Part shown: piece by piece, positions 1 to 64,000 of the stretch
Numbering within the stretch: position 1 is the first letter of the stretch
Layout of the letters: each line of letters opens with the position of its first letter
DNA from: Actinomyces sp. 432
GTDB taxonomy: Bacteria > Actinomycetota > Actinomycetes > Actinomycetales > Actinomycetaceae
Length of the DNA: 64,000 nt
Direction of reading: 5' to 3'
Assembly: GCF_009930875.1 (NCBI RefSeq)
Contig: NZ_CP025249.1
Coordinates: 744,001 to 808,000 of the forward strand
Notes under the pieces: model-generated
Database searches by the model: none
Seen by the model: only the letters and a program-made list of their open reading frames with translations
What the model was told of the DNA's origin: nothing
Translations under genes and position numbers: made by a program

Positions 1-74
1 ACGATGGCGAGAGCCTGCCCGACGACGTCCTGACCACTGCCTACGACTCCGACAACCCCGTGGTGTGTCGCTGA
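1..74 (+). CDS. C-terminal end of an unidentified protein
   Basis: The frame read from base 3 gives about 23 residues ending in DNPVVCR and then TGA at 72-74. Its codon use (G or C in most third positions) suggests the end of a real gene that starts outside the window. Too little is present to name a family. It lies upstream of the ferredoxin gene on the same strand. Confidence 0.4.
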   Translation, partial: DGESLPDDVLTTAYDSDNPVVCR

Positions 75-318
75 GCTCAGCTGCGGGTGGCCGGCGGACG
101 GGGCCGCGGCGGCACCGAGGACGGCGGGATCGGCGTCGGTGCCCGCAATTCGCACACGGCGCGTGACGCAATACGACTCGGGCGAGTAGAACAATCCGGC
201 GGACTTGCTGACACCTTGCGCGGCTGTTGGGCGCAGCGCCACCGCGGGGAGATACTTGGATACGCAGATGCGCCCGCGGCCCCGCGCGGCACGCCTGGAG
301 ACAGAGAGGAAGCAGTCA

Positions 319-669
319 ATGACCTATGTCATCGCTCAGCCCTGCGTGGACGTCAAGGATCGTGCGTGCGTGGACGAGTGTCCGGTCGACTGCATCTACG
401 AGGGTGAGCGCAGCCTGTACATCAACGCCGACGAGTGCGTTGACTGCGGCGCCTGCGAGCCGGTGTGCCCCACCGAGGCGATCTTCTACGAGGACGACGT
501 CCCCGAGGAGTGGGAGGACTACACCCGGGCCAACATCGACTTCTTCTCCCTCAAGGGCCTGGGCTCACCGGGCGGCGCGCAGAACGTCGGCCCGCAGGAC
601 TACGACGATCCCATGATCGCCGCCCTGGAGCCCCAGAACGAGGAGTGGAAGGCCGCCAACGGCTACTGA
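319..669 (+). CDS. fdxA: 7Fe ferredoxin FdxA
   Basis: A 116-residue soluble electron carrier with one 3Fe-4S and one 4Fe-4S cluster. The N-terminal half shows the spaced cysteines CVDVKDRACVDECPVDC and the second motif is CVDCGACEPVCP, the classical actinobacterial FdxA pattern, followed by the acidic C-terminal tail typical of this type. The ATG at 319 is chosen because GAGAGGAAG lies just upstream and the homologous N-terminus MTYVIAQPC starts there; the frame is open further upstream but reads as non-coding. In actinobacteria fdxA is commonly next to dapC. Here the two are separated by about 1.9 kb holding two extra genes. Confidence 0.95.
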   Translation: MTYVIAQPCVDVKDRACVDECPVDCIYEGERSLYINADECVDCGACEPVCPTEAIFYEDDVPEEWEDYTRANIDFFSLKGLGSPGGAQNVGPQDYDDPMIAALEPQNEEWKAANGY

Positions 670-678
670 GCCCGCACC

Positions 679-795
679 CTTCACCGAGACCGGCACCAGT
701 AACACACCGAGACCGGCACTAATGACGTGCCGAGACCGGTAGAACTGGCTCCGCGAGCGGCACTTGTAACCTGTTGCCGAGACGGAGCGTAAGAT
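679..795 (-). repeat. array of 23-bp degenerate repeats, family A
   Basis: The core CCGAGACCGG occurs at 684-693, 707-716 and 730-739, exactly 23 bp apart, with weaker copies at 751-760 and 777-786. Read on the minus strand the unit is close to TTCTACCGGTCTCGGCACGT. The same unit in the opposite orientation and with the same period occurs at 62932-62987. The array fills most of the gap between fdxA and the next gene. Function is unknown. Confidence 0.7.
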
Positions 796-840
796 ACGTT
801 TGCAACGTTGCTGGCAGCTCCCTGAACCTTAGTAGGTGAC

Positions 841-1899
841 ATGTTCGAGGTTCGTCCGACCGTGAGAACACTCAAGGCACTGCCTGCGGAGTCATACAGC
901 GGCCCAATCCCGGATGCGATTCGTCGTTCTCGATGGAAGGACCTCGCCGATGTGGATATCAGCCAACTGCCGCACCCGTTGATCGACGCCGGCAAGAAGG
1001 CGCTAGCCCGCGGAACGGACCGGCATATCAAGGCGAGTGCCGCTGCGGGAAGGCCGGTCTTGGAGCTACGTACCCGTGAAGGTGCGGCGTGGCGCGGGGC
1101 AATGATCGTCGACGACGATGGGATCGGCTGGATTGTCTATGCGCAACGGCATGATCGGTTCCACTCCGCTGTCGCAGGCCAGCTGGAGGCCGCTCGCGCG
1201 CACGACTGGATGCCAAGGCCGGTGGATCGCACTCTTCGAAGACGGGAACAGGCTCGAGCCGAGATTCGTCGGTGGCGCATACAGACGCTAGCGGCAATCA
1301 TCGGGGCGGTTGGCGCTGCGGTGGTGGCTGATGACCACAGCAGTGAGCTCTTGGTGCAGCGGGAAGAACCCAGACTAGACGCATCCGCGCGTTCAAGTAC
1401 CTTCTCGTCGACGATAACGGTGTCAGTTGCGGCAGACCTGCCTGAGGTCGATGCGGCTCCAGGCTTGCGAGGCGAGGCGCTCCTGGACGTGGTAGTCGTG
1501 ACAAGGCGGGCGGAGGATAAATTGCTGAGCACCACCATTGCCGAGGCGGTGACGCTTTTGGCCGGTCATCGACGTCCTGACGCCGTTGCGCTCCCGGACG
1601 GCTCAGGTGTCTACTACGATTTCATCGTCCCGGCGTCTCGGTTGCAGTGGCTTGTGGCGGTGGAGTCCGCAGATGAAGTGGGCGAGCTGGCGGAGACGGC
1701 CCTTGGTGAGCGTCTTCGGCCTACGCATCTTCATTACACCCGCAAGGAACTGGTTGCTGAGAGCGCGGTGGAAGGGCGAGCTGTGCGGGCCCTGTGCGGC
1801 GAGTGGTTCGTTGTCAGGCGTGACGAGGGCCTACCGGTGTGCGAGGCCTGCGAGACGAGGCTGCCAGTTGCTCGCCTTGTGGCCGAACGGCTGCGCTAG
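841..1899 (+). CDS. hypothetical protein with a DUF3039-like C-terminal zinc-ribbon segment
   Basis: A 352-residue protein. Residues from about 297 to 345 read HYTRKELVAESAVEGRAVRA, then LCGEWFVV and PVCEAC, which resembles the small actinobacterial DUF3039 domain with its Cys and CxxC zinc-ribbon pattern. The first 300 residues are not recognised. Residues about 75-110 (VLELRTREG and GIGWIVYAQRHDRF) recall RelE-type toxin strands, but this is only a resemblance. A short hydrophobic run near residue 150 (LAAIIGAVGAAVV) is too short to call a membrane helix. The ATG at 841 has a weak GGTGA upstream. GC content is visibly lower than in fdxA and dapC. The gene converges on an HTH gene and shares a hairpin with it. 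A toxin-antitoxin role is speculation. Confidence 0.6.
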   Translation: MFEVRPTVRTLKALPAESYSGPIPDAIRRSRWKDLADVDISQLPHPLIDAGKKALARGTDRHIKASAAAGRPVLELRTREGAAWRGAMIVDDDGIGWIVYAQRHDRFHSAVAGQLEAARAHDWMPRPVDRTLRRREQARAEIRRWRIQTLAAIIGAVGAAVVADDHSSELLVQREEPRLDASARSSTFSSTITVSVAADLPEVDAAPGLRGEALLDVVVVTRRAEDKLLSTTIAEAVTLLAGHRRPDAVALPDGSGVYYDFIVPASRLQWLVAVESADEVGELAETALGERLRPTHLHYTRKELVAESAVEGRAVRALCGEWFVVRRDEGLPVCEACETRLPVARLVAERLR

Positions 1900-1921
1900 C
1901 TGTTCGGCCACAAGGCGAGCA
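1869..1921. terminator. 25-bp hairpin containing the stop codon of the upstream gene; probable bidirectional terminator
   Basis: The arms 1869-1888 and 1902-1921 are perfectly complementary over 20 bp. The stem continues through a G-T pair and three further pairs to a 3-base loop at 1894-1896. The TAG stop of the plus-strand gene (1897-1899) is inside the stem, and the TGA of the minus-strand gene starts three bases beyond it. There is no U-run, so it may act on transcripts from both sides by structure alone. Confidence 0.7.
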
Positions 1922-1923
1922 GA

Positions 1924-2376
1924 TCAGGCCTCCTCGAGCTCGGCGAGGTCCTCGGCGGACAGCGGCGCGATCGCATCCACGGCCTGCTTGATGGTGCGGT
2001 CGCGGTTGGCCAGGTCTTCCGCCAGCTGCGCACTAGCGCGTTCGCGACGGTCGAGGTAGTCGACCAGGGCTGTTGCCGGAATACGGCGGTCCTTGCCGAC
2101 GTAGTGGAACTTCAAGAGGCCGGAGTCCATGAGCTTGTACACGCTCGGACGGCTCATGCCGAGAGCTGCTGCCGCCTGATTTGGGGTGACTGGACGGTCG
2201 AGGCTGAGTGCTGCGACGTCGACGCCGCTGCGCAGGGAAGCCAGTATGTTCTCCAGCAGGATTGCCAGTGGCGATCCCTGGGGGAGGCTGTGTGCGGCGC
2301 CGAGCAGGACGTCCATGCTCTGCTCATTAACGGAGGCGGCGTTAACGGTTGTTACGGTGTTGGTCTTAGTGGCCAT
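1924..2376 (-). CDS. excisionase-family helix-turn-helix DNA-binding protein, antitoxin-like
   Basis: A 150-residue protein. Residues about 62-112 form a helix-turn-helix and wing of the MerR/excisionase type: VTPNQAAAALGMSRPSVYKL, followed by GLLKFHYVGKDRRIPATAL. This arrangement is common in antitoxins and small regulators. The C-terminal 40 residues are acidic and probably helical (LSAEDLAELEEA). The ATG at 2376 has a strong AAGGAGA upstream. Most antitoxins of this type are followed by a PIN-domain toxin on the same strand; here the next gene downstream is convergent and of unknown fold, so the partner is missing or unusual. Direct repeats in its promoter suggest self-regulation. Confidence 0.8.
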   Translation of the reverse strand: MATKTNTVTTVNAASVNEQSMDVLLGAAHSLPQGSPLAILLENILASLRSGVDVAALSLDRPVTPNQAAAALGMSRPSVYKLMDSGLLKFHYVGKDRRIPATALVDYLDRRERASAQLAEDLANRDRTIKQAVDAIAPLSAEDLAELEEA

Positions 2377-2423
2377 CGGGGTCTCCTTGGACGAGCAGCA
2401 GGCGCTGCGTCGCCTGCGATAAA

Positions 2424-2448
2424 TGTAGCAGATGCATCAGGTGTAGCA
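2424..2448 (-). promoter_or_regulatory. promoter region with paired 7-bp operator-like repeats
   Basis: TGTAGCA occurs at 2424-2430 and 2442-2448, 18 bp apart, flanking an ATGCATC core. On the minus strand a TTGCTA then TACATT pair with 16-bp spacing overlaps them, giving a plausible promoter for the HTH gene. Two repeats overlapping the promoter would fit autoregulation. Confidence 0.45.
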
Positions 2449-2540
2449 AGTGCTTGGGGGGGGTATCGGACGATGAGACGCCTCACGCTGTCGCCCGCTA
2501 GATCGCTGCTACGGAGGCGAGAACGCGACACAATGGCGGC

Positions 2541-3773
2541 GTGAACGCCTCCACGCCCGCCGTCCCCGACCCCGCTGCCTCTGCTCCGGCCGCCCTGCCC
2601 CGCCCGCTCGCCCTGCCCGACTTTCCCTGGCACTCCCTGCGCCCCTACCGGCAGCGCGCCTCCCAGCACCCCGACGGCGTCGTCGACCTGTCTATTGGCA
2701 CGCCCGTCGACCCCACCCCGACCGTAGCCCGCGAGGCACTCGCCGCCGCCGTGAACGCCCCCGGCTACCCGCCCGCCGACGGCACGCCCCAGGTGCGTGC
2801 CGCCATCATCGACTGGATGCGTCGCCGCCGCGGCGTGCCCGGCCTGAGCGACGCCGCCGTGATCCCCACCATCGGCTCCAAGGAGTCCGTGGCCCAGCTG
2901 CCGCTCCAGCTCGGCGCCCGCCCCGGCGACCTCATCGCCCACCCGCGCGCCGCCTACCCCACCTACGACGTCGGTGCCCGCCTGGCCGGCGCCACCCCCG
3001 TCCCCGTCGACACCGCCGCCAACCCCGACACCTGGGAGCTGTCCGAAGGCCGCCTCGCCGCCATCTGGCTCAACAGTCCCGGCAACCCAGACGGGCACGT
3101 CCTCGGCGTCGAGCAGCTCGCGTGCATTGTCACCTGGGCGCGGGCGCGCGGCGTCGTCGTCCTGTCCGACGAGTGCTACGCCGAACTCGCCTGGGAGGAG
3201 CCCTGGGCCACCGTCGGCGTCCCCAGTCTCCTGGACCCGCGCGTGACCGGCACCGGCCCCGACGGCGCGCCGGACTTCACGGGGTTGCTCGCCCTGTACT
3301 CCCTGTCCAAGCAGTCCAACCTCGCCGGCTACCGGGCCGCCTTCCTCGCCGGCGACCCGAACCTGGTGGCACCCGTCACCGAGGTGCGCCGCCATACCGG
3401 TATGCTCCCTCCCGCCCCCGTGCAGAATGCCCTGGCCGCCACCCTGGCCGACGACGCGCACGTGGCGGCCCAGCGGGCGGTCTACCGGGCCCGGCGCGAG
3501 GCCCTGCTGGAGGCGACCGCCGCCGTCGGCCTGGTCAATGACCCCGAATCCGTGGCGGGCCTGTACCTGTGGCTGAGCGGGCCTGCATCCATGAGCGCGT
3601 GGGACCTGGTGGGTGCCTTTGCCGAAATGGGGATCGTCGTCGCCCCCGGAGACTTCTACGGAGCGGCCGGCGCCGGGCACGTGCGCATGTCACTAACCGA
3701 CACCGACGAGCGGGTTGCCGCCGCCGTACGCCGCCTGCGCGCTCCCGAGGCGGCCGCGCGGTTCGCGGGCTGA
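2541..3773 (+). CDS. dapC: succinyldiaminopimelate transaminase DapC
   Basis: A 410-residue fold-type I PLP aminotransferase expected to make N-succinyl-LL-2,6-diaminopimelate from the 2-oxo precursor and glutamate, in lysine and peptidoglycan synthesis. The PLP lysine is in SLSKQSNLAGYR (about K257). Other family marks are LNSPGNPDGHVL, VVLSDECYAELAW and the C-terminal HVRMSLT. The GTG at 2541 is the start that fits the length and places a Pro/Ala-rich lead before LPDFPWHSLRPYR. Its expected neighbour fdxA is upstream beyond a two-gene insertion. dapD, which makes the precursor of its substrate, is at 11.6 kb. Confidence 0.92.
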   Translation: MNASTPAVPDPAASAPAALPRPLALPDFPWHSLRPYRQRASQHPDGVVDLSIGTPVDPTPTVAREALAAAVNAPGYPPADGTPQVRAAIIDWMRRRRGVPGLSDAAVIPTIGSKESVAQLPLQLGARPGDLIAHPRAAYPTYDVGARLAGATPVPVDTAANPDTWELSEGRLAAIWLNSPGNPDGHVLGVEQLACIVTWARARGVVVLSDECYAELAWEEPWATVGVPSLLDPRVTGTGPDGAPDFTGLLALYSLSKQSNLAGYRAAFLAGDPNLVAPVTEVRRHTGMLPPAPVQNALAATLADDAHVAAQRAVYRARREALLEATAAVGLVNDPESVAGLYLWLSGPASMSAWDLVGAFAEMGIVVAPGDFYGAAGAGHVRMSLTDTDERVAAAVRRLRAPEAAARFAG

Positions 3774-3915
3774 CGGGCGGGGAGTCCCGGAACTGCCGGT
3801 TCTCGCCCGGGTGAACTGACCGGGGCGACGACGGCGCCCGCGGGCCGGTAAGGTTCCCGGCAGACAGGTCCGGGGCCGCGCCCGCAGCCCCGCCGTCGCC
3901 AGCAAGGAGACACTT

Positions 3916-5304
3916 ATGACCGAAACGCCCACTGACCTCCGCGCCCAGGACGCCCCCGGGATGCTTACCGTCGGAGAGACCAGCCTGGAACTGCCGCGCG
4001 CGCTGGCAACCGAGGGCTCCGCCGGGCTCGCCATCGGCAAGCTGCTGGGGGCCACGGGCCTGGTCACACTCGACCCCGGCTTCACCAACACCGCCGCCTG
4101 CACCTCTGACATCACCTACATCGACGGCGCCGCCGGCATCCTGCGCTACCGCGGCTACCCGATCGAGGAGCTGGCCAAGTCCTCCACCTTCCTGGAGGTC
4201 GCCTACCTGCTGATCAACGGGGAACTGCCCGACCCGGAGACCTTCGAGCGCTTCCAACGGCGCATCGGCCGTCACCGGCTGCTGCACGAGGACTTCCGCA
4301 GCTTCTTCACCTCCTTCCCCTCCTCCGGGCACCCCATGGCGATCCTCCAGGCGGGCATCGCCGGCCTGGCCACCTACTACGAGGACACCCTCAACCCGCA
4401 CGACCCCTACGAGACCGAGCTGGCCACCGTCCTGCTGCTGAGCAAGATGCCGACGATGATCAGCTACATCGCGCGCCGCGCCATCGGGCTGCCGCTGCTG
4501 TACCCCGACCCCAAGCGCGGTTACGTCGAGGACTTCCTGAACATGACCTTCGGCATGCCCTACCAGGCCAGCGACATCGATCCCACCGTGGTGCGTGCCC
4601 TGGACATGCTGCTGATCCTGCACGCTGACCACGAGCAGAACTGCTCCACCTCTACCGTGCGCCTGGTGGGTTCCTCGGACGCCAATATGTACGCCTCCGT
4701 GGCTGCCGGCGTCGGCGCCCTGTCCGGGCCGCTGCACGGCGGCGCCAACGAGGCCGTGCTGCGCATGCTGGACACCATTCAGTCTGAGGGCATGAGCACC
4801 TCCGAGTTCGTCCGCAAGGTGAAGAACAAGGAGGACGGCGTGCGCCTAATGGGCTTCGGGCACCGCGTCTACAAGAACTACGACCCACGCGCTGCCCTGG
4901 TGAAGGAGACCGCGCACGAGGTGCTCACACGCCTGGGTTCCAAGGACGGGGACCGCAAGCTGGAGATCGCCATGGAGCTGGAGGAGGTCGCCCTGTCCGA
5001 CGACTACTTCATTTCCCGCAGCCTGTACCCGAACGTTGACTTCTACACCGGCCTGATCTACCAGGCGATGGGCTTCCCCACGAAGATGTTCACCCCCCTG
5101 TTCGCGCTCGGGCGCCTGCCCGGCTGGATCGCCCAGTACCGGGAGATGATGAATGACCCGGCCAAGCGCATCGGTCGCCCGCGCCAGGTGTACACCGGCG
5201 AGGTGGAGCGCCACTACGTGGCCATGCACCGCCGCAAGCGCGTGCGCGAGTACCTCGACACCCGCGTCGGCGAGCCCACCCTGGACCGCGTCCCGCGCGT
5301 GTGA
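3916..5304 (+). CDS. gltA: citrate synthase, type II
   Basis: A 462-residue enzyme condensing acetyl-CoA with oxaloacetate at the entry of the TCA cycle. Active-site signatures are visible: LHADHEQNCSTSTVRLVGSS, MGFGHRVYKNYDPRA and YPNVDFYTGLIYQAMGFP. These carry the two catalytic histidines and the aspartate. The length and the N-terminal domain (ITYIDGAAGILRYRGYPIEE) match the hexameric type II enzymes. The ATG at 3916 has AAGGAGA at 3903-3909. It stands alone, with a 0.7-kb repeat-bearing gap downstream. Confidence 0.96.
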   Translation: MTETPTDLRAQDAPGMLTVGETSLELPRALATEGSAGLAIGKLLGATGLVTLDPGFTNTAACTSDITYIDGAAGILRYRGYPIEELAKSSTFLEVAYLLINGELPDPETFERFQRRIGRHRLLHEDFRSFFTSFPSSGHPMAILQAGIAGLATYYEDTLNPHDPYETELATVLLLSKMPTMISYIARRAIGLPLLYPDPKRGYVEDFLNMTFGMPYQASDIDPTVVRALDMLLILHADHEQNCSTSTVRLVGSSDANMYASVAAGVGALSGPLHGGANEAVLRMLDTIQSEGMSTSEFVRKVKNKEDGVRLMGFGHRVYKNYDPRAALVKETAHEVLTRLGSKDGDRKLEIAMELEEVALSDDYFISRSLYPNVDFYTGLIYQAMGFPTKMFTPLFALGRLPGWIAQYREMMNDPAKRIGRPRQVYTGEVERHYVAMHRRKRVREYLDTRVGEPTLDRVPRV

Positions 5305-5980
5305 GGGCCTTACGCCTCCTAACGTGCTAGCTGGGTTCGTCAGCGGCAACGCTGGAGCTGACAACAAAGTTTGCGTCGGTAGCAAACGGGATCTTCGCGT
5401 TTGAGGGTTCGGTGGACGGGTGGATCGGCGGTGCTTCGGCGAGTGGTGGATGGCGTGCGTGTTCCGGCGGCGCGGCGGGTGGGGAGTGTGGTGTGGCGAT
5501 CTTGCTCGAGGGCCGTTCTCGGGCTAATGAGGTCGTACTCGCCGTGCGGAGGTCGTTCTCGGGTTGGCGAGGTCGTGCTCGGTCGGGCGCAGGGGGTCGT
5601 TTTTGGGTTGGCGAGGTCGTATTCGGGCGTGTGAGGTCGTAGTCGACTACCCGACGCCGGCCGAATACGACCCGCGCTGTTGGGCGTGGTGGCCGCCGTG
5701 TCGTACTCGGCCACCTGATGGGCCGGTTCTCGTCAAACAGGGCCCCGAACACAACCAACACCAACAGCCCCAGCTCAAACCTCCACACCCACAAACACGA
5801 AGAGCCAGCAAACGGATGCAGGGCCTTGAGCGCGTTTCTTGACCGCTTGGACTCACGTGGATCCGCTGAGGTCCTAAGGGGACGGGTGCAGTGTTTGCCG
5901 CGGATTTAGACGTGGGGAATGCATGTGCCTGCTTCGGTGCGGCTGCCGACTCTGATGGGCCGGCAGCCGACACGTACAAG
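5305..5980. other. 676-bp gap between convergent genes
   Basis: No convincing gene is present. A short inverted repeat just after gltA (GTTTGC and GCAAAC around 5368-5386) may be a terminator. The middle holds the 20-bp repeat array listed separately. The right part (about 5745-5815) is a C- and A-rich stretch with no recognised function. Confidence 0.6.
5494..5720. repeat. tandem array of 20-bp degenerate units, partly mirrored
   Basis: The octamer GAGGTCGT or close variants occur at 5529, 5549, 5569, 5593, 5613 and 5633, giving steps of 20, 20, 24, 20 and 20 bp; weaker copies at about 5494 and 5509 extend the array leftwards. The consensus unit is GAGGTCGTNCTCGGGTTGGC. A palindrome GTAGTCGACTAC at about 5638-5649 ends the forward copies, and related units follow in mixed orientation near 5662-5712. 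The regular 20-bp period is close to two helical turns. Confidence 0.75.
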
Positions 5981-6750
5981 TCAGAGGAAGGCTCCGTTGC
6001 ACACCTGGATCACCTGGCCGCGCACGGCCCGGCCCATCTTTGAGGCCAGGAACAGACAGGCGTAGGCCTGGTCCATGGGGTCACACTCCGGTCCGGGGAA
6101 GTAGACGTAGTGCTGGGAGTGCTCCAGCATCTTCTTTCCTCCGGGCTGCTCGCCGGCCTTGTTGGCCTCATGCGCTGGCGTCACCGTAGCGCCGGGGGCG
6201 ACGGCGTTGCAGCGGATGTCAGTGTCGTTGAGCAGCATTGCCACGTTCTTCGTCAACGTGTTCAACCCGCCCTTGGTGGAGGTGTAGGCGGCGCCGCAGA
6301 AGGGGCGCTCGCCGTTGACGGAGGAGATGTTGATGATGCAGCCCGTGTTCTTGGGTCGGAAGATCTTCAGTGCCTCGCGGATATAGCGCATAGGGCCGGC
6401 CAGGTTGGTGTTCATGACGTAGAGCATCCAGTCATCGTCGGTATCGTCGATCGTCTTCTGCTCGCCGATGCCGGCATTGTTGATGAGGATGTCCAGGTCG
6501 CCGAACTCCTCCAGCACGCGGGCGAAAACCCGCTCGGTGTCTTCCAGGCTGGTGACGTCGGCCACGATACCGATGGCCTGCCCGCCCTTGGCGCGGATGC
6601 CCTCCACGACCTCTTCCAGTTGCTCAGCGTGGCGGGCGGTGATGGCGACGGCGGCCCCTCCTCGGCGAACAGCTCCGCCATTGTGCGGCCCATGCCGTAG
6701 CTGGCGCCGGTGATCAGCGCCACCTGGCCCTTAAGCATCTGTGCTTCCAT
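5981..6750 (-). pseudogene. short-chain dehydrogenase/reductase, frameshifted
   Basis: The two halves of an SDR lie in different frames. The N-terminal part from 6750 gives LKGQVALITGASYGMG, the Rossmann TGxxxGxG nucleotide site, and runs to AELFAEEG. The other frame then gives ADVTSLEDTERVFARV, ILINNAGIG, INISSVNGERP and the catalytic GAAYTSTKGG, ending at VIQVCNGAFL. One extra C in the CCCC run at 6655-6658 (a G on the coding strand) would join them into a protein of about 256 residues. All catalytic residues remain, so this is either a recent mutation or a sequencing error. The substrate cannot be told from sequence. Confidence 0.85.
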
Positions 6751-6959
6751 GACGACCTCGTCTCTTTCAGTCCGGGCGCAGTGGCAGGCGCATGTCGCCT
6801 ACTGCTTCACCCGGCGCCCGGCATCGGCCTTGACCTTAAGTGGTGCGGACGGGATCGTGCCTGGCCCTGGTAGTACTCCTCAGTGGTAGTGACGCATGCA
6901 TCGGAGTCGTGCTGGAGCAGACGTATGGGGTGGGCGTCCCATCACCTTATGGCTTGACG

Positions 6960-6978
6960 TGAGGTGAGGCTAAACTCT
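6960..6978 (+). promoter_or_regulatory. possible DtxR/IdeR-like iron box
   Basis: TGAGGTGAGGCTAAACTCT agrees at about 14 of 19 positions with the known DtxR/IdeR consensus TWAGGTTAGSCTAACCTWA. It ends five bases before the methyltransferase ATG, in the gap shared with the divergent SDR gene. A TAAACT inside it could be the -10 of a leaderless promoter. Only the single site was noticed. Confidence 0.3.
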
Positions 6979-6983
6979 CCTGC

Positions 6984-7814
6984 ATGGAAGATCAGCGTCC
7001 TACTTCCGAGACCGCCGCGTCGGCGGCTGCGCCCCTTCCGTACGCCAACCGGCCATTGGCCACCGCCCCCGGTCACTGGGTGCTGGCCCGCGCCGGGAAA
7101 CGCGTGCTGCGCCCCGGAGGCGCTGCGCTGTCCACCGCCATGCTGGCTCGCGCCCGCCTGTCCGGCGCCGACATTGTTGAGCTCGCCCCCGGACTGGGGC
7201 GCACCGCCACCGAGGTCATTGCCGCCGACCCGGCCTCCTACACGGCCATCGACCGGGATCCCGACGCCGCCCGGCGCGTGGCCGCCGTCGTCGGCGACCG
7301 CGGCAGTGTCCGCCGGGGAGAGGCCGCGCAAACTGGCCTGCTCGACGCCAGTGCCGACGTCGTCATCGGCGAGGCCATGCTGAGCATGCAGGGGGACAAG
7401 GCCAAGGCGGCGATCGCCGCGGAGGCGGCCCGGGTGCTGCGCCCCGGCGGACGCTATGCCATCCACGAGCTGGGCGTGGTCCCGGATGACATAGACGCGG
7501 CCCACTACACCGAGCTGCGCAAGGACCTAGCGCGCGCTATCCACGTCAACGCCCGCCCCATGACGGTGGCGGCCTGGCGGCAGCTGCTCGAGGACGCCGG
7601 GCTGGTGGTCGACTGGGCGGACACCGCCCCTATGGCCCTGCTCAAGCTCAGCCGCAACCTGCGTGACGAGGGCCTGGGCGGCTTTGCGCGCATCGCCCGC
7701 AACGTCATCTCCGACCGGGAGCTACGGCAGCGCATGCTAGTGATGCGCCGCACCTTCAAGCGCTACGAGCGGGACATGGTTGGCGTCGCCCTGGTGGCTC
7801 ATAAGCCCGAGTAA
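6984..7814 (+). CDS. class I SAM-dependent methyltransferase
   Basis: A 276-residue protein with a Methyltransf_11-type core: motif I VELAPGLGRTATEVI, the acidic end of strand 2 in YTAIDRDPDAARRV, and the motif IV region ADVVIGEAMLSM followed by AARVLRPGGRYAIHEL. The C-terminal third (PMTVAAWRQLLEDAGLVVDW) is typical of small-molecule methyltransferases, but the substrate is not identifiable. No Shine-Dalgarno lies before the ATG at 6984, which may be a leaderless start. The gene is divergent from the SDR gene and convergent with the sdh operon. Confidence 0.85.
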   Translation: MEDQRPTSETAASAAAPLPYANRPLATAPGHWVLARAGKRVLRPGGAALSTAMLARARLSGADIVELAPGLGRTATEVIAADPASYTAIDRDPDAARRVAAVVGDRGSVRRGEAAQTGLLDASADVVIGEAMLSMQGDKAKAAIAAEAARVLRPGGRYAIHELGVVPDDIDAAHYTELRKDLARAIHVNARPMTVAAWRQLLEDAGLVVDWADTAPMALLKLSRNLRDEGLGGFARIARNVISDRELRQRMLVMRRTFKRYERDMVGVALVAHKPE

Positions 7815-7913
7815 AGCCGAACGTCAACGCCTGCCGGGGCGGGGCCGCCGACGTCGGGCCCGCGCGACCCGTGCACACCAGCCTCTGCGCCCGCGGTTGC
7901 CCGCCCGGCGGCC

Positions 7914-8669
7914 TCAGTCGTCGCGGCTGCGGCCGCGCAGGCCGGCACGCAGCACCTCCCGGTTCAGGGCGGCGATTGCCGTCAGCGGGATGCCCGCCGG
8001 GCAGGCCGGAACGCACTCCCCGTACAGGGAGCAGGGGCCGAAGATCTCATTGACCGTGCGCGCCATGCGCCGTGCCCGCCGGGAGCGCTCGTGGCGGCCC
8101 TGCGGCATGAGCGACAGGTGCGCCAGCTTCGCCCCGGCGAACAGCATGGCTGCGCCGTTGGGGCAGGCGGCCACGCATGCGCCGCAGCCGATGCAGGCGG
8201 CGAAGTCGAGCGCCTGCTCGGCCTGCAGGTAGGGCTGGGGCACGGAGTCGGCGTCGGGGGCGGTGCCCGCCGCCACGTCCACTGTTCCGCCCGCCCGGAT
8301 CAGCTCGTCCAGGGCGGTGCGGTCCACCACCAGGTCGCGGATGACCGGGAAGGCTGCCGATCGCCACGGCTCCAGCCGGAAGCGCGTCACCCCGGGGAAG
8401 GCCCGCAGGTGCTGGCGGCAGGCGGGGGTGTTGTCCTGTGGCCCGTGCGGCTTGCCGTTGACCAGGAAGCCACACATGCCGCACACGCCCTCGCGGCAGT
8501 CGGACTCGAAGACGACCGGCTCGCCGCCGCCGGCAATGATCTGGTCGTTGAGCCGGTCCAGCAGCTCCAGCAGGCTCATCTCCGGCTCGGCGTCCTCCAC
8601 CGTGTAGGACTCGAAGCGGCCGCGGGCACGCGGCCCGTCCTGCCGCCAGATCTCCAGTTCCACTCTCAT
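7914..8669 (-). CDS. sdhB: succinate dehydrogenase / fumarate reductase iron-sulfur subunit
   Basis: A 251-residue subunit carrying electrons from the flavoprotein to the membrane quinone site. Cysteine motifs for all three clusters are present in order: CREGVCGMCG (2Fe-2S), CIGCGACVAACPN (4Fe-4S) and CSLYGECVPACP (3Fe-4S). The ATG at 8669 overlaps the sdhA stop by four bases, a translationally coupled arrangement. It is the last gene of the sdhCAB operon. Confidence 0.95.
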   Translation of the reverse strand: MRVELEIWRQDGPRARGRFESYTVEDAEPEMSLLELLDRLNDQIIAGGGEPVVFESDCREGVCGMCGFLVNGKPHGPQDNTPACRQHLRAFPGVTRFRLEPWRSAAFPVIRDLVVDRTALDELIRAGGTVDVAAGTAPDADSVPQPYLQAEQALDFAACIGCGACVAACPNGAAMLFAGAKLAHLSLMPQGRHERSRRARRMARTVNEIFGPCSLYGECVPACPAGIPLTAIAALNREVLRAGLRGRSRDD

Positions 8670-10624
8670 CGGTAATCCCTCACCTGCATCGGTACCAGCG
8701 AGAAGCTCAGGGGTTCGCTCCGGCGCGTGTGCCGTCCGGAGGCGTCGGTCAGCCAGGCGGACACGGTGCACCAGTCGGCGTCGTCGCGCTTGGCCTCGCC
8801 CTCGGCGGTGGCGTACTCCTCCCGGAAGTGCGCCCCGGCGGACTCGCGCCGGTCCAGCGCGTCCAGGATCATCACCTCGGCCAGCTCCAGGAAGTCGGCC
8901 ACGCGCAGCGCCTTCTCCAGCTCCTGGTTCAGGCGCTGCGGCCCGCCGACGATCTTCACGTCCGCCCAGAAGTCCTGGCGCAGCTCCCGCACCTGCTCCA
9001 GTCCGTGGCGCAGTCCCGCATCGGAGCGGCTCACCCCGCAGTCGGCGTAAAGGATCTCGCCCAGGCGCCGGTGGAACCAGACGGGCCGGTGCGTGCCGCC
9101 CACCGCCAGCAGCCGCTCCACCCTGGAGCGGGCGTCGGCGAGGGTGGTGGTCACCTCCGGGGCGTCGTCGGCGAGCACGCTGGTGCCCACCAGTCCGGCC
9201 AGGTAGTTCGGCACCGACAGCGGCAGCGTGAACCAGCCGTCCACGGAGGCGCTCAGCAGGGAATTCGCGCCCAGCCGGTTGGCGCCGTGGTAGTTGTTGG
9301 ACGCCTCCCCGCCCACGAACAGGCCCGGGATGGTGGACATCTGGTCGAAGTCCACCCACAGGCCGCCCATGGTGAAGTGGGCGCCCGGGGCGATGCGCAT
9401 GGGCACCTCGTAGGGGTCCTCGCCGGTGGCGTCCAGGTACATGTCGAACAGGTTGCCGTAGCGGGCGGCGATCACCGGCTTGCCCAGGCGCTGTAGGGCG
9501 TCGCGGAAGTCCAGGTAGACGGAGTTGTGCAGCGGGCCGACGCCGTGCCCGGACTCGATCTGCTCGCGGGCGTTGCGGGAGGCGACGTCGCGCGGAGTGA
9601 GGTTGCCGAAGGCCGGGTACTTGCGCTCCAGGTAGTAGTCGCGCTCCTCCTCGGGGATGTCGTTCGGGGGCCGGTCGTCCCCGGCCCGCTTGGGCACCCA
9701 GATGCGCCCGTCGTTGCGCAGCGACTCGCTCATCAGCGTGGTCTTGGACTGCCAGTGCGAGCTGACCGGCAGGGCAGTGGGGTGGAACTGCACCATGCAG
9801 GCGGAGGCGAAGGCCGCGCCGCGGCGGTGGGCCCGCCAGGTGGCCGAGGCGTTGGAGGCCATCGCCAGGGTGGAGTAGTGGAAGACGCTGCCGTAGCCGC
9901 CGGTGGCCAGGACGACGGCGTGCGCCGTCCACGCCTGGATGTCACCGGTGAGCAGGTCGCGGGTGACGATGCCCTGGGCGCGGCCGTCGGCGACTATCAG
10001 GTCCAGCATCTCGGTGCGCGAGTGCATGTGCACGCTTCCGGCGTCGATCTGCTCCTGCAGTGCCTGGGCGCAGGCGACCTCCAGCTGCTGGCCGGTCTGC
10101 CCGCGCGTGTAGTAGGTGCGGGAGACCTGCACGCCGCCGAAGGAACGGGTGGCCAGCTGGCCGCCGTACTCGCGGGCGAAGGGGGCGCCGATGGCGTACA
10201 TGTGGTCGATGACCCGCACCGACTCCATCCCCAGGCGCACCACATCGGCCTCGCGGCCGCGGTAGTCGCCGCCCTTGACGGAGTCCTTCACGAAGCGGTT
10301 CAGGGAGTCGCCGTCCACCTTGCGGGCGCGCGCGGCGTTGATGCCGCCCTGTGCGGCCACGGAGTGGGCCCGGCGGGGCAGGTCGTGCAGGCTGAAGCAC
10401 TCCACCCGGTAGCCAAGGCGTCCCAGGGTGGCGGCGGCCCCGCTGCCGGCCAGGCCCGTGCCGACGACGATCACGGTCAGGCGCCGCCGGTTGGCCGGGT
10501 TGACCAGCCGGTACTCGTCGCGCCGGCGCGTCCAAGCCTCTTGCGGGGGGCAGTCCGGCAGGTGCGGGTCCAGGTCGGGGCCGATGTCGTAGAGGTTGTC
10601 GACCGGGGGCGGTACGGGGCTCAT
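8666..10624 (-). CDS. sdhA: succinate dehydrogenase / fumarate reductase flavoprotein subunit
   Basis: A 652-residue FAD-binding catalytic subunit. The dinucleotide-binding motif is VIVVGTGLAGSGAAATLGRL, the covalent-FAD region is RAHSVAAQGGINAA (histidine conserved), and the substrate site includes MVQFHPTALP and GLFVGGEASNNYHGANRLGA. Size and motifs fit the SdhCAB class found in Gram-positive bacteria. The ATG at 10624 overlaps the sdhC stop by four bases. With menaquinone as the only quinone suggested by the window, the complex could run in either direction. Confidence 0.95.
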   Translation of the reverse strand: MSPVPPPVDNLYDIGPDLDPHLPDCPPQEAWTRRRDEYRLVNPANRRRLTVIVVGTGLAGSGAAATLGRLGYRVECFSLHDLPRRAHSVAAQGGINAARARKVDGDSLNRFVKDSVKGGDYRGREADVVRLGMESVRVIDHMYAIGAPFAREYGGQLATRSFGGVQVSRTYYTRGQTGQQLEVACAQALQEQIDAGSVHMHSRTEMLDLIVADGRAQGIVTRDLLTGDIQAWTAHAVVLATGGYGSVFHYSTLAMASNASATWRAHRRGAAFASACMVQFHPTALPVSSHWQSKTTLMSESLRNDGRIWVPKRAGDDRPPNDIPEEERDYYLERKYPAFGNLTPRDVASRNAREQIESGHGVGPLHNSVYLDFRDALQRLGKPVIAARYGNLFDMYLDATGEDPYEVPMRIAPGAHFTMGGLWVDFDQMSTIPGLFVGGEASNNYHGANRLGANSLLSASVDGWFTLPLSVPNYLAGLVGTSVLADDAPEVTTTLADARSRVERLLAVGGTHRPVWFHRRLGEILYADCGVSRSDAGLRHGLEQVRELRQDFWADVKIVGGPQRLNQELEKALRVADFLELAEVMILDALDRRESAGAHFREEYATAEGEAKRDDADWCTVSAWLTDASGRHTRRSEPLSFSLVPMQVRDYR

Positions 10625-11403
10625 GCGATCACTCCACTCAGTACCAGCAGGGGGAGCATGCCGTTGCCGATGGCGATGGCCAGTGCGACGGCAATGGCGA
10701 TTACCAGGCAGACGCGGCGTAGTCGGCTGCCTGTGCCGCCTAGGTCATTCACAACCGACCACAGGCCCTGCGCCAGGTGCACCCCAATGGTCAGCATCAC
10801 CAGGCTGTAGAAGATCGCCATCGGTGGGCGCGAGAGGCTGGCGATGAGGTTCTCGTAGGCGTAGGCGGTCATTTCCCCATCGGAGTGGGTGGCGGCCATG
10901 AAGCTGCCGGAGGCTACCAGGCGCCCGATAGTCAGGTCCAGCAGGTGTACCACGATGAAGGCCAGCAGCAGGCCGCCGGTGGCGATCATGGAGCGGGCGC
11001 CGAGCGCGCGGGGGCGCATGTTCTGCCGCCTGAAGGAACCGCGGGCGCTCCGTCCCCGCCGCCACAAGGTCACGCCGGCCGCTACGTGCAGGATCAGGCA
11101 GGTTCCCAGCACCAGCCGCAGAATCCACAGCACACCCTCGTGGGGGACGAGCGGGTAGCCGATCTCCCGTAGCCACGCGGCGTAGTTGTTGTAGGCCTCG
11201 GCTCCCTGGAAGGCCTTGAGGTTGCCGATCATGTGGACTAGCACGAACAGCGCCATGGCGGTGCCGGTGACTGCCATGGTGGTTTTCAGCGTGGTGAAGG
11301 AAGGGCGGGCGTGGTGTGTGGGACGGGGCGCAGGTAGGTCCCCGCGCGAGGGCGCGGAGGGAGAGTTGCCCGCAGGGGTGCGGGAGCGGGTGGATGTGGG
11401 CAT
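10621..11403 (-). CDS. sdhC: succinate dehydrogenase cytochrome b subunit
   Basis: A 260-residue membrane anchor with about five membrane helices, including TAMALFVLVHMIGNLKAF, LRLVLGTCLILHVAAGVTLW, MIATGGLLLAFIVVHLLDL, IFYSLVMLTIGVHLAQGL and the final LVIAIAVALAIAIG. Histidines in helices 1, 2, 3 and 4 are the usual ligands of a di-haem b558-type subunit. The first 35 residues are Pro/Ser/Arg rich. It starts the sdhCAB operon; dapD lies 222 bp upstream on the same strand behind a hairpin. Confidence 0.92.
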   Translation of the reverse strand: MPTSTRSRTPAGNSPSAPSRGDLPAPRPTHHARPSFTTLKTTMAVTGTAMALFVLVHMIGNLKAFQGAEAYNNYAAWLREIGYPLVPHEGVLWILRLVLGTCLILHVAAGVTLWRRGRSARGSFRRQNMRPRALGARSMIATGGLLLAFIVVHLLDLTIGRLVASGSFMAATHSDGEMTAYAYENLIASLSRPPMAIFYSLVMLTIGVHLAQGLWSVVNDLGGTGSRLRRVCLVIAIAVALAIAIGNGMLPLLVLSGVIA

Positions 11404-11579
11404 CAGAGCTCCCCTCGACGGCGATGTCCGGCGGACGTCGACTCACGTCGACTCACTGTGTTCAGGCGCACATCTATCGTAATGCGTGTCACAAAAATTG
11501 AACCCAGGTGAGTGCACGTCTTGCGCTGCGAGCCCAGATGTTTCGAATAGTGGCCGTCCTTGGTGTGGGACGTCTACAC

Positions 11580-11608
11580 CGCGGCCGCGCCGCCGTGACG
11601 CGGCCGCG
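11580..11608 (-). terminator. GC-rich hairpin after dapD
   Basis: The sequence CGCGGCCGCG occurs at 11580-11589 and again at 11599-11608, separated by nine bases. The two copies can pair as a 10-bp stem; each copy is also palindromic. It lies 17 bp past the dapD stop and could separate dapD from sdhCAB. It has no U-run. Confidence 0.5.
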
Positions 11609-11625
11609 TACAAGCAGGCGTGTGC

Positions 11626-12612
11626 CTACAACCGGGACGATGTGGCCTGCGGGTCCAGCTCGATCCCCTTGCCTCCGCGGGACAGGGCCTCGACCGCCCC
11701 GGACTGGGAGTTACGGCGGAACAGCACATTCGAGGCGCCCGCCAGCTCGCTTGCGGCCACCACCCGGGGCTCCTTGAACAGCCCGTGCGATCCGGGGACC
11801 ACTCCGCCCTGCGGCATTAGGGCCACCCGTGTGCCGGCGGTGACGAATAGGCCGGCCTCGACCACGCAGTCGTCGCCCAACGGAATGCCCAGGCCCGAGT
11901 TGGCGCCGAGCAGGCAGCGCTCGCCCAGTGCCACCCGGCGCCCGCTGCCGCCAGACGGCAGGCCCATCGTGGAGGCGCCGCCGCCGATGTCGGAGCCGTC
12001 TCCGATGACCACGCCCTGGGCGATGCTGCCCTCAACCATGGAACGTCCGAGCGTGCCCGCGTTGTAGTTGACGAAGCCGCCGTGCATCACCGTGGTGCCC
12101 GCTGACAGGTAGGCGCCCAGGCGCACGTTCGCGGCATCGCCGATGCGTACGCCGGACGGCAGCACGTAGTCCGTCATACGGGGGAACTTGTCCACGGACA
12201 GCACCTGCACGGGGCGGCCCAGGGAGGCCTGCAGGCGGATGCGCGTGTCGCCGAAGTTCTCCACCGAGCAGGGCCCCGCCGAGGTCCACACCACATTGGG
12301 CAGGCGGGAGAACAGGCCATCAAGATTGATGGTGTTGGGGCGCACCAGCCGGTGGGAGAGCATGTGCAGGCGCAGGTAGGCGCCCGCCACCGTCTGCGGG
12401 GCGTCGTCCAGGTCGGCGGAGGTGCGCACCACCGTGGTGTGCACGCCACGGGCGGGGTCGCGGCGCTCCATGGAGCTGAGCGTGGCCAGCAGGTCGGAGT
12501 CGCCATCGGCAGGCGCCTGGCCCAGGACCGGCCGCGGGTACCACACGTCCAGGGTGTTGCCGTCGTCGGTTACGGTCGCTAGGCCGAGACCCCATGCGCT
12601 GCGAGTTGTCAT
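11626..12612 (-). CDS. dapD: tetrahydrodipicolinate N-succinyltransferase
   Basis: A 328-residue left-handed beta-helix acyltransferase that succinylates tetrahydrodipicolinate from succinyl-CoA, the step before DapC. The hexapeptide region is clear ([68 protein letters not shown]). The actinobacterial N-terminal domain begins [20 protein letters not shown]. The ATG at 12612 is preferred over an upstream in-frame start at 12750 because the added residues are low-complexity and unlike the family. Confidence 0.94.
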
Positions 12613-12733
12613 GGACGCACCATACGGGACGGCGGGCGGTGGCGCACGATACGCCGCGGCAGTTGCACGCGACCGGCAGGCCGCGACGTCGGGCGCGTCG
12701 CCAATGCGGAGGCGGGCGTGCGAGAATCGCGGT

Positions 12734-13462
12734 ATGGCGCGTACCACCATCCACCTAATGCGGCACGGCGAGGTCTACAACCCCGAGGGTGTGCTTTACG
12801 GGCGCCTGCCCGGCTACCACCTGTCCGACCTCGGCCGAAAGATGGCCGACCAGGTTGCCGACGTGCTTTCTGCCTCCGGTCACGACATCGCCGCCGTGAT
12901 CACCTCGCCCCTGGAGCGGGCGCGCGAGTCAGGTGCGCCCACGGCGCAGGCCTTCGGTCTCACTCCCAGTTGCGATGCCCGCCTGATCGAGGCCGATAAC
13001 CACTTCGAGGGCGTGCCCGTGAACCGGGACCGCACGCTCCTGGCCCGCCCAGAGCACTGGCGCTATTACGTGAATCCGCTGCGCCCCAGCTGGGGGGAGC
13101 CGTACACCCAGCTGGTGGCCCGCATGAGTGACGCCGTGCGTGCAGCCATCCCGCAGGTGGAGGGGCGCGAGGCACTGCTGGTATCGCACCAGTTGCCCGT
13201 GTGGGCGTTGCGCCTGCGCCTGGAGGGGCGTCCCCTGGCGCACGACCCGCGCCGCCGCCAGTGCGCTCTGGCCTCCCTGACCTCGCTCACCTTTGACGGG
13301 CGCACCCTGGTGGGGCTGTCCTACTGGGAGCCCGCCGGTGACCTGCTGCGCCGCGCCGAGGACATGGTGCCGGGAACCTCCGCCGCCGCCGAGAACCTCG
13401 GGTCCGGCGAGGCCGAGAGTCCCAACGCAGGCGACGCCGAGCGCGCCACGCAGGTCGCATGA
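12734..13462 (+). CDS. histidine phosphatase family protein (phosphoglycerate-mutase-like)
   Basis: A 242-residue protein with the phosphohistidine motif LMRHGEV near residue 10, the paired arginine in [12 protein letters not shown], and the second histidine in [13 protein letters not shown]. It ends in a Glu/Ala-rich tail of about 30 residues. The ATG at 12734 places the RHG motif at the usual distance from the N-terminus. The stop overlaps the next start (ATGA), so the following gene is co-translated. The physiological substrate is not shown by the sequence. Confidence 0.88.
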
Positions 13463-14280
13463 CCGGCACGCCCGTGCCACCAGGGCCGGCCTGGCCCGAA
13501 GACAGTGGTTCCCTGCGGGCGACTGCGTCTGGTTCGGGCGCGGGTGAGCTGGTGCCCGCTCGCGCAGCTGACGTCGTTCCCGCCACCCCGTCACGTCCGG
13601 CCCCGCAGCGTCCCTGGACCGGGCAGGACTTCGTGTGGTGGAACACCGCCGGCGTGCTCACCGCGCTGCGGTCCGGACGCCGCCCCAACCCCGTTTCCCC
13701 GGTGGTTGACCCCATTCGTGCTGTCTTCTCCGGTGAGGAGCGCATGCTGGCCACCTGCGATGCGGAGATGCTGGTGTGGCGGCGTGGCGACGCCACCTAC
13801 AACCCCTCCCGGGGCTTCTTCCTGGCCGGTGGGCCGGTGGGGTTGGCGCTGACCGCCGCCTTCTTCGGTGGACAGGCCTACGTCAACTCCCGGCGCAAGC
13901 GGGCCGCGGAGGCGGACGCCGTGGAGAAGTGGCGGCACCTGGCTTACGCCCGGCTGACGGTCTCCACTCATGGCATCTACCTGGGGACGGGCGAGGGTGT
14001 CTTACCGATCGCCTTCTCCGATGTGCAGGAGGTGCAGCTGACCGGTGTGGGTAAGGTGGTGATGGCGGCGGCCAATGCCTCCGGGTCGGCGCGGTGGAAG
14101 CTGCGGGGCCAGTGGGCGGAGCTGGTGCTGGTGATGTGGGCTGCGCAGTACCTGCCCGGTCACCCTCAGCTGGTGGGCCGCACCTGGCTGCCGGCGGACT
14201 GGTTCGCGCACGCCGCCGCGTGGGGCTACGCCGTAGACACCTCCAACTGGCCCCGCTACCAGCCGCGTGCCCTGGACTGA
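13459..14280 (+). CDS. hypothetical protein with one membrane helix
   Basis: A 273-residue protein of unknown family. Residues 1-50 are Pro/Ala rich, residues about 119-141 form one membrane helix (FFLAGGPVGLALTAAFFGGQ), and a folded C-terminal region follows (LPIAFSDVQEVQLTGVGKVV), reminiscent of membrane-anchored PH-like domains. It overlaps the histidine phosphatase by four bases. Its last 30 codons recur as damaged copies at 17219-17265 and 17612-17700, on the far side of the restriction-modification gene, which marks a rearrangement at this site. Confidence 0.75.
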   Translation: MTGTPVPPGPAWPEDSGSLRATASGSGAGELVPARAADVVPATPSRPAPQRPWTGQDFVWWNTAGVLTALRSGRRPNPVSPVVDPIRAVFSGEERMLATCDAEMLVWRRGDATYNPSRGFFLAGGPVGLALTAAFFGGQAYVNSRRKRAAEADAVEKWRHLAYARLTVSTHGIYLGTGEGVLPIAFSDVQEVQLTGVGKVVMAAANASGSARWKLRGQWAELVLVMWAAQYLPGHPQLVGRTWLPADWFAHAAAWGYAVDTSNWPRYQPRALD

Positions 14281-14312
14281 CGGGGTTGGTGCGCGTGTGT
14301 CGCGTGAGCGCA

Positions 14313-14318
14313 TATTCT
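14313..14318 (+). promoter_or_regulatory. -10 box of a likely leaderless promoter
   Basis: TATTCT ends seven bases before the GTG at 14326, and no Shine-Dalgarno is present between them. This is the spacing of leaderless actinobacterial transcripts. A clear -35 was not found. Confidence 0.35.
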
Positions 14319-14325
14319 CGGCTAC

Positions 14326-17187
14326 GTGCAGCACTCCGGCCTCCCCGCCTTCCTAGACCGCCAGACGATTCGTGATTCCTTGCAGGAGTTTGCGGTTCAC
14401 TGGCGCTCCCGCATCGACGAGTGGAACGCGGCCGACATGGGGCACCTGGAGAAGTCCTACGCCCAGCCGTTCTGGTCCTCCTTCCTACGCTGCTTCGGCA
14501 TCTCCGCCGAACGCATGAATATCTTTGAGCAGGACGCGCGTCGCGCCTCCACAGGTAACACCGGCTATATCGACGCCTTCTGGCCGTCGGTGTTCCTGGG
14601 CGAGGCCAAGAGCCCTGGCGAGGACTTGGACAAGGCTTACGGGCAGGCGCTTGACTACCTCAGTGGCGGTTCAATCAAGCCGACCGAGTTTCCGAAATAC
14701 GTCCTCGTTGTTGACTTCGAGCGCTTCCGGCTCACCCGCCTAGGGGCGCCAGAGGAGCGTTCAACGACGCTGTTCTCTCTGACAGAGCTACCCGACCACG
14801 TGGATGAGCTCCTCTTCCTTGCCGGTATGGAGACGATCACTAAGGCGGAGGAAGAAGAAGCCTCTATCAACGCCTCCAAGCTCATGGCCCAGATGTACAC
14901 GGCCATGCTTTCCGACGACGCCGATGAAGCGGTTGGCGAGGCCGCCGCGGTTGATCCCTCCGAGGAGGACGAGGCCGTCCAGCGCACCTCCATGTGGCTG
15001 ACCAGGCTACTTTTCCTACTGTTCGGCGACGACGCCGGCCTGTGGGAGGCCGACCTGTTCTACCGCTTCGTGCTGCATGAGACGACGCCGGCGACACTCG
15101 GCCCACAGTTGCGAACCCTGTTCGACGTGTTGAACACGCCCGAGCACAAGCGCTCCCGCAACACCCCCGACCTCATGGCGCGCTTCCCCTACGTCAACGG
15201 TTCGCTGTTCGCCGAGCCGCTGCCGCCGGAGTTCTTCACCGAGCGCATGCGCGACGCCCTGCTGGAGGCCTGCCGCTTCCAGTGGACCCGCATCAGCCCC
15301 GCTGTCTTCGGAGCCATGTTCCAGCTGGTCAAGTCCAAGGAGGCCCGTCGCGCGGCGGGCGAGCACTACACCAGCGAGACCAACATCCTAAAGGTGATCG
15401 AGCCACTATTCCTGGACGATCTGCGTGGCGAGGCCGATCGCCTGATGCGCAACAAGTCCACGAGCTTGAAGGCGCTGCGCGACTTCCGTGACTCCCTCGC
15501 CGCCATGACCTTCCTCGATCCGGCCTGCGGGTGCGGCAACTTCCTCGTGGTGGCCTACCGCGAGCTGCGGCGCATCGAGACCGACATCATTGCCCGGATC
15601 CGTGAGATAGAGGGCCAGACCACCGGCTCCTTGGACGCCTCCCTGGATCAGAAGCTGTCCATCGGCCAGTTCTACGGCTTCGAGATCAACTGGTGGCCGG
15701 CCAAGATCGCCGAGACCGCTATGTTCCTGGTTGATCACCAGGCCAACCGGGAGCTGGCCGCCCGCATCGGTCAGGCACCCGAGCGCCTGCCCATCAAGAC
15801 AACCGCCCATATCACCCACGGCGACGCTCTGGAACTCGACTGGGAGCAGGCGCTCGCCGCACATGAGTCACTGCGCCCAACGGTTACCTACGTGTTTGGT
15901 AATCCGCCGTTCCTAGGGGACCACACCCGCACGAAGGCGCAACTAGCCCAGCTCCAGAGCGCGTGGGGTGGCGAGAAGACGCTCTCCCGCCTTGACTATG
16001 TGACCGCCTGGCATGCCAAGACCCTCGGACTGATGATGGACAGGCACGGCGAGTGGGCCTTCGTGACGACTAACTCCATCACCCAGGGAGACCAGACCGC
16101 TCGGTTGTTCGCTCCGATTTTCGATGCCGGCTGGCACGTTAAGTTCGCACACCGCACCTTCGCCTGGGACTCCGAAGCGCCCGGGCAGGCGGCGGTCCAT
16201 TGTGTCATCGTGGGCTTCACCCGCAATCCCGATGCACGCAGGCGTTTGTGGGACTACGCGACGCCGAAGAGTCGGCCTGAGGAGCTAACGGTCAGGCGTG
16301 GCATCAACGCCTATCTGATCGACGGCCCCAATGTGCTGGTTGAGAAGCGGAGGCAGCCATTGAGCTCCGTGACGCCGATGCTCTACTACGGGTCGAAGCC
16401 TAGCGATGGTGGCAACTTTGTCATCGATGAGGCCACGTACCCGGAGATTGTGGTGGATCCGGTTGCGGCTAAGTACTTGCGCCCCTACGTGGGTTCTCGG
16501 GAGCTGATCCGGGGAGGGCGGCGCTGGTGCCTGTGGCTGAAGGACATGGATCCAACGGATGTCAATCGATCCAGTATCTTGCGCGATCGCATCCAGAAAG
16601 TGGCGGCATTCAGGGCCGCATCGGCTGCTGCCAGCACCAGGCAGTACCCGTACCACCACATGTTCCGGCAGTACGGACTGGTCAGTGAAGAGCCTTATAT
16701 AGGGCTGCCCGAGGTCAGTTCGGAGAATCGCCGCTACCTGCCGGTGGCCTACCTCGAGGCTAATGTGATCATCTCAAACAAGGTCTACGGTGCGCCTGAT
16801 GACGGGGGCCTGCTGTTCGCGCTTGCGAGCTCGTCCATGTTCATCACCTGGATGCGCGCGGTGGGCGGTCGTATGAAGTCGGACTTGAGTCTGTCGAGCA
16901 CCATTACTTGGAACAACTTCCCCGTTCCTGATCTGGACGACAAGACTCGCGGCGCGCTGATTGAGGCAGGCAAGGGCGTCCTCGCGGCTCGCGCGCTTCA
17001 TCCGGAACGCTCGCTGGCTGAGCACTATGGGCTCGTGATGGACAAGGCGCTGATCGACGCTCACAACAAGTTGGATCGGGTGATGGACAAAGCGATGGGC
17101 GCCCCGCGCAAGCTCACCACCGACGCCCAGCGTCTCGAGATCCTCTTCGCCAACTACGCACGCATGATCGACGCCCAGCAGCGGTGA
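14326..17187 (+). CDS. MmeI-like type IIL/IIG restriction-modification enzyme (YeeA-like DNA methyltransferase)
   Basis: A 953-residue single-chain enzyme. The N-terminal domain shows a PD-(D/E)xK nuclease core: D83, then E93-A-K95 in YIDAFWPSVFLGEAKSPG, with the same D-x9-E-x-K spacing as MmeI. A helical spacer leads to the adenine methyltransferase, with AGEHYTSETNI, motif I FLDPACGCGNFLVVAY (about residue 397) and motif IV VFGNPPFLG (about residue 525). The C-terminal part (LSSTITWNNFPVPDL) is the target-recognition region plus helical tail. In this family one protein both cuts and modifies one DNA strand. The start is GTG 14326, probably leaderless. GC is lower than in the flanking genes, and copies of the preceding gene's 3' end lie on the far side, so acquisition by transfer is likely. 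Confidence 0.88.
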   Translation: MQHSGLPAFLDRQTIRDSLQEFAVHWRSRIDEWNAADMGHLEKSYAQPFWSSFLRCFGISAERMNIFEQDARRASTGNTGYIDAFWPSVFLGEAKSPGEDLDKAYGQALDYLSGGSIKPTEFPKYVLVVDFERFRLTRLGAPEERSTTLFSLTELPDHVDELLFLAGMETITKAEEEEASINASKLMAQMYTAMLSDDADEAVGEAAAVDPSEEDEAVQRTSMWLTRLLFLLFGDDAGLWEADLFYRFVLHETTPATLGPQLRTLFDVLNTPEHKRSRNTPDLMARFPYVNGSLFAEPLPPEFFTERMRDALLEACRFQWTRISPAVFGAMFQLVKSKEARRAAGEHYTSETNILKVIEPLFLDDLRGEADRLMRNKSTSLKALRDFRDSLAAMTFLDPACGCGNFLVVAYRELRRIETDIIARIREIEGQTTGSLDASLDQKLSIGQFYGFEINWWPAKIAETAMFLVDHQANRELAARIGQAPERLPIKTTAHITHGDALELDWEQALAAHESLRPTVTYVFGNPPFLGDHTRTKAQLAQLQSAWGGEKTLSRLDYVTAWHAKTLGLMMDRHGEWAFVTTNSITQGDQTARLFAPIFDAGWHVKFAHRTFAWDSEAPGQAAVHCVIVGFTRNPDARRRLWDYATPKSRPEELTVRRGINAYLIDGPNVLVEKRRQPLSSVTPMLYYGSKPSDGGNFVIDEATYPEIVVDPVAAKYLRPYVGSRELIRGGRRWCLWLKDMDPTDVNRSSILRDRIQKVAAFRAASAAASTRQYPYHHMFRQYGLVSEEPYIGLPEVSSENRRYLPVAYLEANVIISNKVYGAPDDGGLLFALASSSMFITWMRAVGGRMKSDLSLSSTITWNNFPVPDLDDKTRGALIEAGKGVLAARALHPERSLAEHYGLVMDKALIDAHNKLDRVMDKAMGAPRKLTTDAQRLEILFANYARMIDAQQR

Positions 17188-17218
17188 GGCCAGGGACGAG
17201 ACGAGTAGCTGGCCAGCC

Positions 17219-17265
17219 GTCGACACTCCAACTGGCCCCGCTACCAGCTGCGTGCCCTGGACTGA
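17219..17265 (+). pseudogene. first displaced copy of the 3' end of the 273-residue gene
   Basis: These 47 bases match the last 48 bases of the gene ending at 14280, with one base missing and two changes; the ending GCGTGCCCTGGACTGA is identical. The copy starts 31 bases after the restriction-modification stop codon. Confidence 0.85.
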
Positions 17266-17340
17266 GCCAGGCTAGGTGTGGGATCATGACAGGGAGCCGA
17301 GCGGCGGCAACCGCCCGACTCCCCGGGAAACCGGGTGTCG

Positions 17341-17362
17341 CTCAGTGTCTTAAGACACTGAG
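17341..17362 (-). terminator. 22-bp perfect palindrome at the end of the small gene
   Basis: CTCAGTGTCTTAAGACACTGAG is a perfect dyad that includes the TGA stop of the 50-residue gene. It can form an 11-bp arm hairpin on either strand and may act as a terminator. Confidence 0.5.
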
Positions 17363-17494
17363 AAGAGCTGTCAGGGCCCAGATCAATGGCGGAGTCGTTT
17401 GGACCACGGTCCGCCAAATCTGGGCCCTTTGCTCACCCGTCATCCCCTTCCGCTTCTGCGCCTTGCGGCGGTGCTTCCGCTTCTTGGATGACAT
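17342..17494 (-). CDS. 50-residue basic protein of unknown function
   Basis: A small gene with a near-perfect Shine-Dalgarno: AAGGAGGTGA ends eight bases before the ATG at 17494. The protein begins MSSKKRKHRRKAQKRKG, continues EQRAQIWRTVV and ends in a hydrophobic stretch PPLIWALTALLSVLRH. A Lys/Arg head followed by a 14-residue hydrophobic tail suggests membrane or nucleic-acid contact; small type I toxins have a broadly similar plan, but this is not a match to any family I recognise. The stop codon lies in a perfect 22-bp palindrome at 17341-17362, and the body contains the long inverted repeat at 17373-17428. Confidence 0.55.
   Translation of the reverse strand: MSSKKRKHRRKAQKRKGMTGEQRAQIWRTVVQTTPPLIWALTALLSVLRH
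17373..17428. repeat. two-step inverted repeat inside the small gene
   Basis: Outer arms 17373-17383 and 17418-17428 pair over 11 bp (AGGGCCCAGAT). Inner arms 17388-17393 and 17410-17415 pair over 6 bp. On the plus strand the stem is followed by TT, so it could also end transcription coming from the restriction-modification gene. The structure would fold in the mRNA of the small gene and could make it a structured or regulatory RNA. Confidence 0.65.
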
Positions 17495-17611
17495 GCCCAG
17501 TCTCACCTCCTTACGGTGCGCTCCCCGGCTGAGCTGTGCTGAGTCGTTCCGGGGATGCGCCGTGGAGGCAGGTCAATCATCGCAGAAGCACTGCCTATGC
17601 GGGTTCTATGG

Positions 17612-17700
17612 CCTGTTGACAGACCGGTTTGTGCACGCCGCCGCCTAGGGCTATGCGGTGGACACTTCCGACTGGCCCCGCTAACAGTGTCCTGGGCTGA
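17612..17700 (+). pseudogene. second, more decayed copy of the 3' end of the 273-residue gene
   Basis: The stretch follows the last 30 codons of the gene ending at 14280 (GACxGGTTxGxGCACGCCGCCG, then GACACxTCCxACTGGCCCCG) but carries an internal TAG and several changes. Together with the copy at 17219 it shows that this gene end has been duplicated more than once. Confidence 0.75.
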
Positions 17701-17763
17701 CGCGCCCGCGTGGGTGAAGCCGTGGCGGCGGCAGCCTTACGGGAGTGAGTTATTCGGCCTGGG

Positions 17764-19569
17764 CTATTCGGTCTGGCGAGTGGCGACGGCACGGCCGCGT
17801 GCGGTACTCACGGCGAAGGCGGCCAAGCCGATCGCCAGGCTTGCCGCCGCGATCATGGCCCAGCGCCCCGGGTAGGTGCCTGCCGCCTGAATCCAGCCCC
17901 ACGGCGCCAGCTGCCACAGCGGTGTCGCCACCAGCACCTCATTGCCGTCGACGATCAGGCCCATCAGGAATAGGCCCACGCCCACGCCGACCGTCACCGC
18001 CATACCGGCCACCTGTGCCAGCGCATGCGCGAGCGCCGCCAGCATGAAGACAACGAACGGCAGCACCATGAACATGTACACGGGCGCGCCCAGTCCGCCC
18101 AGTTCGGAGTCGGTGGGGAACAGCGGCGCCCCCAGGCGGGCGATGGCCCATGCTGGGATCAGCGCCACAGCCAGCAGCACCATCGCCCAGGTCAGCGTCG
18201 ACGCCGCCAGAACAGCCGGTCGGGCCCGCAGTACTAGGCCCCGCCAGGCGTCGGCCTGCGCCCGCCACGCAGTCGCCCCCGCCAGCCAGGCCGCAATCGG
18301 TGCGCCCGCCAGGGTGAACAGCGGCAGCGCATAAGCGGCGGAGTAGACCGCCTGCGTCAGCGCCAGGAGCCCTAGCAGCACGGCCGTCAGCACCGCCCAC
18401 AGCCGCCAGGGTAGGTCGAGGCCGACCGCGCGGAAGGTGCTGCGCGAACCCGGTGCAGCCAGGGCGTCTAGTACCGGCTGGGGCAGGCCATACGACGTGC
18501 GCTCATCGTGAGCAGACGGGGCCGGGCTGTCGGCGGGAACGACTTGGCCCTGGGCAAGCGCCGGCCCGACGGGCTCGGACGACACAGAGCTCGAGGCGTC
18601 CGGCGAAAAGACCGGCACGGCCGGCGCATCCGCCGAACCGTTCGAGGCAGGTTCGGCAGCCCGTGTACGCGACCAGAAACCCGCGCTAAGAGCGGCCCGG
18701 CGCCTACCGGCGAGCGTCCCCACCGCCCGGCGCGTGCCCGTGAGCGCGCTAGCTCGCCGCGCGCCCAGTAGTACGGCGCCGACACCGAGCAGGCACAGCC
18801 CGGCGCTGCCCAGCACGCCCGGCGCCACCGGGTAGTCCCACACCGGTGAGCCCGCCTCCAACGAGATGCCGTTGGCGTGCACCTCCAGCAGCGGCAGGGT
18901 CGGGCGCATCGCCCAGGTCCACGGCCGCGCCCACCAGGTCGGTGCCTCCGCCTGCAGCGCGCCCGCGGCCGACCACACCAGCGCCAGCGCCGGGGCCAGG
19001 CCGACGGCGATGCCGCCAAGCCACTGGCCCAGGGCCAGCCCCCACGCGCCCGCACCGGTCACCGACACCCACATCACCAAGGCGAACAACAGGTACTGGG
19101 ACCATGGCCCCCAGCCGGCGCCGCGAATGAGTGCGTCGATGACGAGCGGGGCCAGGAGGAGCGCCTGCGACGCCAATGCCGAGGCGGCCAGCACGATCAC
19201 CCGCGCCGCCACGGTCAGTGCCGGGTCCACGCCCCGCCAGGCGGTACCGCCGACCCGGTGGCGCCGTTCCCGCCAAGCCGCCATCGCACCGGTCAATGCC
19301 CCCATGGGCAGGGCGAAGGCGGCGGGGTAGGGGTTCAGCCAAGGCAGTACGCCGTCGTTCCAGCCGTCGGCGGTAAGGGCTGTATGCGCCACCAGCAGGG
19401 CGTGCAGGGAGAAGATCACCACCGCCACCGGAATGCCCCAGGTGGCCGTGCGGCGGCTGCGCCCCAGCTCCGCGCGCAGCACGGCTCCGAGCCTCGGCAG
19501 GCGACGCGGACGGGCACCCGGCAGTGATTCCACTCGGGTTGTGACGGATGCTGAGCTTGCAGTGCTCAT
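17764..19569 (-). CDS. ABC-2 type transporter permease, two-domain
   Basis: A 601-residue membrane protein with about six helices in the N-terminal half (from WGIPVAVVIFSLHALLVAHT), a polar Ser/Pro/Ala-rich linker at about residues 290-375, and a second set of about six helices (WAVLTAVLLGLLALTQ to WAMIAAASLAIGLAAFAVST). This looks like two permease units fused head to tail, as in exporters of the lantibiotic-immunity kind. The start overlaps the ATPase stop by four bases, so it is co-translated with its motor. The gene is followed by an ABC-free gap holding gene fragments. The substrate is unknown; the adjacent two-component system suggests an envelope or antimicrobial-peptide signal. Confidence 0.82.
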   Translation of the reverse strand: MSTASSASVTTRVESLPGARPRRLPRLGAVLRAELGRSRRTATWGIPVAVVIFSLHALLVAHTALTADGWNDGVLPWLNPYPAAFALPMGALTGAMAAWRERRHRVGGTAWRGVDPALTVAARVIVLAASALASQALLLAPLVIDALIRGAGWGPWSQYLLFALVMWVSVTGAGAWGLALGQWLGGIAVGLAPALALVWSAAGALQAEAPTWWARPWTWAMRPTLPLLEVHANGISLEAGSPVWDYPVAPGVLGSAGLCLLGVGAVLLGARRASALTGTRRAVGTLAGRRRAALSAGFWSRTRAAEPASNGSADAPAVPVFSPDASSSVSSEPVGPALAQGQVVPADSPAPSAHDERTSYGLPQPVLDALAAPGSRSTFRAVGLDLPWRLWAVLTAVLLGLLALTQAVYSAAYALPLFTLAGAPIAAWLAGATAWRAQADAWRGLVLRARPAVLAASTLTWAMVLLAVALIPAWAIARLGAPLFPTDSELGGLGAPVYMFMVLPFVVFMLAALAHALAQVAGMAVTVGVGVGLFLMGLIVDGNEVLVATPLWQLAPWGWIQAAGTYPGRWAMIAAASLAIGLAAFAVSTARGRAVATRQTE

Positions 19570-20378
19570 CGCCGCACCTCCTGCCCGTGGCTGTCCGCTC
19601 CACGGGTGACGGCGGCAAGGAAGGCCTCCTCCAAGTCCTGACCGGCAACCGCGAACTCAGCCAGCGGCCCCTCATAGACCATGCGCCCGCCCGCAAGCAC
19701 ACCGACGTCGTCGCAAGTGCGCGCCATCTCCCCGAGCACATGGCTGGACACGATGACGGTGCGCCCACCCGCGGCCAGTTCGCGCAGCAGGTCGCGCAGC
19801 CAGATGATGCCCTGCGGGTCCAGGCCGCTCTGCGGCTCGTCCAGCACCAGCACCTCCGGGTCGCCCAGCAGCGCCATCGCTAGGGCCAGGCGTACCTTCA
19901 TACCGGTGGAGAAGCTTCCGGCCCGCTTGCGGCTGGCCTGCCCCAGGCCGACCTGTTCCAACAGTGGGTCGATCACCTCTTGCGCGGTGCCGGTCAGCAG
20001 GCAGTGGATGCGTAGGTTGCGGCGGGCGGACAGCTGCGGGTAGAACGCGGGGCCATTGATACTGGCTCCCACGTGGCTGAGGCTCTCGCGGTCAAGGGGC
20101 CTGCCCAGTACCTCGATCGTGCCGGCGTTGGGACGCAGCAGCCCCAGGGCGGTGTTGAAGGTCGTGGACTTGCCGGCGCCGTTAAGCCCCAGCAGGCCGT
20201 ATACCCGCCCCGGACGGGCGGTCAGGCTGAGACCCGTAAGGACCCGCTGTGGGCCGTAGCTGACGTCCACGCCCCGCAGCGCCAGCCCGGGCGGGGCGGT
20301 GAGGTCCGCGGCCGACCGGGATGGGGCAACGCTGGCGGCGGGAGATGATGGGGGCGGTGACAATGGTGCTGTGGTCAT
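19566..20378 (-). CDS. ABC transporter ATP-binding protein
   Basis: A 270-residue nucleotide-binding subunit: Walker A GLLGLNGAGKST, signature FSTGMKVRLALAMALLG, Walker B EVLVLDEPQSGLDPQG, and the switch histidine in VIVSSHVLGEM. The first 30 residues are Ser/Pro rich and not conserved. It powers the permease encoded by the overlapping downstream gene. The signature FSTGMKVRL is characteristic of drug and lantibiotic exporters of the ABC-2 kind. Confidence 0.93.
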   Translation of the reverse strand: MTTAPLSPPPSSPAASVAPSRSAADLTAPPGLALRGVDVSYGPQRVLTGLSLTARPGRVYGLLGLNGAGKSTTFNTALGLLRPNAGTIEVLGRPLDRESLSHVGASINGPAFYPQLSARRNLRIHCLLTGTAQEVIDPLLEQVGLGQASRKRAGSFSTGMKVRLALAMALLGDPEVLVLDEPQSGLDPQGIIWLRDLLRELAAGGRTVIVSSHVLGEMARTCDDVGVLAGGRMVYEGPLAEFAVAGQDLEEAFLAAVTRGADSHGQEVRR

Positions 20379-20487
20379 GGGCCCAGAATCGGCCCGGGCA
20401 CTCGCAGGCGGATCCCCACAAGGGACACGACCAGAACCGCTGGCCGCACGTCGACCTCCCCCGATAGGGGGATGAGGCGGCTACTGC

Positions 20488-21282
20488 CTACCGATCCGCG
20501 TCAACCATCCCGGTCCGCAGCGCGTGGATAACCAGCTCCACCCGGTTGCGGCAGCCGGTGCGCCCGAGCAGCGCCTTGACATGGGTCTTCACGGTCGACT
20601 CGGCGATGTACAGGCGGGCTGCGATCTCCGGGTTGGTCATTCCCCGGCAGACCAGTTCAAGCACGTCGCGCTCGCGGCCGGTCAGTGCCTCGCCTGGCAG
20701 CAGCCCAATCACGGTGCGGGGAACTCCGGCGGGCTTCGCGCCGAGCGGGGGAGAGGCGGGAACGTTGGCCGAATCTACTTCCACGACCGGACCGCCTGCG
20801 GGCTGCTCGGGCCGTCCCTCCAGCGCGCCCAACACGTACGGGGTGATGACCGGGTCCAGCCAGGCCCGACCGGCGCCGACGGCGCGAACCGCTGCCAGTA
20901 GCTCCTCCGGGCCGGAGTCCTTCAGCAGGAATCCGACTGCGCCGGCCCGCAACGCCCCCAGCACTAGCTCCTCCTCCTGGAAGGTGGTGAGCATGAGTAC
21001 CCGTGTGGGGCTGTCGCCGTCACGGCCGCTCAGGCCGGGATCGGACAGCAGCAGCCGGGTGGCCGCAATGCCGTCCAGCCCCGGCATGCGGATGTCCATA
21101 AGCACCACATCGGCCGGCTCGCCACGGTCCCGGGCACGGCGCAGCGCGTCCAACGCCGCCCGCCCGTCGTTGGCGGTTGCCACCACGGTCATATCCGCCT
21201 GCGCGTCCAGCAGGGACCGAAAGGCCGCAACCAGGAGCTGCTGGTCGTCTACTACGGCGATGCGCACATGGTCGGCGGTCAT
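20488..21282 (-). CDS. NarL/LuxR-family response regulator
   Basis: A 264-residue regulator. The receiver domain has the acidic pair in IAVVDDQQLL, the phospho-acceptor aspartate in VVLMDIRMPGLDG and the lysine in VGFLLKDSGPEEL. The LuxR-type HTH is LTGRERDVLELVCRGMTNPE, then IAARLYIAESTVKTHV. An extra linker of about 45 residues separates the two domains. It overlaps the kinase gene by four bases and probably controls the ABC genes 110 bp downstream on the same strand. Confidence 0.95.
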   Translation of the reverse strand: MTADHVRIAVVDDQQLLVAAFRSLLDAQADMTVVATANDGRAALDALRRARDRGEPADVVLMDIRMPGLDGIAATRLLLSDPGLSGRDGDSPTRVLMLTTFQEEELVLGALRAGAVGFLLKDSGPEELLAAVRAVGAGRAWLDPVITPYVLGALEGRPEQPAGGPVVEVDSANVPASPPLGAKPAGVPRTVIGLLPGEALTGRERDVLELVCRGMTNPEIAARLYIAESTVKTHVKALLGRTGCRNRVELVIHALRTGMVDADR

Positions 21283-22748
21283 GGTTGCTCCTGTCCCGGC
21301 GGTGCAGCTGCGGGCGCCGCCGCGCCCGGGCGGGTGGCATCAGGCGTAGACGCCACCGGGAAGACGGCGGACAGTAGGAAGTAAGCGCCGTCGTCGCTTG
21401 GGCCGGCCTCCAGGTGGCCGCCGGCCAGGCGCAGCCGCTCGGCCATGCCGGTCAGACCGTGCCCGGGGCCATCATGGCTAGCATGCGTCTTCCCGCGCTC
21501 GCCTTCCGCAACCGTGCTGAAATCACCCCGGGGCTGCGGGTTGGTGATCCGCACCTCGCATCTGCCGCCTTGCGCGGCCACGGTCAGGTGGGCGGTGCCG
21601 CAGCCGTGCCTGACCGCATTGGTCAGGCCCTCGGAGACCACCCGATTCAGTGTCAGCCGCTGCAGCGCCGTCCAGGATCCGTTCCAGGTGGCAAGCTCTG
21701 CCGCGTCGGGTAGGGCGGCCTCGACCTCCATGCCGGTACCGCGTGCCTGCTCCACCAGCGCCGGCAGGCCAGTCAGGTCCGCCGCCGGGGCCAGCGCGCC
21801 CGGGCCGGACGAACTGCGCAACAGCGCCACCAGCTCGCGGGTGGAGGCGAGTGCCGCCGCAGAGGCGTCCCGCACCGCCGTCAGGGACTCACGGGCCGCC
21901 TCTGGCGTGCCCAGGGCGAGCCCGGTGTCGGCCTGTACCTTCACCACGGTCAGGCCGTGGCCGACCAGGTCATGCAGTTCCCGCGCAATGGTCAGGCGCT
22001 CCGCGGACACCGCCTGTGCTGCCGCCAGCCGGGCTGCTGCCGCGACGGCCCGGTCCACGGACTCCGCGGCCGCGCGCCGACGCAGCGCCCCCAGGTAGGT
22101 GCTGGTTACCACCAGCACGCAGGCCAGGGAGAATCCGAAAGGCGGATAATTGAACATATGCGCGGTGTGCGGGTTGAACGAGTACACCGTCTGCGGGTTG
22201 ATCACCGCCCCGACCAGCGCCGCCAGGAGCGCCACCACGCCCCAGCGGCGGTCAGGGGCCCAGCGGGCAAGTGCGTGCAAGGCCGCCGGCACCGCCACAA
22301 TGACCGGCGACAGGCCAAGACTTACTGGCGTAAAGCGCAGCAGCACCACATACGCCACCATGGCGAGGTAGACCGCCACGCCCGAGGCCACGGGGGCGCG
22401 ATGACGGAAGGGCTGGGCGGCGGCCACTGCCACGGCGACCAAGGTGTTCAATACATAGGCCGGATGCGGTCCCCAGGTGGTTACCAGCGTCGAGTCCGCC
22501 GCCACAACTACCAGCAGCAGGGCGGTGAGCACCGCGTCACTGACCGGGATCCGGTACTCACCCAGACCGATCAGGCGGCAGCTCCGCCGCCAGTCCAGGG
22601 CAGTGGGCAGCGGCGCGTCCGCGCGTGTATTGGTGGCCGGGGGAGCAGCCGGATCAAGGCGGCCGGCTGAGCGAGCTGAGCCAGCTGAGTCAGTGGCGGG
22701 CGCGGGCGCTGCCGGGGAGGCCGCGGGGACGGTGCCGGCGGTGCTCAC
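21279..22748 (-). CDS. membrane sensor histidine kinase, HisKA_3 type
   Basis: A 489-residue kinase. After a Pro/Ala-rich head there are about five or six membrane helices (from SDAVLTALLLVVVAADSTLV to FGFSLACVLVVTSTYLG). The dimerisation and phospho-histidine motif is ERLTIARELHDLVGHGLTVV. The ATPase has the N-box RVVSEGLTNAVRHG and G-box GPGHGLTGMAERL. It lacks an extracellular sensor domain, as in intramembrane-sensing kinases. It starts with GTG at 22748, overlapping the stop of the preceding gene. Confidence 0.93.
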   Translation of the reverse strand: MSTAGTVPAASPAAPAPATDSAGSARSAGRLDPAAPPATNTRADAPLPTALDWRRSCRLIGLGEYRIPVSDAVLTALLLVVVAADSTLVTTWGPHPAYVLNTLVAVAVAAAQPFRHRAPVASGVAVYLAMVAYVVLLRFTPVSLGLSPVIVAVPAALHALARWAPDRRWGVVALLAALVGAVINPQTVYSFNPHTAHMFNYPPFGFSLACVLVVTSTYLGALRRRAAAESVDRAVAAAARLAAAQAVSAERLTIARELHDLVGHGLTVVKVQADTGLALGTPEAARESLTAVRDASAAALASTRELVALLRSSSGPGALAPAADLTGLPALVEQARGTGMEVEAALPDAAELATWNGSWTALQRLTLNRVVSEGLTNAVRHGCGTAHLTVAAQGGRCEVRITNPQPRGDFSTVAEGERGKTHASHDGPGHGLTGMAERLRLAGGHLEAGPSDDGAYFLLSAVFPVASTPDATRPGAAAPAAAPPGQEQP

Positions 22749-23206
22749 GGCGTCGGGGAGTCATCCGAGGCAACTTCCGGTCCCTCTCCAGCGCCGCTGC
22801 CGTCGGAGCCCCCACCAGGGTTCTCGGCATCCCCGTCCGCCGCGCCGCCGCGCCCAGCGGCGGGCTTGTCATCCCGGCGACGACGCCGAATATCCCGCTC
22901 CAGGCGGGCGAGGAACTCCGGATCGTCATCGGGCGCCACCGGGCGGGGACGCTCCGCCAGGTGCAGGTCCACACGCTCCTTGGAGGACCACACGGTCCGC
23001 TCGATCTCGCCGCCGCGCTCCTCCGCGGCCCGCACCCGGGAGGTAATGATCCAGGCGATCGGCCCCATCCCGATGATCAGCAGGATGATCAGGATCCACA
23101 TGGGCTTGGGCAGGTGTGCGGGCATGTTCTCCGATGGAGTGCGCACGCAGTCGATGAGCGCATACAGGGCCAGCGCCGGTACGAGGATGTAGGGGACAGC
23201 ACGCAC
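22745..23206 (-). CDS. small membrane protein with PLDc_N-like domain
   Basis: A 153-residue protein. Two membrane helices (PYILVPALALYALIDCV and PMWILIILLIIGMGPIAWII) are separated by a short loop, the usual PLDc_N pattern, and are followed by a charged helix and a Gly/Asp-rich tail. The start is GTG 23206; TAGGGT six bases upstream and no Shine-Dalgarno suggest a leaderless mRNA. The gene is divergent from menE, a frequent arrangement in actinobacteria, and overlaps the kinase gene downstream by four bases. Confidence 0.75.
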   Translation of the reverse strand: MRAVPYILVPALALYALIDCVRTPSENMPAHLPKPMWILIILLIIGMGPIAWIITSRVRAAEERGGEIERTVWSSKERVDLHLAERPRPVAPDDDPEFLARLERDIRRRRRDDKPAAGRGGAADGDAENPGGGSDGSGAGEGPEVASDDSPTP

Positions 23207-23233
23207 GTATCTACCCTAACCTTTCTTTGCGGT

Positions 23234-24714
23234 GTGGCGCTGGCCGGTTCCCATGCCACCCTGGTGTTCGTGCCATCCACAACCAGCCGCGCCCGCCCGT
23301 TGTTCCTCCTGCGCGGGGGCACCCGGCCCGAGGACGTCGCCACGCTGACCGCTGCCCTGCGCGAGCGGATCGAGGCGCGCACTCGGGGCTCCCGAGCGTG
23401 CGCGAGCGCCGATGCAGTTGGGGCCGTTGGGACAGTCAAGACCTGGGACATAGCCGGGCAGACCCCCGGGGACGGCCCGGGCGGCAGGCGCCGCGCCCCC
23501 GGGAACGGGCAGCGGCTACCGCTGCTGGTCCCCATCGGCCCGCCGAGGAGCCGGAGACCGTCACCACCGATCTGGCCCGCCGCCTGGACCCGGCCGGCCC
23601 GGCAACCCGCCCGGACGTCGACCTGCTGCTGCGCACCTCCGGCTCATCGACGGGCACCGGCACCCTGGTGGCCATGCCACTGGCATCCCTACTCGCCTCC
23701 GCGCGGGCCACGCACGCCCGCCTGGGCGGTCCCGGCACCTGGGTGCTGGCCCTGCCCACACACCACGTGGCCGGCCTGCAGGTGCTGATCCGGTCCGTCT
23801 TGTCCGGGCGCGCGCCGGTGGTGGTGGACTCCGACGGCGGCTTCAACCCCGATGCACTCGCGGACGCCATTGAGCGGGCCCTTTCAGCTCGGCCCGATGA
23901 TCCGGTGCGCGTCCCCCTGGTACCCACCCAGCTGGTGCGCGCGCTGGCCCCCGGGCAGCAGCGGGCACAGCGGGCACTGGCCCGCGCCGACGCCGTACTG
24001 CTGGGAGGCGCCGCAGCCGACTCGGAGCTGTTGCGGCGGGCCCGGGCCGCCGGGGTGAAGGTAGTGACCACATACGGGATGAGCGAGACCGGGGGCGGCT
24101 GCGTCTACGACGGCCTTCCCCTGGAAGGAGTGCGGGTGAGCATTGATGACCCAGACGCGGCGGGCGTGGGCCGGATCGTGCTCTCCGGGCCGGTGCTGGC
24201 ATCCGGATACGCTGAGCGCGGAGCCCGCCCGGCCGGCGCGGCGAGCTTCCGCGAGCCGCCGGGCAGCAGCGCGGATGAGCCGGAGCGCCGCCGCGAGCTG
24301 GTCACCAGTGACCTGGGCAGACTGGTCGACGGACCGGACGGAATACGGCGGCTGGCGGTCCTGGGGCGCGTTGACGACGTCATCGTCACTGGCGGCGTCA
24401 AGGTCGCCCCGCATGAGGTCGAGGATGCACTGACGGCACTGCCGGGCGTCGCCCAGGCCTGCGTGGTCGGAGTGCCGGACGCCGAATGGGGCAGCGCCGT
24501 AGTCGCGGCAGTCGTGCCGGACACCGGCCGGGAGATCACAGACCGGGACGCCTGGGCGCAGCAGTGCCGGGACGCCGTGCGCAAGCACCTGGATGGGGCG
24601 CACACGCCCAAGCGGATCATCGTCCTCGACACGCTGCCGCTGCGCGGACCGGGCAAGGTGGACCGGCGGGCCCTGGCGCGCCGGCTCACTTCCGCCTGCC
24701 GAAACGCCGACTGA
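23234..24714 (+). pseudogene. menE: o-succinylbenzoate-CoA ligase MenE, frameshifted
   Basis: An adenylate-forming enzyme of menaquinone synthesis that activates o-succinylbenzoate with CoA. From about 23550 the frame is intact: P-loop LLLRTSGSSTGTGTLVAMPL, TTYGMSETGGGCVYDG, VLGRVDDVIVTGGVKVAPHE and the catalytic lysine loop LPLRGPGKVDRRAL. The N-terminal 100 residues read in a different frame (TLVFVPSTTSRARPLFLLRG), starting probably at GTG 23234. The frames would join if one base were added near 23540, in the CCATCGGCCCGCCGAGG region. Either a sequencing slip or a real null mutation; the other menaquinone genes in the window look intact. Confidence 0.85.
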
Positions 24715-24736
24715 GTGGGGCAGAACTGGCAGAGAA

Positions 24737-24839
24737 TGCACCACTTTCCCGCAGACAATGTCGCGGCCGAACCGAAAACGTCCCGAATACTGCCAATCCT
24801 GTGAAGGACCCGTGAGCGGCGGCCAGTGAAAGTGGTGCA
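24737..24839. repeat. 12-bp perfect inverted repeat spanning the menE-menA gap
   Basis: TGCACCACTTTC at 24737-24748 is the exact complement of 24828-24839, with 79 bases between. It lies upstream of the menA ribosome-binding site and could close a larger RNA structure in the menA leader. Confidence 0.5.
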
Positions 24840-24891
24840 GATTGTGACACCCGGTCCTGAGATAGGCTCTGCGCGCCCCAAGGAGGAACAC

Positions 24892-25848
24892 ATGACTGAC
24901 CGGGATCTGCCCGCCGGTACCGAACCGCGCGCCACGAGCTGGACGGAGGTCGTGCGCCTGCGCACCCTGCCCGCAGCCGTCGCCCCGGTGATCCTCGGGG
25001 CGGGCGCCGCATCCGCCCTGGGTGCGGCCTCGGGCCCCCGGATCCTGCTGGCGGCCGGGGTGGCCCTGGCGCTGCAGATCGGCTCCAACCTGGCCAACGA
25101 CTACTCCGACGGGGTGCGCGGCACCGACGACGACCGTACCGGCCCACCCCGGCTGACCGCCTCCGGCCAGGTAGACCCGCGCCGAGTGAAATACGCCGCC
25201 TTCGGCTGCTTCGGCGTGGCCGGCGTGCTCGGGCTGATCCTGGTGGCGCTGTCAGGCCAATGGTGGCTGCTGGCAGCCGGGATTGCTGCGGTGGCGGCCG
25301 CCTGGTTCTACACCGGCGGTTCGCACCCCTACGGCTACGCGGGGCTCGGTGAGGTCTTCGTATTCATCTTCTTCGGGCTGATGGCCACCTGCGGCACCGT
25401 GTACGTGCAGGCCGGGGGCGTGCCCGGGTGGGTGTGGCTCGCCGCCTGCGGCATCGGCCTGATCGCCTGCTCCCTGCTGATGGTCAATAATCTGCGCGAT
25501 ATCGCCACCGACCCGCAGCACGGGAAGATGACTCTGGCGGTGCGGCTGGGGGAGCGGGGCGCCCGCCGGGCCTTCACGGCCATGGTGACGGTGCCCGTGG
25601 TGCTGGCGGCCGCGGCAGCCTGGTGGGCGCACGCCGACCTGACCGCGGCGTCCGGAGGATCACCCTGGGCGGCACTCGGCGGGGCCGTAGTGCTGCTCGC
25701 TTTCCTCACCGTCATGGCGGCACGGACCCTGCGGCCGGTGCGAGCCGGGGCGACCGGGCGCGCACTGATTCCGGCACTGCGCGACGCCGGTCTGTACGAG
25801 CTGGCCTACGGCGCCGCCCTCGCACTGGCCCTGATCGCGGCGGCGTGA
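24892..25848 (+). CDS. menA: 1,4-dihydroxy-2-naphthoate polyprenyltransferase
   Basis: A 318-residue UbiA-family membrane prenyltransferase that attaches the isoprenoid chain to dihydroxynaphthoate. The first aspartate-rich motif is NLANDYSDGVRGTDDDRTGP and the second is NNLRDIATDPQHGKMTLAV. About eight or nine membrane helices follow the family plan. The ATG at 24892 is set by AAGGAGGA nine bases upstream. It follows menE on the same strand after a 177-bp gap. Confidence 0.94.
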   Translation: MTDRDLPAGTEPRATSWTEVVRLRTLPAAVAPVILGAGAASALGAASGPRILLAAGVALALQIGSNLANDYSDGVRGTDDDRTGPPRLTASGQVDPRRVKYAAFGCFGVAGVLGLILVALSGQWWLLAAGIAAVAAAWFYTGGSHPYGYAGLGEVFVFIFFGLMATCGTVYVQAGGVPGWVWLAACGIGLIACSLLMVNNLRDIATDPQHGKMTLAVRLGERGARRAFTAMVTVPVVLAAAAAWWAHADLTAASGGSPWAALGGAVVLLAFLTVMAARTLRPVRAGATGRALIPALRDAGLYELAYGAALALALIAAA

Positions 25849-25874
25849 GATTGGCCGGGGTGGAGCGCGGTCAC

Positions 25875-25903
25875 TTGCCCCCATCGCCGAGGCGGGCTAG
25901 CGT
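25875..25903 (+). promoter_or_regulatory. promoter of the Cys-rich leader peptide
   Basis: TTGCCC at 25875-25880 and TAGCGT at 25898-25903 are 17 bp apart. The ATG of the leader peptide is seven bases after the -10, placing the transcription start at or next to the A of the ATG, so the leader mRNA would be leaderless. Confidence 0.6.
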
Positions 25904-25910
25904 GCTGGCC

Positions 25911-26009
25911 ATGGCCAACACTCACCTGACGACCCGGACCGCTGGCAGCGCACAGGCGCTCGCGGTCATGTGTCAGGTGCGCATGTGTCGGTGCTGTCAG
26001 GCACGCTGA
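25911..26009 (+). CDS. leaderless Cys-rich leader peptide (putative cysteine-responsive attenuator)
   Basis: A 32-residue frame from ATG 25911 to TGA 26007-26009, ending MCQVRMCRCCQAR, with four cysteines in the last 13 residues, two adjacent. An internal ATG at 25968 could give just the 13-residue form. Poly-Cys leader peptides upstream of sulfur-uptake genes are known from mycobacteria and relatives. Ribosome stalling when charged Cys-tRNA is scarce would regulate the downstream genes. Here the downstream genes encode an SsuABC-like transporter, which fits sulfur control. Expression and mechanism are inferred. Confidence 0.65.
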   Translation: MANTHLTTRTAGSAQALAVMCQVRMCRCCQAR

Positions 26010-26266
26010 CCCTGTCCGTGAGGCGTGACGTCCGCCGCTAGCCCGACTAACTCAGTTTCCCCCCAGTTCTGCGCTGCTCTGTAGTTCCTGTGCCGTCCGC
26101 CCGACCCGGGACGCAAACCCGACCTGGAACGAGTGCCGCGTAAATCTTGGAACAGGGCTATTCCCGTCGTCCGCCTGTGCCTGACAGCGATCCTCCCTTT
26201 CGGACAACGCCATTTCCGTCCGCAGCAGCGCGACGATCACGTCGATGCGCCTTGAGGAGAACCCCC

Positions 26267-27421
26267 ATGTCCACTTCCTCCAACCCCGCCAACCACCCCG
26301 AGCACACGCCCGACCCCACCCCCGAACCCCAGGCCGGTGACATCACCGCCGAGAACGCCGCCGCCATCCTGGCCGCCGACGACGCCGACGCCGCAGATTC
26401 CCCAAATGCCTCACGCCTCACCCGGCGGCGCCTGCTCACCGTCGGCGGGCTCGCCGCCGCGGCCGTCGTCGGCGGTGGCGCCTGGCTGACCCTGCGCCGC
26501 ACCAATTCCGGCGTCGTCGGCGCCGCCGAGCGCCTGCCGCTGGTGATCGGCGGCGACATCTGCGCCGCCCCGCTGTACGCCGCCTACCACCAGGGCTACT
26601 TCGACGACGCCGGCCTGAACGTCACCCTTGCCCGCACCCAGCGCACCGAGGACACCAAGGACGCCCTCAGCGCCGGGAAGTACATCGGCGCCCCCGGCAT
26701 CTTCTTCTCCTGGCTGGAGCCCATCTACAACGGCATCAACGCCAAGCTGACCGCCGGCTTCCACTCCGGCTGCCTACAGCTGGTGGTCAACAACGGCTCC
26801 CCGATCTCCTCCTACGCGGACCTGAAGGGAGCCACCATCGGCGTCCCCTCCCTGTCCTCCTCGGCCTTCGCCTACTTCTCGATCGGCCTGGCCAAGGCCG
26901 GCATCAACGTCGACCCCGAGCATGGCGACATCACCTGGACCACCATCGACGAGGACTCCCTGGGCACCCGCCTGACCAACGGCGACGTCGACGCGATCAT
27001 GGGCTCCGACCCCGCCCCGCTGCTGCCCGTATTCGACGGCACCGCCCATGTGATCGAGTCCAATGACGACGAGCCCTTCTGCTGCTCCGTGGCTCTAAAC
27101 GGCGACTTCGTGGCCAAGCGTCCCGAGGACGCCAAAGCGCTCACCGAGGCGTGGCTGAAGGGCTCGGACTACTTGGCCGCGTCCGAGGCCAACCGCAAGG
27201 AGATCGCCAAGATCGAGGTCGACAACAACTACGTCGCCGCCGACCAGTCCCTGGTGGAGGAGGTGCTGGAGACTTACGGCTGGGAGGCCTCGGCCACCGC
27301 CTTCCGCGAGGCTATCGAACCGGGCATCGAGGACTTCAAGCTCACCGGCTACATCGACTCCGGCATAGGTGCCGCCGAGCTCGCCGACACCGTTTACGCG
27401 GACCTGGGGATCAACCGGTGA
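26267..27421 (+). CDS. ABC transporter substrate-binding protein, SsuA/NMT1-like, Tat-exported
   Basis: A 384-residue protein. The first 50 residues are Pro/Ala/Asp rich, then a twin-arginine signal RLTRRRLLTVGGLAAAAVVG at about residues 50-70. The mature domain has the SsuA/NMT1 pattern VIGGDICAAPLYAAYHQGYF, DLKGATIGVPSLSSSAF and the hinge DAIMGSDPAPLLPVF. The ATG at 26267 has GAGGAGA upstream. The stop overlaps the permease GTG. The family binds sulfonates, nitrate, bicarbonate or thiamine precursors; the Cys-rich leader upstream favours an organosulfur ligand. Confidence 0.85.
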   Translation: MSTSSNPANHPEHTPDPTPEPQAGDITAENAAAILAADDADAADSPNASRLTRRRLLTVGGLAAAAVVGGGAWLTLRRTNSGVVGAAERLPLVIGGDICAAPLYAAYHQGYFDDAGLNVTLARTQRTEDTKDALSAGKYIGAPGIFFSWLEPIYNGINAKLTAGFHSGCLQLVVNNGSPISSYADLKGATIGVPSLSSSAFAYFSIGLAKAGINVDPEHGDITWTTIDEDSLGTRLTNGDVDAIMGSDPAPLLPVFDGTAHVIESNDDEPFCCSVALNGDFVAKRPEDAKALTEAWLKGSDYLAASEANRKEIAKIEVDNNYVAADQSLVEEVLETYGWEASATAFREAIEPGIEDFKLTGYIDSGIGAAELADTVYADLGINR

Positions 27422-28506
27422 GCGCCCAGGCACAGGCGGATGCGGCGGCGGGACAGCCCGTTCCCGCCGAAGACGCGGCCTCGGCCGGTGCTGCTGCGAC
27501 GCGGCCCTACCGGACCCCGCCGCACCCCCACGAGGACGCTCACCGGCGCACCCACCTGAGTCGTCTCGCCGGGGCGGCGCTGGCCCTCTGGGTCGCGTAC
27601 GTCGGAGTCGTCGTCTTGGTGCCCGACGCCGCCGATGCGCGCACGGCCAGCACGACGCCGCTGCTAGCGCTGGTCGGCACCTGGATCGCGGTGCTGGTCG
27701 GCTGGACGGCGGTAGCCCAGGCCCGCCCGGGTACCCCCGCGGCGGGGGCACTCGCGCACCGACTGCCGTGGATCGTGTTCTTCGGGGCCTGGTTCACCCT
27801 CTGGCAGCTGACCACGGTCAAGTCCGGGCTGCTGGACCCACCCTACTTCGTTGCCCCGGAGGTGCTGATCGAGGCCTTCCTCGGCGACTGGACGCTACTG
27901 GCTAGATGTCTGGGATCATCCGCCCTGCTGTTCCTGACCGGCTACGCCGTCGGTTCGGTGCTCGGCTTCGTCACCGGCCTGCTCATGGGCTGGTCGCGGC
28001 GGGCCGACTACTGGCTGCACCCACTGCTGCAGACGGTCGGGCCGGTGCCCGCGGCGTCACTGCTGCCGCTGGCGGTGCTCGTCCTGCCGACCACATACGC
28101 CTCGGCCGCCTTCATCGTCGCCTTCGGGGCCTGGTTTCCCATGGCGACCATGACGCGCGCCGGCGTGCGGGCCGTCCCGCGCTCCTACTTCGACGTCGCT
28201 CGCACCCTGGGCGCCCGCGAGTCCTTCCTGGTGCGCCGCATCGCGATTCCGGCGGCCCTGCCGGACATGCTCACCGGCCTGTTCACGGGCCTGGGCACGA
28301 GCCTGGCGGCGCTGATGACCGCGGAGCTGGTGGGCGTCGACCAGGGGCTGGCCTGGTACATCAACTGGGTCAAGGGTTGGGCGGACTACCCGCGCATGTA
28401 CGTGGGCCTGGCCGTGCTCATCATCTTCTGCCGCGCGTTGATGATTCTGCTGTTCAAACTGCGCTCCTCGCTGCTGGCGTGGCAGCAGGACCTGGTGAGG
28501 TGGTAA
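27418..28506 (+). CDS. ABC transporter permease, SsuC/TauC-like
   Basis: A 362-residue BPD_transp_1 permease. Two extra N-terminal helices (ALALWVAYVGVVVLV and LLALVGTWIAVLVGW) precede the core of six. The coupling-helix region is RTLGARESFLVRRIAIPAALPD in shortened form GARESFLVRRIAIPAALPD, typical of the SsuC group. The GTG at 27418 overlaps the stop of the binding-protein gene, and the ATPase gene starts four bases after its stop, so the three genes form one operon. Confidence 0.9.
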   Translation: MSAQAQADAAAGQPVPAEDAASAGAAATRPYRTPPHPHEDAHRRTHLSRLAGAALALWVAYVGVVVLVPDAADARTASTTPLLALVGTWIAVLVGWTAVAQARPGTPAAGALAHRLPWIVFFGAWFTLWQLTTVKSGLLDPPYFVAPEVLIEAFLGDWTLLARCLGSSALLFLTGYAVGSVLGFVTGLLMGWSRRADYWLHPLLQTVGPVPAASLLPLAVLVLPTTYASAAFIVAFGAWFPMATMTRAGVRAVPRSYFDVARTLGARESFLVRRIAIPAALPDMLTGLFTGLGTSLAALMTAELVGVDQGLAWYINWVKGWADYPRMYVGLAVLIIFCRALMILLFKLRSSLLAWQQDLVRW

Positions 28507-28509
28507 ACG

Positions 28510-29430
28510 ATGACTGCTTCGACGCCCTCCGCCGGTTCAACAACTTCTGCGCCAACGCAGGCGGACACCGCGGGCATCCCCGCCCCCGACGCCGAGCCCG
28601 CCTCCCGCGGGGCGCGGGTACACCTGACCGGCATCAGCCATCACTACCCGTTACGGCACGACGTCGACCACGGCTGGGTGCCGGCCCTCATGCGGCTGGT
28701 TTCCCCTGCCGCCCGGGCGCGGTATGAGGCCGAGTCCGCCAAGCCGGACCAGTTGCCGGTGCTGAACGGCATCGACCTGGATATCGCCCCGGGGGAGTTC
28801 ATCTCCCTGGTGGGCCAGTCCGGCTGTGGCAAGTCCACGATCCTGCGGCTGCTGTCCGGCCTGGAGACTCCCAGCCAGGGCAGCGTCGTCGTCGACGGCG
28901 AGGCCGTGTCCGGCACCGCCCCCGAGCGGGCCCTGGCCTTCCAGGACGCCACGCTGCTGCCGTGGCGCACGGTGCGGGAGAACGTTGCCCTGGGGCCACA
29001 GGCCCGTGGACGCCTGGAGCCGCGCCGGGTCGAGGCGGCGCTGGAAGTGGTGGGGCTGCGCGACTTCGCCGACGCCTACCCGACCACCCTGTCCGGTGGC
29101 ATGGCGCAGCGCGCGGCCCTGGCCCGGGCCCTGGTCAACCGGCCGCGCCTGTTCCTGCTGGATGAGCCCTTCGGCAAGCTCGACGCACTCACCCGGCTGA
29201 CCCTGCAGGATGAGATCGCCTCCCTGTGGGCCTCCCAGGGCTTCACGGCGGTGCTGGTCACGCACGACGTGGAGGAGGCGCTGCGCCTGTCCAACCGCGT
29301 CATCGTGCTCTCTGAGCGGCCCGCGCACGTGGTGGAGGACATTCGCGTGCCCGAGGGGTTGGGGAGTGACGAGGCCGCCCCCGAGTTCCAGCGGCTGCGC
29401 CGTCACATCCTGACGCTCCTGGGCCGCTGA
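28510..29430 (+). CDS. ABC transporter ATP-binding protein, SsuB/TauB-like
   Basis: A 306-residue ATPase: Walker A LVGQSGCGKSTILRLLSG, Q-loop ALAFQDATLLPWRTVREN, signature LSGGMAQRAALARAL, Walker B RLFLLDEPFGKLDALTR, and switch histidine LVTHDVEEALRLS. These are hallmarks of the nitrate/sulfonate/taurine import group. An N-terminal extension plus an insertion (GWVPALMRLVSPAARARYEA) make it longer than usual. It ends the operon, followed by a strong hairpin. Confidence 0.92.
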   Translation: MTASTPSAGSTTSAPTQADTAGIPAPDAEPASRGARVHLTGISHHYPLRHDVDHGWVPALMRLVSPAARARYEAESAKPDQLPVLNGIDLDIAPGEFISLVGQSGCGKSTILRLLSGLETPSQGSVVVDGEAVSGTAPERALAFQDATLLPWRTVRENVALGPQARGRLEPRRVEAALEVVGLRDFADAYPTTLSGGMAQRAALARALVNRPRLFLLDEPFGKLDALTRLTLQDEIASLWASQGFTAVLVTHDVEEALRLSNRVIVLSERPAHVVEDIRVPEGLGSDEAAPEFQRLRRHILTLLGR

Positions 29431-29441
29431 CCGGGAGCACA

Positions 29442-29483
29442 GACGGCGCCCGCCCCGGCAGGAGAGTCGGGGCGGGCGCCGTC
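29442..29483 (+). terminator. terminator hairpin of the SsuABC-type operon
   Basis: Arms 29442-29457 and 29468-29483 are perfect 16-bp complements (GACGGCGCCCGCCCCG) with a 10-base loop, twelve bases past the ATPase stop. It lacks a T-run and could serve the convergent gene too. Confidence 0.75.
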
Positions 29484-29505
29484 GTCGGTAAGCGCGCGGG
29501 CTCAC

Positions 29506-30093
29506 TCAGCGGGTGGCGGCCTCCAGGGTGACCTCCGCGTCGGGCTCGCGGGTGATGCGGTTGCGCAGGTCGCGGCGCACGATCTCGATGGACCACATCC
29601 ACACGATGTGGCCGAAGAACTCCGAGAAGTGCTCCGACCAGGTCTGGGCGCCGTCGATCCAGGGGAATGGGCTGGGGGCCCAGCCCAGCAGCGGCATGAC
29701 GATCACATGCGCGCCCACGTACACGAAGACGCCGAAGACGGCACCCTGCCACAGCTTGATCCGTGGGAAGTACTCGGCTGCGATGCAGTAGATCAGGCCG
29801 AATACGATCGCAAAGCTGAAGTGCACGATGAAGGACATGATCGGCAGCTCGTTGTTGGAGAACGTGACCGTCAGGTGCGAGGTCTCCGGGGACATGCCGA
29901 ACCACTCCAGCATCGCCTGCGGCGGGTTCGTGTCCGAGCGGATGCCGGGCGTGCGCGGCGGGAAGGGCACCTCCCAGCCGAACTTGACCAGGGCGGAGAA
30001 GGTGCCGGCAATGAGGCCGACGAGTGTGGCCACGCCGACGCGGCGGCGGGACGGCTCGGTCGAGCCGAGCAGGCGTGTGATCCAGGCTGGCAT
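29506..30093 (-). CDS. YagU-family (DUF1440) membrane protein
   Basis: A 195-residue membrane protein. Four helices are visible: VGVATLVGLIAGTFSALVKF, MSFIVHFSFAIVFGLIYCI, AVFGVFVYVGAHVIVMPLL and FFGHIVWMWSIEIV. The sequence GWEVPFPPR after helix 1 and the histidine in the second helix are typical of YagU, a family linked to acid tolerance in enteric bacteria. The ATG at 30093 has CGGAGG upstream and is preferred to the start at 30162, whose added residues look non-coding. Confidence 0.82.
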   Translation of the reverse strand: MPAWITRLLGSTEPSRRRVGVATLVGLIAGTFSALVKFGWEVPFPPRTPGIRSDTNPPQAMLEWFGMSPETSHLTVTFSNNELPIMSFIVHFSFAIVFGLIYCIAAEYFPRIKLWQGAVFGVFVYVGAHVIVMPLLGWAPSPFPWIDGAQTWSEHFSEFFGHIVWMWSIEIVRRDLRNRITREPDAEVTLEAATR

Positions 30094-30274
30094 GGGAACC
30101 TCCGGGTATTGCGGCGGGGTCGCCGCGGCGATGATGAGCAAGCGCCTACGGCGCGCGCTCATCGGGGTCGACCAACGATTTCACGGCGCAGCGCCGGTGT
30201 CCAAGCGACCCGGCGGCGAAGGCGGGCGTCGAACTCGACACCCAACGCCACCGGTAAGCGCATAGGGTGAAGCC

Positions 30275-30847
30275 GTGATCTACTACCAGAGGGACGATGA
30301 AGATGGCGGGACCGCGCTGGGTGTTGTCAGTGCCATCCTGGCGGTCGGCCTGACGTGCATCTTGCCGTTCGCGCTAGGTCTGTCGATCATAGCCGTGTCC
30401 TTCTTCCTGGAGGCGTTCCCGGAGTCCCTGTATGCGGCGGATATGGGGTTTCCCTTGCTGGCGCTGCTCTACTTTGTGGCCTATGGGGCAACCTGGTACG
30501 GCGCCCACCGTTTTCTTTTGTCCCCCTGGACTGTGCAGGTGACTGAACGGGGTGTGCGCATTGGCAGGGACAACCTTCCTTGGCCGCGGCGGCGCGAGGA
30601 ACTGATCATTGTTGAGAAGCATCGCCTGGGCGGGCGCATCCGCCACCGAGCTATTTACGACTCTAAATTCGGTCGCGTGCGCTTGCGCGCACTTGAGGCG
30701 TATACATACGGTAATTCCAACGCTGCGCGGCAAGCCGTGGAGGCGCGGCTGGACCAGGTCTGGGCGGCCTGTGAGCAGGCGCGCGAGGATGCGGCTGAAA
30801 GACGGCGCCAGGCGGCCGCGGAGCCGGGTGCGGACGCTCAGAAGTAA
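30275..30847 (+). CDS. hypothetical membrane protein
   Basis: A 190-residue protein with three helices (ALGVVSAILAVGLTCILPFA, LGLSIIAVSFFLEAF, FPLLALLYFVAYGATWYG). These are followed by a soluble part with a PH-like beta pattern (WTVQVTERGVRIGRDNLPWP) and a charged C-terminal helix. It starts with GTG 30275. It converges on menB with no space between the two stop codons. No family is recognised. Confidence 0.7.
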   Translation: MIYYQRDDEDGGTALGVVSAILAVGLTCILPFALGLSIIAVSFFLEAFPESLYAADMGFPLLALLYFVAYGATWYGAHRFLLSPWTVQVTERGVRIGRDNLPWPRRREELIIVEKHRLGGRIRHRAIYDSKFGRVRLRALEAYTYGNSNAARQAVEARLDQVWAACEQAREDAAERRRQAAAEPGADAQK

Positions 30848-31963
30848 TCAGAAGTAATAGGGGAAAGGCGACCAATCCGGCTTGCGGCGCTGAAGGAAGG
30901 CGTCGCGGCCCTCGGCGGCCTCGTCGGTCATGTAGGCCAGGCGGGTGGCCTCCCCGGCGAAGACCTGCTGGCCCGCCAGGCCGTCGTCCGCCAGGTTGAA
31001 GGCGTACTTGAGCATGCGGATCGCCTGCGGCGACTTGCCGGCCACGATGCGCGCGTACTCCAGGGCCCGCTCCTCGAGCTCGGCATGGGGGACGGCCTCG
31101 TTGACCACGCCCCAGCGCTCGGCGGTGGCGGCGTCGTAGGTGCGGGCCAGGAAGAAGATCTCGCGGGCCCGCTTGTCCCCGACCTGCCGGGCGAGCAGGG
31201 CGGAGCCGTAGCCGGCGTCGAAGGAGCCCACATCGGCGTCGGTCTGCTTGAAGCGGGCATGCTCGGCGGAGGCGAGCGAGAGGTCGCAGACCACGTTCAG
31301 GGAGTGGCCGCCGCCGGCCGCCCAGCCGGATACGGCCGCGATGACGACCTTCGGCATGGTGCGGATGAGCCGCTGCACCTCCAGGATGTGGAGCCGTCCC
31401 GCCCGGGCGGCGTCCAGGCGCTCTCGCTGTGCGGCGACGGCGGCGTCGTGATTGTCGGTGGTGGCTGCGACGCTCCCGACGACGGCGTCGGGGCGGGACC
31501 TCCCGGCGTCCTCTCCGGCAGAGGAGGCGGCCCCGGCGTCGTCGCCCGCCTTCTCGTACAGGTAGCCGTCCCGGCCGCGCACCCGCTGGTCGCCGCCAGA
31601 GCAGAAGCCCCAGCCGCCGTCCTTGGGGGAGGGGCCGTTGCCGGTGAGGATGACGGCACCGACGTCGCCGCTCATGCGTGCGTGGTCGAGCACCCGGTAC
31701 AGCTCGTCGACGGTGTGCGGGCGGAAGGCGTTGCGCAGCTCGGGACGGTCCAGCGCCACCCGCACCACCGGCAGGTCGCGCACCCAGGCGCCGTCGGCGT
31801 TGCGCTCGCAGCCGCGGTGGTAGGTGACGTCGGTAAGCGCGCCCGGGCCGTCGCCGCGGTTGGCGAATCCGGCGACGTCGCGCCAGCGGAGGGGATCGAA
31901 GATCTCCGAGACCCGCTGCGGCAGCGGGTGGGGCGACGGTGCAGCAGTTGACGACTGGCTCAT
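30848..31963 (-). CDS. menB: 1,4-dihydroxy-2-naphthoyl-CoA synthase
   Basis: A 371-residue crotonase-fold enzyme closing the second ring of menaquinone. Signatures are VILTGNGPSPKDGGWGFCSG, the oxyanion hole GWAAGGGHSLNVVCDLSLAS, FKQTDADVGSFDAGYGSALL and the C-terminal WSPFPYYF. Compared with typical actinobacterial MenB (about 310 residues) it has an insertion of about 43 residues after GYLYEKAGDDAG, Ala/Asp rich and probably disordered, in the flexible loop near the active site. The ATG at 31963 is preferred; TACCCT lies six bases before the stretch GTGTGC, and there is no Shine-Dalgarno, so it may be leaderless. Confidence 0.95.
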   Translation of the reverse strand: MSQSSTAAPSPHPLPQRVSEIFDPLRWRDVAGFANRGDGPGALTDVTYHRGCERNADGAWVRDLPVVRVALDRPELRNAFRPHTVDELYRVLDHARMSGDVGAVILTGNGPSPKDGGWGFCSGGDQRVRGRDGYLYEKAGDDAGAASSAGEDAGRSRPDAVVGSVAATTDNHDAAVAAQRERLDAARAGRLHILEVQRLIRTMPKVVIAAVSGWAAGGGHSLNVVCDLSLASAEHARFKQTDADVGSFDAGYGSALLARQVGDKRAREIFFLARTYDAATAERWGVVNEAVPHAELEERALEYARIVAGKSPQAIRMLKYAFNLADDGLAGQQVFAGEATRLAYMTDEAAEGRDAFLQRRKPDWSPFPYYF

Positions 31964-32019
31964 GCACACAGGGTAGGCGGTTCGCCTACGGCTTGGCTCT
32001 CGTCTTGCCCGTGCCTCGA

Positions 32020-32601
32020 CTAGTCCGCTTCGATCCGGTTGCCATCTTCGTCAACGTAGTAGCCTTCATCGTCGATTTCCTGGAAACTCAAGCGGCCGTC
32101 CTGAATCTCCTCGGCGAAGTGTTCGCCTGTCATCAGGCGCACTTGGCGGCCGCGCTTCATCATTTCCTCGTAGTTGAGAGTGGTGTCCCAGGGCTTGTCG
32201 AGCGTAATGATGATGACCGCATAGAAGATCCAGGTCACCAGGGTGAGGGTGAGTATTGAGGACGACGCCAACAGCGTGGCAGCGGCGGAGCCTGCTACGG
32301 CTGGGCAGATGAGCGAGATGACAGTCAGGGTCGGTCCCTCGGGGTCCTGCGAGCGCTTGGCGCGCATGATCAGTCGCGACGCCGTCGCGTCGAGAACCTC
32401 CCGTATGACTGCGGCCACGATCGCGAATGCAACCACACGGTCAACGGTCAGGCCCGTGTGGGTCAACGCCGACAAGATCCCTGTGACGATGCCAAGACCG
32501 AGTCCATAAAGCAGAGCCATGAAGGCCCTCCCGGAGGCCAGTGCCCAGAGCGGGATTGCTGGGTGCCAGCGGGAGTCGGATTCCTGTGTTGTGGTCGCCA
32601 T
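32020..32601 (-). CDS. hypothetical membrane protein
   Basis: A 193-residue protein with about four helices (AFMALLYGLGLGIVTGIL, VVAFAIVAAVIREVL, LTVISLICPAVAGSAAATLL, ILTLTLVTWIFYAVIIITL) and an acidic cytoplasmic tail ending DDEGYYVDEDGNRIEAD. The ATG at 32601 has AGGAGAA upstream. No family is recognised. It stands alone downstream of a 0.5-kb gap. Confidence 0.7.
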   Translation of the reverse strand: MATTTQESDSRWHPAIPLWALASGRAFMALLYGLGLGIVTGILSALTHTGLTVDRVVAFAIVAAVIREVLDATASRLIMRAKRSQDPEGPTLTVISLICPAVAGSAAATLLASSSILTLTLVTWIFYAVIIITLDKPWDTTLNYEEMMKRGRQVRLMTGEHFAEEIQDGRLSFQEIDDEGYYVDEDGNRIEAD

Positions 32602-33105
32602 GGGTTCTCCTGATTGGATTTCGTCCGTCGATCTGCGATCGGCCGATACCTATCAGGGTGAGTGTAGGGAAAGTGTGAGCCGAATCATAGGCTGATCTTC
32701 GTCAGGGTTGTGCGTGCCAGACCGCTGCACGAGCCGGATGTTCCGCTACGGCGGCGTCACTGCCGCCGACCAGGTTTGTTGGGCTCTTCCGGTTTGAGGG
32801 CGTGGCGCTGGACTCCGGGGTGACGTCGGGTGAGGCCTGCCCGCCCACGCGCTGACTTTTGGTGCCGAGTCCCGTGCGTAGCGCCCCAAAATGTCCAGGA
32901 TCGGCACAAAGGCCGTTAGGGGCCGCTGGGGCCGTTTCTGAAACCGCATGATTCCAACGTTTTGCCCACGGTGCCCGGAAACGTCGGAGTCGTTTGTACC
33001 GAACTCGGACATTCCGTCCCACGGCGAGGCGTCCGAGGCGCGCAACATGCCCGGCTCACAGTGCTCGCGCACACGCCCGCCGCTCGACCCGGCTAGCCTG
33101 TGTCC
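32602..33105. other. 504-bp gap upstream of arcA
   Basis: No gene is seen. AATGTCCAGGATCGGCAC at 32890-32907 and GTACCGAACTCGGACATT at 32996-33013 form an imperfect inverted repeat whose core resembles the CCGANCTCGG core of repeat family A. TAGCCT at 33094-33099 lies six bases before the arcA ATG and could be its -10 box. Confidence 0.45.
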
Positions 33106-34502
33106 ATGACGCTCATGACGCAGAGCCCCCAGACCGCCTCGGACCCCGCCGACCGGACGGTTATCCCGCGCTCCGTCGGCGGCGGGCGGGTCGACTCCGA
33201 GACCGGCCGCCTGCGCGAGGTCATCGTTCACCGGCCCGGGCGGGAGATCGCCCGCATCACGCCGATCAACGCCAACTCCCTGCTGTTCGACGACGCCCTG
33301 AACATCGCCCGCGCCCAGGCCGAGCACGACGCCTTCACCGCCATCCTGCGCGCCGAGGGCGTGATCGTCCACGACTTCCGCGACCTGCTCACCGAGACCC
33401 TCGCCGTCCCGAGGCCCGTCGCCTGGTCCTGGAGGAGACCGTCGGCCCGCAGGCGGTCGGCGTGTCCACCTCCGAGGTGCTCATCGACTTCCTGGGCGGC
33501 CTGCCCGACGCCGAACTCGCCGAGGTCCTCCTGGCCGGCATCACCCGCAACGAACTGCGCGAGCGCCTGGACCCCGCCGACGCCGCCACCCTGTTCGCCA
33601 CCACCTACCTGTCCACCCTGGAGGGGCAGTTCGTGGTCACCCCCCTGCCCAACCACCTGTTCACCCGCGACACCTCCGCCTGGCTGTACGGCGGCGTGTC
33701 CGTCAACACCATGGCGCTCGCCCCCCGCCGACGTGAGGCCGTCAACTACGAGGCCGTCTACCGCTTCCACCCCGCCTTCGCCAGCCGAGTCGGCTCCGTC
33801 TCGGGCGGGGAAGGGGCGACGTCGTCGGACCGGACGCCGGGTGAGCGCGGCCCGCTGTGGGTGGAGCCTCACGGCGCCTCCCCGGCCACCGTCGAGGGCG
33901 GAGATTTCCAGGTGCTGGGTAACCGCACCCTGGTCATGGGGCTAACCCACCGCTCCAGTGCGGCCGGTGTGGAGCGCCTGGCCACCAGGCTCTTCGCCGA
34001 CGGCGTCGCCGACCGGGTCATCGGCATCCACATGCCCGACCGCGCCTTCTACACCGAGCTCGACGCCGTCATGCACCTGGACACCCTCATGACCATGGTC
34101 GCCCCCGACACCTACCTGCGCTTCTCCGGCTTCAACGACGTCACCACCGTGGAGATCGAGCCCGGCGCCAACCACGGCTCCAGCAAGGGCTCCGCCCTGC
34201 GGGTAACCGTCCACGACGGCGGCGACATGGACGCCGTCCTGGCCCGGGCCGCCGGCATCGACGCCTTCAAGGTGATCAGCCCCGATATGTCCGACGAGGC
34301 CGAGGCGCTGCGCGAGCTGTCCCGCGACTCCTGCAACGTCGTCGCCCTGGCGCCGGGGCGGGTCATCGGCTACGCGCACAACCAGCGGGCCAACGATGTG
34401 CTGCGCCGGGCGGGTGTGGAGGTCATCGAGACCCCCGGCGTCGAGCTGGTGCGCGGTCGCGGCGGCGCCCACTGCATGACCTGTCCGGTCACGCGCGATT
34501 GA
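33106..34502 (+). pseudogene. arcA: arginine deiminase, frameshifted
   Basis: The enzyme hydrolyses arginine to citrulline and ammonia, first step of the deiminase pathway. The N-terminal frame from ATG 33106 gives [20 protein letters not shown] and runs to LLTETLAVP. The rest lies one frame away: [59 protein letters not shown] and the catalytic cysteine in [13 protein letters not shown]. One added base at about 33409-33412 (GTCCCGAGG) restores a protein of about 466 residues with every active-site residue in place. So a sequencing slip is at least as likely as inactivation. The start appears leaderless. arcB, the next step, follows at 36 kb. Confidence 0.88.
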
Positions 34503-34700
34503 GCCGAGTGACGCCGAGCTTGCTCGGGTGTCCGAGGCGATTGAGTCGCGTGAGAGGCCTTGCCGTACACGCGCGACCGAGCCGAGTGACGCCGAGCTTG
34601 CTCGGGTGTCCGAGGCGATTGAGTCGCGTGAGAGGCCTTGCCGTACACGCGCGATTGAGCCGAGTGACGCCGAGCTCGCTCTGATGTCCGAGGCGACTGC
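34501..34700 (+). repeat. 78-bp tandem repeat, two and a half copies, after arcA
   Basis: Copies begin at 34501, 34579 and 34657, exactly 78 bp apart; the first two are almost identical and the third is partial and diverging. Each unit starts GAGCCGAGTGACGCCGAGC and ends with ACACGCGCGA-type sequence. The last dozen bases of arcA, including its stop, are the same as the end of the unit, so the duplication began at the gene end. Confidence 0.9.
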
Positions 34701-34705
34701 GCGGC

Positions 34706-35410
34706 TCACTTCCCGACGATGCTGATCTCTCGCGCCTCGTCCCACGGCACCGTCCAGCCCGCGGCGTCGATCACCGTGGACAGCACCGCAGCGGTGAAGC
34801 CCCACACGAGCGGCCCGCCGTCGCGGGTGACGAAGGCGGGGCCCCGCCACACCTGTCCGCCGCGCTCCAGCACCCACGTACGCCGAGCCGCCGGATCCAC
34901 GAGCGCACCTACCCCGACCCGCGTCGCCCACCTCGTCTCGGTGCCGTCCAGCCGCATATCTCGAGGCGTCGCCCACCAGCCGAGCACTGGAGTCACCAGG
35001 TTCGCCGAAGCGGTCAGCGCCGCTTCCGGCAGCGCGCCGAGCACATCCACGTCGGACGGCTCGATGCCCGCCTCCTCCCATGCCTCACGCAGAGCCGCTG
35101 CCGCGGGATCGCCCTCGTCGGTCGGCTCCAGCCCGCCGCCGGGGAAGGCGACCTCACCGGGGTGGTGCCTCACCGCCGCGGACCGCAGCGTGAGAACGAC
35201 GTCGAGGTCGTCCACCGATGCCCCCTCGCCGTCGGCGCGCACCCCGCGGGACACCGCCTGCTCGCCCACCCCGAATAGGACGAGCACGGCCGAGCGCCGC
35301 AGGGCGCGCCCCGAGGACCTGAGCCCCTGCGCACGCTCCCGCCGCGACTCCAACCCGTCCAAGCGGGGTGCTGCCGCCGCCACCCGGCGAAGATCATCAA
35401 CCACTCCCAT
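34706..35410 (-). CDS. NUDIX hydrolase, CoA pyrophosphatase-like
   Basis: A 234-residue protein. The NUDIX box reads GGGLEPTDEGDPAAAALREA then WEEAGIEP, with the glutamates that bind metal. Preceding LRSAAVRHHPGEVAFPGG matches the UPF0035 pattern of coenzyme A diphosphatases. The N-terminal helix and the C-terminal WGFTAAVLSTVID fit the same group. It lies between arcA and arcB in the opposite direction, so it is not part of their operon. Confidence 0.88.
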   Translation of the reverse strand: MGVVDDLRRVAAAAPRLDGLESRRERAQGLRSSGRALRRSAVLVLFGVGEQAVSRGVRADGEGASVDDLDVVLTLRSAAVRHHPGEVAFPGGGLEPTDEGDPAAAALREAWEEAGIEPSDVDVLGALPEAALTASANLVTPVLGWWATPRDMRLDGTETRWATRVGVGALVDPAARRTWVLERGGQVWRGPAFVTRDGGPLVWGFTAAVLSTVIDAAGWTVPWDEAREISIVGK

Positions 35411-36006
35411 GGGGGTGAGGCTACGGCTTCCTCATCGTCGGCGACGGTTAACGGCGAGTCTGCGGTGGTGACAATGGCAACCGGCTCTGGGAAGAGTCGT
35501 GTGGCGTCAGCTCACGTGCGCGGCCGCGGCGGTTGCCGCAGACGACGATGCCGCCTCAACCGAGCCGACCGGCGCCAATGCTGCGGCCTCGTCCGCGGGC
35601 CATGCCGCTTTCACCGGTGAATCAGGAACGGCGGGCTTAACGAGCGTTTCCGCACCCTCCGGCGACGCGACGGGACAGGGCCCCGCACTTGGTGCAGGTT
35701 ATCGGCGTGAACGTGTTGCTTTAGGACGTGTTGTCGGCGTGAACGAGTGTTTTGGCGTGGCGGCGTGTGGGGGTGGTGTTTTTGCACGACCCTGGGTGAC
35801 ACTGCACGACCTTGGTGTGTTTTCCACGACCCCGGGGTGGTCGTGGAAAACACACCAAGGTCGTGGAACGCGGCCCGGGGTCGTGCAGTGCATACATATC
35901 CGACTCCGGTGGGGGTGCCGACTGAGCGTGTGGCACGGGACGGCTGCCGCCGCCCAGGCATGCCCTACGATCATCCCCTGAGCTCACGCCTCGAAAGGAC
36001 CTTCGC
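35411..36006. other. 596-bp gap upstream of arcB with a large hairpin
   Basis: The left part (35411-35690) shows Ala/Thr-rich open reading in one frame but no start signal or recognisable protein, and is probably not coding. The right part holds the large hairpin array listed separately. AAAGGACC at 35994-36001 is the arcB ribosome-binding site. Confidence 0.5.
35784..35887. repeat. 104-bp near-perfect dyad built of about 21-bp units
   Basis: The inner arms 35805-35831 and 35839-35865 are perfect 27-bp complements with a 7-base loop. Outer units at 35784-35797 and 35874-35887 (TGCACGACCCTGGG against its complement, one mismatch) extend the dyad. Each arm is made of CACGACCYYGGGGTG-like units about 21 bp apart. 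It lies 120 bp before the arcB start and could terminate or attenuate transcription. Confidence 0.85.
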
Positions 36007-37068
36007 ATGCTCGCCATCCCGGCCCCAGACCCCGCCGTCCTCGCCTCGCTGAAGGGACGCAGCTTCCTGCGTGAACTCGATTTCACGCCGCAGGAGTGGA
36101 TGACGCTGATCGCCCTGGCGGCACAGTTGAAGGCCGACAAACGAGCCGGCCGGGAGACTCAACACCTGAGGGGCAAGAACATCGCCCTGATCTTCGAGAA
36201 GACCTCCACACGCACCCGCTGCTCCTTCGAGGTCGGCTCCCACGATCAGGGCGCCCACACCACCTACCTGGACCCCTCCGGTTCTCAGATCGGCCACAAG
36301 GAATCCGTGGCGGACACCGCCCGCGTACTGGGCCGCATGTTCGACGGCATCGAGTACCGCGGCGACTCCCAGGCCAAGGTGGACCAGCTCGCCGGGCTGT
36401 CGGGCGTGCCGGTGTGGAACGGGCTCACCGACGACTGGCACCCCACCCAGATGCTGTGTGACTGCCTGACCATGCTGGAGCACACCGACAAGCTCACGCG
36501 CGAAATCGCCTATGCCTACGTCGGTGACGCCCGCTTCAACATGGGCCGCTCCCTGCTGGTGGCCGGTGCCCTACTAGGCGCCGACGTGCGCATCGTCGCC
36601 CCCAAGGAACTGTGGCCCGACGACGATTGCGTCGCCGCCGCCCAGGCCGTGGCCGCCGACACCGGCGCCCGCATCACCCTCACCGAGTCTGTGGACGAGG
36701 GCGTGGCCGGGGTGGACTTCGTGCACACCGACATCTGGGTGTCTATGGGGGAGCCGAAGGACGTGTGGGCCGAGCGCATCGAGCTGCTGCGCGACTACCA
36801 GGTAAATGCCGCCCTGATGGCAAAGGCGGGGGAGCAGGCGAAGTTCATGCACTGCCTGCCCGCCTACCACAACCGCGAGACCACAATCGGGGAGGAGATC
36901 TACCAGGCCACCGGCATGGACGGCCTAGAGGTCACCGAGGACGTCTTCGAGTCCGAGCGCTCCATTGTCTTCGACCAGGCCGAGAACCGCATGCACACCA
37001 TCAAGGCCGTCATGGTCGCCACCCTTGGGAATCCAGCGGCGGCAACGACGACGGCGCAGGCCGGCTGA
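36007..37068 (+). CDS. arcB: ornithine carbamoyltransferase, catabolic type
   Basis: A 353-residue transcarbamylase. The carbamoyl-phosphate loop is [16 protein letters not shown], ornithine-binding motifs are [15 protein letters not shown] and [15 protein letters not shown], and the catalytic cysteine is in [17 protein letters not shown]. Length and the N-terminus match the ArcB branch, which splits citrulline to ornithine and carbamoyl phosphate after arginine deiminase. An anabolic ArgF role is also possible. The ATG at 36007 has AAAGGACC upstream. No carbamate kinase gene is in the window. Confidence 0.92.
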
Positions 37069-37126
37069 TCCGGGACGTCCGGTTATCCGGGGGTAGAGAA
37101 TCTGCGGAGGCTGTGGACGAAAAGGT

Positions 37127-37466
37127 GCATTCACACTGGCCCTGGGCTCGGTGCGTGCGCTGACCTACCCCGAAGGCGTGATCGAGCCGCCCGCCGCGAC
37201 GACAATTACCTCCGCGCTACCGGACGGGGATGAGCAGGTGACCCAGGAGCCTGCCGACACGGGCGCGAGCACCGACCGGCGGTGGGGTGCGACCATCGGC
37301 TGCCGAACTCAGTGGTGAACTCACATCTTACGAGCCGCCGCTGGAGGCGCTGACGAGCGTCGACGCCTCCCAAACCCAGCGTTTGACAGGCCTGGAGACC
37401 GCCAGCCGGGAGGACCATGCCGTAGATTCCGCCAGCAAGATGTTCTTGGGCATGGACGAGGACTGA
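37127..37466 (+). pseudogene. possible gene remnant
   Basis: Between arcB and menC two stretches read like coding sequence but in different frames and without starts. 37127-37318 gives FTLALGSVRALTYPEGVIEP and related Pro/Thr-rich residues, and 37330-37466 gives YEPPLEALTSVDASQTQRLT and ends MFLGMDED before TGA. GC at third positions is high in both. It may be a decayed secreted-protein gene; no family is recognised. Confidence 0.35.
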
Positions 37467-37542
37467 CGGCGGAATCGTTGCCATTGGGCACTGATCATTA
37501 CGCTCGGGCACCAGGCCCCGGCCGCCTGGCTATTCTGTCGGC

Positions 37543-38724
37543 GTGACCATCCCCAACCGCGGCCCGGAACCCGCGTCGGCACGCGTGCGCGGTGAACTCG
37601 ATCTGGACGCCCTGCGTGCCGGCGTCGGCGGGCGGTTGCTGGCCGACATCGACCAGGCGGTTGTCTGGGACGTAGCCATGCGCACCCCCTTTCGCGGCCT
37701 GACCCGCCGCGACGGCGTGCTCCTGCACGGGCCCGCCGGATGGGGCGAATTAGCCCCCTTCTGGAATTACGACGCCGATACCTGCGCCCCCTGGCTCGCC
37801 TCCGCCCTGGAACAGGCCATCGTCGGCCACGCCGACCTACCCCGTTACCGCCAGACGGTACCCGTGAACATCACCGTTCCCGCCGTCGCCCCCGACCACG
37901 CCCGCGCCCTAATCGCCGCGGCGGGGGCGAGCGCCGCGACCGGCCCAGGCCGCAGCGCCTCCCGCCAGCCCGAAGCCGACCCCGTCACCGTCAAGATCAA
38001 GGTCACCGGTGCACGCGCCTCCGACCGCAAGGCGCTGGCCGCTGACGTGGCGCGCATCGAGGCCGTCCGCGACGCCGTCGGCCCGGGCGGCCGCATCCGC
38101 ATCGATGTCAACGGTGCCTGGGACCTGGAGACCGCCCGCAAGATCCTGCCGCTGCTAGACACTGCCGCCCAGGGCCTGGAGTACGTGGAACAGCCCTGCG
38201 GCAGCACGCAGGCGCTCGCGGACCTGCGTCGCCTGGTCAATATCCCCGTCGCTGCGGACGAGTCCATCCGCCTGTCCGCAGACCCGCTGGCCGTGACCCG
38301 CCTGAAGGCCGCAGACGTGGCCGTCCTCAAGGTCGCCCCGCTAGGCGGCGTGCGCCGCTGCCTGGCACTGGCCGAACGCCTCGGCCTGCCCTCCGTCGTC
38401 TCCTCCGCCGTCGACACCAGCGTCGGCATCGGCGCGGGCGTAGTGCTCGCGGCCGCCCTGCCGGAACTCGAACACGCCTGCGGGCTGGGCACGGTGCGGC
38501 TGCTCGCCCGGGACGTCGCGGCCCCCTCCGCCGTGCCCGCCGACGGCGTCCTGCCGGTACGGCCCGTGCATGTCTCGCGGGCGCTGCTGCGCACGGCCTC
38601 CGCCGACGCCGAGGTCACCGCCCGCTGGCGCACCCGCCTGTCCCACATCACCGCCGCCCTGCGGCGCCGGCGTGAACGTGAAGCCGCGGACCCCGGCCTC
38701 GCTGTGGCAGGACTGCGCCTATGA
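37543..38724 (+). CDS. menC: o-succinylbenzoate synthase
   Basis: A 393-residue enolase-superfamily enzyme dehydrating SHCHC to o-succinylbenzoate. Catalytic and metal ligands are visible: TVKIKVTG (catalytic Lys), RIRIDVNGAWDLETA (Asp), LEYVEQPC (Glu), VAADESIR (Asp) and VAVLKVAPLGG (second Lys). It starts with GTG 37543. The stop overlaps the menD start (ATGA), so the two are co-translated. An Ala/Gly-rich insertion before VTVKIKV lengthens it slightly. Confidence 0.93.
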   Translation: MTIPNRGPEPASARVRGELDLDALRAGVGGRLLADIDQAVVWDVAMRTPFRGLTRRDGVLLHGPAGWGELAPFWNYDADTCAPWLASALEQAIVGHADLPRYRQTVPVNITVPAVAPDHARALIAAAGASAATGPGRSASRQPEADPVTVKIKVTGARASDRKALAADVARIEAVRDAVGPGGRIRIDVNGAWDLETARKILPLLDTAAQGLEYVEQPCGSTQALADLRRLVNIPVAADESIRLSADPLAVTRLKAADVAVLKVAPLGGVRRCLALAERLGLPSVVSSAVDTSVGIGAGVVLAAALPELEHACGLGTVRLLARDVAAPSAVPADGVLPVRPVHVSRALLRTASADAEVTARWRTRLSHITAALRRRREREAADPGLAVAGLRL

Positions 38725-40547
38725 CCGTCCCGCCGCCGTCACTTACCGCCGCCCGCGCCATCGTGACTTCACTGATTCGCGGCGGCGTGCGCCAGGTGGT
38801 GCTCGCCCCCGGCTCCCGCTCCGCGCCCCTGGTCCCTGCGCTAGCCGCCGCCGAACGCGAAGGGGCACTGCGGGTGCGCGTAGTCATTGACGAGCGCACC
38901 GCCGGGTTCGTAGCCCTGGGCTGCGCCCGCGCGGAGCTGCTGGCCGGCACTCGCCGCCCTGCCGCCGTCGTCACTACCTCCGGCACCGCCGTCGCCAACC
39001 TGCACCCGGCTGTGGCTGAGGCCGATGCCGCCGGCGTGCCCCTGCTCCTAGTCACTGCCGACCGGCCCCATGAGGCGGTCGGCACCGGCGCCAACCAGAC
39101 CACCGAGCAGACCCGCGTCTTCGGTGCGGCGCCGCGCACGGTGGTGGACCTGCCCGCAGACATCACCGCCGACCTGGGGGAGAGGGCAGGTATGAGTGCC
39201 CTCGCCGGCCAGGTGCGCCGGGCAGTGGACGCCGCCACCGGTGCCCTGACCAATGACCCGGGCCCCGCGCAGCTAAACGTCCGCTTCCGGCCCCCGCTCG
39301 CGCCCGAGCCCGGCTTCGACGACGCTGCCGGTGCTTACCGGAGTACTGCACCGCTGCCGCCGGGCGGCTCCCCAGGAGCCTCGGCCGGTGCCGCCGCACC
39401 TGTTGTTGTCGCCCCCGCCACCCTGCGGCACCCGGCGGGTGCGCAACCGGCTCCGGAGGGCTCTGGACCGGGGCGCCGGGAGCGGCGCGGCGTCATCGTC
39501 GCCGGGGACAGCGGCGACGCCTCCGGTCGTCATGCGCGCGCCCTGGCCGAGTACCTGGACTGGCCGCTGCTGGCGGAGCCGACCTCTGGGGCCCGTGGCG
39601 GCCCCCAGGCCCTGACCCGCTACGCCGAGCTTTTGGCGGCCCCGGAGGGGACGCGGCTTGCCGCGCAGGTTGAGCACATCGTGGTTGCCGGGCACCCCAG
39701 TCTCACACGACCGGTCAGTGCCCTGCTCGCCCGCGAAGACCTGCATATCGACGTGCTTACCTCCACCTCCCGCTGGACGGATGTAGCCGGTACTGCCGCG
39801 CGGGTCGTGCCGCTCCACGCGGCTGCCGCAGCGTCTGCTGACCACAGCTCCGTAGCCGCGGTCGGCGACGGCAGCGCGTCCCCGCAGCCGGCCGACCTTG
39901 CCGCCGCGCTGGGCCTCGGCCCCGGCCCGCGCGACTGGACGGCGCAATGGCGCGGCGCGGTTGCAGCACTGCCCGCCGTCGGCCTGCAGCCGGGGTCCGG
40001 GGCACTGACCGCGGACGCTGCCGTCACCGCGGTGTGGGATGCCGCTCTGCGTGCGCCAGCCGGTGCCGCACCCCTGCTCGTTGTCGGTTCCTCCATGACT
40101 ATCCGCCGGCTGGACCGGCTGGCCGCGCCCGCGTCAGGACCCGCGCCGGCCGCAGTCGCCAACCGGGGACTGGCCGGCATCGACGGCACCCTCGCCACTG
40201 CACTGGGCGCTGCCACTACTGGTCGGCCCGTGCGCGCCGTCGTGGGAGATCTCACCTTCCTCCACGATGCCATGAGCCTTTCGCGCGGGAGGCTGGAACC
40301 AGAGCCCGACCTGCAGGTCGTTGTCATTGACGACGGCGGGGGTGCCATCTTCTCCACCCTGGAGTACCCCGCGGTGATGCCGCAGGCAGACTTCGCCCGG
40401 TTCTTTGCGGCGCCGCAGGCTACCGACCCGGGGGAGCTTGCGGCGGCCCTGGGCATCAGGGTCCGCCGACCTGCCGACCTGGGCGCGATGCAGGCCCTGC
40501 TGACCGAGCCGGTGCGGGGGCTCAGCGTGGTACACGTGCGCGTATGA
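38721..40547 (+). CDS. menD: 2-succinyl-5-enolpyruvyl-6-hydroxy-3-cyclohexene-1-carboxylate synthase
   Basis: A 608-residue thiamine-diphosphate enzyme, the first committed step of menaquinone synthesis. The N-terminal domain has VVLAPGSRSAPLVPALA, VVIDERTAGFVALG and TTSGTAVANLHPAVAEA. The C-terminal ThDP domain has LTFLHDAMSL and the motif VVIDDGGGAIFSTLEYP. The middle domain contains a Pro/Gly/Ala-rich linker at about residues 210-260 that is longer than usual. It overlaps menC by four bases. Confidence 0.94.
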   Translation: MTVPPPSLTAARAIVTSLIRGGVRQVVLAPGSRSAPLVPALAAAEREGALRVRVVIDERTAGFVALGCARAELLAGTRRPAAVVTTSGTAVANLHPAVAEADAAGVPLLLVTADRPHEAVGTGANQTTEQTRVFGAAPRTVVDLPADITADLGERAGMSALAGQVRRAVDAATGALTNDPGPAQLNVRFRPPLAPEPGFDDAAGAYRSTAPLPPGGSPGASAGAAAPVVVAPATLRHPAGAQPAPEGSGPGRRERRGVIVAGDSGDASGRHARALAEYLDWPLLAEPTSGARGGPQALTRYAELLAAPEGTRLAAQVEHIVVAGHPSLTRPVSALLAREDLHIDVLTSTSRWTDVAGTAARVVPLHAAAAASADHSSVAAVGDGSASPQPADLAAALGLGPGPRDWTAQWRGAVAALPAVGLQPGSGALTADAAVTAVWDAALRAPAGAAPLLVVGSSMTIRRLDRLAAPASGPAPAAVANRGLAGIDGTLATALGAATTGRPVRAVVGDLTFLHDAMSLSRGRLEPEPDLQVVVIDDGGGAIFSTLEYPAVMPQADFARFFAAPQATDPGELAAALGIRVRRPADLGAMQALLTEPVRGLSVVHVRV

Positions 40548-40710
40548 TCTTGTGTACCGTGCCTGTGGCGCTTTCCACCACCGACGCGTGATATCAAGCC
40601 TAAACACGAGTTTCACAGGTAAGTCCCAGACTAGTGTCGGAGATGACTCAGGTCATGCGTATTGGGTTTGAGACGTCTACTGAGCGGGCTGAGGCCCGAG
40701 GAGGAGAGCC

Positions 40711-42366
40711 ATGAGCACGAACGATCCCTTCGCCGCATCCGGGGACGCCAACCGGCCGTCGAGCGATGACACGCAGCCTCTGGGCGGCGGCCCGGCATCG
40801 ACTCAGCCAGGCTCCGGTTACACGGGCACCGGTGGTGGGAGTGGCGCCGCCTACGGGCCCGGACCTGACGGAGTCGGCGCTTCGGGTTCTTCGTCGCCCT
40901 ACACGTCCGCGCCCCAGGCGCCTGCCGGGTACAACTTCGGTCGCAACTCCGCGTCGGGCTCCGGATCCTCCCCCTACGCGCCGTCCGGGCAGGCCGCCGG
41001 CTCCTGGGCCTACGGGAATACCGCCGACCAGGCATCCGGTGCGGGTGCTTACCAGAGCCCCTACCAGCAGCTGAGCGCACAGAGCTCCAGCGCTGCCGGG
41101 AGCGCTCAGCCACCCTTCCCGCCGCAGAACCAGCCACAGGGTCAGCCGCTGACTCCCTCGGGTCCTGAACCCCGCGGGGGCAGCCGCGGTCCGGGGTGGG
41201 GCGGAGTGATCGCCACGTCCCTGGTGACCGCCCTGCTCGCCTCCGGGGGCGCGGTGGCCGCGGTGCACTATCTGGGAGACAGCGATGACTCCGCCCGCTC
41301 CTCCTCGGCGCCGACGGCGATTGCCACCGGTTCTACGACGCAGACCGTCTCCTCCACCGGCACTGCCCCCGACTGGGAGGCTGTCACCGCGGCCGTGTCC
41401 AACGCCGTCGTCTCCATCACCGTAGCTGTCAGTGAGGGCACGGCCGTCGGCTCCGGCGTTATCTACGACTCGTCCGGACATATCATCACCAACAACCACG
41501 TGGTCGCCGGTGCCTCCAAGATCCAGGTGACGCTGGCGGACGGGCGCATCTACGAGGCGGAGACCACCGGTACCGACCCGGCCACCGACCTGGCCGTCAT
41601 TGAGCTGGTTGACGCCCCGAATGACTTGACGGTAGCTCAGTTCGGCAACTCCGACGATCTGGTCACGGGTGAGAATGTCATGGCTATCGGCAACCCGCTG
41701 GGGCTGTCCTCCACGGCTACCACCGGTATCATCTCCGCCCTGAACCGCCCGGTGGTCACCGTCCAGGAGGAGACTGACACATCCAACCAGGGTGGCTCCT
41801 CCCTGCCGGATCAGCTCAGTGGCCTGCTGGGGCACTCGCAGACAACCACCACGCAGGTATACACCAACGCCATTCAGATCGACGCGGCGGTGAACCCCGG
41901 CAACTCCGGTGGCCCGCTGTTCGATGACACCGGTGCCGTCATCGGTATCACCAGCTCGATCGCCAGCATGTCGAGCTCGGCGGAGTCGGCAGGCTCAATC
42001 GGCATCGGCTTCGCGATCCCGTCCAACCTGGCGCAGAAGGTCGCCGACCAGCTGATTGAAAACGGCACGGCCACACACGCCTACCTGGGTGTAGCGATCG
42101 GCGATGGTGGAGCCACCACCTCCGAGGGCGTGACTCGGGCCGGTGCCGAGGTCGGCGATGTTGAGTCCGGTTCTCCCGCGGATCAGGCCGGTATCAAGGC
42201 GGGTGACGTCATTACCGCAATCGATGGGAAGGCCACCAGCCAGGCGGCCGCGCTGACCGGCTTCGTGCGGCAGTACTCCGCCGGGGACGAGGTCACCTTG
42301 ACCGTTATCCGTGACGGCGCGGAGATCGAGATTCCCGTCACCTTGAAGGAGCGCCAGGACTCCTGA
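40711..42366 (+). CDS. htrA: membrane-anchored HtrA/DegP-type serine protease
   Basis: A 551-residue protease. Residues 1-160 are Ser/Gly/Pro/Gln rich and cytoplasmic, one membrane helix (about 163-188, WGGVIATSLVTALLASGGAV) anchors it, and the outside part carries the trypsin-like triad H263 (IITNNHVVAG), D293 (DPATDLAVIE) and S399 (NPGNSGGPLFD). One C-terminal PDZ domain follows (VESGSPADQAGIKAGDVITA). It degrades or refolds damaged envelope proteins. The ATG at 40711 has GAGGAGGAGA upstream. A hairpin separates it from convergent purU. Confidence 0.94.
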   Translation: MSTNDPFAASGDANRPSSDDTQPLGGGPASTQPGSGYTGTGGGSGAAYGPGPDGVGASGSSSPYTSAPQAPAGYNFGRNSASGSGSSPYAPSGQAAGSWAYGNTADQASGAGAYQSPYQQLSAQSSSAAGSAQPPFPPQNQPQGQPLTPSGPEPRGGSRGPGWGGVIATSLVTALLASGGAVAAVHYLGDSDDSARSSSAPTAIATGSTTQTVSSTGTAPDWEAVTAAVSNAVVSITVAVSEGTAVGSGVIYDSSGHIITNNHVVAGASKIQVTLADGRIYEAETTGTDPATDLAVIELVDAPNDLTVAQFGNSDDLVTGENVMAIGNPLGLSSTATTGIISALNRPVVTVQEETDTSNQGGSSLPDQLSGLLGHSQTTTTQVYTNAIQIDAAVNPGNSGGPLFDDTGAVIGITSSIASMSSSAESAGSIGIGFAIPSNLAQKVADQLIENGTATHAYLGVAIGDGGATTSEGVTRAGAEVGDVESGSPADQAGIKAGDVITAIDGKATSQAAALTGFVRQYSAGDEVTLTVIRDGAEIEIPVTLKERQDS

Positions 42367-42408
42367 GCAGCAGCGGGTCGAACCGGCTGAAGTCGGCTGG
42401 GCATCGGC

Positions 42409-42449
42409 TGAATTGGCCGGGGCGTCAGACGGGCGTCCCGGCCAATTCA
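42409..42449. terminator. bidirectional terminator hairpin between htrA and purU
   Basis: Arms 42409-42421 and 42437-42449 are perfect 13-bp complements (TGAATTGGCCGGG) with a 15-base loop, between the two convergent stop codons. Confidence 0.75.
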
Positions 42450-42458
42450 TGCACGGAC

Positions 42459-43334
42459 TCAGGCGAAGACGACTGTTCGGTGACCGTTGAGCAGCACCCG
42501 GTGCTCGGCGTGCCAGCGCACGGCCTGCGCGAGCACCCGCCTCTCGACGTCCTGCCCCTTGGCGCGCAGCGTATCCACGGAGTCCTCGTGGCTGGCGCGG
42601 GTGACGTCCTGCTCAATGATGGGACCCTCATCCAGGTCCGGGGTTACGTAGTGGGCGGTCGCGCCGATCAGCTTCACGCCGCGCTCATGGGCCTGCCGGT
42701 AGGGGTTGGCGCCCTTGAAGCTCGGCAGGAACGAGTGGTGGATGTTGACCACTGCGCCGTGGAGGCGCTCGCACAGGGCGGGGGAGAGGATCTGCATGTA
42801 GCGAGCCAGCACCACCAGCTCAACATCCAGGGAGTCCACTAGCTCCAGCAGCTGCGCCTCGGCGTCGGCCTTGGTCTCCTTGGTGACCGGGACGTGGTGG
42901 AAGGGGACCCCGTAGAAGTCGGCCACCGGCTGCAGGTCCTCATGGTTGCCGACCACGCCGACGACGTCGATCGGCAGGCCCTGGCTGCGGGCTCGGAAGA
43001 GCAGGTCGGTCAGGCAGTGGCCCTCCTTGGAGACCATGATCAGGGTGCGCATGGGGCGGCCGACCTCATCCAGCGACCAGGTCATGGAGTAGGTGCGGGC
43101 TAGCTCGGCCAGGTCCTTCTCCAGCTCCTCCCGGGCCACGGTGGTCATCACCTGGACGCGCATGAAGAACAAGCCGGAGACCTCGTCGCCGAACTGCTTG
43201 GACTCGGTGATGTTACCGCCGCGCCGGGCCAGTGCGCCGGAGACGGCGTTGACGATACCGGGGCGGTCTGGGCAGGACAGTGTCAGCACGAGGTGGCGGG
43301 CGTCGGCGGGCATGGCGGGAGCGGACGTGGTCAT
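42459..43334 (-). CDS. purU: formyltetrahydrofolate deformylase
   Basis: A 291-residue enzyme hydrolysing 10-formyl-THF to formate and THF, balancing one-carbon units. The N-terminal ACT domain reads LVLTLSCPDRPGIVNAVSGA. The formyltransferase domain has VVGNHEDLQPVADFYGVPF, the catalytic asparagine-histidine motif VNIHHSFLPSFKGANPYRQA, and GATAHYVTPDLDEGPIIEQD. It reads alone on the minus strand. Its product pool links to glyA-folD at 59.5-61.8 kb. Confidence 0.95.
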   Translation of the reverse strand: MTTSAPAMPADARHLVLTLSCPDRPGIVNAVSGALARRGGNITESKQFGDEVSGLFFMRVQVMTTVAREELEKDLAELARTYSMTWSLDEVGRPMRTLIMVSKEGHCLTDLLFRARSQGLPIDVVGVVGNHEDLQPVADFYGVPFHHVPVTKETKADAEAQLLELVDSLDVELVVLARYMQILSPALCERLHGAVVNIHHSFLPSFKGANPYRQAHERGVKLIGATAHYVTPDLDEGPIIEQDVTRASHEDSVDTLRAKGQDVERRVLAQAVRWHAEHRVLLNGHRTVVFA

Positions 43335-43455
43335 GGCAGGAGGGTAGCCGGGCCGGATGGGGGCGGGGTAACAGGTACCGGGCAGGTGATGAATTGACGG
43401 CGGGGCGGGCCGGGCTGGGGCGGGCCGCTACAGCCCGACCGCCCGCCGCTCGTGC

Positions 43456-43578
43456 TCAGCCCTGGCGGGCCTTGAAACGCGGGTTCTTCTTGTTGATGAC
43501 ATAGGTGTGGCCGCGGCGGCGCACCACCTTGCTGCCCGGCTGCTTGGCAAGTGACCGGATGGAAGCGCGGACCTTCAT
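43456..43578 (-). CDS. rpmJ: 50S ribosomal protein L36, zinc-free paralogue
   Basis: A 40-residue protein, [20 protein letters not shown] then [20 protein letters not shown], the alternative L36 without the zinc-binding cysteines. AAAGGAGA precedes the ATG at 43578. It is last in a cluster of zinc-independent ribosomal proteins that replace the zinc forms when zinc is scarce. Confidence 0.92.
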
Positions 43579-43608
43579 GGAATCTCCTTTCAGCGACGTG
43601 CGGGGGTA

Positions 43609-43860
43609 TCAGCGGGAGCGCTTGCCGTAGCGCCTCTCGAACTTCTCCACCCGGCCGGCTGTGTCTAGAACGCGGCCCCTGCCCGTCCAGAACGGGTGCG
43701 AGGCGCTGGAGATGTCGACGTCGACCAGCGGGTAGGTGTTGCCGTCCTCCCATTGGATGGTTCGGGGTGACGTGATGGTGGAACGCGTGAGGAAGGCGAA
43801 GTCGGCAGACTTGTCACGAAAGACCACTGGGTGGTAGTCGGGGTGGATTCCCGGGCGCAT
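43609..43860 (-). CDS. rpmE2: 50S ribosomal protein L31 type B (zinc-free)
   Basis: An 83-residue protein, starting [20 protein letters not shown], with the type B motifs [20 protein letters not shown] and KFERRYGKR. The CxxC pair of the zinc-binding form is absent. The ATG at 43860 is chosen by family length. Confidence 0.94.
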
Positions 43861-43933
43861 GTGGTGATTCCTTCTCGAGCTCATGTGGGACTGACTTTGG
43901 TAGCAGCGTCGGAATGGAGGTCCGAAGGACCTA

Positions 43934-44236
43934 TCAGGACGACTTGGTGATGCCGGGTAATTCGCCGCGTAGGGCCATCTCCCGGAAGCGGATTCGGCTG
44001 ACTCCAGCCTTGCGCAGATAGCCGCGCGGGCGGCCGTCAACGGCGTCGCGGTTGCGCAGCCGCGTGGGGGAGGCGTCGCGGGGCAGCGCGTGCAAGGCGG
44101 CCATGGCTGCGCGACGCTCATGCTCAGTCAGGGCGGGACTGACGCTAGCCCGTTTCAGCTCCGCTCGCCGCTCGGTGTAGCGGGCTACGGTCCGGCGGCG
44201 GCGCGCATCGGCTACGCGCTTGGACTTCTTGGCCAT
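43934..44236 (-). CDS. rpsN: 30S ribosomal protein S14, zinc-free paralogue
   Basis: A 100-residue S14 of the long form, with [40 protein letters not shown] and [20 protein letters not shown]. It lacks the CxxC zinc ribbon of the short form. The ATG overlaps the stop of rpmG. Confidence 0.95.
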
Positions 44237-44409
44237 CAGCGGGACTCCGTGAATTCGACATGCCTGCGGATGATCGGGTCGTACTTGCGTATGACCAGAC
44301 GGTCCGGTGTATTACGACGGTTCTTGCGGGTGACGTAGGTGTATCCGGTGCCGGTGGTGGATACCAGCTTGATGACCGGACGCAGATCCCTGCCCTTGGC
44401 GGATGCCAT
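44236..44409 (-). CDS. rpmG: 50S ribosomal protein L33, zinc-free paralogue
   Basis: A 57-residue protein beginning [20 protein letters not shown] and continuing [20 protein letters not shown]. Cysteines are absent, marking the zinc-independent form. Its ATG (44409) abuts the last base of the rpmB stop and its stop overlaps the rpsN start. Confidence 0.94.
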
Positions 44410-44645
44410 CAGACTCGCTCCCCTCTGGCGCGCATCTGCGCGACGACGACGTCAATGCCCAACTTGTCGATGATCTTGATGCCCTTGGCGCCGACCGTGA
44501 GCGTGACCCTTCTTCCCAGAGAGGGCACCCAGTAGTGCTTGGTCTGCAGGTTGGGCAGCCACCGACGCTTTGAGCGGCGGTGGGAATGTGAGATCGAGTA
44601 CCCCGTGACTGGGCGGGCCCCTGTGACTTGGCAGTAGCGGCTCAT
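44409..44645 (-). CDS. rpmB: 50S ribosomal protein L28, zinc-free paralogue
   Basis: A 78-residue protein, [20 protein letters not shown] then [20 protein letters not shown]. Only one of the cysteines of the zinc form remains. It is the first gene of the rpmB-rpmG-rpsN-rpmE2-rpmJ cluster and has a palindrome of Zur type 20 bp upstream. Confidence 0.93.
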
Positions 44646-44664
44646 GGGGCGCACTATATGCGAA

Positions 44665-44679
44665 CGATTCCCGTTATCG
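44665..44679. promoter_or_regulatory. Zur-like operator between rpmB and the COG0523 gene
   Basis: CGATTCCCGTTATCG is an imperfect 15-bp dyad with CGAT/ATCG arms. It sits in the 49-bp gap between the divergent rpmB and COG0523 genes. In actinobacteria the zinc-free ribosomal proteins and COG0523 proteins are known Zur targets, so the position is apt, although the arms differ from the usual TGA/TCA ends. Confidence 0.45.
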
Positions 44680-44694
44680 TCAACTGGAGGTGCC

Positions 44695-45835
44695 GTGCAC
44701 TGCCTCACGCTCATCAGCGCCGTCGACCCGCTGCTGCTTGACCTGGTCGCTCTCGCCCTACACGGCGAGGAGGCACTCGTCATTCAGGCGACCCTTGTCC
44801 CCGAGCAAGGTGAGCATGGAGTCATACGACTCGCCACTATGTCGCCGATTGAGTCGGACTCGGGCACGGTCTCGAGTGCCATCTCAGTCATCGACGTCCC
44901 CCGCTCCCGGGAGTGCTGGACCTGTTCCCTACGGGAGGTGCTGATCGCCGTCGGCGCGGACCGAGCTCGAATCGAAGCGGACGGAACCACCGTTATCCTG
45001 CTGCCGGTCGGGGTGGAACTAGTGCACCTGGTCCCGGGTATGGCTGTGGAACTCGAAATGATGCCGGGCGTGACACTCGCCGGAGTCGCGCACGTCATTG
45101 ACCTCGACTCCGCTGCTGACCATTTGCTGGAGCATCGGTCGTCGGCCGCATTCGCCGGCGGGGCGTACGCCGACGCCGGCCGCTGCAGCGGTGAGATACA
45201 CATGGCCGGCATCGGTGGTTGTTACCCTCGGCGAGGATCCGGTCGGACGTGACCTAGTAGAGCATCTGCGCCCCCACGACACGCTGCTGCTACCGGGCTT
45301 GGACATGCCAATGCTTCCGGAGCTGCTAGCGGTCCGGCACGATGCTGAGCTGGCTCTGGCGCGCGTGCATCCTGCCACTACCAGGGCGTGGGGAGGACCC
45401 ATTGAGCACGGGGTGCGCACGCTGGACCTGTTTTCCGAGCTGCCCTTCCACCCGGGGCGGCTGCGCGAATTCGTCGCCGATCTGGCCGGTAATGGTTTGC
45501 TCGCCCGCGGCTGCTTCTGGCTGCCCAGCCGTCCTGGGCGCGTGTGTACCTGGGAGGTGGCCGGTGGAGTTGTCAGTGTGGGGGATGCCGGGCCCTGGGA
45601 TGCAGCGCTGAGTGTGAAAGTGAATTCGCTGGAGGGCGCGGCTCTAGGGCAGAAGCAGGGCGGTGGGGAGGGGCCGCGCTGCCACCTGGTTGTCACGGGT
45701 ATTGCGGATGAGGCGCAGTGTGCGCGCGTTGCCGACGCCTTTCACCGGATACTGCTGCGACCGGAGGAGATGGGTGAGGCACTGGCCTGGGTCGGGGTCC
45801 CAGACGGGCTGGAGGACTGGTTCGGGCGGGAATGA
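44695..45835 (+). pseudogene. COG0523/CobW-like putative zinc chaperone, frameshifted
   Basis: A gene of about 380 codons in two frames. The first, from GTG 44695 (CTGGAGG upstream), has SRECWTCSLREVLI, matching the CxCC metal motif region of COG0523 in altered form, and runs to GEIHMAG. The second has VVVTLGEDPVGRDLVEHLRP and a clear CobW C-terminal domain: LFSELPFHPGRLREFVADLA and ARGCFWLPSRPGRVCTWEVA. Removing one base near 45213-45216 joins them. The P-loop normally at the N-terminus is not recognisable, so even when repaired it may not hydrolyse GTP. It is divergent from the zinc-free ribosomal proteins. Confidence 0.75.
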
Positions 45836-45871
45836 GCGCTTCCCCGATGAAGTGAGGCGGTCGGTGGGGGC

Positions 45872-48800
45872 GCATTATCGCAGCTCGTGCGGGGTCGACC
45901 GGCTGTTTACAAGACAGCTGCTCTAGCGATGCGGATCATCCCCGCTCGCGCGGGGTCGACGGCCAAGATGAACAGGTCGACGTCTCTTATGTCGGATCAT
46001 CCCCGCTCGCGCGGGGTCGACTCGCGCCCCGGACCGTCACCGAGCGTGTCCGCGGGATCATCCCCGCTCGCGCGGGGTCGACTGTGGCGCCGGCTGCCTG
46101 CATGGCGCGTGCGGCGGATCATCCCCGCTCGCGCGGGGTCGACGCATGACCGCGCAGGAGCTGCTGGGACACCTCAGGATCATCCCCGCTCGCGCGGGGT
46201 CGACCAGGAGGGCGTCCCCGTCAACCAGGCCCAGTTGGGATCATCCCCGCTCGCGCGGGGTCGACGGCAGGGAGTCCAGGAGGGCTGCCTGCGTGTCGGG
46301 ATCATCCCCGCTCGCGCGGGGTCGACCCCTCCCGGGCTGTGGGGCAGACTCCCCGCCGGGGATCATCCCCGCTCGCGCGGGGTCGACTGGACGGCGGCGG
46401 TCAGGTCGGCGAGGAGGTCGGGATCATCCCCGCTCGCGCGGGGTCGACGTGCGTACCCCTGGCGACGGCGGCCGGTCGCCCGGATCATCCCCGCTCGCGC
46501 GGGGTCGACACCAGCAGCTCCCCACCGGACGCGGAGATGGCCGGATCATCCCCGCTCGCGCGGGGTCGACTGGTGGGTCGGATGCGCGTGGAGGCGGAGG
46601 GCGGGATCATCCCCGCTCGCGCGGGGTCGACGTACCCAGCAACAACGACGGCCGCGCCGAGGTCGGATCATCCCCGCTCGCGCGGGGTCGACGGCACGGC
46701 TCCCTGGGCGGCGTTGATCTCCCGCGGATCATCCCCGCTCGCGCGGGGTCGACCGTCACCCAACGCTTAAATCGAGCCGCGTCGGGGATCATCCCCGCTC
46801 GCGCGGGGTCGACGTTTGAATGTTTGCTTGGTTGATTGATTGGTTGGGATCATCCCCGCTCGCGCGGGGTCGACGTTTGAATGTTTGCTTGGTTGATTGA
46901 TTGGTCGTGGATCATCCCCGCTCGCGCGGGGTCGACGACGGGAGTGTGTAGATGTCGAGCCAGGGGCCGGGATCATCCCCGCTCGCGCGGGGTCGACCCC
47001 ATTGCGTATTGCGCGTACGACTGCGCGTTAGGATCATCCCCGCTCGCGCGGGGTCGACTGACTCACTCTTCCTCTACGATTCGCTGTCCTCGGATCATCC
47101 CCGCTCGCGCGGGGTCGACGGCAGGCCCGCGACCACGTCCTGGAGCAGGCAGGGATCATCCCCGCTCGCGCGGGGTCGACATGGTGAATGTCGGGATGAA
47201 GCCGACTGCTGCGGGATCATCCCCGCTCGCGCGGGGTCGACCCGATTCACGTACGTCTATTAGCAACACGGGCGGGATCATCCCCGCTCGCGCGGGGTCG
47301 ACGCCAATCCCGCGGCACCGTCGCCACGGGTCATGGGATCATCCCCGCTCGCGCTGGGTCGACGCCCACTGGGACGCTCGTATGAGCAGGGCTGCCGGAT
47401 CATCCCCGCTCGCGCGGGGTCGACGCACGCGTACGGAGGTGGGCTCCAAGATGCCTGGGATCATCCCCGCTCGCGCGGGGTCGACGCGCCGCCGTTGACC
47501 TTGTGCGCTGAGCCACGCGGATCATCCCCGCTCGCGCGGGGTCGACGCTTGCGCAGCATCTCGGTGTCGAGGTCATTAAGGATCATCCCCGCTCGCGCGG
47601 GGTCGACGACGGCGTGATGGGCTGGCGGTCGTGGAAGGTCGGATCATCCCCGCTCGCGCGGGGTCGACATCGCCTACCGTGCCGGTGAGGCGCGGTGGCA
47701 GGGATCATCCCCGCTCGCGCGGGGTCGACGGCGTCCGGCGGGTAATCCTAGCGTAATCGTGAGGATCATCCCCGCTCGCGCGGGGTCGACAACGCCACAG
47801 ATTTGGGGCAGATTCGGACGCAGGGATCATCCCCGCTCGCGCGGGGTCGACGGCAGGGCGTCGATCTCGGAGGCCGTCCACCCCGGATCATCCCCGCTCG
47901 CGCGGGGTCGACCCCTTATTGTCACTAATCATCGATGCGGTTCCGGGATCATCCCCGCTCGCGCGGGGTCGACATCTCCTGCCGCAGCTGCTCGCCCGTG
48001 ATCGGGGGATCATCCCCGCTCGCGCGGGGTCGACGGGCAGGTGCCCGCCGTCCGGGGCCAGCAGGATGGATCATCCCCGCTCGCGCGGGGTCGACACGGC
48101 ATCGGTGGCCCCATGACCATCAAGATGCGGATCATCCCCGCTCGCGCGGGGTCGACTCAGCGGTCGCCTTGGCGGAGTCAGCGGTCGCCGGATCATCCCC
48201 GCTCGCGCGGGGTCGACGCTCCGCCTGGATGAGTGACTGCGCAGATCCCGGGATCATCCCCGCTCGCGCGGGGTCGACGGCAGTATGAGGTGCCGTACGC
48301 GCCGACCGGGGGGATCATCCCCGCTCGCGCGGGGTCGACGAGGCTCACCGCAGCGAGCTGAACGACAAGTTGGGATCATCCCCGCTCGCGCGGGGTCGAC
48401 CTTCGGCAGGTGCAGGAGGGTATGCCTGCAATTGGATCATCCCCGCTCGCGCGGGGTCGACCCGGGGCACCAAGACTAAGCTGTCCCTATACCAGGATCA
48501 TCCCCGCTCGCGCGGGGTCGACTCACGTACCGCGACGGGCTCACATACCTAGAAGGGATCATCCCCGCTCGCGCGGGGTCGACCTTAAGGCGCACACCTA
48601 CGACCCTGATACCGAGGGATCATCCCCGCTCGCGCGGGGTCGACGCGGCAGCGACTGCCCCGACCGTGCCGCCCCGAGGATCATCCCCGCTCGCGCGGGG
48701 TCGACCCGATGACTGACCCGGCCATCATCACCCCCATCGGATCATCCCCGCTCGCGCGGGGTCGACCCCCACACCCAAGTGTCTGGGTGTGGGGCGGCAG

Positions 48801-49011
48801 GATCATCCCCGCTCGCGCGGGGTCGACGGAGCCCCGGACGGGTACGGCCTGTACGGCGTCCGGATCATCCCCGCTCGCGCGGGGTCGACCGGCGGTTCCC
48901 CTGTCTCCCGCGGCGGGCGTCGGGATCATCCCCGCTCGCGCGGGGTCGACGCGACCAAGTACGGGGCCGCCCAGAGCCTCGCGGGATCATCCCCGCTCGC
49001 GCGGGGTCGAC
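45872..49011 (-). CRISPR. type I-E CRISPR array, 52 repeats
   Basis: There are 51 intact 28-nt repeats from 45933 to 49011 at a 61-bp period, with a few steps of 60 or 62. On the plus strand each begins GGATCATCCCCGCTCG and ends CGCGGGGTCGAC; on the minus strand this is the classical I-E form beginning GTCGACCCCGCGCGAGCGGG, with a 6-bp stem around GCGA. Spacers are mostly 33 nt. A decayed repeat at 45872-45899 (23 of 28 matches) marks the old end, so the leader is on the right, next to cas2. The repeat at 47336 has one change, at 47355. All other repeats I read are identical. Confidence 0.99.
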
Positions 49012-49150
49012 GCTTGCGGATCCTTGGAATCCCAACGCCACGACAGCAAACTCTACACGTGATTCCTTTACTGCTGACCTAGTGCCAGCTCCGCCGAGTT
49101 GCGGAAGCGACGCCGTCGAGCAGCGATCGACCATGACTCCTTGGCTGGTC
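49012..49150 (-). promoter_or_regulatory. CRISPR leader
   Basis: About 140 bp between the first repeat and the original end of cas2. It reads on the minus strand into the array and should hold the pre-crRNA promoter and the integration site. It has the highest A/T content near the repeat (around 49040-49075). The IS element lies outside it, so it is intact. Confidence 0.7.
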
Positions 49151-49193
49151 TCACCGCGCCGGGAATCGACTTGGCTCCTTCGATCTGCCGGTA
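49151..49193 (-). pseudogene. cas2: severed 3' end of cas2
   Basis: Read on the minus strand this encodes TGRSKEPSRFPAR and a TGA at 49151-49153. Joined to the cas2 body across the IS with one TA removed, it continues the cas2 frame after GCIVMR and gives a 100-residue Cas2. It is now orphaned on the left side of the insertion. Confidence 0.85.
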
Positions 49194-50162
49194 CGGTGAG
49201 CGTTTCTCATCAGGGTTGAGGGGGTGCGGGTTGGGATCGTTGGGATGGTGCGGGAAGGTGGGTGTGTCGTTGGTGGGTGCACGCGGAGCCTTCCGGCAGC
49301 ATGTGTTTCGACCAAGAAAGCAAGCCCGGAAAGGGGCTCCGCGTGCTGTCCTATCGTGCCACTCTCGACGTCCCCGTGACTACTGCCCGCACCGTGTCCC
49401 GTTGGATCACCGCCCACCGCCGCCACCACGATGCGCGTCCCTGGCAGCGGGCCGCTACCAGCTGGGCCCAGGCTGTCATGCTGCTGCGCTGGCTGATCGA
49501 GGCCCCGGCCGTGACCACCGTGGCCCGCGACGCAGGAGTCTCACCCGCTACCGCCTACCGGTACCTGCATGAGGCCCTGGACGTCGTATCGTCAAAGGCG
49601 CCGGACCTGCCCGACGTGCTACGCACCCTGAAGGACAAGGGTGAGCCGTTCGTGTGCCTGGACGGCACCCTCATCCGCACCGACCGGGTCGCCGAGCGTG
49701 ACCCCGATACCGGATACCACCTGTGGTACTCGGGCAAGCACAAGGCCTTCGGTGGGAACGTGCAGGTGCTTACCGACCACACGGGCTACCCCGTGTGGAC
49801 ATCCCAGGTGGAGCCGGGCTCCACCCATGACATCGAGGCCGCCAGAGCCCATGTGCTGCCGGCCCTGTACCCGGTAGCCGCCCAGGGCATGGCGACGCTG
49901 GCGGACAAGGGCTACGTAGGCGCAGGCATCGGTATCAAGACGCCCATCAAGGGCTCCAAGCCCGACACCGGGGCGCGCTCCTACAACCAGGTCCAAGCCA
50001 GCCTGCGAGCCCCCGCCGAGCGAGCCAACGCCCTCCTAAAGGGCTTCAAAGCCCTCAAACGAGTCACCCTCGACCCAGCCACCATCACCAACATCACCGC
50101 CACCGCCCTAGTCATACTCAACCTGAACAACAACCTCCCCTGATGAGAAAGGCTCGGTGTAC
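49192..50162 (+). mobile_element. IS5-family insertion sequence inside cas2
   Basis: About 970 bp with imperfect terminal inverted repeats at 49191-49215 and 50138-50162, 21 of 25 matching and sharing the core TTTCTCATCAGGG. A TA at each outer edge is the likely target duplication. It carries one transposase gene on the plus strand, opposite to cas2. Precise removal with one TA restores the cas2 frame, which proves the insertion point. Confidence 0.9.
49343..50143 (+). CDS. IS5-family transposase, DDE_Tnp_4 type
   Basis: A transposase of about 266 residues. The N-terminal HTH is APAVTTVARDAGVSPATAYR. The catalytic triad is visible as VCLDGTLIRTDR (D), VEPGSTHD (D) and LRAPAERANALLKGFK (E), with LWYSGKHKAFGGNVQVLTD between. 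The GTG at 49343 has AAGGGG at 49331-49336; an upstream ATG at 49301 in the same frame is possible. The frame appears intact, so the element may still be mobile. Confidence 0.88.
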   Translation: MLSYRATLDVPVTTARTVSRWITAHRRHHDARPWQRAATSWAQAVMLLRWLIEAPAVTTVARDAGVSPATAYRYLHEALDVVSSKAPDLPDVLRTLKDKGEPFVCLDGTLIRTDRVAERDPDTGYHLWYSGKHKAFGGNVQVLTDHTGYPVWTSQVEPGSTHDIEAARAHVLPALYPVAAQGMATLADKGYVGAGIGIKTPIKGSKPDTGARSYNQVQASLRAPAERANALLKGFKALKRVTLDPATITNITATALVILNLNNNLP

Positions 50163-50421
50163 GCATCACTATGCAGCCCTCGATATCGACCGGGTCGCGA
50201 TCGTGGCCTAGAGAAGCGATTTCGAAGTGCTGCTCGGAGCGTGTGGACCAGATGAGCAGTGCCCTACCGTCGCCGATGTACGCCCTGATGAGCTCCCACA
50301 ACTGTTCACGCACCCGGGCTGACAGACGACCGACAAACACGCCCGGACTCACCTCGAGCAGCCAACGCGTCATAGCGCCACGCAGAGAGGCGGGCGCGGC
50401 GGAAAGAATCAGCACTACCAT
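49981..50421 (-). CDS. cas2: Cas2e adaptation nuclease-fold protein, C-terminus replaced by IS sequence
   Basis: Residues 1-88 are a normal Cas2e: MVVLILSAAPASLRGAMTRW, LLEVSPGVFVGRLSARVREQ, LLIWSTRSEQHFEIASLGHD and DPVDIEGCIVMR. Cas2 bridges the Cas1 dimers during spacer integration. The IS insertion removed the last 12 residues; the frame now runs about 58 codons into the antisense strand of the transposase before stopping at 49981. The core beta-strands are complete, so partial function is possible, but in E. coli the Cas2 C-terminal strand contacts Cas1. The ATG at 50421 overlaps cas1 by seven bases. Confidence 0.9.
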   Translation of the reverse strand: MVVLILSAAPASLRGAMTRWLLEVSPGVFVGRLSARVREQLWELIRAYIGDGRALLIWSTRSEQHFEIASLGHDRDPVDIEGCIVMRTPSLSHQGRLLFRLSMTRAVAVMLVMVAGSRVTRLRALKPFRRALARSAGARRLAWTWL

Positions 50422-51353
50422 CCGCCCGCATCCTCTTCCGAGTAGTTCGCGCCACCGGCAACTAGACGGCGTTGGTAATCCCACAGGGAAACCACGTTGA
50501 CGCTCAGATCATCCTCCGCCTCGGCGCCCAGCAAGTTGCAGATGTCCTTGACGGCGCGTTCAATGACGCGCAAGTCGAACACCTTGTCGCGCACTCGACG
50601 CCTGGTAGTGCCGGTCAAGTCCTCCATGCCCTCGGCCACGACGTCGAAGGCCATGGGGATCGTAGTCTCCGCCTTATAAAGGTCAGCGACGTCGTACACG
50701 AAGGAACGCTCGTGCCCGGTATGCACGAAGCCCAGGCCCGGCGAACAACCCAGCGAGACAATGACGCCGTGCACTACTCCGTAAAGGGCAGCATGGGCGG
50801 CGGACAGCGCCTGGTTGATCGGATCTGACGCCTCGAAGTCATCGGGCCGGTAGTCGCGGCGAGTCCACGGAACGCCGGTCCTGCGGGAGTTCTCCCGATA
50901 GATTTCGCGCACACGGGCACCCTCCCTTCCGCGCAGCTGCTGCATGGTGAGGCCACTGACGTCCTCACCATGGAAACGCATGGAGTACATCTCCCGGGCC
51001 ACCCGCAGACGCTTCTGCGGCGAGGAGACTCTGGCCGCCTGCTCCTCCAGCAAGCGGGTCGAGGTGGCCAACGAGCGTCCATGCGCGTAGTAGCGCACGC
51101 CCCGTTCACCGACCCAGACGGCAGTCGTCCCGCACTCGCCCAGCAGACACATGGCCTGATGGCTCACCGAGGTGCCGGGACCCAGAAGCACCGCGATCAG
51201 CGAGGCTGCCGGGACTCGGACAGTGCCCTGGTCATTGCGTGCTGTAAGCGCTCCGTCCTCGCGGTGCACCACGCATTGCTCCACATAGAGGAATGTCATG
51301 CGATCCTGCACGCGGGGGAGCGCAGTCACGGGAACCGGCAGCATCCGGGCCAT
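50415..51353 (-). CDS. cas1: Cas1e integrase
   Basis: A 312-residue type I-E Cas1 that integrates new spacers at the leader end. Family marks are LPRVQDRMTFLYVEQCVVHR, AVWVGERGVRYYAHGR, the metal ligands in RGREGARVREIYRE (Glu), GFVHTGHERSFVYDVADLYK (His, Asp), and the helical C-terminus. It starts three bases after cas6e ends and overlaps cas2. Confidence 0.96.
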   Translation of the reverse strand: MARMLPVPVTALPRVQDRMTFLYVEQCVVHREDGALTARNDQGTVRVPAASLIAVLLGPGTSVSHQAMCLLGECGTTAVWVGERGVRYYAHGRSLATSTRLLEEQAARVSSPQKRLRVAREMYSMRFHGEDVSGLTMQQLRGREGARVREIYRENSRRTGVPWTRRDYRPDDFEASDPINQALSAAHAALYGVVHGVIVSLGCSPGLGFVHTGHERSFVYDVADLYKAETTIPMAFDVVAEGMEDLTGTTRRRVRDKVFDLRVIERAVKDICNLLGAEAEDDLSVNVVSLWDYQRRLVAGGANYSEEDAGGW

Positions 51354-51356
51354 GGT

Positions 51357-52040
51357 TCAGCGCCGCCCCACTCGTGCGAGGGTCATGAGCCCACACCCAT
51401 ACGCCTTTGAACGCCCGATCCCTGCCACTAACGCGTGACGGAGCCTGTCCGGATCCGTCACGTGCAGCACACCTTCATAAACGGTCCGGTTGATCGTGAC
51501 GCGGTCGCGTACCTCGGCGTCAGGCCGCTGACGGTTGAAGATCGGGCGCTCTCGGCGGACGACGACGACGGACTGCGCTGCCTCGCCGTCGTACCCCTCG
51601 GCTGGGACAAGCTCGAATCCGTAGTTGGGGGTGCGGTTTATCAACCACTGACGTTGCTGCTCGACGGTCACGTGGCCGTACCGCTTTCCCCGTTTGCCGG
51701 GGCCCTGCGCGACCGAACGCGAGGGGTTGGCGGCCAGACGGAACGCCCACAGCTGGCCGGAGTCCAGCTGGTTCAGAAACGGCGAGTAGTCGAGAGTTCG
51801 AGCCTGCGAATCCTGAACGCCGGCGTCGGACACAATCTGTGTGCAGTCGGGCTCCGAGGGGGTAAGCAAGTAGAGCGAGGTACTTGCTCCGGGGTCAGCC
51901 CGCCACAGGACCCTACCTGCGCCGCCCATCGCATCCACTCCCGCAGCCTTCATAACGACGGCGTGCATTACCTGCGGCGAGCCCAGGTACTTGCGGGCGA
52001 GGCGTCGGGACGGATCAAGGTCAATCTTCGTCAGGAACAC
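51357..52040 (-). CDS. cas6e: Cas6e/CasE crRNA-processing endoribonuclease
   Basis: A 227-residue enzyme cutting the pre-crRNA at the repeat stem. The general-acid histidine is H26 in PQVMHAVVMKA, the position known for this family. The C-terminal glycine-rich loop is VAGIGRSKAYGCGLMTLAR, and a basic loop GPGKRGKRYGHV probably contacts RNA. It overlaps cas5e by ten bases. Confidence 0.95.
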   Translation of the reverse strand: MFLTKIDLDPSRRLARKYLGSPQVMHAVVMKAAGVDAMGGAGRVLWRADPGASTSLYLLTPSEPDCTQIVSDAGVQDSQARTLDYSPFLNQLDSGQLWAFRLAANPSRSVAQGPGKRGKRYGHVTVEQQRQWLINRTPNYGFELVPAEGYDGEAAQSVVVVRRERPIFNRQRPDAEVRDRVTINRTVYEGVLHVTDPDRLRHALVAGIGRSKAYGCGLMTLARVGRR

Positions 52041-52768
52041 TGCGCGGCCTCCTCCACATCGGCCATCGGATCGTGGGCATCCACTGATGAAGACGACTCG
52101 TCCATGAGTGCCGTCACCGGCACCTCCAGCCGTTCTACTTGACGGAACCCGTACTCGCGACGGCGCGGATCGAAGGACGCCGGAACATCACGACTTCCGC
52201 GGAGAGCACCCGTGTGAGCATCGGCCGGCACGGCATCCAGGTCCAGCAGCAATTCGGCTCTGAAAGCCGAGCGCCGACGTCGCCGACGGAACCAAGGTGA
52301 GGCCAACCAAGGTTCCTCCCTGAGGGCGTCGTAAAGCGACGCATCGCGCAGCCCCAATGACACGGGCTGCGTCGGCGGACATGAGCGTCTGCCCAGGTAC
52401 AGGGGAAAGACGGGGTGCTTGACCGCCTCGTCAAGCCCCTGAAGGAGCGCCTCGTCACCCTCAATCCCGGCCAGGAATACGGCGTCGGTAAGGTAGTAGC
52501 GCTCCGAAAGCGGCATGGAGTCCTTGCCGTCGAGCGATCGGGCGGTGTGAAAGTCGCGGATCACAGTGCCGGGCTGGTCCTTGCGGACGCCGAAGCGGAG
52601 CCTGAGTAGATCCTCGATCGGATCTGTCCGCCGTCGGCCGACGGCGGAGGCGAGCATGCCGATCACACCGCTCTTGGTGGGGGCAAGTTCCGTTGCCCGA
52701 ACGGTGAAACGAGACTTCACCCCCCACGCCTGCATCGGGCCTGCGAGTCGTAGCAGGAGAACAGCCAT
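52031..52768 (-). CDS. cas5e: Cas5e/CasD Cascade subunit
   Basis: A 245-residue subunit that caps the 5' handle of the crRNA. The N-terminus LLLRLAGPMQAWGVKSRFTV and APTKSGVIGMLASAVGRRR are family hallmarks, with VIRDFHTAR and YYLTDAVFLAGI following. A short stretch of six arginines (RRRRRR near residue 165) is unusual. It abuts cas7e (one base shared). Confidence 0.95.
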   Translation of the reverse strand: MAVLLLRLAGPMQAWGVKSRFTVRATELAPTKSGVIGMLASAVGRRRTDPIEDLLRLRFGVRKDQPGTVIRDFHTARSLDGKDSMPLSERYYLTDAVFLAGIEGDEALLQGLDEAVKHPVFPLYLGRRSCPPTQPVSLGLRDASLYDALREEPWLASPWFRRRRRRSAFRAELLLDLDAVPADAHTGALRGSRDVPASFDPRRREYGFRQVERLEVPVTALMDESSSSVDAHDPMADVEEAAQCS

Positions 52769-53895
52769 CAGGACTGCTCCTCGTCGGTGACGCGTGCCGC
52801 CACGGTCTCCCGCAGACGGCCGGGAAGGTCCGCGAAGGAGACCCTCTCGCCCAAGGACGCAACGGCGTCTGAGTCCTTCAGGGAGACGACGAAGCTTGCG
52901 ACAGGCCGTAGGCCGTAGGTGCTTTCCACTGCGCGCGCGTGCTCCGCAAGTGCCTCGATAGAGCGGCCGAGGTAGCCGCGGGTCTCGTCGGTACGAACCG
53001 GCTGCTCGAAGGCTCCCACCAGTGAGACCGGCTGGTCATCCCGCACGGAGACGGCGATCGCCTCGGGTACGGTCCGGTTAGCGAAGGTGTTCTGCTTCCC
53101 GGTGGGCATGGATAGGCAGAATCCCTTGACGAAGACCTCAAGGGCGCGTAGGGCGGCTTCGCTGTTGCCCAGGTTCTCGGCGAGCAGGTCGAAATTGACG
53201 GTGGCATAACGGTACATCGTTGCCGAGGAGAACTCGACCGTGCCCATCATTCCGGCGCCGGCGTCCTCCTCCTCGGAACGGGACTTCGCGTCGTCGACAG
53301 CAGTGAAGAAGTCGTACTCGTTCTCGGCGGCGTGGGTGGAGATCGCGTGCGCGACCTGGCAGGCGGCGTCTACGTTTAGATCCGTATCGTCGGCGACCAT
53401 GCGGCCGAACAGCGACACGTCCACGGCGTGCGCTTCCTTGAAGATCTTCTTGACCGCCTTGGCATCAAGCTTGTCTCCATTGCGTGTGGACGTGATGGCA
53501 AGGTCCGAGAGCCGAGCGATCTGGCTAGTAGAGAGGAACAGCAGGTAACCGGATTCCTGCGGAGCATCCTTCTTGCCTCGGGGCGCCGAGAGCTTGATCT
53601 TGGCTGCCTTGAAAACGTCCTCAGCCAGTGCGGGGGCGGACTCGGTGAGGTCGGGCGCCTCAGCCACGATCTTGTTTGCCAGCACTTCCACGACGCGCTT
53701 AGTGCGGACACCGACGTCGGATGCGTCCAGGAGCTCGTTGAAGTACAGGCGCGTGGCCCGTTTCCAGGACTGGCTGGAGACGCGAAGCCGTCTCACGCCG
53801 CCGTAGACGGCGGACTTCGGAGAGCCGGAGTCGTCGCGGTTGACGCAGGACGGCGGCAGGCTCTGGATGATGTGGAGGTCGACGTAAGTGCTCAT
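52768..53895 (-). CDS. cas7e: Cas7e/CasC Cascade backbone subunit
   Basis: A 375-residue backbone protein that polymerises along the crRNA. It begins MSTYVDLHIIQSLPPSCVNR with DDSGSPKSAVYGGVRRLRVS next, and contains FSSATMYRYATVNFDLLAEN and GKQNTFANRTVPEAIAVSVR. The ATG at 53895 is chosen because these N-terminal residues are the conserved start; an upstream start at 54027 adds Pro-rich sequence overlapping cse2. Confidence 0.96.
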   Translation of the reverse strand: MSTYVDLHIIQSLPPSCVNRDDSGSPKSAVYGGVRRLRVSSQSWKRATRLYFNELLDASDVGVRTKRVVEVLANKIVAEAPDLTESAPALAEDVFKAAKIKLSAPRGKKDAPQESGYLLFLSTSQIARLSDLAITSTRNGDKLDAKAVKKIFKEAHAVDVSLFGRMVADDTDLNVDAACQVAHAISTHAAENEYDFFTAVDDAKSRSEEEDAGAGMMGTVEFSSATMYRYATVNFDLLAENLGNSEAALRALEVFVKGFCLSMPTGKQNTFANRTVPEAIAVSVRDDQPVSLVGAFEQPVRTDETRGYLGRSIEALAEHARAVESTYGLRPVASFVVSLKDSDAVASLGERVSFADLPGRLRETVAARVTDEEQS

Positions 53896-53896
53896 T

Positions 53897-54598
53897 TCAG
53901 TTCTCCGTGGTAGTAGGGGCGGGTGTGGAATCAAAGGATGCTGCGTCGGTTGCTGAGACGCTCTGGGCTGTGGAAGAGAACCCGCCATATTGGCGGGACC
54001 ACCGCAGCCGGACGTCTTTGGCGCCACCGGGACGTTGGAAACCGACTAGGTCGTCAGAGAGCATGGCGTGATCCAGGGGGATGCCTCGGGCGCGCAATTG
54101 GGAGACGAAGCTCCGCAGGTGATGGCGTAGTTCGCCGATGGTGGTTGACGTGACTAGCGCGTTGAACCGTGCCCGCGCGGAGGGATTCTCCTGGTCATGC
54201 GGACCGATTAAGTCTCGCGCCGCGCGGCCAAGCCCGACTCCGGGCTGGAACATTCCCTCGCTCCGCGACTGCTGATGCACGGCATACAGGGTCATGGCGG
54301 TGTGCACTGCGAGCTCCTCCCATGTGGGAGCGTCTCCGGCGCTGGAGGCTACAGGCACAGCGGTCAACGACCAGACCTCGGGGAGCTCCCCGGGGGCTCG
54401 GTTTGCGGCCTTGCGCAGGGCGGCAACGTCGGCGCGCCCCTGGGACTCATTGCGCAGGTAGCGGGCCTGTAGGCCGTTCTTCCCGCCTAGGCGCTGATCC
54501 ACGAGTTGCCCGGCATTCTCTCGAAGTCTGCGTCTCGGCTCTTGCGGTGGTGCCGTGCTCTGGGGCCCTGCGGGAGCATCGGCTTCTGACTGCGTCAT
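53897..54598 (-). CDS. cse2: Cse2/CasB Cascade small subunit
   Basis: A 233-residue helical protein that stabilises the R-loop. Recognisable parts are AALRKAANRAPGELPEVWSL, HTAMTLYAVHQQSRSEGMFQ, ARFNALVTSTTIGELRHHLR and LDHAMLSDDLVGFQRPGGAK then VRLRWSRQYGG. Both ends are long and polar. It overlaps cse1 by four bases and is one base from cas7e. Confidence 0.94.
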   Translation of the reverse strand: MTQSEADAPAGPQSTAPPQEPRRRLRENAGQLVDQRLGGKNGLQARYLRNESQGRADVAALRKAANRAPGELPEVWSLTAVPVASSAGDAPTWEELAVHTAMTLYAVHQQSRSEGMFQPGVGLGRAARDLIGPHDQENPSARARFNALVTSTTIGELRHHLRSFVSQLRARGIPLDHAMLSDDLVGFQRPGGAKDVRLRWSRQYGGFSSTAQSVSATDAASFDSTPAPTTTEN

Positions 54599-56253
54599 GC
54601 AACTGTCCTTTCTGCTTCATCACTGGGGGCGTCATTGCTTTCAGGAGGAGGGATGATCTTGTTGAGGGCGGCGCGGAAGAAGACCAGAGCGCGGCTGACG
54701 TCCATGCGTCCCGTTCCCTCGCCGCGGCCGGCGAAGGCCGCGTTCGGTGCTGCGGAAGCGAGTAAGTCCTGCTGACGCCAGGCCTCCGACCGCAGGAGGG
54801 CCCGCCATTGCTCGCGCCCCGCCGTCGGGTCGATTTCCGCCAGGGAAGCGAGCCAGCGGGGGAACTCCTCATCAATCACCTGGTAGAAGGCGGTGCTGGC
54901 GCGTTCACGTGCCGCCGTGGCCGTATCTGGGCTGCCGCCACTGGCGCGGTCTAGATTCGCGGCGAGGTTGCGCAGCGCACCGGCCACCTGCTCGGTCTGC
55001 TCCATGGCGTCCCGGACCACGGCAAGCAGGCGCGTTTCCTTGGGATCGAGCAGCTTTGCCGGCAGCACCAGGCTGTCATCAACCAGTTCGGAGACCACGG
55101 CTTCTTTCGCGCCATACTCGATGCCGGTGGCGTGCAATGGTATGAGGCCCGACAATGGAATGATTTCATACATCATGAGACCCTGGTAGAAGTCCACCAC
55201 GCCGGGAGGCATAAATCTGGTCACCTCTCCCGCGCCCTTAACTCTCAGCGAGGGACTGAGTTGCGCGATCAGAGAGGAAAGGCCCCGCCAGAAGGCCCGA
55301 TCCGTCGGCAGTTTGCGCGGCATGTAGACGGGGGCCTTGAGCTTCTTGGTCTGTGGCTCGGAGAAGCGCCACGCGGTCATGGGCTCAACGGGGAAGCGGT
55401 TCTGTGGGGTGGCCTTGTCTCCGTTTCCAAGAAACAGTCCGGTTACCGAGTTGTCCTCACCGTGCAGCAGGACGCGTCGCGTCTGCCATGTGTAGCAGGA
55501 GACCGGGCCGGTCGGTTCCAGCGCCGACGCACCTGCCGGGCCATTGGGATCTTGCTCCCATGGGGCGAGGTCGAACTCCGAATTGACTTCGTGCAGACCC
55601 TCTGTTTCTTTGCAGACTACGGTGTTGAGCAGTAGCGTGCGCTCAAGGTTCTTGCCGGTCACAGCTACGGCGCCGATCTGGCCGGTCCACCCCGGACCAA
55701 TCGGATAGCCCTTTCCATTCTTTACCTGCGGGTCGCCAACGGCGCCGGACCGAATACCGGAGGGGTCGTAGGCGTGGACGTGTACCAGCCACCTCGCGGC
55801 CTCCGCCCAAGTGATGGAATCCAGGCCCTCGGCGATGCGGGTGGTGAAGAAGGGATTGCCGTTGGGCACGTCCACGATCAGGGACTCCAAGCCCGAGATC
55901 TTGCCCGAAGCCGAGTGAATCCCGGCCACTTGAAAGAACGGCTGCTCGGGGTCGCGCAGGTCGAATCGGTCCCGGAAGCGCTCCAGGTAGGCGGCGGCGT
56001 CCGTCCCGAGCATGCCCGGCTTATCCCAGTACTCCTCCCAGGCGTCCAGATCCTTTGGACCGTCCATGGCGCGGTGGCAGATGGCCAGGAGCAGACGCAG
56101 AATCGCCATGTCCTGACTGGCGATCTCGCCGTGGATTCCCTCAATGCTTTCTGCATCGCGGAAGAGGTCGAGGAGAGAGACCTCAGCGGGTGTACCGTCG
56201 AGTCGGGCCACCCTGATCCAGGGCTCGTCCAGAAGATTGAAGCTTGCTGTCAT
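54595..56253 (-). CDS. cse1: Cse1/CasA (Cas8e) Cascade large subunit
   Basis: A 552-residue subunit that recognises the PAM and recruits Cas3. It begins MTASFNLLDEPWIRVARLDG. Other family parts are SQDMAILRLLLAICHRAMDG, TRIAEGLDSITWAEAARWLV and HVHAYDPSGI, followed by the C-terminal helical bundle. It overlaps cas3 by four bases. Confidence 0.95.
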   Translation of the reverse strand: MTASFNLLDEPWIRVARLDGTPAEVSLLDLFRDAESIEGIHGEIASQDMAILRLLLAICHRAMDGPKDLDAWEEYWDKPGMLGTDAAAYLERFRDRFDLRDPEQPFFQVAGIHSASGKISGLESLIVDVPNGNPFFTTRIAEGLDSITWAEAARWLVHVHAYDPSGIRSGAVGDPQVKNGKGYPIGPGWTGQIGAVAVTGKNLERTLLLNTVVCKETEGLHEVNSEFDLAPWEQDPNGPAGASALEPTGPVSCYTWQTRRVLLHGEDNSVTGLFLGNGDKATPQNRFPVEPMTAWRFSEPQTKKLKAPVYMPRKLPTDRAFWRGLSSLIAQLSPSLRVKGAGEVTRFMPPGVVDFYQGLMMYEIIPLSGLIPLHATGIEYGAKEAVVSELVDDSLVLPAKLLDPKETRLLAVVRDAMEQTEQVAGALRNLAANLDRASGGSPDTATAARERASTAFYQVIDEEFPRWLASLAEIDPTAGREQWRALLRSEAWRQQDLLASAAPNAAFAGRGEGTGRMDVSRALVFFRAALNKIIPPPESNDAPSDEAERTVA

Positions 56254-59201
56254 GCGTCGCGGACCTCCCTTAGCCCGGTGGTGGATGAGTATTCGAGAGT
56301 GGTTCCGGCCAGCTGTGCCCGGCCATCCTCAAGGAGGAGGAAGAGCTGCCCCCGGAGCTGTGGATCAGCTTGCCACGCGGGTACGACACGAATTTTTAGC
56401 TCTTGTATCGCTAGGTCCATCTTGTCTCCCCTGGTAATACCGGCCGGCAGCCGTACGGCAGACATCACCATGGCCCGTACAAGGTCACGTCTGGGGACCT
56501 GGTCCGTCGGGATCAAAGCCCCCGGGGCACCGGGCGCGTGCGCCAGCGTCCGTAGCTCCTCCTGCCCGCCTTCCCGATGCAGCTCAAGCAAACTGACTTC
56601 CAGTGAGTCCTCACCGTCGCGGACCTGTGCACGCCCGGTCTCCTCGCTGTCCGACGCCGTAGTGTGAAGCCAGCCGATCAGCGAAGCGGACTCGCCACTG
56701 CGCTCGGGTTCTTTCAAGCGGAATGTCTTCGGGGCGTTCCGCTTCTTCTCGAGCTCTTGCGCGTAGGCGTCGCGCGCTTGCGCGAGCGCGTCCTTCCACG
56801 CTGGCGGCACGTTGGCGCCATCTCCATATACGGCTTCGATTAGCCCGTGGACGTCGTCGGGCACCGTCACGACCCCGCTGCCGTCGACGACGCCGCGTAA
56901 GGCGGCGGCACTGAGCAGCAGGTCGTGCCCGCCATAGATCGCCTCGGCGCCGCGTTCAAGTGAAGGCGCGCTGGCCCCCGCCGCAGGAAGCCAATCTATG
57001 TAGCAGGTGGGAGTGACGAGCCGGGGCGGACGCGGGCGCTGATGGCGGTGCAGGCGTCCCATGCGCTGAAGCACCAGGTCGACGGGAGCAAGGTCGGTAA
57101 CGAGCAGGTCGAAATCGACGTCAAGCGACTGCTCCACCACTTGCGTGGCGACGACGATAGCCCGGCGCGGGCGTTCGGGATGGCTGCGCGGCGGACCAAA
57201 CCGATGAAGTAAGTCGGCGTCCTTGGTAAGGCGATCACCGATGGTGAAGCGGCCATGGTTAAGGGTGACATCTTCGCCGAACTGCTCTCGCAGTGCCTCA
57301 TAGGTCTCCTGAGCCCGCCCGACGGTGTTGCGGACGATTAGGGCACAGCCGCCGTCTGCGAGCTTGTCCTCCAGCAGAGGTAGCAAACCGTCTTTGCCGA
57401 GCTGTCGGATCTGGACGGTGGAGTGACGCCCCGCGGAGGTAACCGGGATGATCTTGGTGGATTCGCGACCGGCAGCAACCAAGCACGGGAAGGGCGTATT
57501 GATCGTCTTAGGGTCGGAGTGTTTGCCAAGCCGCTGTCCATTGGACAGCTGTAGGCCGCGGCGGTACGCATCGACCATCGCCGCGCAGCGTGCCTCCGAC
57601 AGTGTCGCGGATAGCAGCACCACCGGCACGCCGTAGGCGGCCAGCCAGGTCAGTGCACGGTCAAGGTAGGCGTTCATGTATGTCGAGTAGGAGTGCACCT
57701 CATCCACCACAACTACCTTGCGGGACAGGCCCAGGTGACGCATCGCCAGGTGCGGCGAGCGCATTGCAACGAATAGCAGATGGTCGACGGTGGTGACGAC
57801 GAAGTCCGACAGCATTGACTTCTTCCGCCCACTGAACCACGCCATGATGGCCGCGTCCGCCGCGCGCCGCCCCGCTGCATCGAGAGGTTTCTTGCTGCGT
57901 GCCTCCTCTTCGTCCCAGCCAATGCCCGTCGGCCGGGGACCGTCTGCCTGCTCGCCGCCCAGCGCGCCGAACAGCCGGTCACGAAGCTGGTATCCGCGCC
58001 GACGCAGCTCCCGGGCCTCCTCATTCAGGCGGGCGCGACCGTGAATCAACTGCACGGCGAAGTCCGAGGGAGCGCCGGCGTCGGCGTATGCCCGCTCGAC
58101 GGCATCGAGCCAGTCCAACTTGCGGGAGAACATGGCGTCGGTGGTGGCCTGGGTCGGCAGGGCGAAGAGGATACCGGCGCGTCCGGTGCGCGCGGCAAGC
58201 ACCTCGGCGGCCATGAGCGCCGACTCGGTCTTGCCCCCACCGGTGGAATCCTCGACGACCAGGATCCCGGGGAGCTCCATGGTGCGGGCGGCATCGAGCG
58301 CATGCGACTGAACATCGGTGGCACGCGCGCCGTCGGGCAGCTCGAACCGCTGCGTCAGCAGCGAGTCGGCATCGATGCCGGTGTCGCGTGGGTGCCACGG
58401 CGAGGGGATTTCCAGCAGCGACAGGCCCCGCTGAACACGGGCAGCATGGGCCTTGGGTGCGAGCAGGGTGGTGCCGTCGTCGTCCAAGGGAAGCAGCGGG
58501 AAGTAGTCCTCCGTTGAAGCGATCCAGTCGGACACGATGACCAGGCCGGACAACTCGACGAGGAACGGCTGGGACCACTTTCGGCGACTCCATGCACTTA
58601 GCAGGGGAGCGGCGCCGGTCCTGTTGGTTACGAAATCCAGCAGCTCACGGCGTGTACCATCCCAGGGCCCATCACCGAGCAGGTGGGCGTGGAGCGCGTA
58701 TTCGGTGCCGACGTCGGCTCTTGTAGGCGGGATGCCGTGATGGGCCCCGACGACGGAGGCAAGGGCTGCGCAGCTGCCTCGGGTGCCGGCGTACTCCGTG
58801 CGGAGCCAGCGTTGGAGGACGATGTGTCCGGCCAGTCCATGTGGCATCTTGCGGCGGTCGTTGCCGTTGAGTGTTTCGTGCTTTAGTCCGACCTCTCGCA
58901 TCCGATCGTCGAGGTGCTTTACCTTGTCGGAGAACGTCGGCGAACACTTGCCAATGTCGTGGACACCTGCGATCCAGGAAGCCAGCAGACAGAACTCGTC
59001 GACGGGGGAGAGATCGGAATCGGGGTCGGTGAACTCGCGCTCAATGAGATCCTGGATGGTCGGCGCCAGCCAGTTGCGGGCCAGGTGCTCGGCCACGGCG
59101 GCACTGTCCAGCAGGTGCAGCCATAACGGAAGCCACACGTGGCTGTCGGGGTCGTACCCGGACTTTGCCCACACAGACCGGGCGCGTTCGGAGAGTGTCA
59201 C
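56250..59201 (-). CDS. cas3: Cas3 helicase-nuclease
   Basis: A protein of about 983 residues that unwinds and degrades the target. The N-terminal HD nuclease has HLLDSAAVAEHLARN (about H29) and the HD pair in WIAGVHDIGKCSPTF (about 81-82), plus ASVVGAHHGIPP. The helicase has Walker A EDSTGGGKTESALMAAEVLA (about 321-325), the DEVH box VVVDEVHSYSTYMN, LLSATLSEA, and motif VI VLQRMGRLHRH. GTG 59201 is preferred because AAAGGAG lies just upstream; an in-frame GTG at 59279 has no ribosome-binding site. It is the first gene of the cas operon. Confidence 0.95.
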   Translation of the reverse strand: MTLSERARSVWAKSGYDPDSHVWLPLWLHLLDSAAVAEHLARNWLAPTIQDLIEREFTDPDSDLSPVDEFCLLASWIAGVHDIGKCSPTFSDKVKHLDDRMREVGLKHETLNGNDRRKMPHGLAGHIVLQRWLRTEYAGTRGSCAALASVVGAHHGIPPTRADVGTEYALHAHLLGDGPWDGTRRELLDFVTNRTGAAPLLSAWSRRKWSQPFLVELSGLVIVSDWIASTEDYFPLLPLDDDGTTLLAPKAHAARVQRGLSLLEIPSPWHPRDTGIDADSLLTQRFELPDGARATDVQSHALDAARTMELPGILVVEDSTGGGKTESALMAAEVLAARTGRAGILFALPTQATTDAMFSRKLDWLDAVERAYADAGAPSDFAVQLIHGRARLNEEARELRRRGYQLRDRLFGALGGEQADGPRPTGIGWDEEEARSKKPLDAAGRRAADAAIMAWFSGRKKSMLSDFVVTTVDHLLFVAMRSPHLAMRHLGLSRKVVVVDEVHSYSTYMNAYLDRALTWLAAYGVPVVLLSATLSEARCAAMVDAYRRGLQLSNGQRLGKHSDPKTINTPFPCLVAAGRESTKIIPVTSAGRHSTVQIRQLGKDGLLPLLEDKLADGGCALIVRNTVGRAQETYEALREQFGEDVTLNHGRFTIGDRLTKDADLLHRFGPPRSHPERPRRAIVVATQVVEQSLDVDFDLLVTDLAPVDLVLQRMGRLHRHQRPRPPRLVTPTCYIDWLPAAGASAPSLERGAEAIYGGHDLLLSAAALRGVVDGSGVVTVPDDVHGLIEAVYGDGANVPPAWKDALAQARDAYAQELEKKRNAPKTFRLKEPERSGESASLIGWLHTTASDSEETGRAQVRDGEDSLEVSLLELHREGGQEELRTLAHAPGAPGALIPTDQVPRRDLVRAMVMSAVRLPAGITRGDKMDLAIQELKIRVVPAWQADPQLRGQLFLLLEDGRAQLAGTTLEYSSTTGLREVRDA

Positions 59202-59360
59202 GGGACTCCTTTGTCTGAGGGGATGCTTGACGGTAGATCCGGGGAGACGGTGCATACGGCGCAATGAGTGAGCCGCCACACACTTGTTACTTACATGTAT
59301 GGGTGCAAGCGGTTCTGAAGCTCACCACCTGGCCCCGCCACGCCGTCGGCGCTAGCATGG
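59202..59360. other. divergent promoter region between cas3 and glyA
   Basis: The gap holds start signals for both directions. TAGCAT at 59353-59358 is a plausible -10 for the glyA leader. For cas3 only AAAGGAG and a palindrome TACATGTA near 59291-59298 were noticed; no clear -35/-10 pair was identified. Confidence 0.4.
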
Positions 59361-59490
59361 GGCCGTCGTCGCGACTGGCGAAAAGGTGGTCACCACCGGG
59401 GAGCGACGGCACGTCACGGGTCCGCTCGCACCCTGCGGTGGCTCGGGGCGCAGCAATGGAGAACCTGGTCGCCCGCCTGGGCCGAGGTCG
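59361..59490 (+). ncRNA. ZTP (pfl) riboswitch upstream of glyA-folD
   Basis: All conserved blocks of the pfl motif are present in order: GCGACTGGCG at 59371-59380, a GGTGGT/ACCACC stem leading to CCGGGGAGCGAC at 59397-59407, and the 3' strand CCGCCTGGGC at 59473-59482 that forms the pseudoknot. ZTP signals low 10-formyl-THF. The two genes downstream make and interconvert one-carbon folates, the classic targets. A GCGCGG/CCGCGC hairpin between the aptamer and AGGAGAA may be the expression platform. Confidence 0.88.
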
Positions 59491-59532
59491 ACGCCAACGC
59501 GCGGCCCGCGCCGCGCACACATCAGGAGAACC

Positions 59533-60852
59533 ATGACCGACTCCGCGGCCACCGCCCGCACCGCCCTCAACAACCAGTCCCTGGCCGACCTCGACCCGGA
59601 GATCGCCGCCGTCCTCGACGACGAGCTCGCCCGCCAGCGCGGGACCCTGGAGATGATCGCCTCGGAGAACTTCGTGCCGCGCGCCGTCCTGCAGGCGCAG
59701 GGGAGCGTGCTGACCAACAAGTACGCCGAGGGCTACCCCGGGCGCCGCTACTACGGCGGCTGCGAAGTCGTCGACGTAGCCGAGTCCCTGGCAATCGAGC
59801 GCGCCAAGGCCGTCTTTGGTGCCGAGTGGGCCAATGTCCAGCCGCACTCCGGCGCCCAGGCCAACGCCGCCGTCCTGCACGCCCTGGCCAACGGCGGTGA
59901 CACCATCCTCGGCCTGTCGCTCGCACACGGCGGTCACCTCACGCACGGCATGAAGATCAACTTCTCCGGCAAGAACTACCACGCCACCGCCTACGGCGTG
60001 GACGAGACCACCCACCGCATCGAAATGGAGCAGGTGCGCCAGGCCGCCCTGCGCGAGCGCCCCCGCGTGATCATCGCCGGCTGGTCCGCCTACCCCCGCC
60101 ACCTCGACTTCGAGGCCTTCCGCTCCATCGCCGACGAGGTCGGGGCCGCCCTGTGGACCGACATGGCGCACTTCGCCGGGCTGGTCGCCGCCGGTCTGCA
60201 CCCGTCCCCGCTGCCGTGGTCCGACGTCGTGTCCACCACCGTTCACAAGACCCTCGGCGGCCCCCGCTCCGGCATGCTGCTGACCAACCGTGCCGAGCAG
60301 TGGGGCAAGAAACTCAACTCCGCCGTCTTCCCCGGCCAGCAGGGCGGCCCGCTCATGCACGTGATCGCCGCAAAGGCAGTCGCCATGAAGATCGCCGGCA
60401 CCGACGTGTTCAAGGACCGCCAGGCCCGCACGCTTGAGGGCGCCTCCATCCTCGCCCAGCGCCTGCTCGCCGACGACGTCGCGGCCGCCGGCATCAAGCT
60501 TGTCACCGGTGGCACCGACGTCCACCTGGTGCTGGTGGACCTGCGTGACTCCGCCCTGGACGGTCAGCAGGCCGAAGACCTCCTCCATGACGCCGGCATC
60601 ACCGTCAACCGCAACGCCGTCCCCTTCGACCCGCGCCCGCCGCGCGTCACCTCCGGCCTGCGCATCGGCACGCCGGCCCTAGCCACCCGCGGCTTCGGAC
60701 CCGCGGAGTTCACCGAGGTCGCCGAGATCATCGCCACCACCCTGGTGGCGGGCGCGGCCGGCAAGGCCGACGACGAACTGCTCGCCTCCCTACGCGGGCG
60801 CGTGCGCACGCTCACCGACGCCTTCCCGCTCTACCCGGGGCTGGCCCAGTGA
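59533..60852 (+). CDS. glyA: serine hydroxymethyltransferase
   Basis: A 439-residue PLP enzyme moving the serine hydroxymethyl carbon to THF. Features are [57 protein letters not shown] and the PLP lysine K239 in [17 protein letters not shown]. The ATG at 59533 has AGGAGAA upstream. Its stop overlaps the GTG start of folD. Control by the ZTP riboswitch is expected. Confidence 0.97.
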
Positions 60853-61754
60853 GGGCCCCGTGGAGCGGTCCCGCCCGCGTCCTGGACGGCAAGGCGACCG
60901 CGGCGGCCCTCAAGGCCGAACTGGCCGAGCGCGTGGCCGCTCTGCGCGAGCGCGGCATCACCCCCGGCCTGGGCACGGTGCTGGTCGGTGAGGACCCCGG
61001 CAGCGTCAAGTACGTGGCCGGCAAACACGCGGACTGCGCCGAGGTCGGCATCGAGTCGATCCGCGTGGACCTGCCAGCCACCACCACGCAGGCCGAGATC
61101 GAGGCGGCCATTGACCGCCTCAACGCCGACCCCGCCTGCACCGGCTACATCGTCCAGCTGCCGCTGCCCGCCGGCATCGACACCAACGCCATCCTGGAGC
61201 GCGTCGACCCCGACAAGGACGCCGACGGCCTGCACCCCACCAACCTCGGCCGCCTGGTGCTGCGGGGCACCGGTCCGATCACCTCGCCGCTGCCGTGCAC
61301 GCCGCGTGCGTGCATCGAGTTGATCACCCGCCACGGAATCGACCTGGCCGGCAAGAACGTGTGCGTCATCGGCCGCGGCGTCACCGTGGGCCGCTCCATC
61401 GGTCTGCTGCTGATGCGCAAGGACGTCAACGCTACCGTCGACGTCTGCCACACCGGCACCCGGGACCTGGCCGAGCACGTGCGCCGCGCCGACGTCGTCA
61501 TCGCCGCCGCCGGCTCGGCCGGCATCGTCACGGCCGACATGGTCGCGCCCGGAGCGGTGGTTCTGGACGTGGGCGTCTCCCGCGTAGTCAACCCGCACAC
61601 CGGCAAGGGCAGGATCATGGGCGACGTGGCCGACGGCGTCGACCAAGTTGCCGCCTGGCTGTCCCCGAACCCCGGGGGAGTCGGCCCGATGACGCGTGCG
61701 CTGCTGCTGGCGAACGTCGTCGAGATCGCCGAGCGCAACGCGACCGACTCATAG
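60849..61754 (+). CDS. folD: methylenetetrahydrofolate dehydrogenase / cyclohydrolase
   Basis: A 301-residue bifunctional enzyme making 10-formyl-THF from methylene-THF. It shows [15 protein letters not shown] (catalytic Lys), [49 protein letters not shown], the NADP site [16 protein letters not shown], and [19 protein letters not shown]. It begins with GTG 60849, overlapping the glyA stop by four bases, so the two are co-translated. Confidence 0.97.
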
Positions 61755-61859
61755 GCGCTGGGTCCTGGAGCAGCGGTTCTGGGCTGCGGCACTAGGTCGC
61801 GGCTCCCGCTGTGACACGTCCCCGATGAACTACGGCGCGGTTGACAGGACAATCCGGCT

Positions 61860-61991
61860 GACGGTTCGTACCTTTGCTTCGACGCTTCGTACTCTGGCCC
61901 GACGGTTCGTACCTGTAGGTGCCGAACCGTCGTAAGAAGGTACGAAGCGTCGACCAGAAAGTACGAACCGTCGTCGTTAGTGCCGAACCGG
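61860..61991. repeat. dyad array of about 20-bp units between folD and xthA
   Basis: Three forward units, GACGGTTCGTAC at 61860, GACGCTTCGTAC at 61881 and GACGGTTCGTAC at 61901, are followed by inverted units around 61923, at 61940 (GTACGAAGCGTC), 61961 (GTACGAACCGTC) and 61980. The steps are 19-21 bp. The whole can fold as one large imperfect hairpin between two convergent genes. Confidence 0.85.
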
Positions 61992-62018
61992 AGCCTGGGT
62001 GATCAGCGGCGAACCGCC

Positions 62019-62855
62019 TCACAGGTCGTAGTCGACCACGACCGGGGCGTGGTCGGACCAGCGCTCGGCGTAGCTGGGTGCCCGGTCAACGGTGAAGGAG
62101 CGGGCCCGCTCGGCCAACTGCGGCGTCGCCACCTGGTAGTCGATGCGCCAGCCGGCGTCGTTGTCGAAGGCCTTGCCGCGCTGCGACCACCAGGTGTATG
62201 GCCCCTGCGCGTCGGGCGCGAGGCTGCGCGCCACGTCCACCCACCCGGACCCGAACCAGCGCTCTAGGTAGGCGATCTCCTCGTCCAGCACCCCTGCGGA
62301 CTTGTTGTGGTTGGGACGCCAGTTCTTGATATCGCGCTCGGAGCGCACGATGTTCAGGTCCCCGGCCATGAGCACGTTCGGCCCGCCGGCCGCCGCATCG
62401 GCGAGCAGCGTCGTCATGCGCGCGTCCACCAGGTTCAGGTGTGCATACTTCTGGTCCATCTTCACGGTACCCACCTGACCGGAGTGGAAGTAGGCGGACA
62501 CGACCGTCAGCGGGGTTTGAGCCCCGGCACCGTTTGTGGCCGTCAGGTCCACCTCCAGCCAGCGGCCGGAGTCCACATCCGGCTCCTCGCTCCCGGGCGC
62601 GGAGACGCCGCGACGCACCGCGCCTGCGGTCACCGGCGCACCCTGACGCACCGCCACGGCGACGCCGGCCCTTCCCTTCACGCGGCACGGCCAGATCACC
62701 GACTCGTAGCCGGGCAGCAGCGCGGCCGCGGTGGCTTCGTCGGCGCGTACCTCTTGCAACAGCAGTACATCCGGGGCGCTGGACTCCAGCCAGGAGTCCA
62801 TGTGCTTACGGGCTGCAGCCCTGATGCCGTTGACGTTGATAGTGGCTACGCGCAT
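62019..62855 (-). CDS. xthA: exodeoxyribonuclease III / AP endonuclease
   Basis: A 278-residue exonuclease-endonuclease-phosphatase enzyme for base-excision repair. Features are MRVATINVNGIRAAARK, VLLLQEVRADEATAAAL (metal Glu), SAYFHSGQVGTVKMDQKY, LMAGDLNIVRSERDIKNW (Asp, Asn), WWSQRGKAFDNDAGWRIDYQ and the catalytic WSDHAPVVVDYDL. The ATG at 62855 is the conserved start; open frame upstream to 63221 is not family-like. Confidence 0.93.
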   Translation of the reverse strand: MRVATINVNGIRAAARKHMDSWLESSAPDVLLLQEVRADEATAAALLPGYESVIWPCRVKGRAGVAVAVRQGAPVTAGAVRRGVSAPGSEEPDVDSGRWLEVDLTATNGAGAQTPLTVVSAYFHSGQVGTVKMDQKYAHLNLVDARMTTLLADAAAGGPNVLMAGDLNIVRSERDIKNWRPNHNKSAGVLDEEIAYLERWFGSGWVDVARSLAPDAQGPYTWWSQRGKAFDNDAGWRIDYQVATPQLAERARSFTVDRAPSYAERWSDHAPVVVDYDL

Positions 62856-62931
62856 GGGGTCCGAGTGTACGTGTACGTCCGCCCGGCCACGAGTCCTAAC
62901 CAGCCAGCGGATTTGGACAGCGCCGCTTCTA

Positions 62932-62987
62932 CCGATCTCGGTACGTAACGTCTGCCGACCTCGGCACGTGACTTCTACCGACCTCGG
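62932..62987 (+). repeat. array of 23-bp repeats, family A (second locus)
   Basis: CCGATCTCGG at 62932-62941 and CCGACCTCGG at 62955-62964 and 62978-62987 are exactly 23 bp apart, with linkers such as CACGTGACTTCTA. The unit is the same as that at 679-795 in the other orientation. It lies between the divergent starts of xthA and the acylphosphatase gene. Confidence 0.8.
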
Positions 62988-63069
62988 CGGGGGTTTGGGG
63001 AGGCGGCTCGCGCCGACGCTCCTCGCGGTGCCCCTGTCAGGCCGCGGGTATTCCTGAGACAATGGCGCC

Positions 63070-63489
63070 ATGGAGCGCAGGTTCTTTGACGTCTTCCGCC
63101 GCCAGCCAAGCAATCCCGAGCCAGCTGCTGAGGCTCCTGCGGCCCGCGCCGACGGGGACCGGGCCGCAGGAGGCTCCGGCGAAGCCAATGACGCCGCCCC
63201 CGCGTCCGATCGCCACCGCACGATTCACGCCATAGTCTCCGGGCGCGTGCAAGGGGTCGGCTTCCGCTGGTCCTGCATGGAGGAGGGGGAGCGGCTCGGG
63301 CTGGTGGGCGAGGTGCGCAACCTGGACGACGGCGACGTGGAGGTCTTCGCCCAGGGCCCGGCTGACGACGTCGCCCGCATGATCGCCTGGCTGTACCACG
63401 GCCCGCGCTGGGCCAGTGTCGCCTCCGTGCGCATCACCGATATGAACCCCGGCAGCCTGCGGCACCGCGCGTTCATCATGGGCAACTGA
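63070..63489 (+). CDS. acyP: acylphosphatase with N-terminal extension
   Basis: A 139-residue protein. The C-terminal 90 residues are acylphosphatase: the phosphate cradle and catalytic Arg in IVSGRVQGVGFRWSCMEEGE, and the catalytic Asn in GEVRNLDDGDVEVFAQGP. The first 48 residues are Ala/Glu/Asp rich and probably disordered. It hydrolyses acyl phosphates such as carbamoyl phosphate or acetyl phosphate. A GC-rich hairpin follows the stop. Confidence 0.9.
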   Translation: MERRFFDVFRRQPSNPEPAAEAPAARADGDRAAGGSGEANDAAPASDRHRTIHAIVSGRVQGVGFRWSCMEEGERLGLVGEVRNLDDGDVEVFAQGPADDVARMIAWLYHGPRWASVASVRITDMNPGSLRHRAFIMGN

Positions 63490-63510
63490 CGCTTCGCGAT
63501 CCCGGGCATT

Positions 63511-63553
63511 GCGCGACCCCGGGGCGATCGTGGAGCGCACCCCGGGGTCGCGC
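63511..63553. terminator. hairpin between acyP and the permease gene
   Basis: Arms 63511-63524 and 63540-63553 are perfect 14-bp complements (GCGCGACCCCGGGG) with a 15-base loop, between convergent genes. A third related unit CGCGATCCCGGG lies at 63495-63506, at the same spacing of about 20 bp seen in the other repeat arrays. Confidence 0.7.
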
Positions 63554-63625
63554 GGTGTAGGTGCGGACGGCCGAGCCCACCGCCCGGAAGATCAGCAATC
63601 GCGCGCGGTTGAAGCACGGTTGACG

Positions 63626-64000
63626 TCAGTAGCGGATGGCGTCGATCGGCTTGATCCGCACCGCCACCAGAGCCGGGATGATGCCGGACAACGCGCCCAC
63701 TACCGTCGCGGCGATAAGACCGATCAAGGCGGCCGACATCGGGAACGGCGGCCTTGTTTCCACCGCTACTCCCAGCAGCGCATCCAATGGCGCTACACGC
63801 ATGCCTACAATCGCGATGCCGATCCCGATTACACCGGCCACCACGGTTGCCACCACCGACTCCAGCATGATGGAGAAGAAGATCCGGCGGCTAGTGGCGC
63901 CGAAGGAGCGGCGCACACCGATCTCGTGGATGCGCTGCTTGACGGTCACCATGGAGATATTGATCAGGCTGAGCGCTCCCAGGATCATGACGAACACGCC
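63626..64000 (-). CDS. C-terminal part of an FtsX/MacB-type ABC transporter permease
   Basis: The last 124 residues of a permease that starts beyond the right edge. Visible parts are ISMVTVKQRIHEIGVRRSFG, ATSRRIFFSIMLESVVATVV, LIGLIAATVVGALSGIIPAL and the terminal VAVRIKPIDAIRY. This is the C-terminal FtsX domain with three helices and the coupling loop EIGVRRSFGAT typical of MacB-like exporters. The ATPase partner is outside the window. Confidence 0.9.
   Translation of the reverse strand, partial: GVFVMILGALSLINISMVTVKQRIHEIGVRRSFGATSRRIFFSIMLESVVATVVAGVIGIGIAIVGMRVAPLDALLGVAVETRPPFPMSAALIGLIAATVVGALSGIIPALVAVRIKPIDAIRY

What the first reader, a model, noticed from the sequence alone, without database searches (positions are those of the whole stretch)
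49151..50421. IS5-family element inside the last codons of cas2, with the severed gene end still readable
The IS lies between two TA dinucleotides. Removing it with one TA joins GCIVMR to TGRSKEPSRFPAR and a stop beside the CRISPR leader, giving a 100-residue Cas2. The present cas2 instead runs about 58 codons into antisense IS sequence. Adaptation may be lost or altered while interference genes stay intact, which would freeze a 51-spacer array. The chimeric Cas2 tail may also be tolerated.
Basis: seen in the sequence. Interest (0 to 1): 0.7.

Follow-up and report, generated by a model that had tools for sequence, protein, structure and literature searches.

The report
IS element truncating CRISPR Cas2 tail
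A jumping element has landed in the last third of a bacterial CRISPR spacer-capture gene and cut off a conserved tail, which probably weakens the recording of new phages, in a strain whose CRISPR memory already matches two phages resident in its own chromosome.

Summary
The IS is real, but its boundaries and the predicted join are wrong. A 958-bp IS5-family element (49198-50155) is flanked by a 3-bp duplication, GGT, not TA; two further copies in the genome also have 3-bp duplications (AAT, AGT). Joined on one GGT, cas2 encodes 130 residues, collinear with the uninterrupted cas2 of the 28 other genus genomes whose type I-E cas2 was read. What was lost is a 42-residue tail with a W-S-x-A-x-R-R-type motif, as constrained as the core (pN/pS 0.14 against 0.13). 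The present Cas2 keeps 88 native residues, the Cas2 fold, plus 58 antisense-IS residues; leader, array and the other cas genes are uninterrupted. Adaptation is probably impaired (inferred). 'Interference intact' holds for the genes only: four spacers (2, 30, 41, 45) match two resident prophages perfectly next to an AA PAM, so interference is not clearing these targets; the cause (anti-CRISPR, silencing, other) is unknown. IS damage to cas genes is a known kind. The less ordinary parts are the tail-less Cas2 allele and the multiple self-targeting.

The parts
49198..50155 (+). IS5-family insertion sequence, 958 bp, inverted repeats GAGC(G/C)TTTCTCATCAGGG
   Evidence: three copies in the genome define the ends
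49262..50143 (+). transposase, 293 aa, DDE_Tnp_4; runs antisense to cas2
   Evidence: Pfam 74.4 bits, over the cut-off 24.8; NCBIfam IS5 family transposase 99.4 bits, below its cut-off of 140
49195..49197 (.). target-site duplication GGT, left copy
50156..50158 (.). target-site duplication GGT, right copy
49981..50421 (-). present cas2e: 88 native codons and 58 codons of antisense IS
   Evidence: PF09707 covers residues 2-84
49068..49197 (-). severed 3' end of cas2e, coding for the 42-residue conserved tail and the native stop
49012..49067 (-). non-coding leader, 56 bp, intact
45872..49011 (-). CRISPR array, 52 repeats (the last one degenerate, 5 mismatches), 51 spacers, leader end at 49011
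48890..48922 (-). spacer 2, perfect match with AA PAM to the integrase gene of resident prophage A (C1:1562245)
47181..47213 (-). spacer 30, perfect match with AA PAM to the repressor gene of prophage A (C1:1600996)
46510..46542 (-). spacer 41, perfect match with AA PAM to the antirepressor gene of prophage B (C1:2946636)
46266..46298 (-). spacer 45, perfect match with AA PAM to a 73-codon gene of prophage A (C1:1582138)
50415..51353 (-). cas1e, 312 aa
51357..59279 (-). cas6e, cas5e, cas7e, cas11e, cas8e and cas3, all full length

Best explanation
Shown: an IS5-family element inserted within codon 89 of a 130-codon type I-E cas2. It removed a conserved 42-residue C-terminal tail, replaced it with 58 antisense-IS residues, and left the Cas2 core, the leader, the array and the interference genes uninterrupted. 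Shown: four spacers are identical to DNA in two resident prophages, each next to an AA PAM. Inferred: Cas1-Cas2 can still assemble, but a tail-dependent step of adaptation (for example recruiting a trimming exonuclease, or holding leader or repeat DNA) is weakened or lost, so the array is largely frozen. Inferred separately: interference does not clear the prophages because it is inhibited or silent. The IS is an unlikely cause of that, since it lies outside the interference genes and upstream of the leader.
For: Three IS copies with 3-bp duplications. DNA collinearity of the joined site with G025. Uninterrupted cas2 with a tail in the 28 other genus genomes read. Tail pN/pS 0.140 against core 0.129 over 22 sequences. 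W-S/A motif in 103 of 110 Cas2 homologues of at least 110 aa, 92 by pattern and 11 by eye. Leu at a severed-tail residue that is Arg in 25 of 25 relatives L010-L034. No second Cas2 of family PF09707 in the genome. Chimera core confidently folded, its tail not, with target TM 0.87 to E. coli Cas2 of 4qdl. Self-matches and PAM, prophage hallmarks.
Against: No experiment. Chains of Cas2 in solved type I-E Cas1-Cas2 complexes end near the cut, so the tail may be dispensable for the integrase itself; E. coli Cas2 works without one (recalled). The model gives the native tail only low confidence. 7 of 110 homologues lack the motif and P0035 (94 aa, 3 contigs) ends before it. No isolate pair exists to show a frozen leader end. 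The motif set was found by similarity and is biased to near relatives.
Confidence: 0.6

Rival explanations
1. The chimeric Cas2 is tolerated: it keeps the fold and the Cas1 contact, adaptation goes on, and the IS is neutral.
For: Pfam and NCBIfam Cas2e domains are complete; model core pLDDT 85-98; 13 of the 16 best structure hits are chains of 92-101 residues, so what is seen in solved complexes ends near the cut; leader intact.
Against: The tail is as constrained as the core and kept in the 28 other genomes read; no database protein covers more than 73% of the chimera.
Confidence: 0.25
2. The insertion was selected: in a lysogen with perfect and near-perfect self-matching spacers, losing Cas1-Cas2 function stops further (primed) capture of prophage and chromosomal DNA.
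For: 13 of 51 spacers match the two prophage regions with at most 4 mismatches, 8 of the 13 with AA PAM; IS insertions in CRISPR loci arise among S. epidermidis escapers (PMC3784566, passages).
Against: The hit gene is not needed for interference (recalled), so it does not explain survival with perfect self-targets; the order of events is unknown; drift explains it as well.
Confidence: 0.1
3. Culture or assembly artefact: the IS is not at this place in the natural strain.
For: One genome of the species only; multi-copy IS can be misplaced in assemblies.
Against: Single-contig genome, exact 3-bp duplication at the site, three copies in three different contexts.
Confidence: 0.05

Closest known systems
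IS insertions in or beside cas1/cas2 in Mycobacteriaceae (PMC10333696, passages read)
   Same: A transposase interrupts or replaces adaptation genes of a CRISPR-Cas locus
   Different: There whole genes are disrupted or missing; here only the tail of Cas2 beyond the folded core is cut off
IS-made CRISPR escapers in S. epidermidis (PMC3784566, passages read)
   Same: IS insertion in a CRISPR-Cas locus of a cell that holds a target of its own CRISPR
   Different: Type III-A, with hits in csm5, csm6 and cas6 that abolish immunity; here the hit lies outside the interference genes
Cas2-DEDDh trimmer-integrase of Megasphaera (PMC10284694, passages and outline read)
   Same: Through the intermediate homologue P0075, the segment after the Cas2 core (G-F-S-x-A-A) aligns with the W-S-x-A tail
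   Different: There the segment lies in front of a fused exonuclease, and the region is called a flexible 38-residue linker; in Actinomyces it ends the protein. A direct search with Actinomyces Cas2 aligns only to residue 93
Self-targeting spacers as markers of anti-CRISPR (PMC6739104, passages read)
   Same: Perfect self-targets in a genome with a complete type I-E set
   Different: No anti-CRISPR family was seen among those displayed here

Membership tests
IS5 family | DDE transposase of IS5 type | tested here: met
   DDE_Tnp_4 over its cut-off; NF033581 IS5 family transposase at E 2.2e-28 but 99.4 bits, below its cut-off of 140
IS5 family | Terminal inverted repeats and a short target duplication (3 bp in some subgroups; recalled) | tested here: met
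   18-base ends with one difference; GGT, AAT, AGT at three sites
Type I-E CRISPR-Cas | cas3, cas8e, cas11e, cas7e, cas5e, cas6e, cas1e and cas2e beside an array | tested here: met
Cas2e | TIGR01873 and PF09707 domain | tested here: met
   both over their cut-offs in the chimera
Cas2e as found in this genus | Conserved C-terminal tail | tested here: not met
   severed by the IS; present in the 28 other genomes read
Adaptation-deficient CRISPR locus | No new spacers gained | not testable with these tools
   no second isolate of the species; needs culture or an assay
Self-targeting CRISPR | Perfect match with PAM in the same genome | tested here: met
   spacers 2, 30, 41, 45
Anti-CRISPR-protected self-targeting | An acr gene in the genome | tested here: inconclusive
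   105 small prophage-region ORFs: no acr among the 25 of 68 NCBIfam families and 25 of 32 Pfam families displayed; none in PHROGs for 10 of them

The most novel reading that the evidence does not exclude
The W-S-x-A-x-R-R tail is a separate functional module of stand-alone Cas2e that shares origin with the segment in front of the exonuclease in Cas2-DEDDh fusions and serves to recruit a trimming nuclease or hold leader DNA. This strain is a natural separation-of-function allele lacking it, fixed in a double lysogen whose prophages carry an undescribed type I-E anti-CRISPR.
Probability: 0.2. Interest if true: 0.65.

Novelty: new member of a known kind. Interest (0 to 1): 0.4.

Why it matters
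IS damage to cas genes is a known kind. This case points to a conserved Cas2 tail that the solved complexes found here do not seem to resolve and whose role I did not find described, and it supplies a natural allele without that tail to test it. The four perfect, PAM-bearing matches to two resident prophages mark this strain as a place to look for a type I-E anti-CRISPR or another form of inhibition in Actinomyces.

Tried and rejected
TA-bounded element and 100-residue Cas2: rejected by three IS copies and IS-free relatives.

Block of crRNA production by the IS: considered unlikely. The IS lies upstream of the 56-bp leader, which keeps its conserved block and a -10-like TAGNNT (17 of 22 leaders, counted by eye). 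There are no transcript data.

Cas1 Q26 as a second lesion: the residue aligns with Megasphaera His29, which stacks on the end of the prespacer duplex. It is the only private change in Cas1 at a column otherwise invariant over 23 relatives. A wider set weakens the idea: 111 His, 6 Arg and 2 Gln in 119 homologues, the best 119 others of 7997 scored. Kept as a remark, not a claim.

General decay of the cas genes: not seen. Private departures number 11 in the window, 10 in L079, 10 in L080 and 4 in L081; cas11e of L080 and cas3 and cas8e of L081 dropped out of this count. In cas3 alone the window has 8, L079 1 and L080 6.

External targets: the array matched 22 phage records, 18 of them at one tRNA-Thr-like stretch at the trailer end. 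The 110 plasmid records matched look mostly like other arrays (my reading). A viral-contig search with P0225 found no relative; P0225 proved to be an N-terminally short gene call with a normal tail, so the search was of no use.

Self-match comparison: six other genomes, unequally sampled: 135, 60 and 90 spacers for G025, G032 and G044, but only 16 leader-end spacers for G045, G027 and G034. No full-length perfect match was seen outside places that look like arrays, but G045 has a 31-base perfect match 3.2 kb beyond its matched array and an 83% match of 85 bases elsewhere; G044 has two imperfect ones (91% over 45 bases, 88% over 34); G034 has hits some 60 and 115 kb from its array. None of these was resolved. 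For G025, G032, G044 and G027 only 40 of the first-look candidates were scored.

Full report
What is there. The window lies in a 3,141,809-base single-contig genome. Its closest named Cas1 relatives are Actinomyces ruminicola and A. ruminis, both 97%. On the minus strand run cas3, cas8e, cas11e, cas7e, cas5e, cas6e, cas1e and cas2e, then the leader and an array of 52 repeats and 51 spacers with its leader end at 49011.

The IS. Two other full copies in the genome fix its ends at 49198 and 50155: one identical, one scoring 1724 against 1728 bits. All three are flanked by 3-bp direct repeats: GGT here, AAT and AGT elsewhere. The transposase is of IS5 type. The TA rule of the finding is wrong.

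The empty site. With one GGT kept, cas2 reads 130 codons. The minus-strand halves end ...GCGTACACC and begin ACCGTACCGG...; G025 reads ...GCGCACACCGTACCGG..., collinear. Of 49 genus genomes, own included, 34 have a Cas1 match. cas2 was read in loci L009-L036, one per genome, 28 other genomes; the remaining five have only distant Cas1 matches and were not read, except that L037 gave no Cas2 to my pattern. All 28 have an uninterrupted cas2 with a tail; L035 and L036 have a divergent tail with GWS.

The lost tail. Over 22 ungapped 130-codon sequences (21 relatives and the joined window), mean pN/pS is 0.129 for codons 2-88, 0.286 for 89-107 and 0.140 for 108-130; mean pS falls to 0.44 in the last ten codons, next to the leader. 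Constraint on the tail protein is thus as strong as on the core, with a hint of added constraint on the DNA. Of 132 Cas2 homologues from two searches, 110 have at least 110 residues; 92 of these match a W/F-S-x-A/V/G pattern and, reading the other 18 by eye, 11 more have a variant, leaving 7 without. The set is biased to near relatives because it was found by similarity. The homologue P0075, with such a tail, aligns over its whole length with Megasphaera Cas2-DEDDh and nearly so with S. thermophilus Cas2; the Actinomyces protein itself aligns only to residue 93, so the link is indirect. The Megasphaera paper describes a flexible 38-residue linker between Cas2 and DEDDh (PMC10284694, passages). 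The severed tail in the window has Leu at a residue that is Arg in 25 of 25 relatives L010-L034, a hint of relaxed constraint.

What remains. The chimera keeps the Pfam and NCBIfam Cas2e domains. Its model has a confident core and an unstructured tail, and matches Cas2 of an E. coli Cas1-Cas2 complex with target TM 0.87. Of the 16 best structure hits, 13 chains have 92-101 residues and three have 73-78; the S. thermophilus chain has 122 residues in sequence but 92 in the structure library, and Cas2-DEDDh 289 and 93. I take the difference to be unresolved residues. The native tail is modelled as a helix, 110-126, at low confidence. So the fold and probably the Cas1 contact survive; a flexible, conserved, basic appendage is gone. 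The genome has one PF09707 match and one match to this Cas1. No protein found in the database covers more than 73% of the chimera.

The leader. Stop to first repeat is 56 bp, with a block CGTTGGGATTCCAAGGATC shared wholly or nearly by most of 22 leaders, and a -10-like TAGNNT in 17 of 22 by eye. Both are present in the window, between the IS and the array.

Self-targeting. The array searched against its own genome gave matches clustered at C1 1.562-1.601 Mb and 2.907-2.949 Mb, with four at 100% over 33-34 bases (40 of 134 candidates scored). Scanning all 51 spacers over the fetched stretches, spacers 2, 30, 41 and 45 match without mismatch and have AA immediately upstream. In total 13 spacers match with at most 4 mismatches, 8 of 13 with AA; the five others include some with changes in PAM and first bases (12, 15), as escape would give. 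Shuffled spacers (3 x 51) gave none at 7 or fewer mismatches. Spacers of G025 with at most one mismatch to these regions have AA in 6 of 7 cases, two of which hit the same place; this supports AA as the PAM. Both regions are prophages: A has integrase, terminase, portal, major head protein and repressor; B has integrase, endolysin, tape measure, portal, terminase, RecT and antirepressor. The perfect matches fall in A's integrase (2), repressor (30) and a 73-codon gene (45), and in B's antirepressor (41). In six comparison genomes, unequally sampled, I saw no full-length perfect self-match outside places that look like arrays; G045 has an unresolved 31-base one. The interference genes are full length and show no clear excess of private changes. 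I infer inhibition or silence, cause unknown. No anti-CRISPR family was among those displayed, which is weak evidence.

How it most likely works. Shown: the tail is cut off; core, leader and array are kept. Inferred: spacer capture is reduced or lost because the tail's function is missing. A separate inference: interference is blocked at least for the prophages. Whether the IS was selected in this setting or drifted cannot be told. The near-identity of the IS copies suggests recent transposition, so even a total loss of adaptation would have left little trace in the array yet.

Known or new. IS hits in adaptation genes are described in Mycobacteriaceae (PMC10333696, passages) and IS-made CRISPR escapers in S. 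epidermidis (PMC3784566, passages). Searches for Actinomyces with CRISPR, cas2 and insertion sequence (5 papers) and for a C-terminal tail with Cas2, Cas1 and type I-E (4 papers) listed nothing that by title and displayed abstract describes this case. I read passages of one of these nine (PMC10011333), where the C-terminal tail meant is that of Cas1. Many journals are not held.

Noticed in passing
window 45872-49011; C1:1562245-1601028 and C1:2907645-2948743 (L071-L076): Four spacers match two resident prophages perfectly with an AA PAM and nine more match with 1-4 mismatches: multiple self-targeting with full-length interference genes.
   Followed up: yes
window 50415-51353, Cas1 residue 26: Gln where the genus relatives have His, at the residue aligned with Megasphaera His29 that stacks on the end of the prespacer duplex; 2 of 119 other homologues also have Gln and 6 have Arg.
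   Followed up: yes
window 46814-46908, spacers 35 and 36: Two neighbouring spacers differ only in their first bases, as if the same protospacer was captured twice with a slipped start, or one unit was duplicated and changed.
   Followed up: no
window 45900-45932, spacer 51: The oldest spacer resembles tRNA-Thr genes of several phages and, with 6 mismatches, a place in the prophage B region.
   Followed up: partly
L071:8925-10874 and L074:11667-12971: Both prophages carry, between integrase and lysis genes, small genes without PHROG match near a shared phrog_2311 HTH gene: possible anti-CRISPR candidates.
   Followed up: partly
P0035 (94 aa, 3 contigs); P0004, P0012, P0016, P0018: A few metagenomic Cas2 proteins end or change frame within the tail: possibly further natural tail-less alleles, or sequencing errors on short contigs.
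   Followed up: no
window 49012-49110 and relatives L010-L034: In this genus the non-coding leader is only about 56-57 bp, so the 3' end of cas2 may double as leader DNA; synonymous differences are lowest in its last ten codons.
   Followed up: partly
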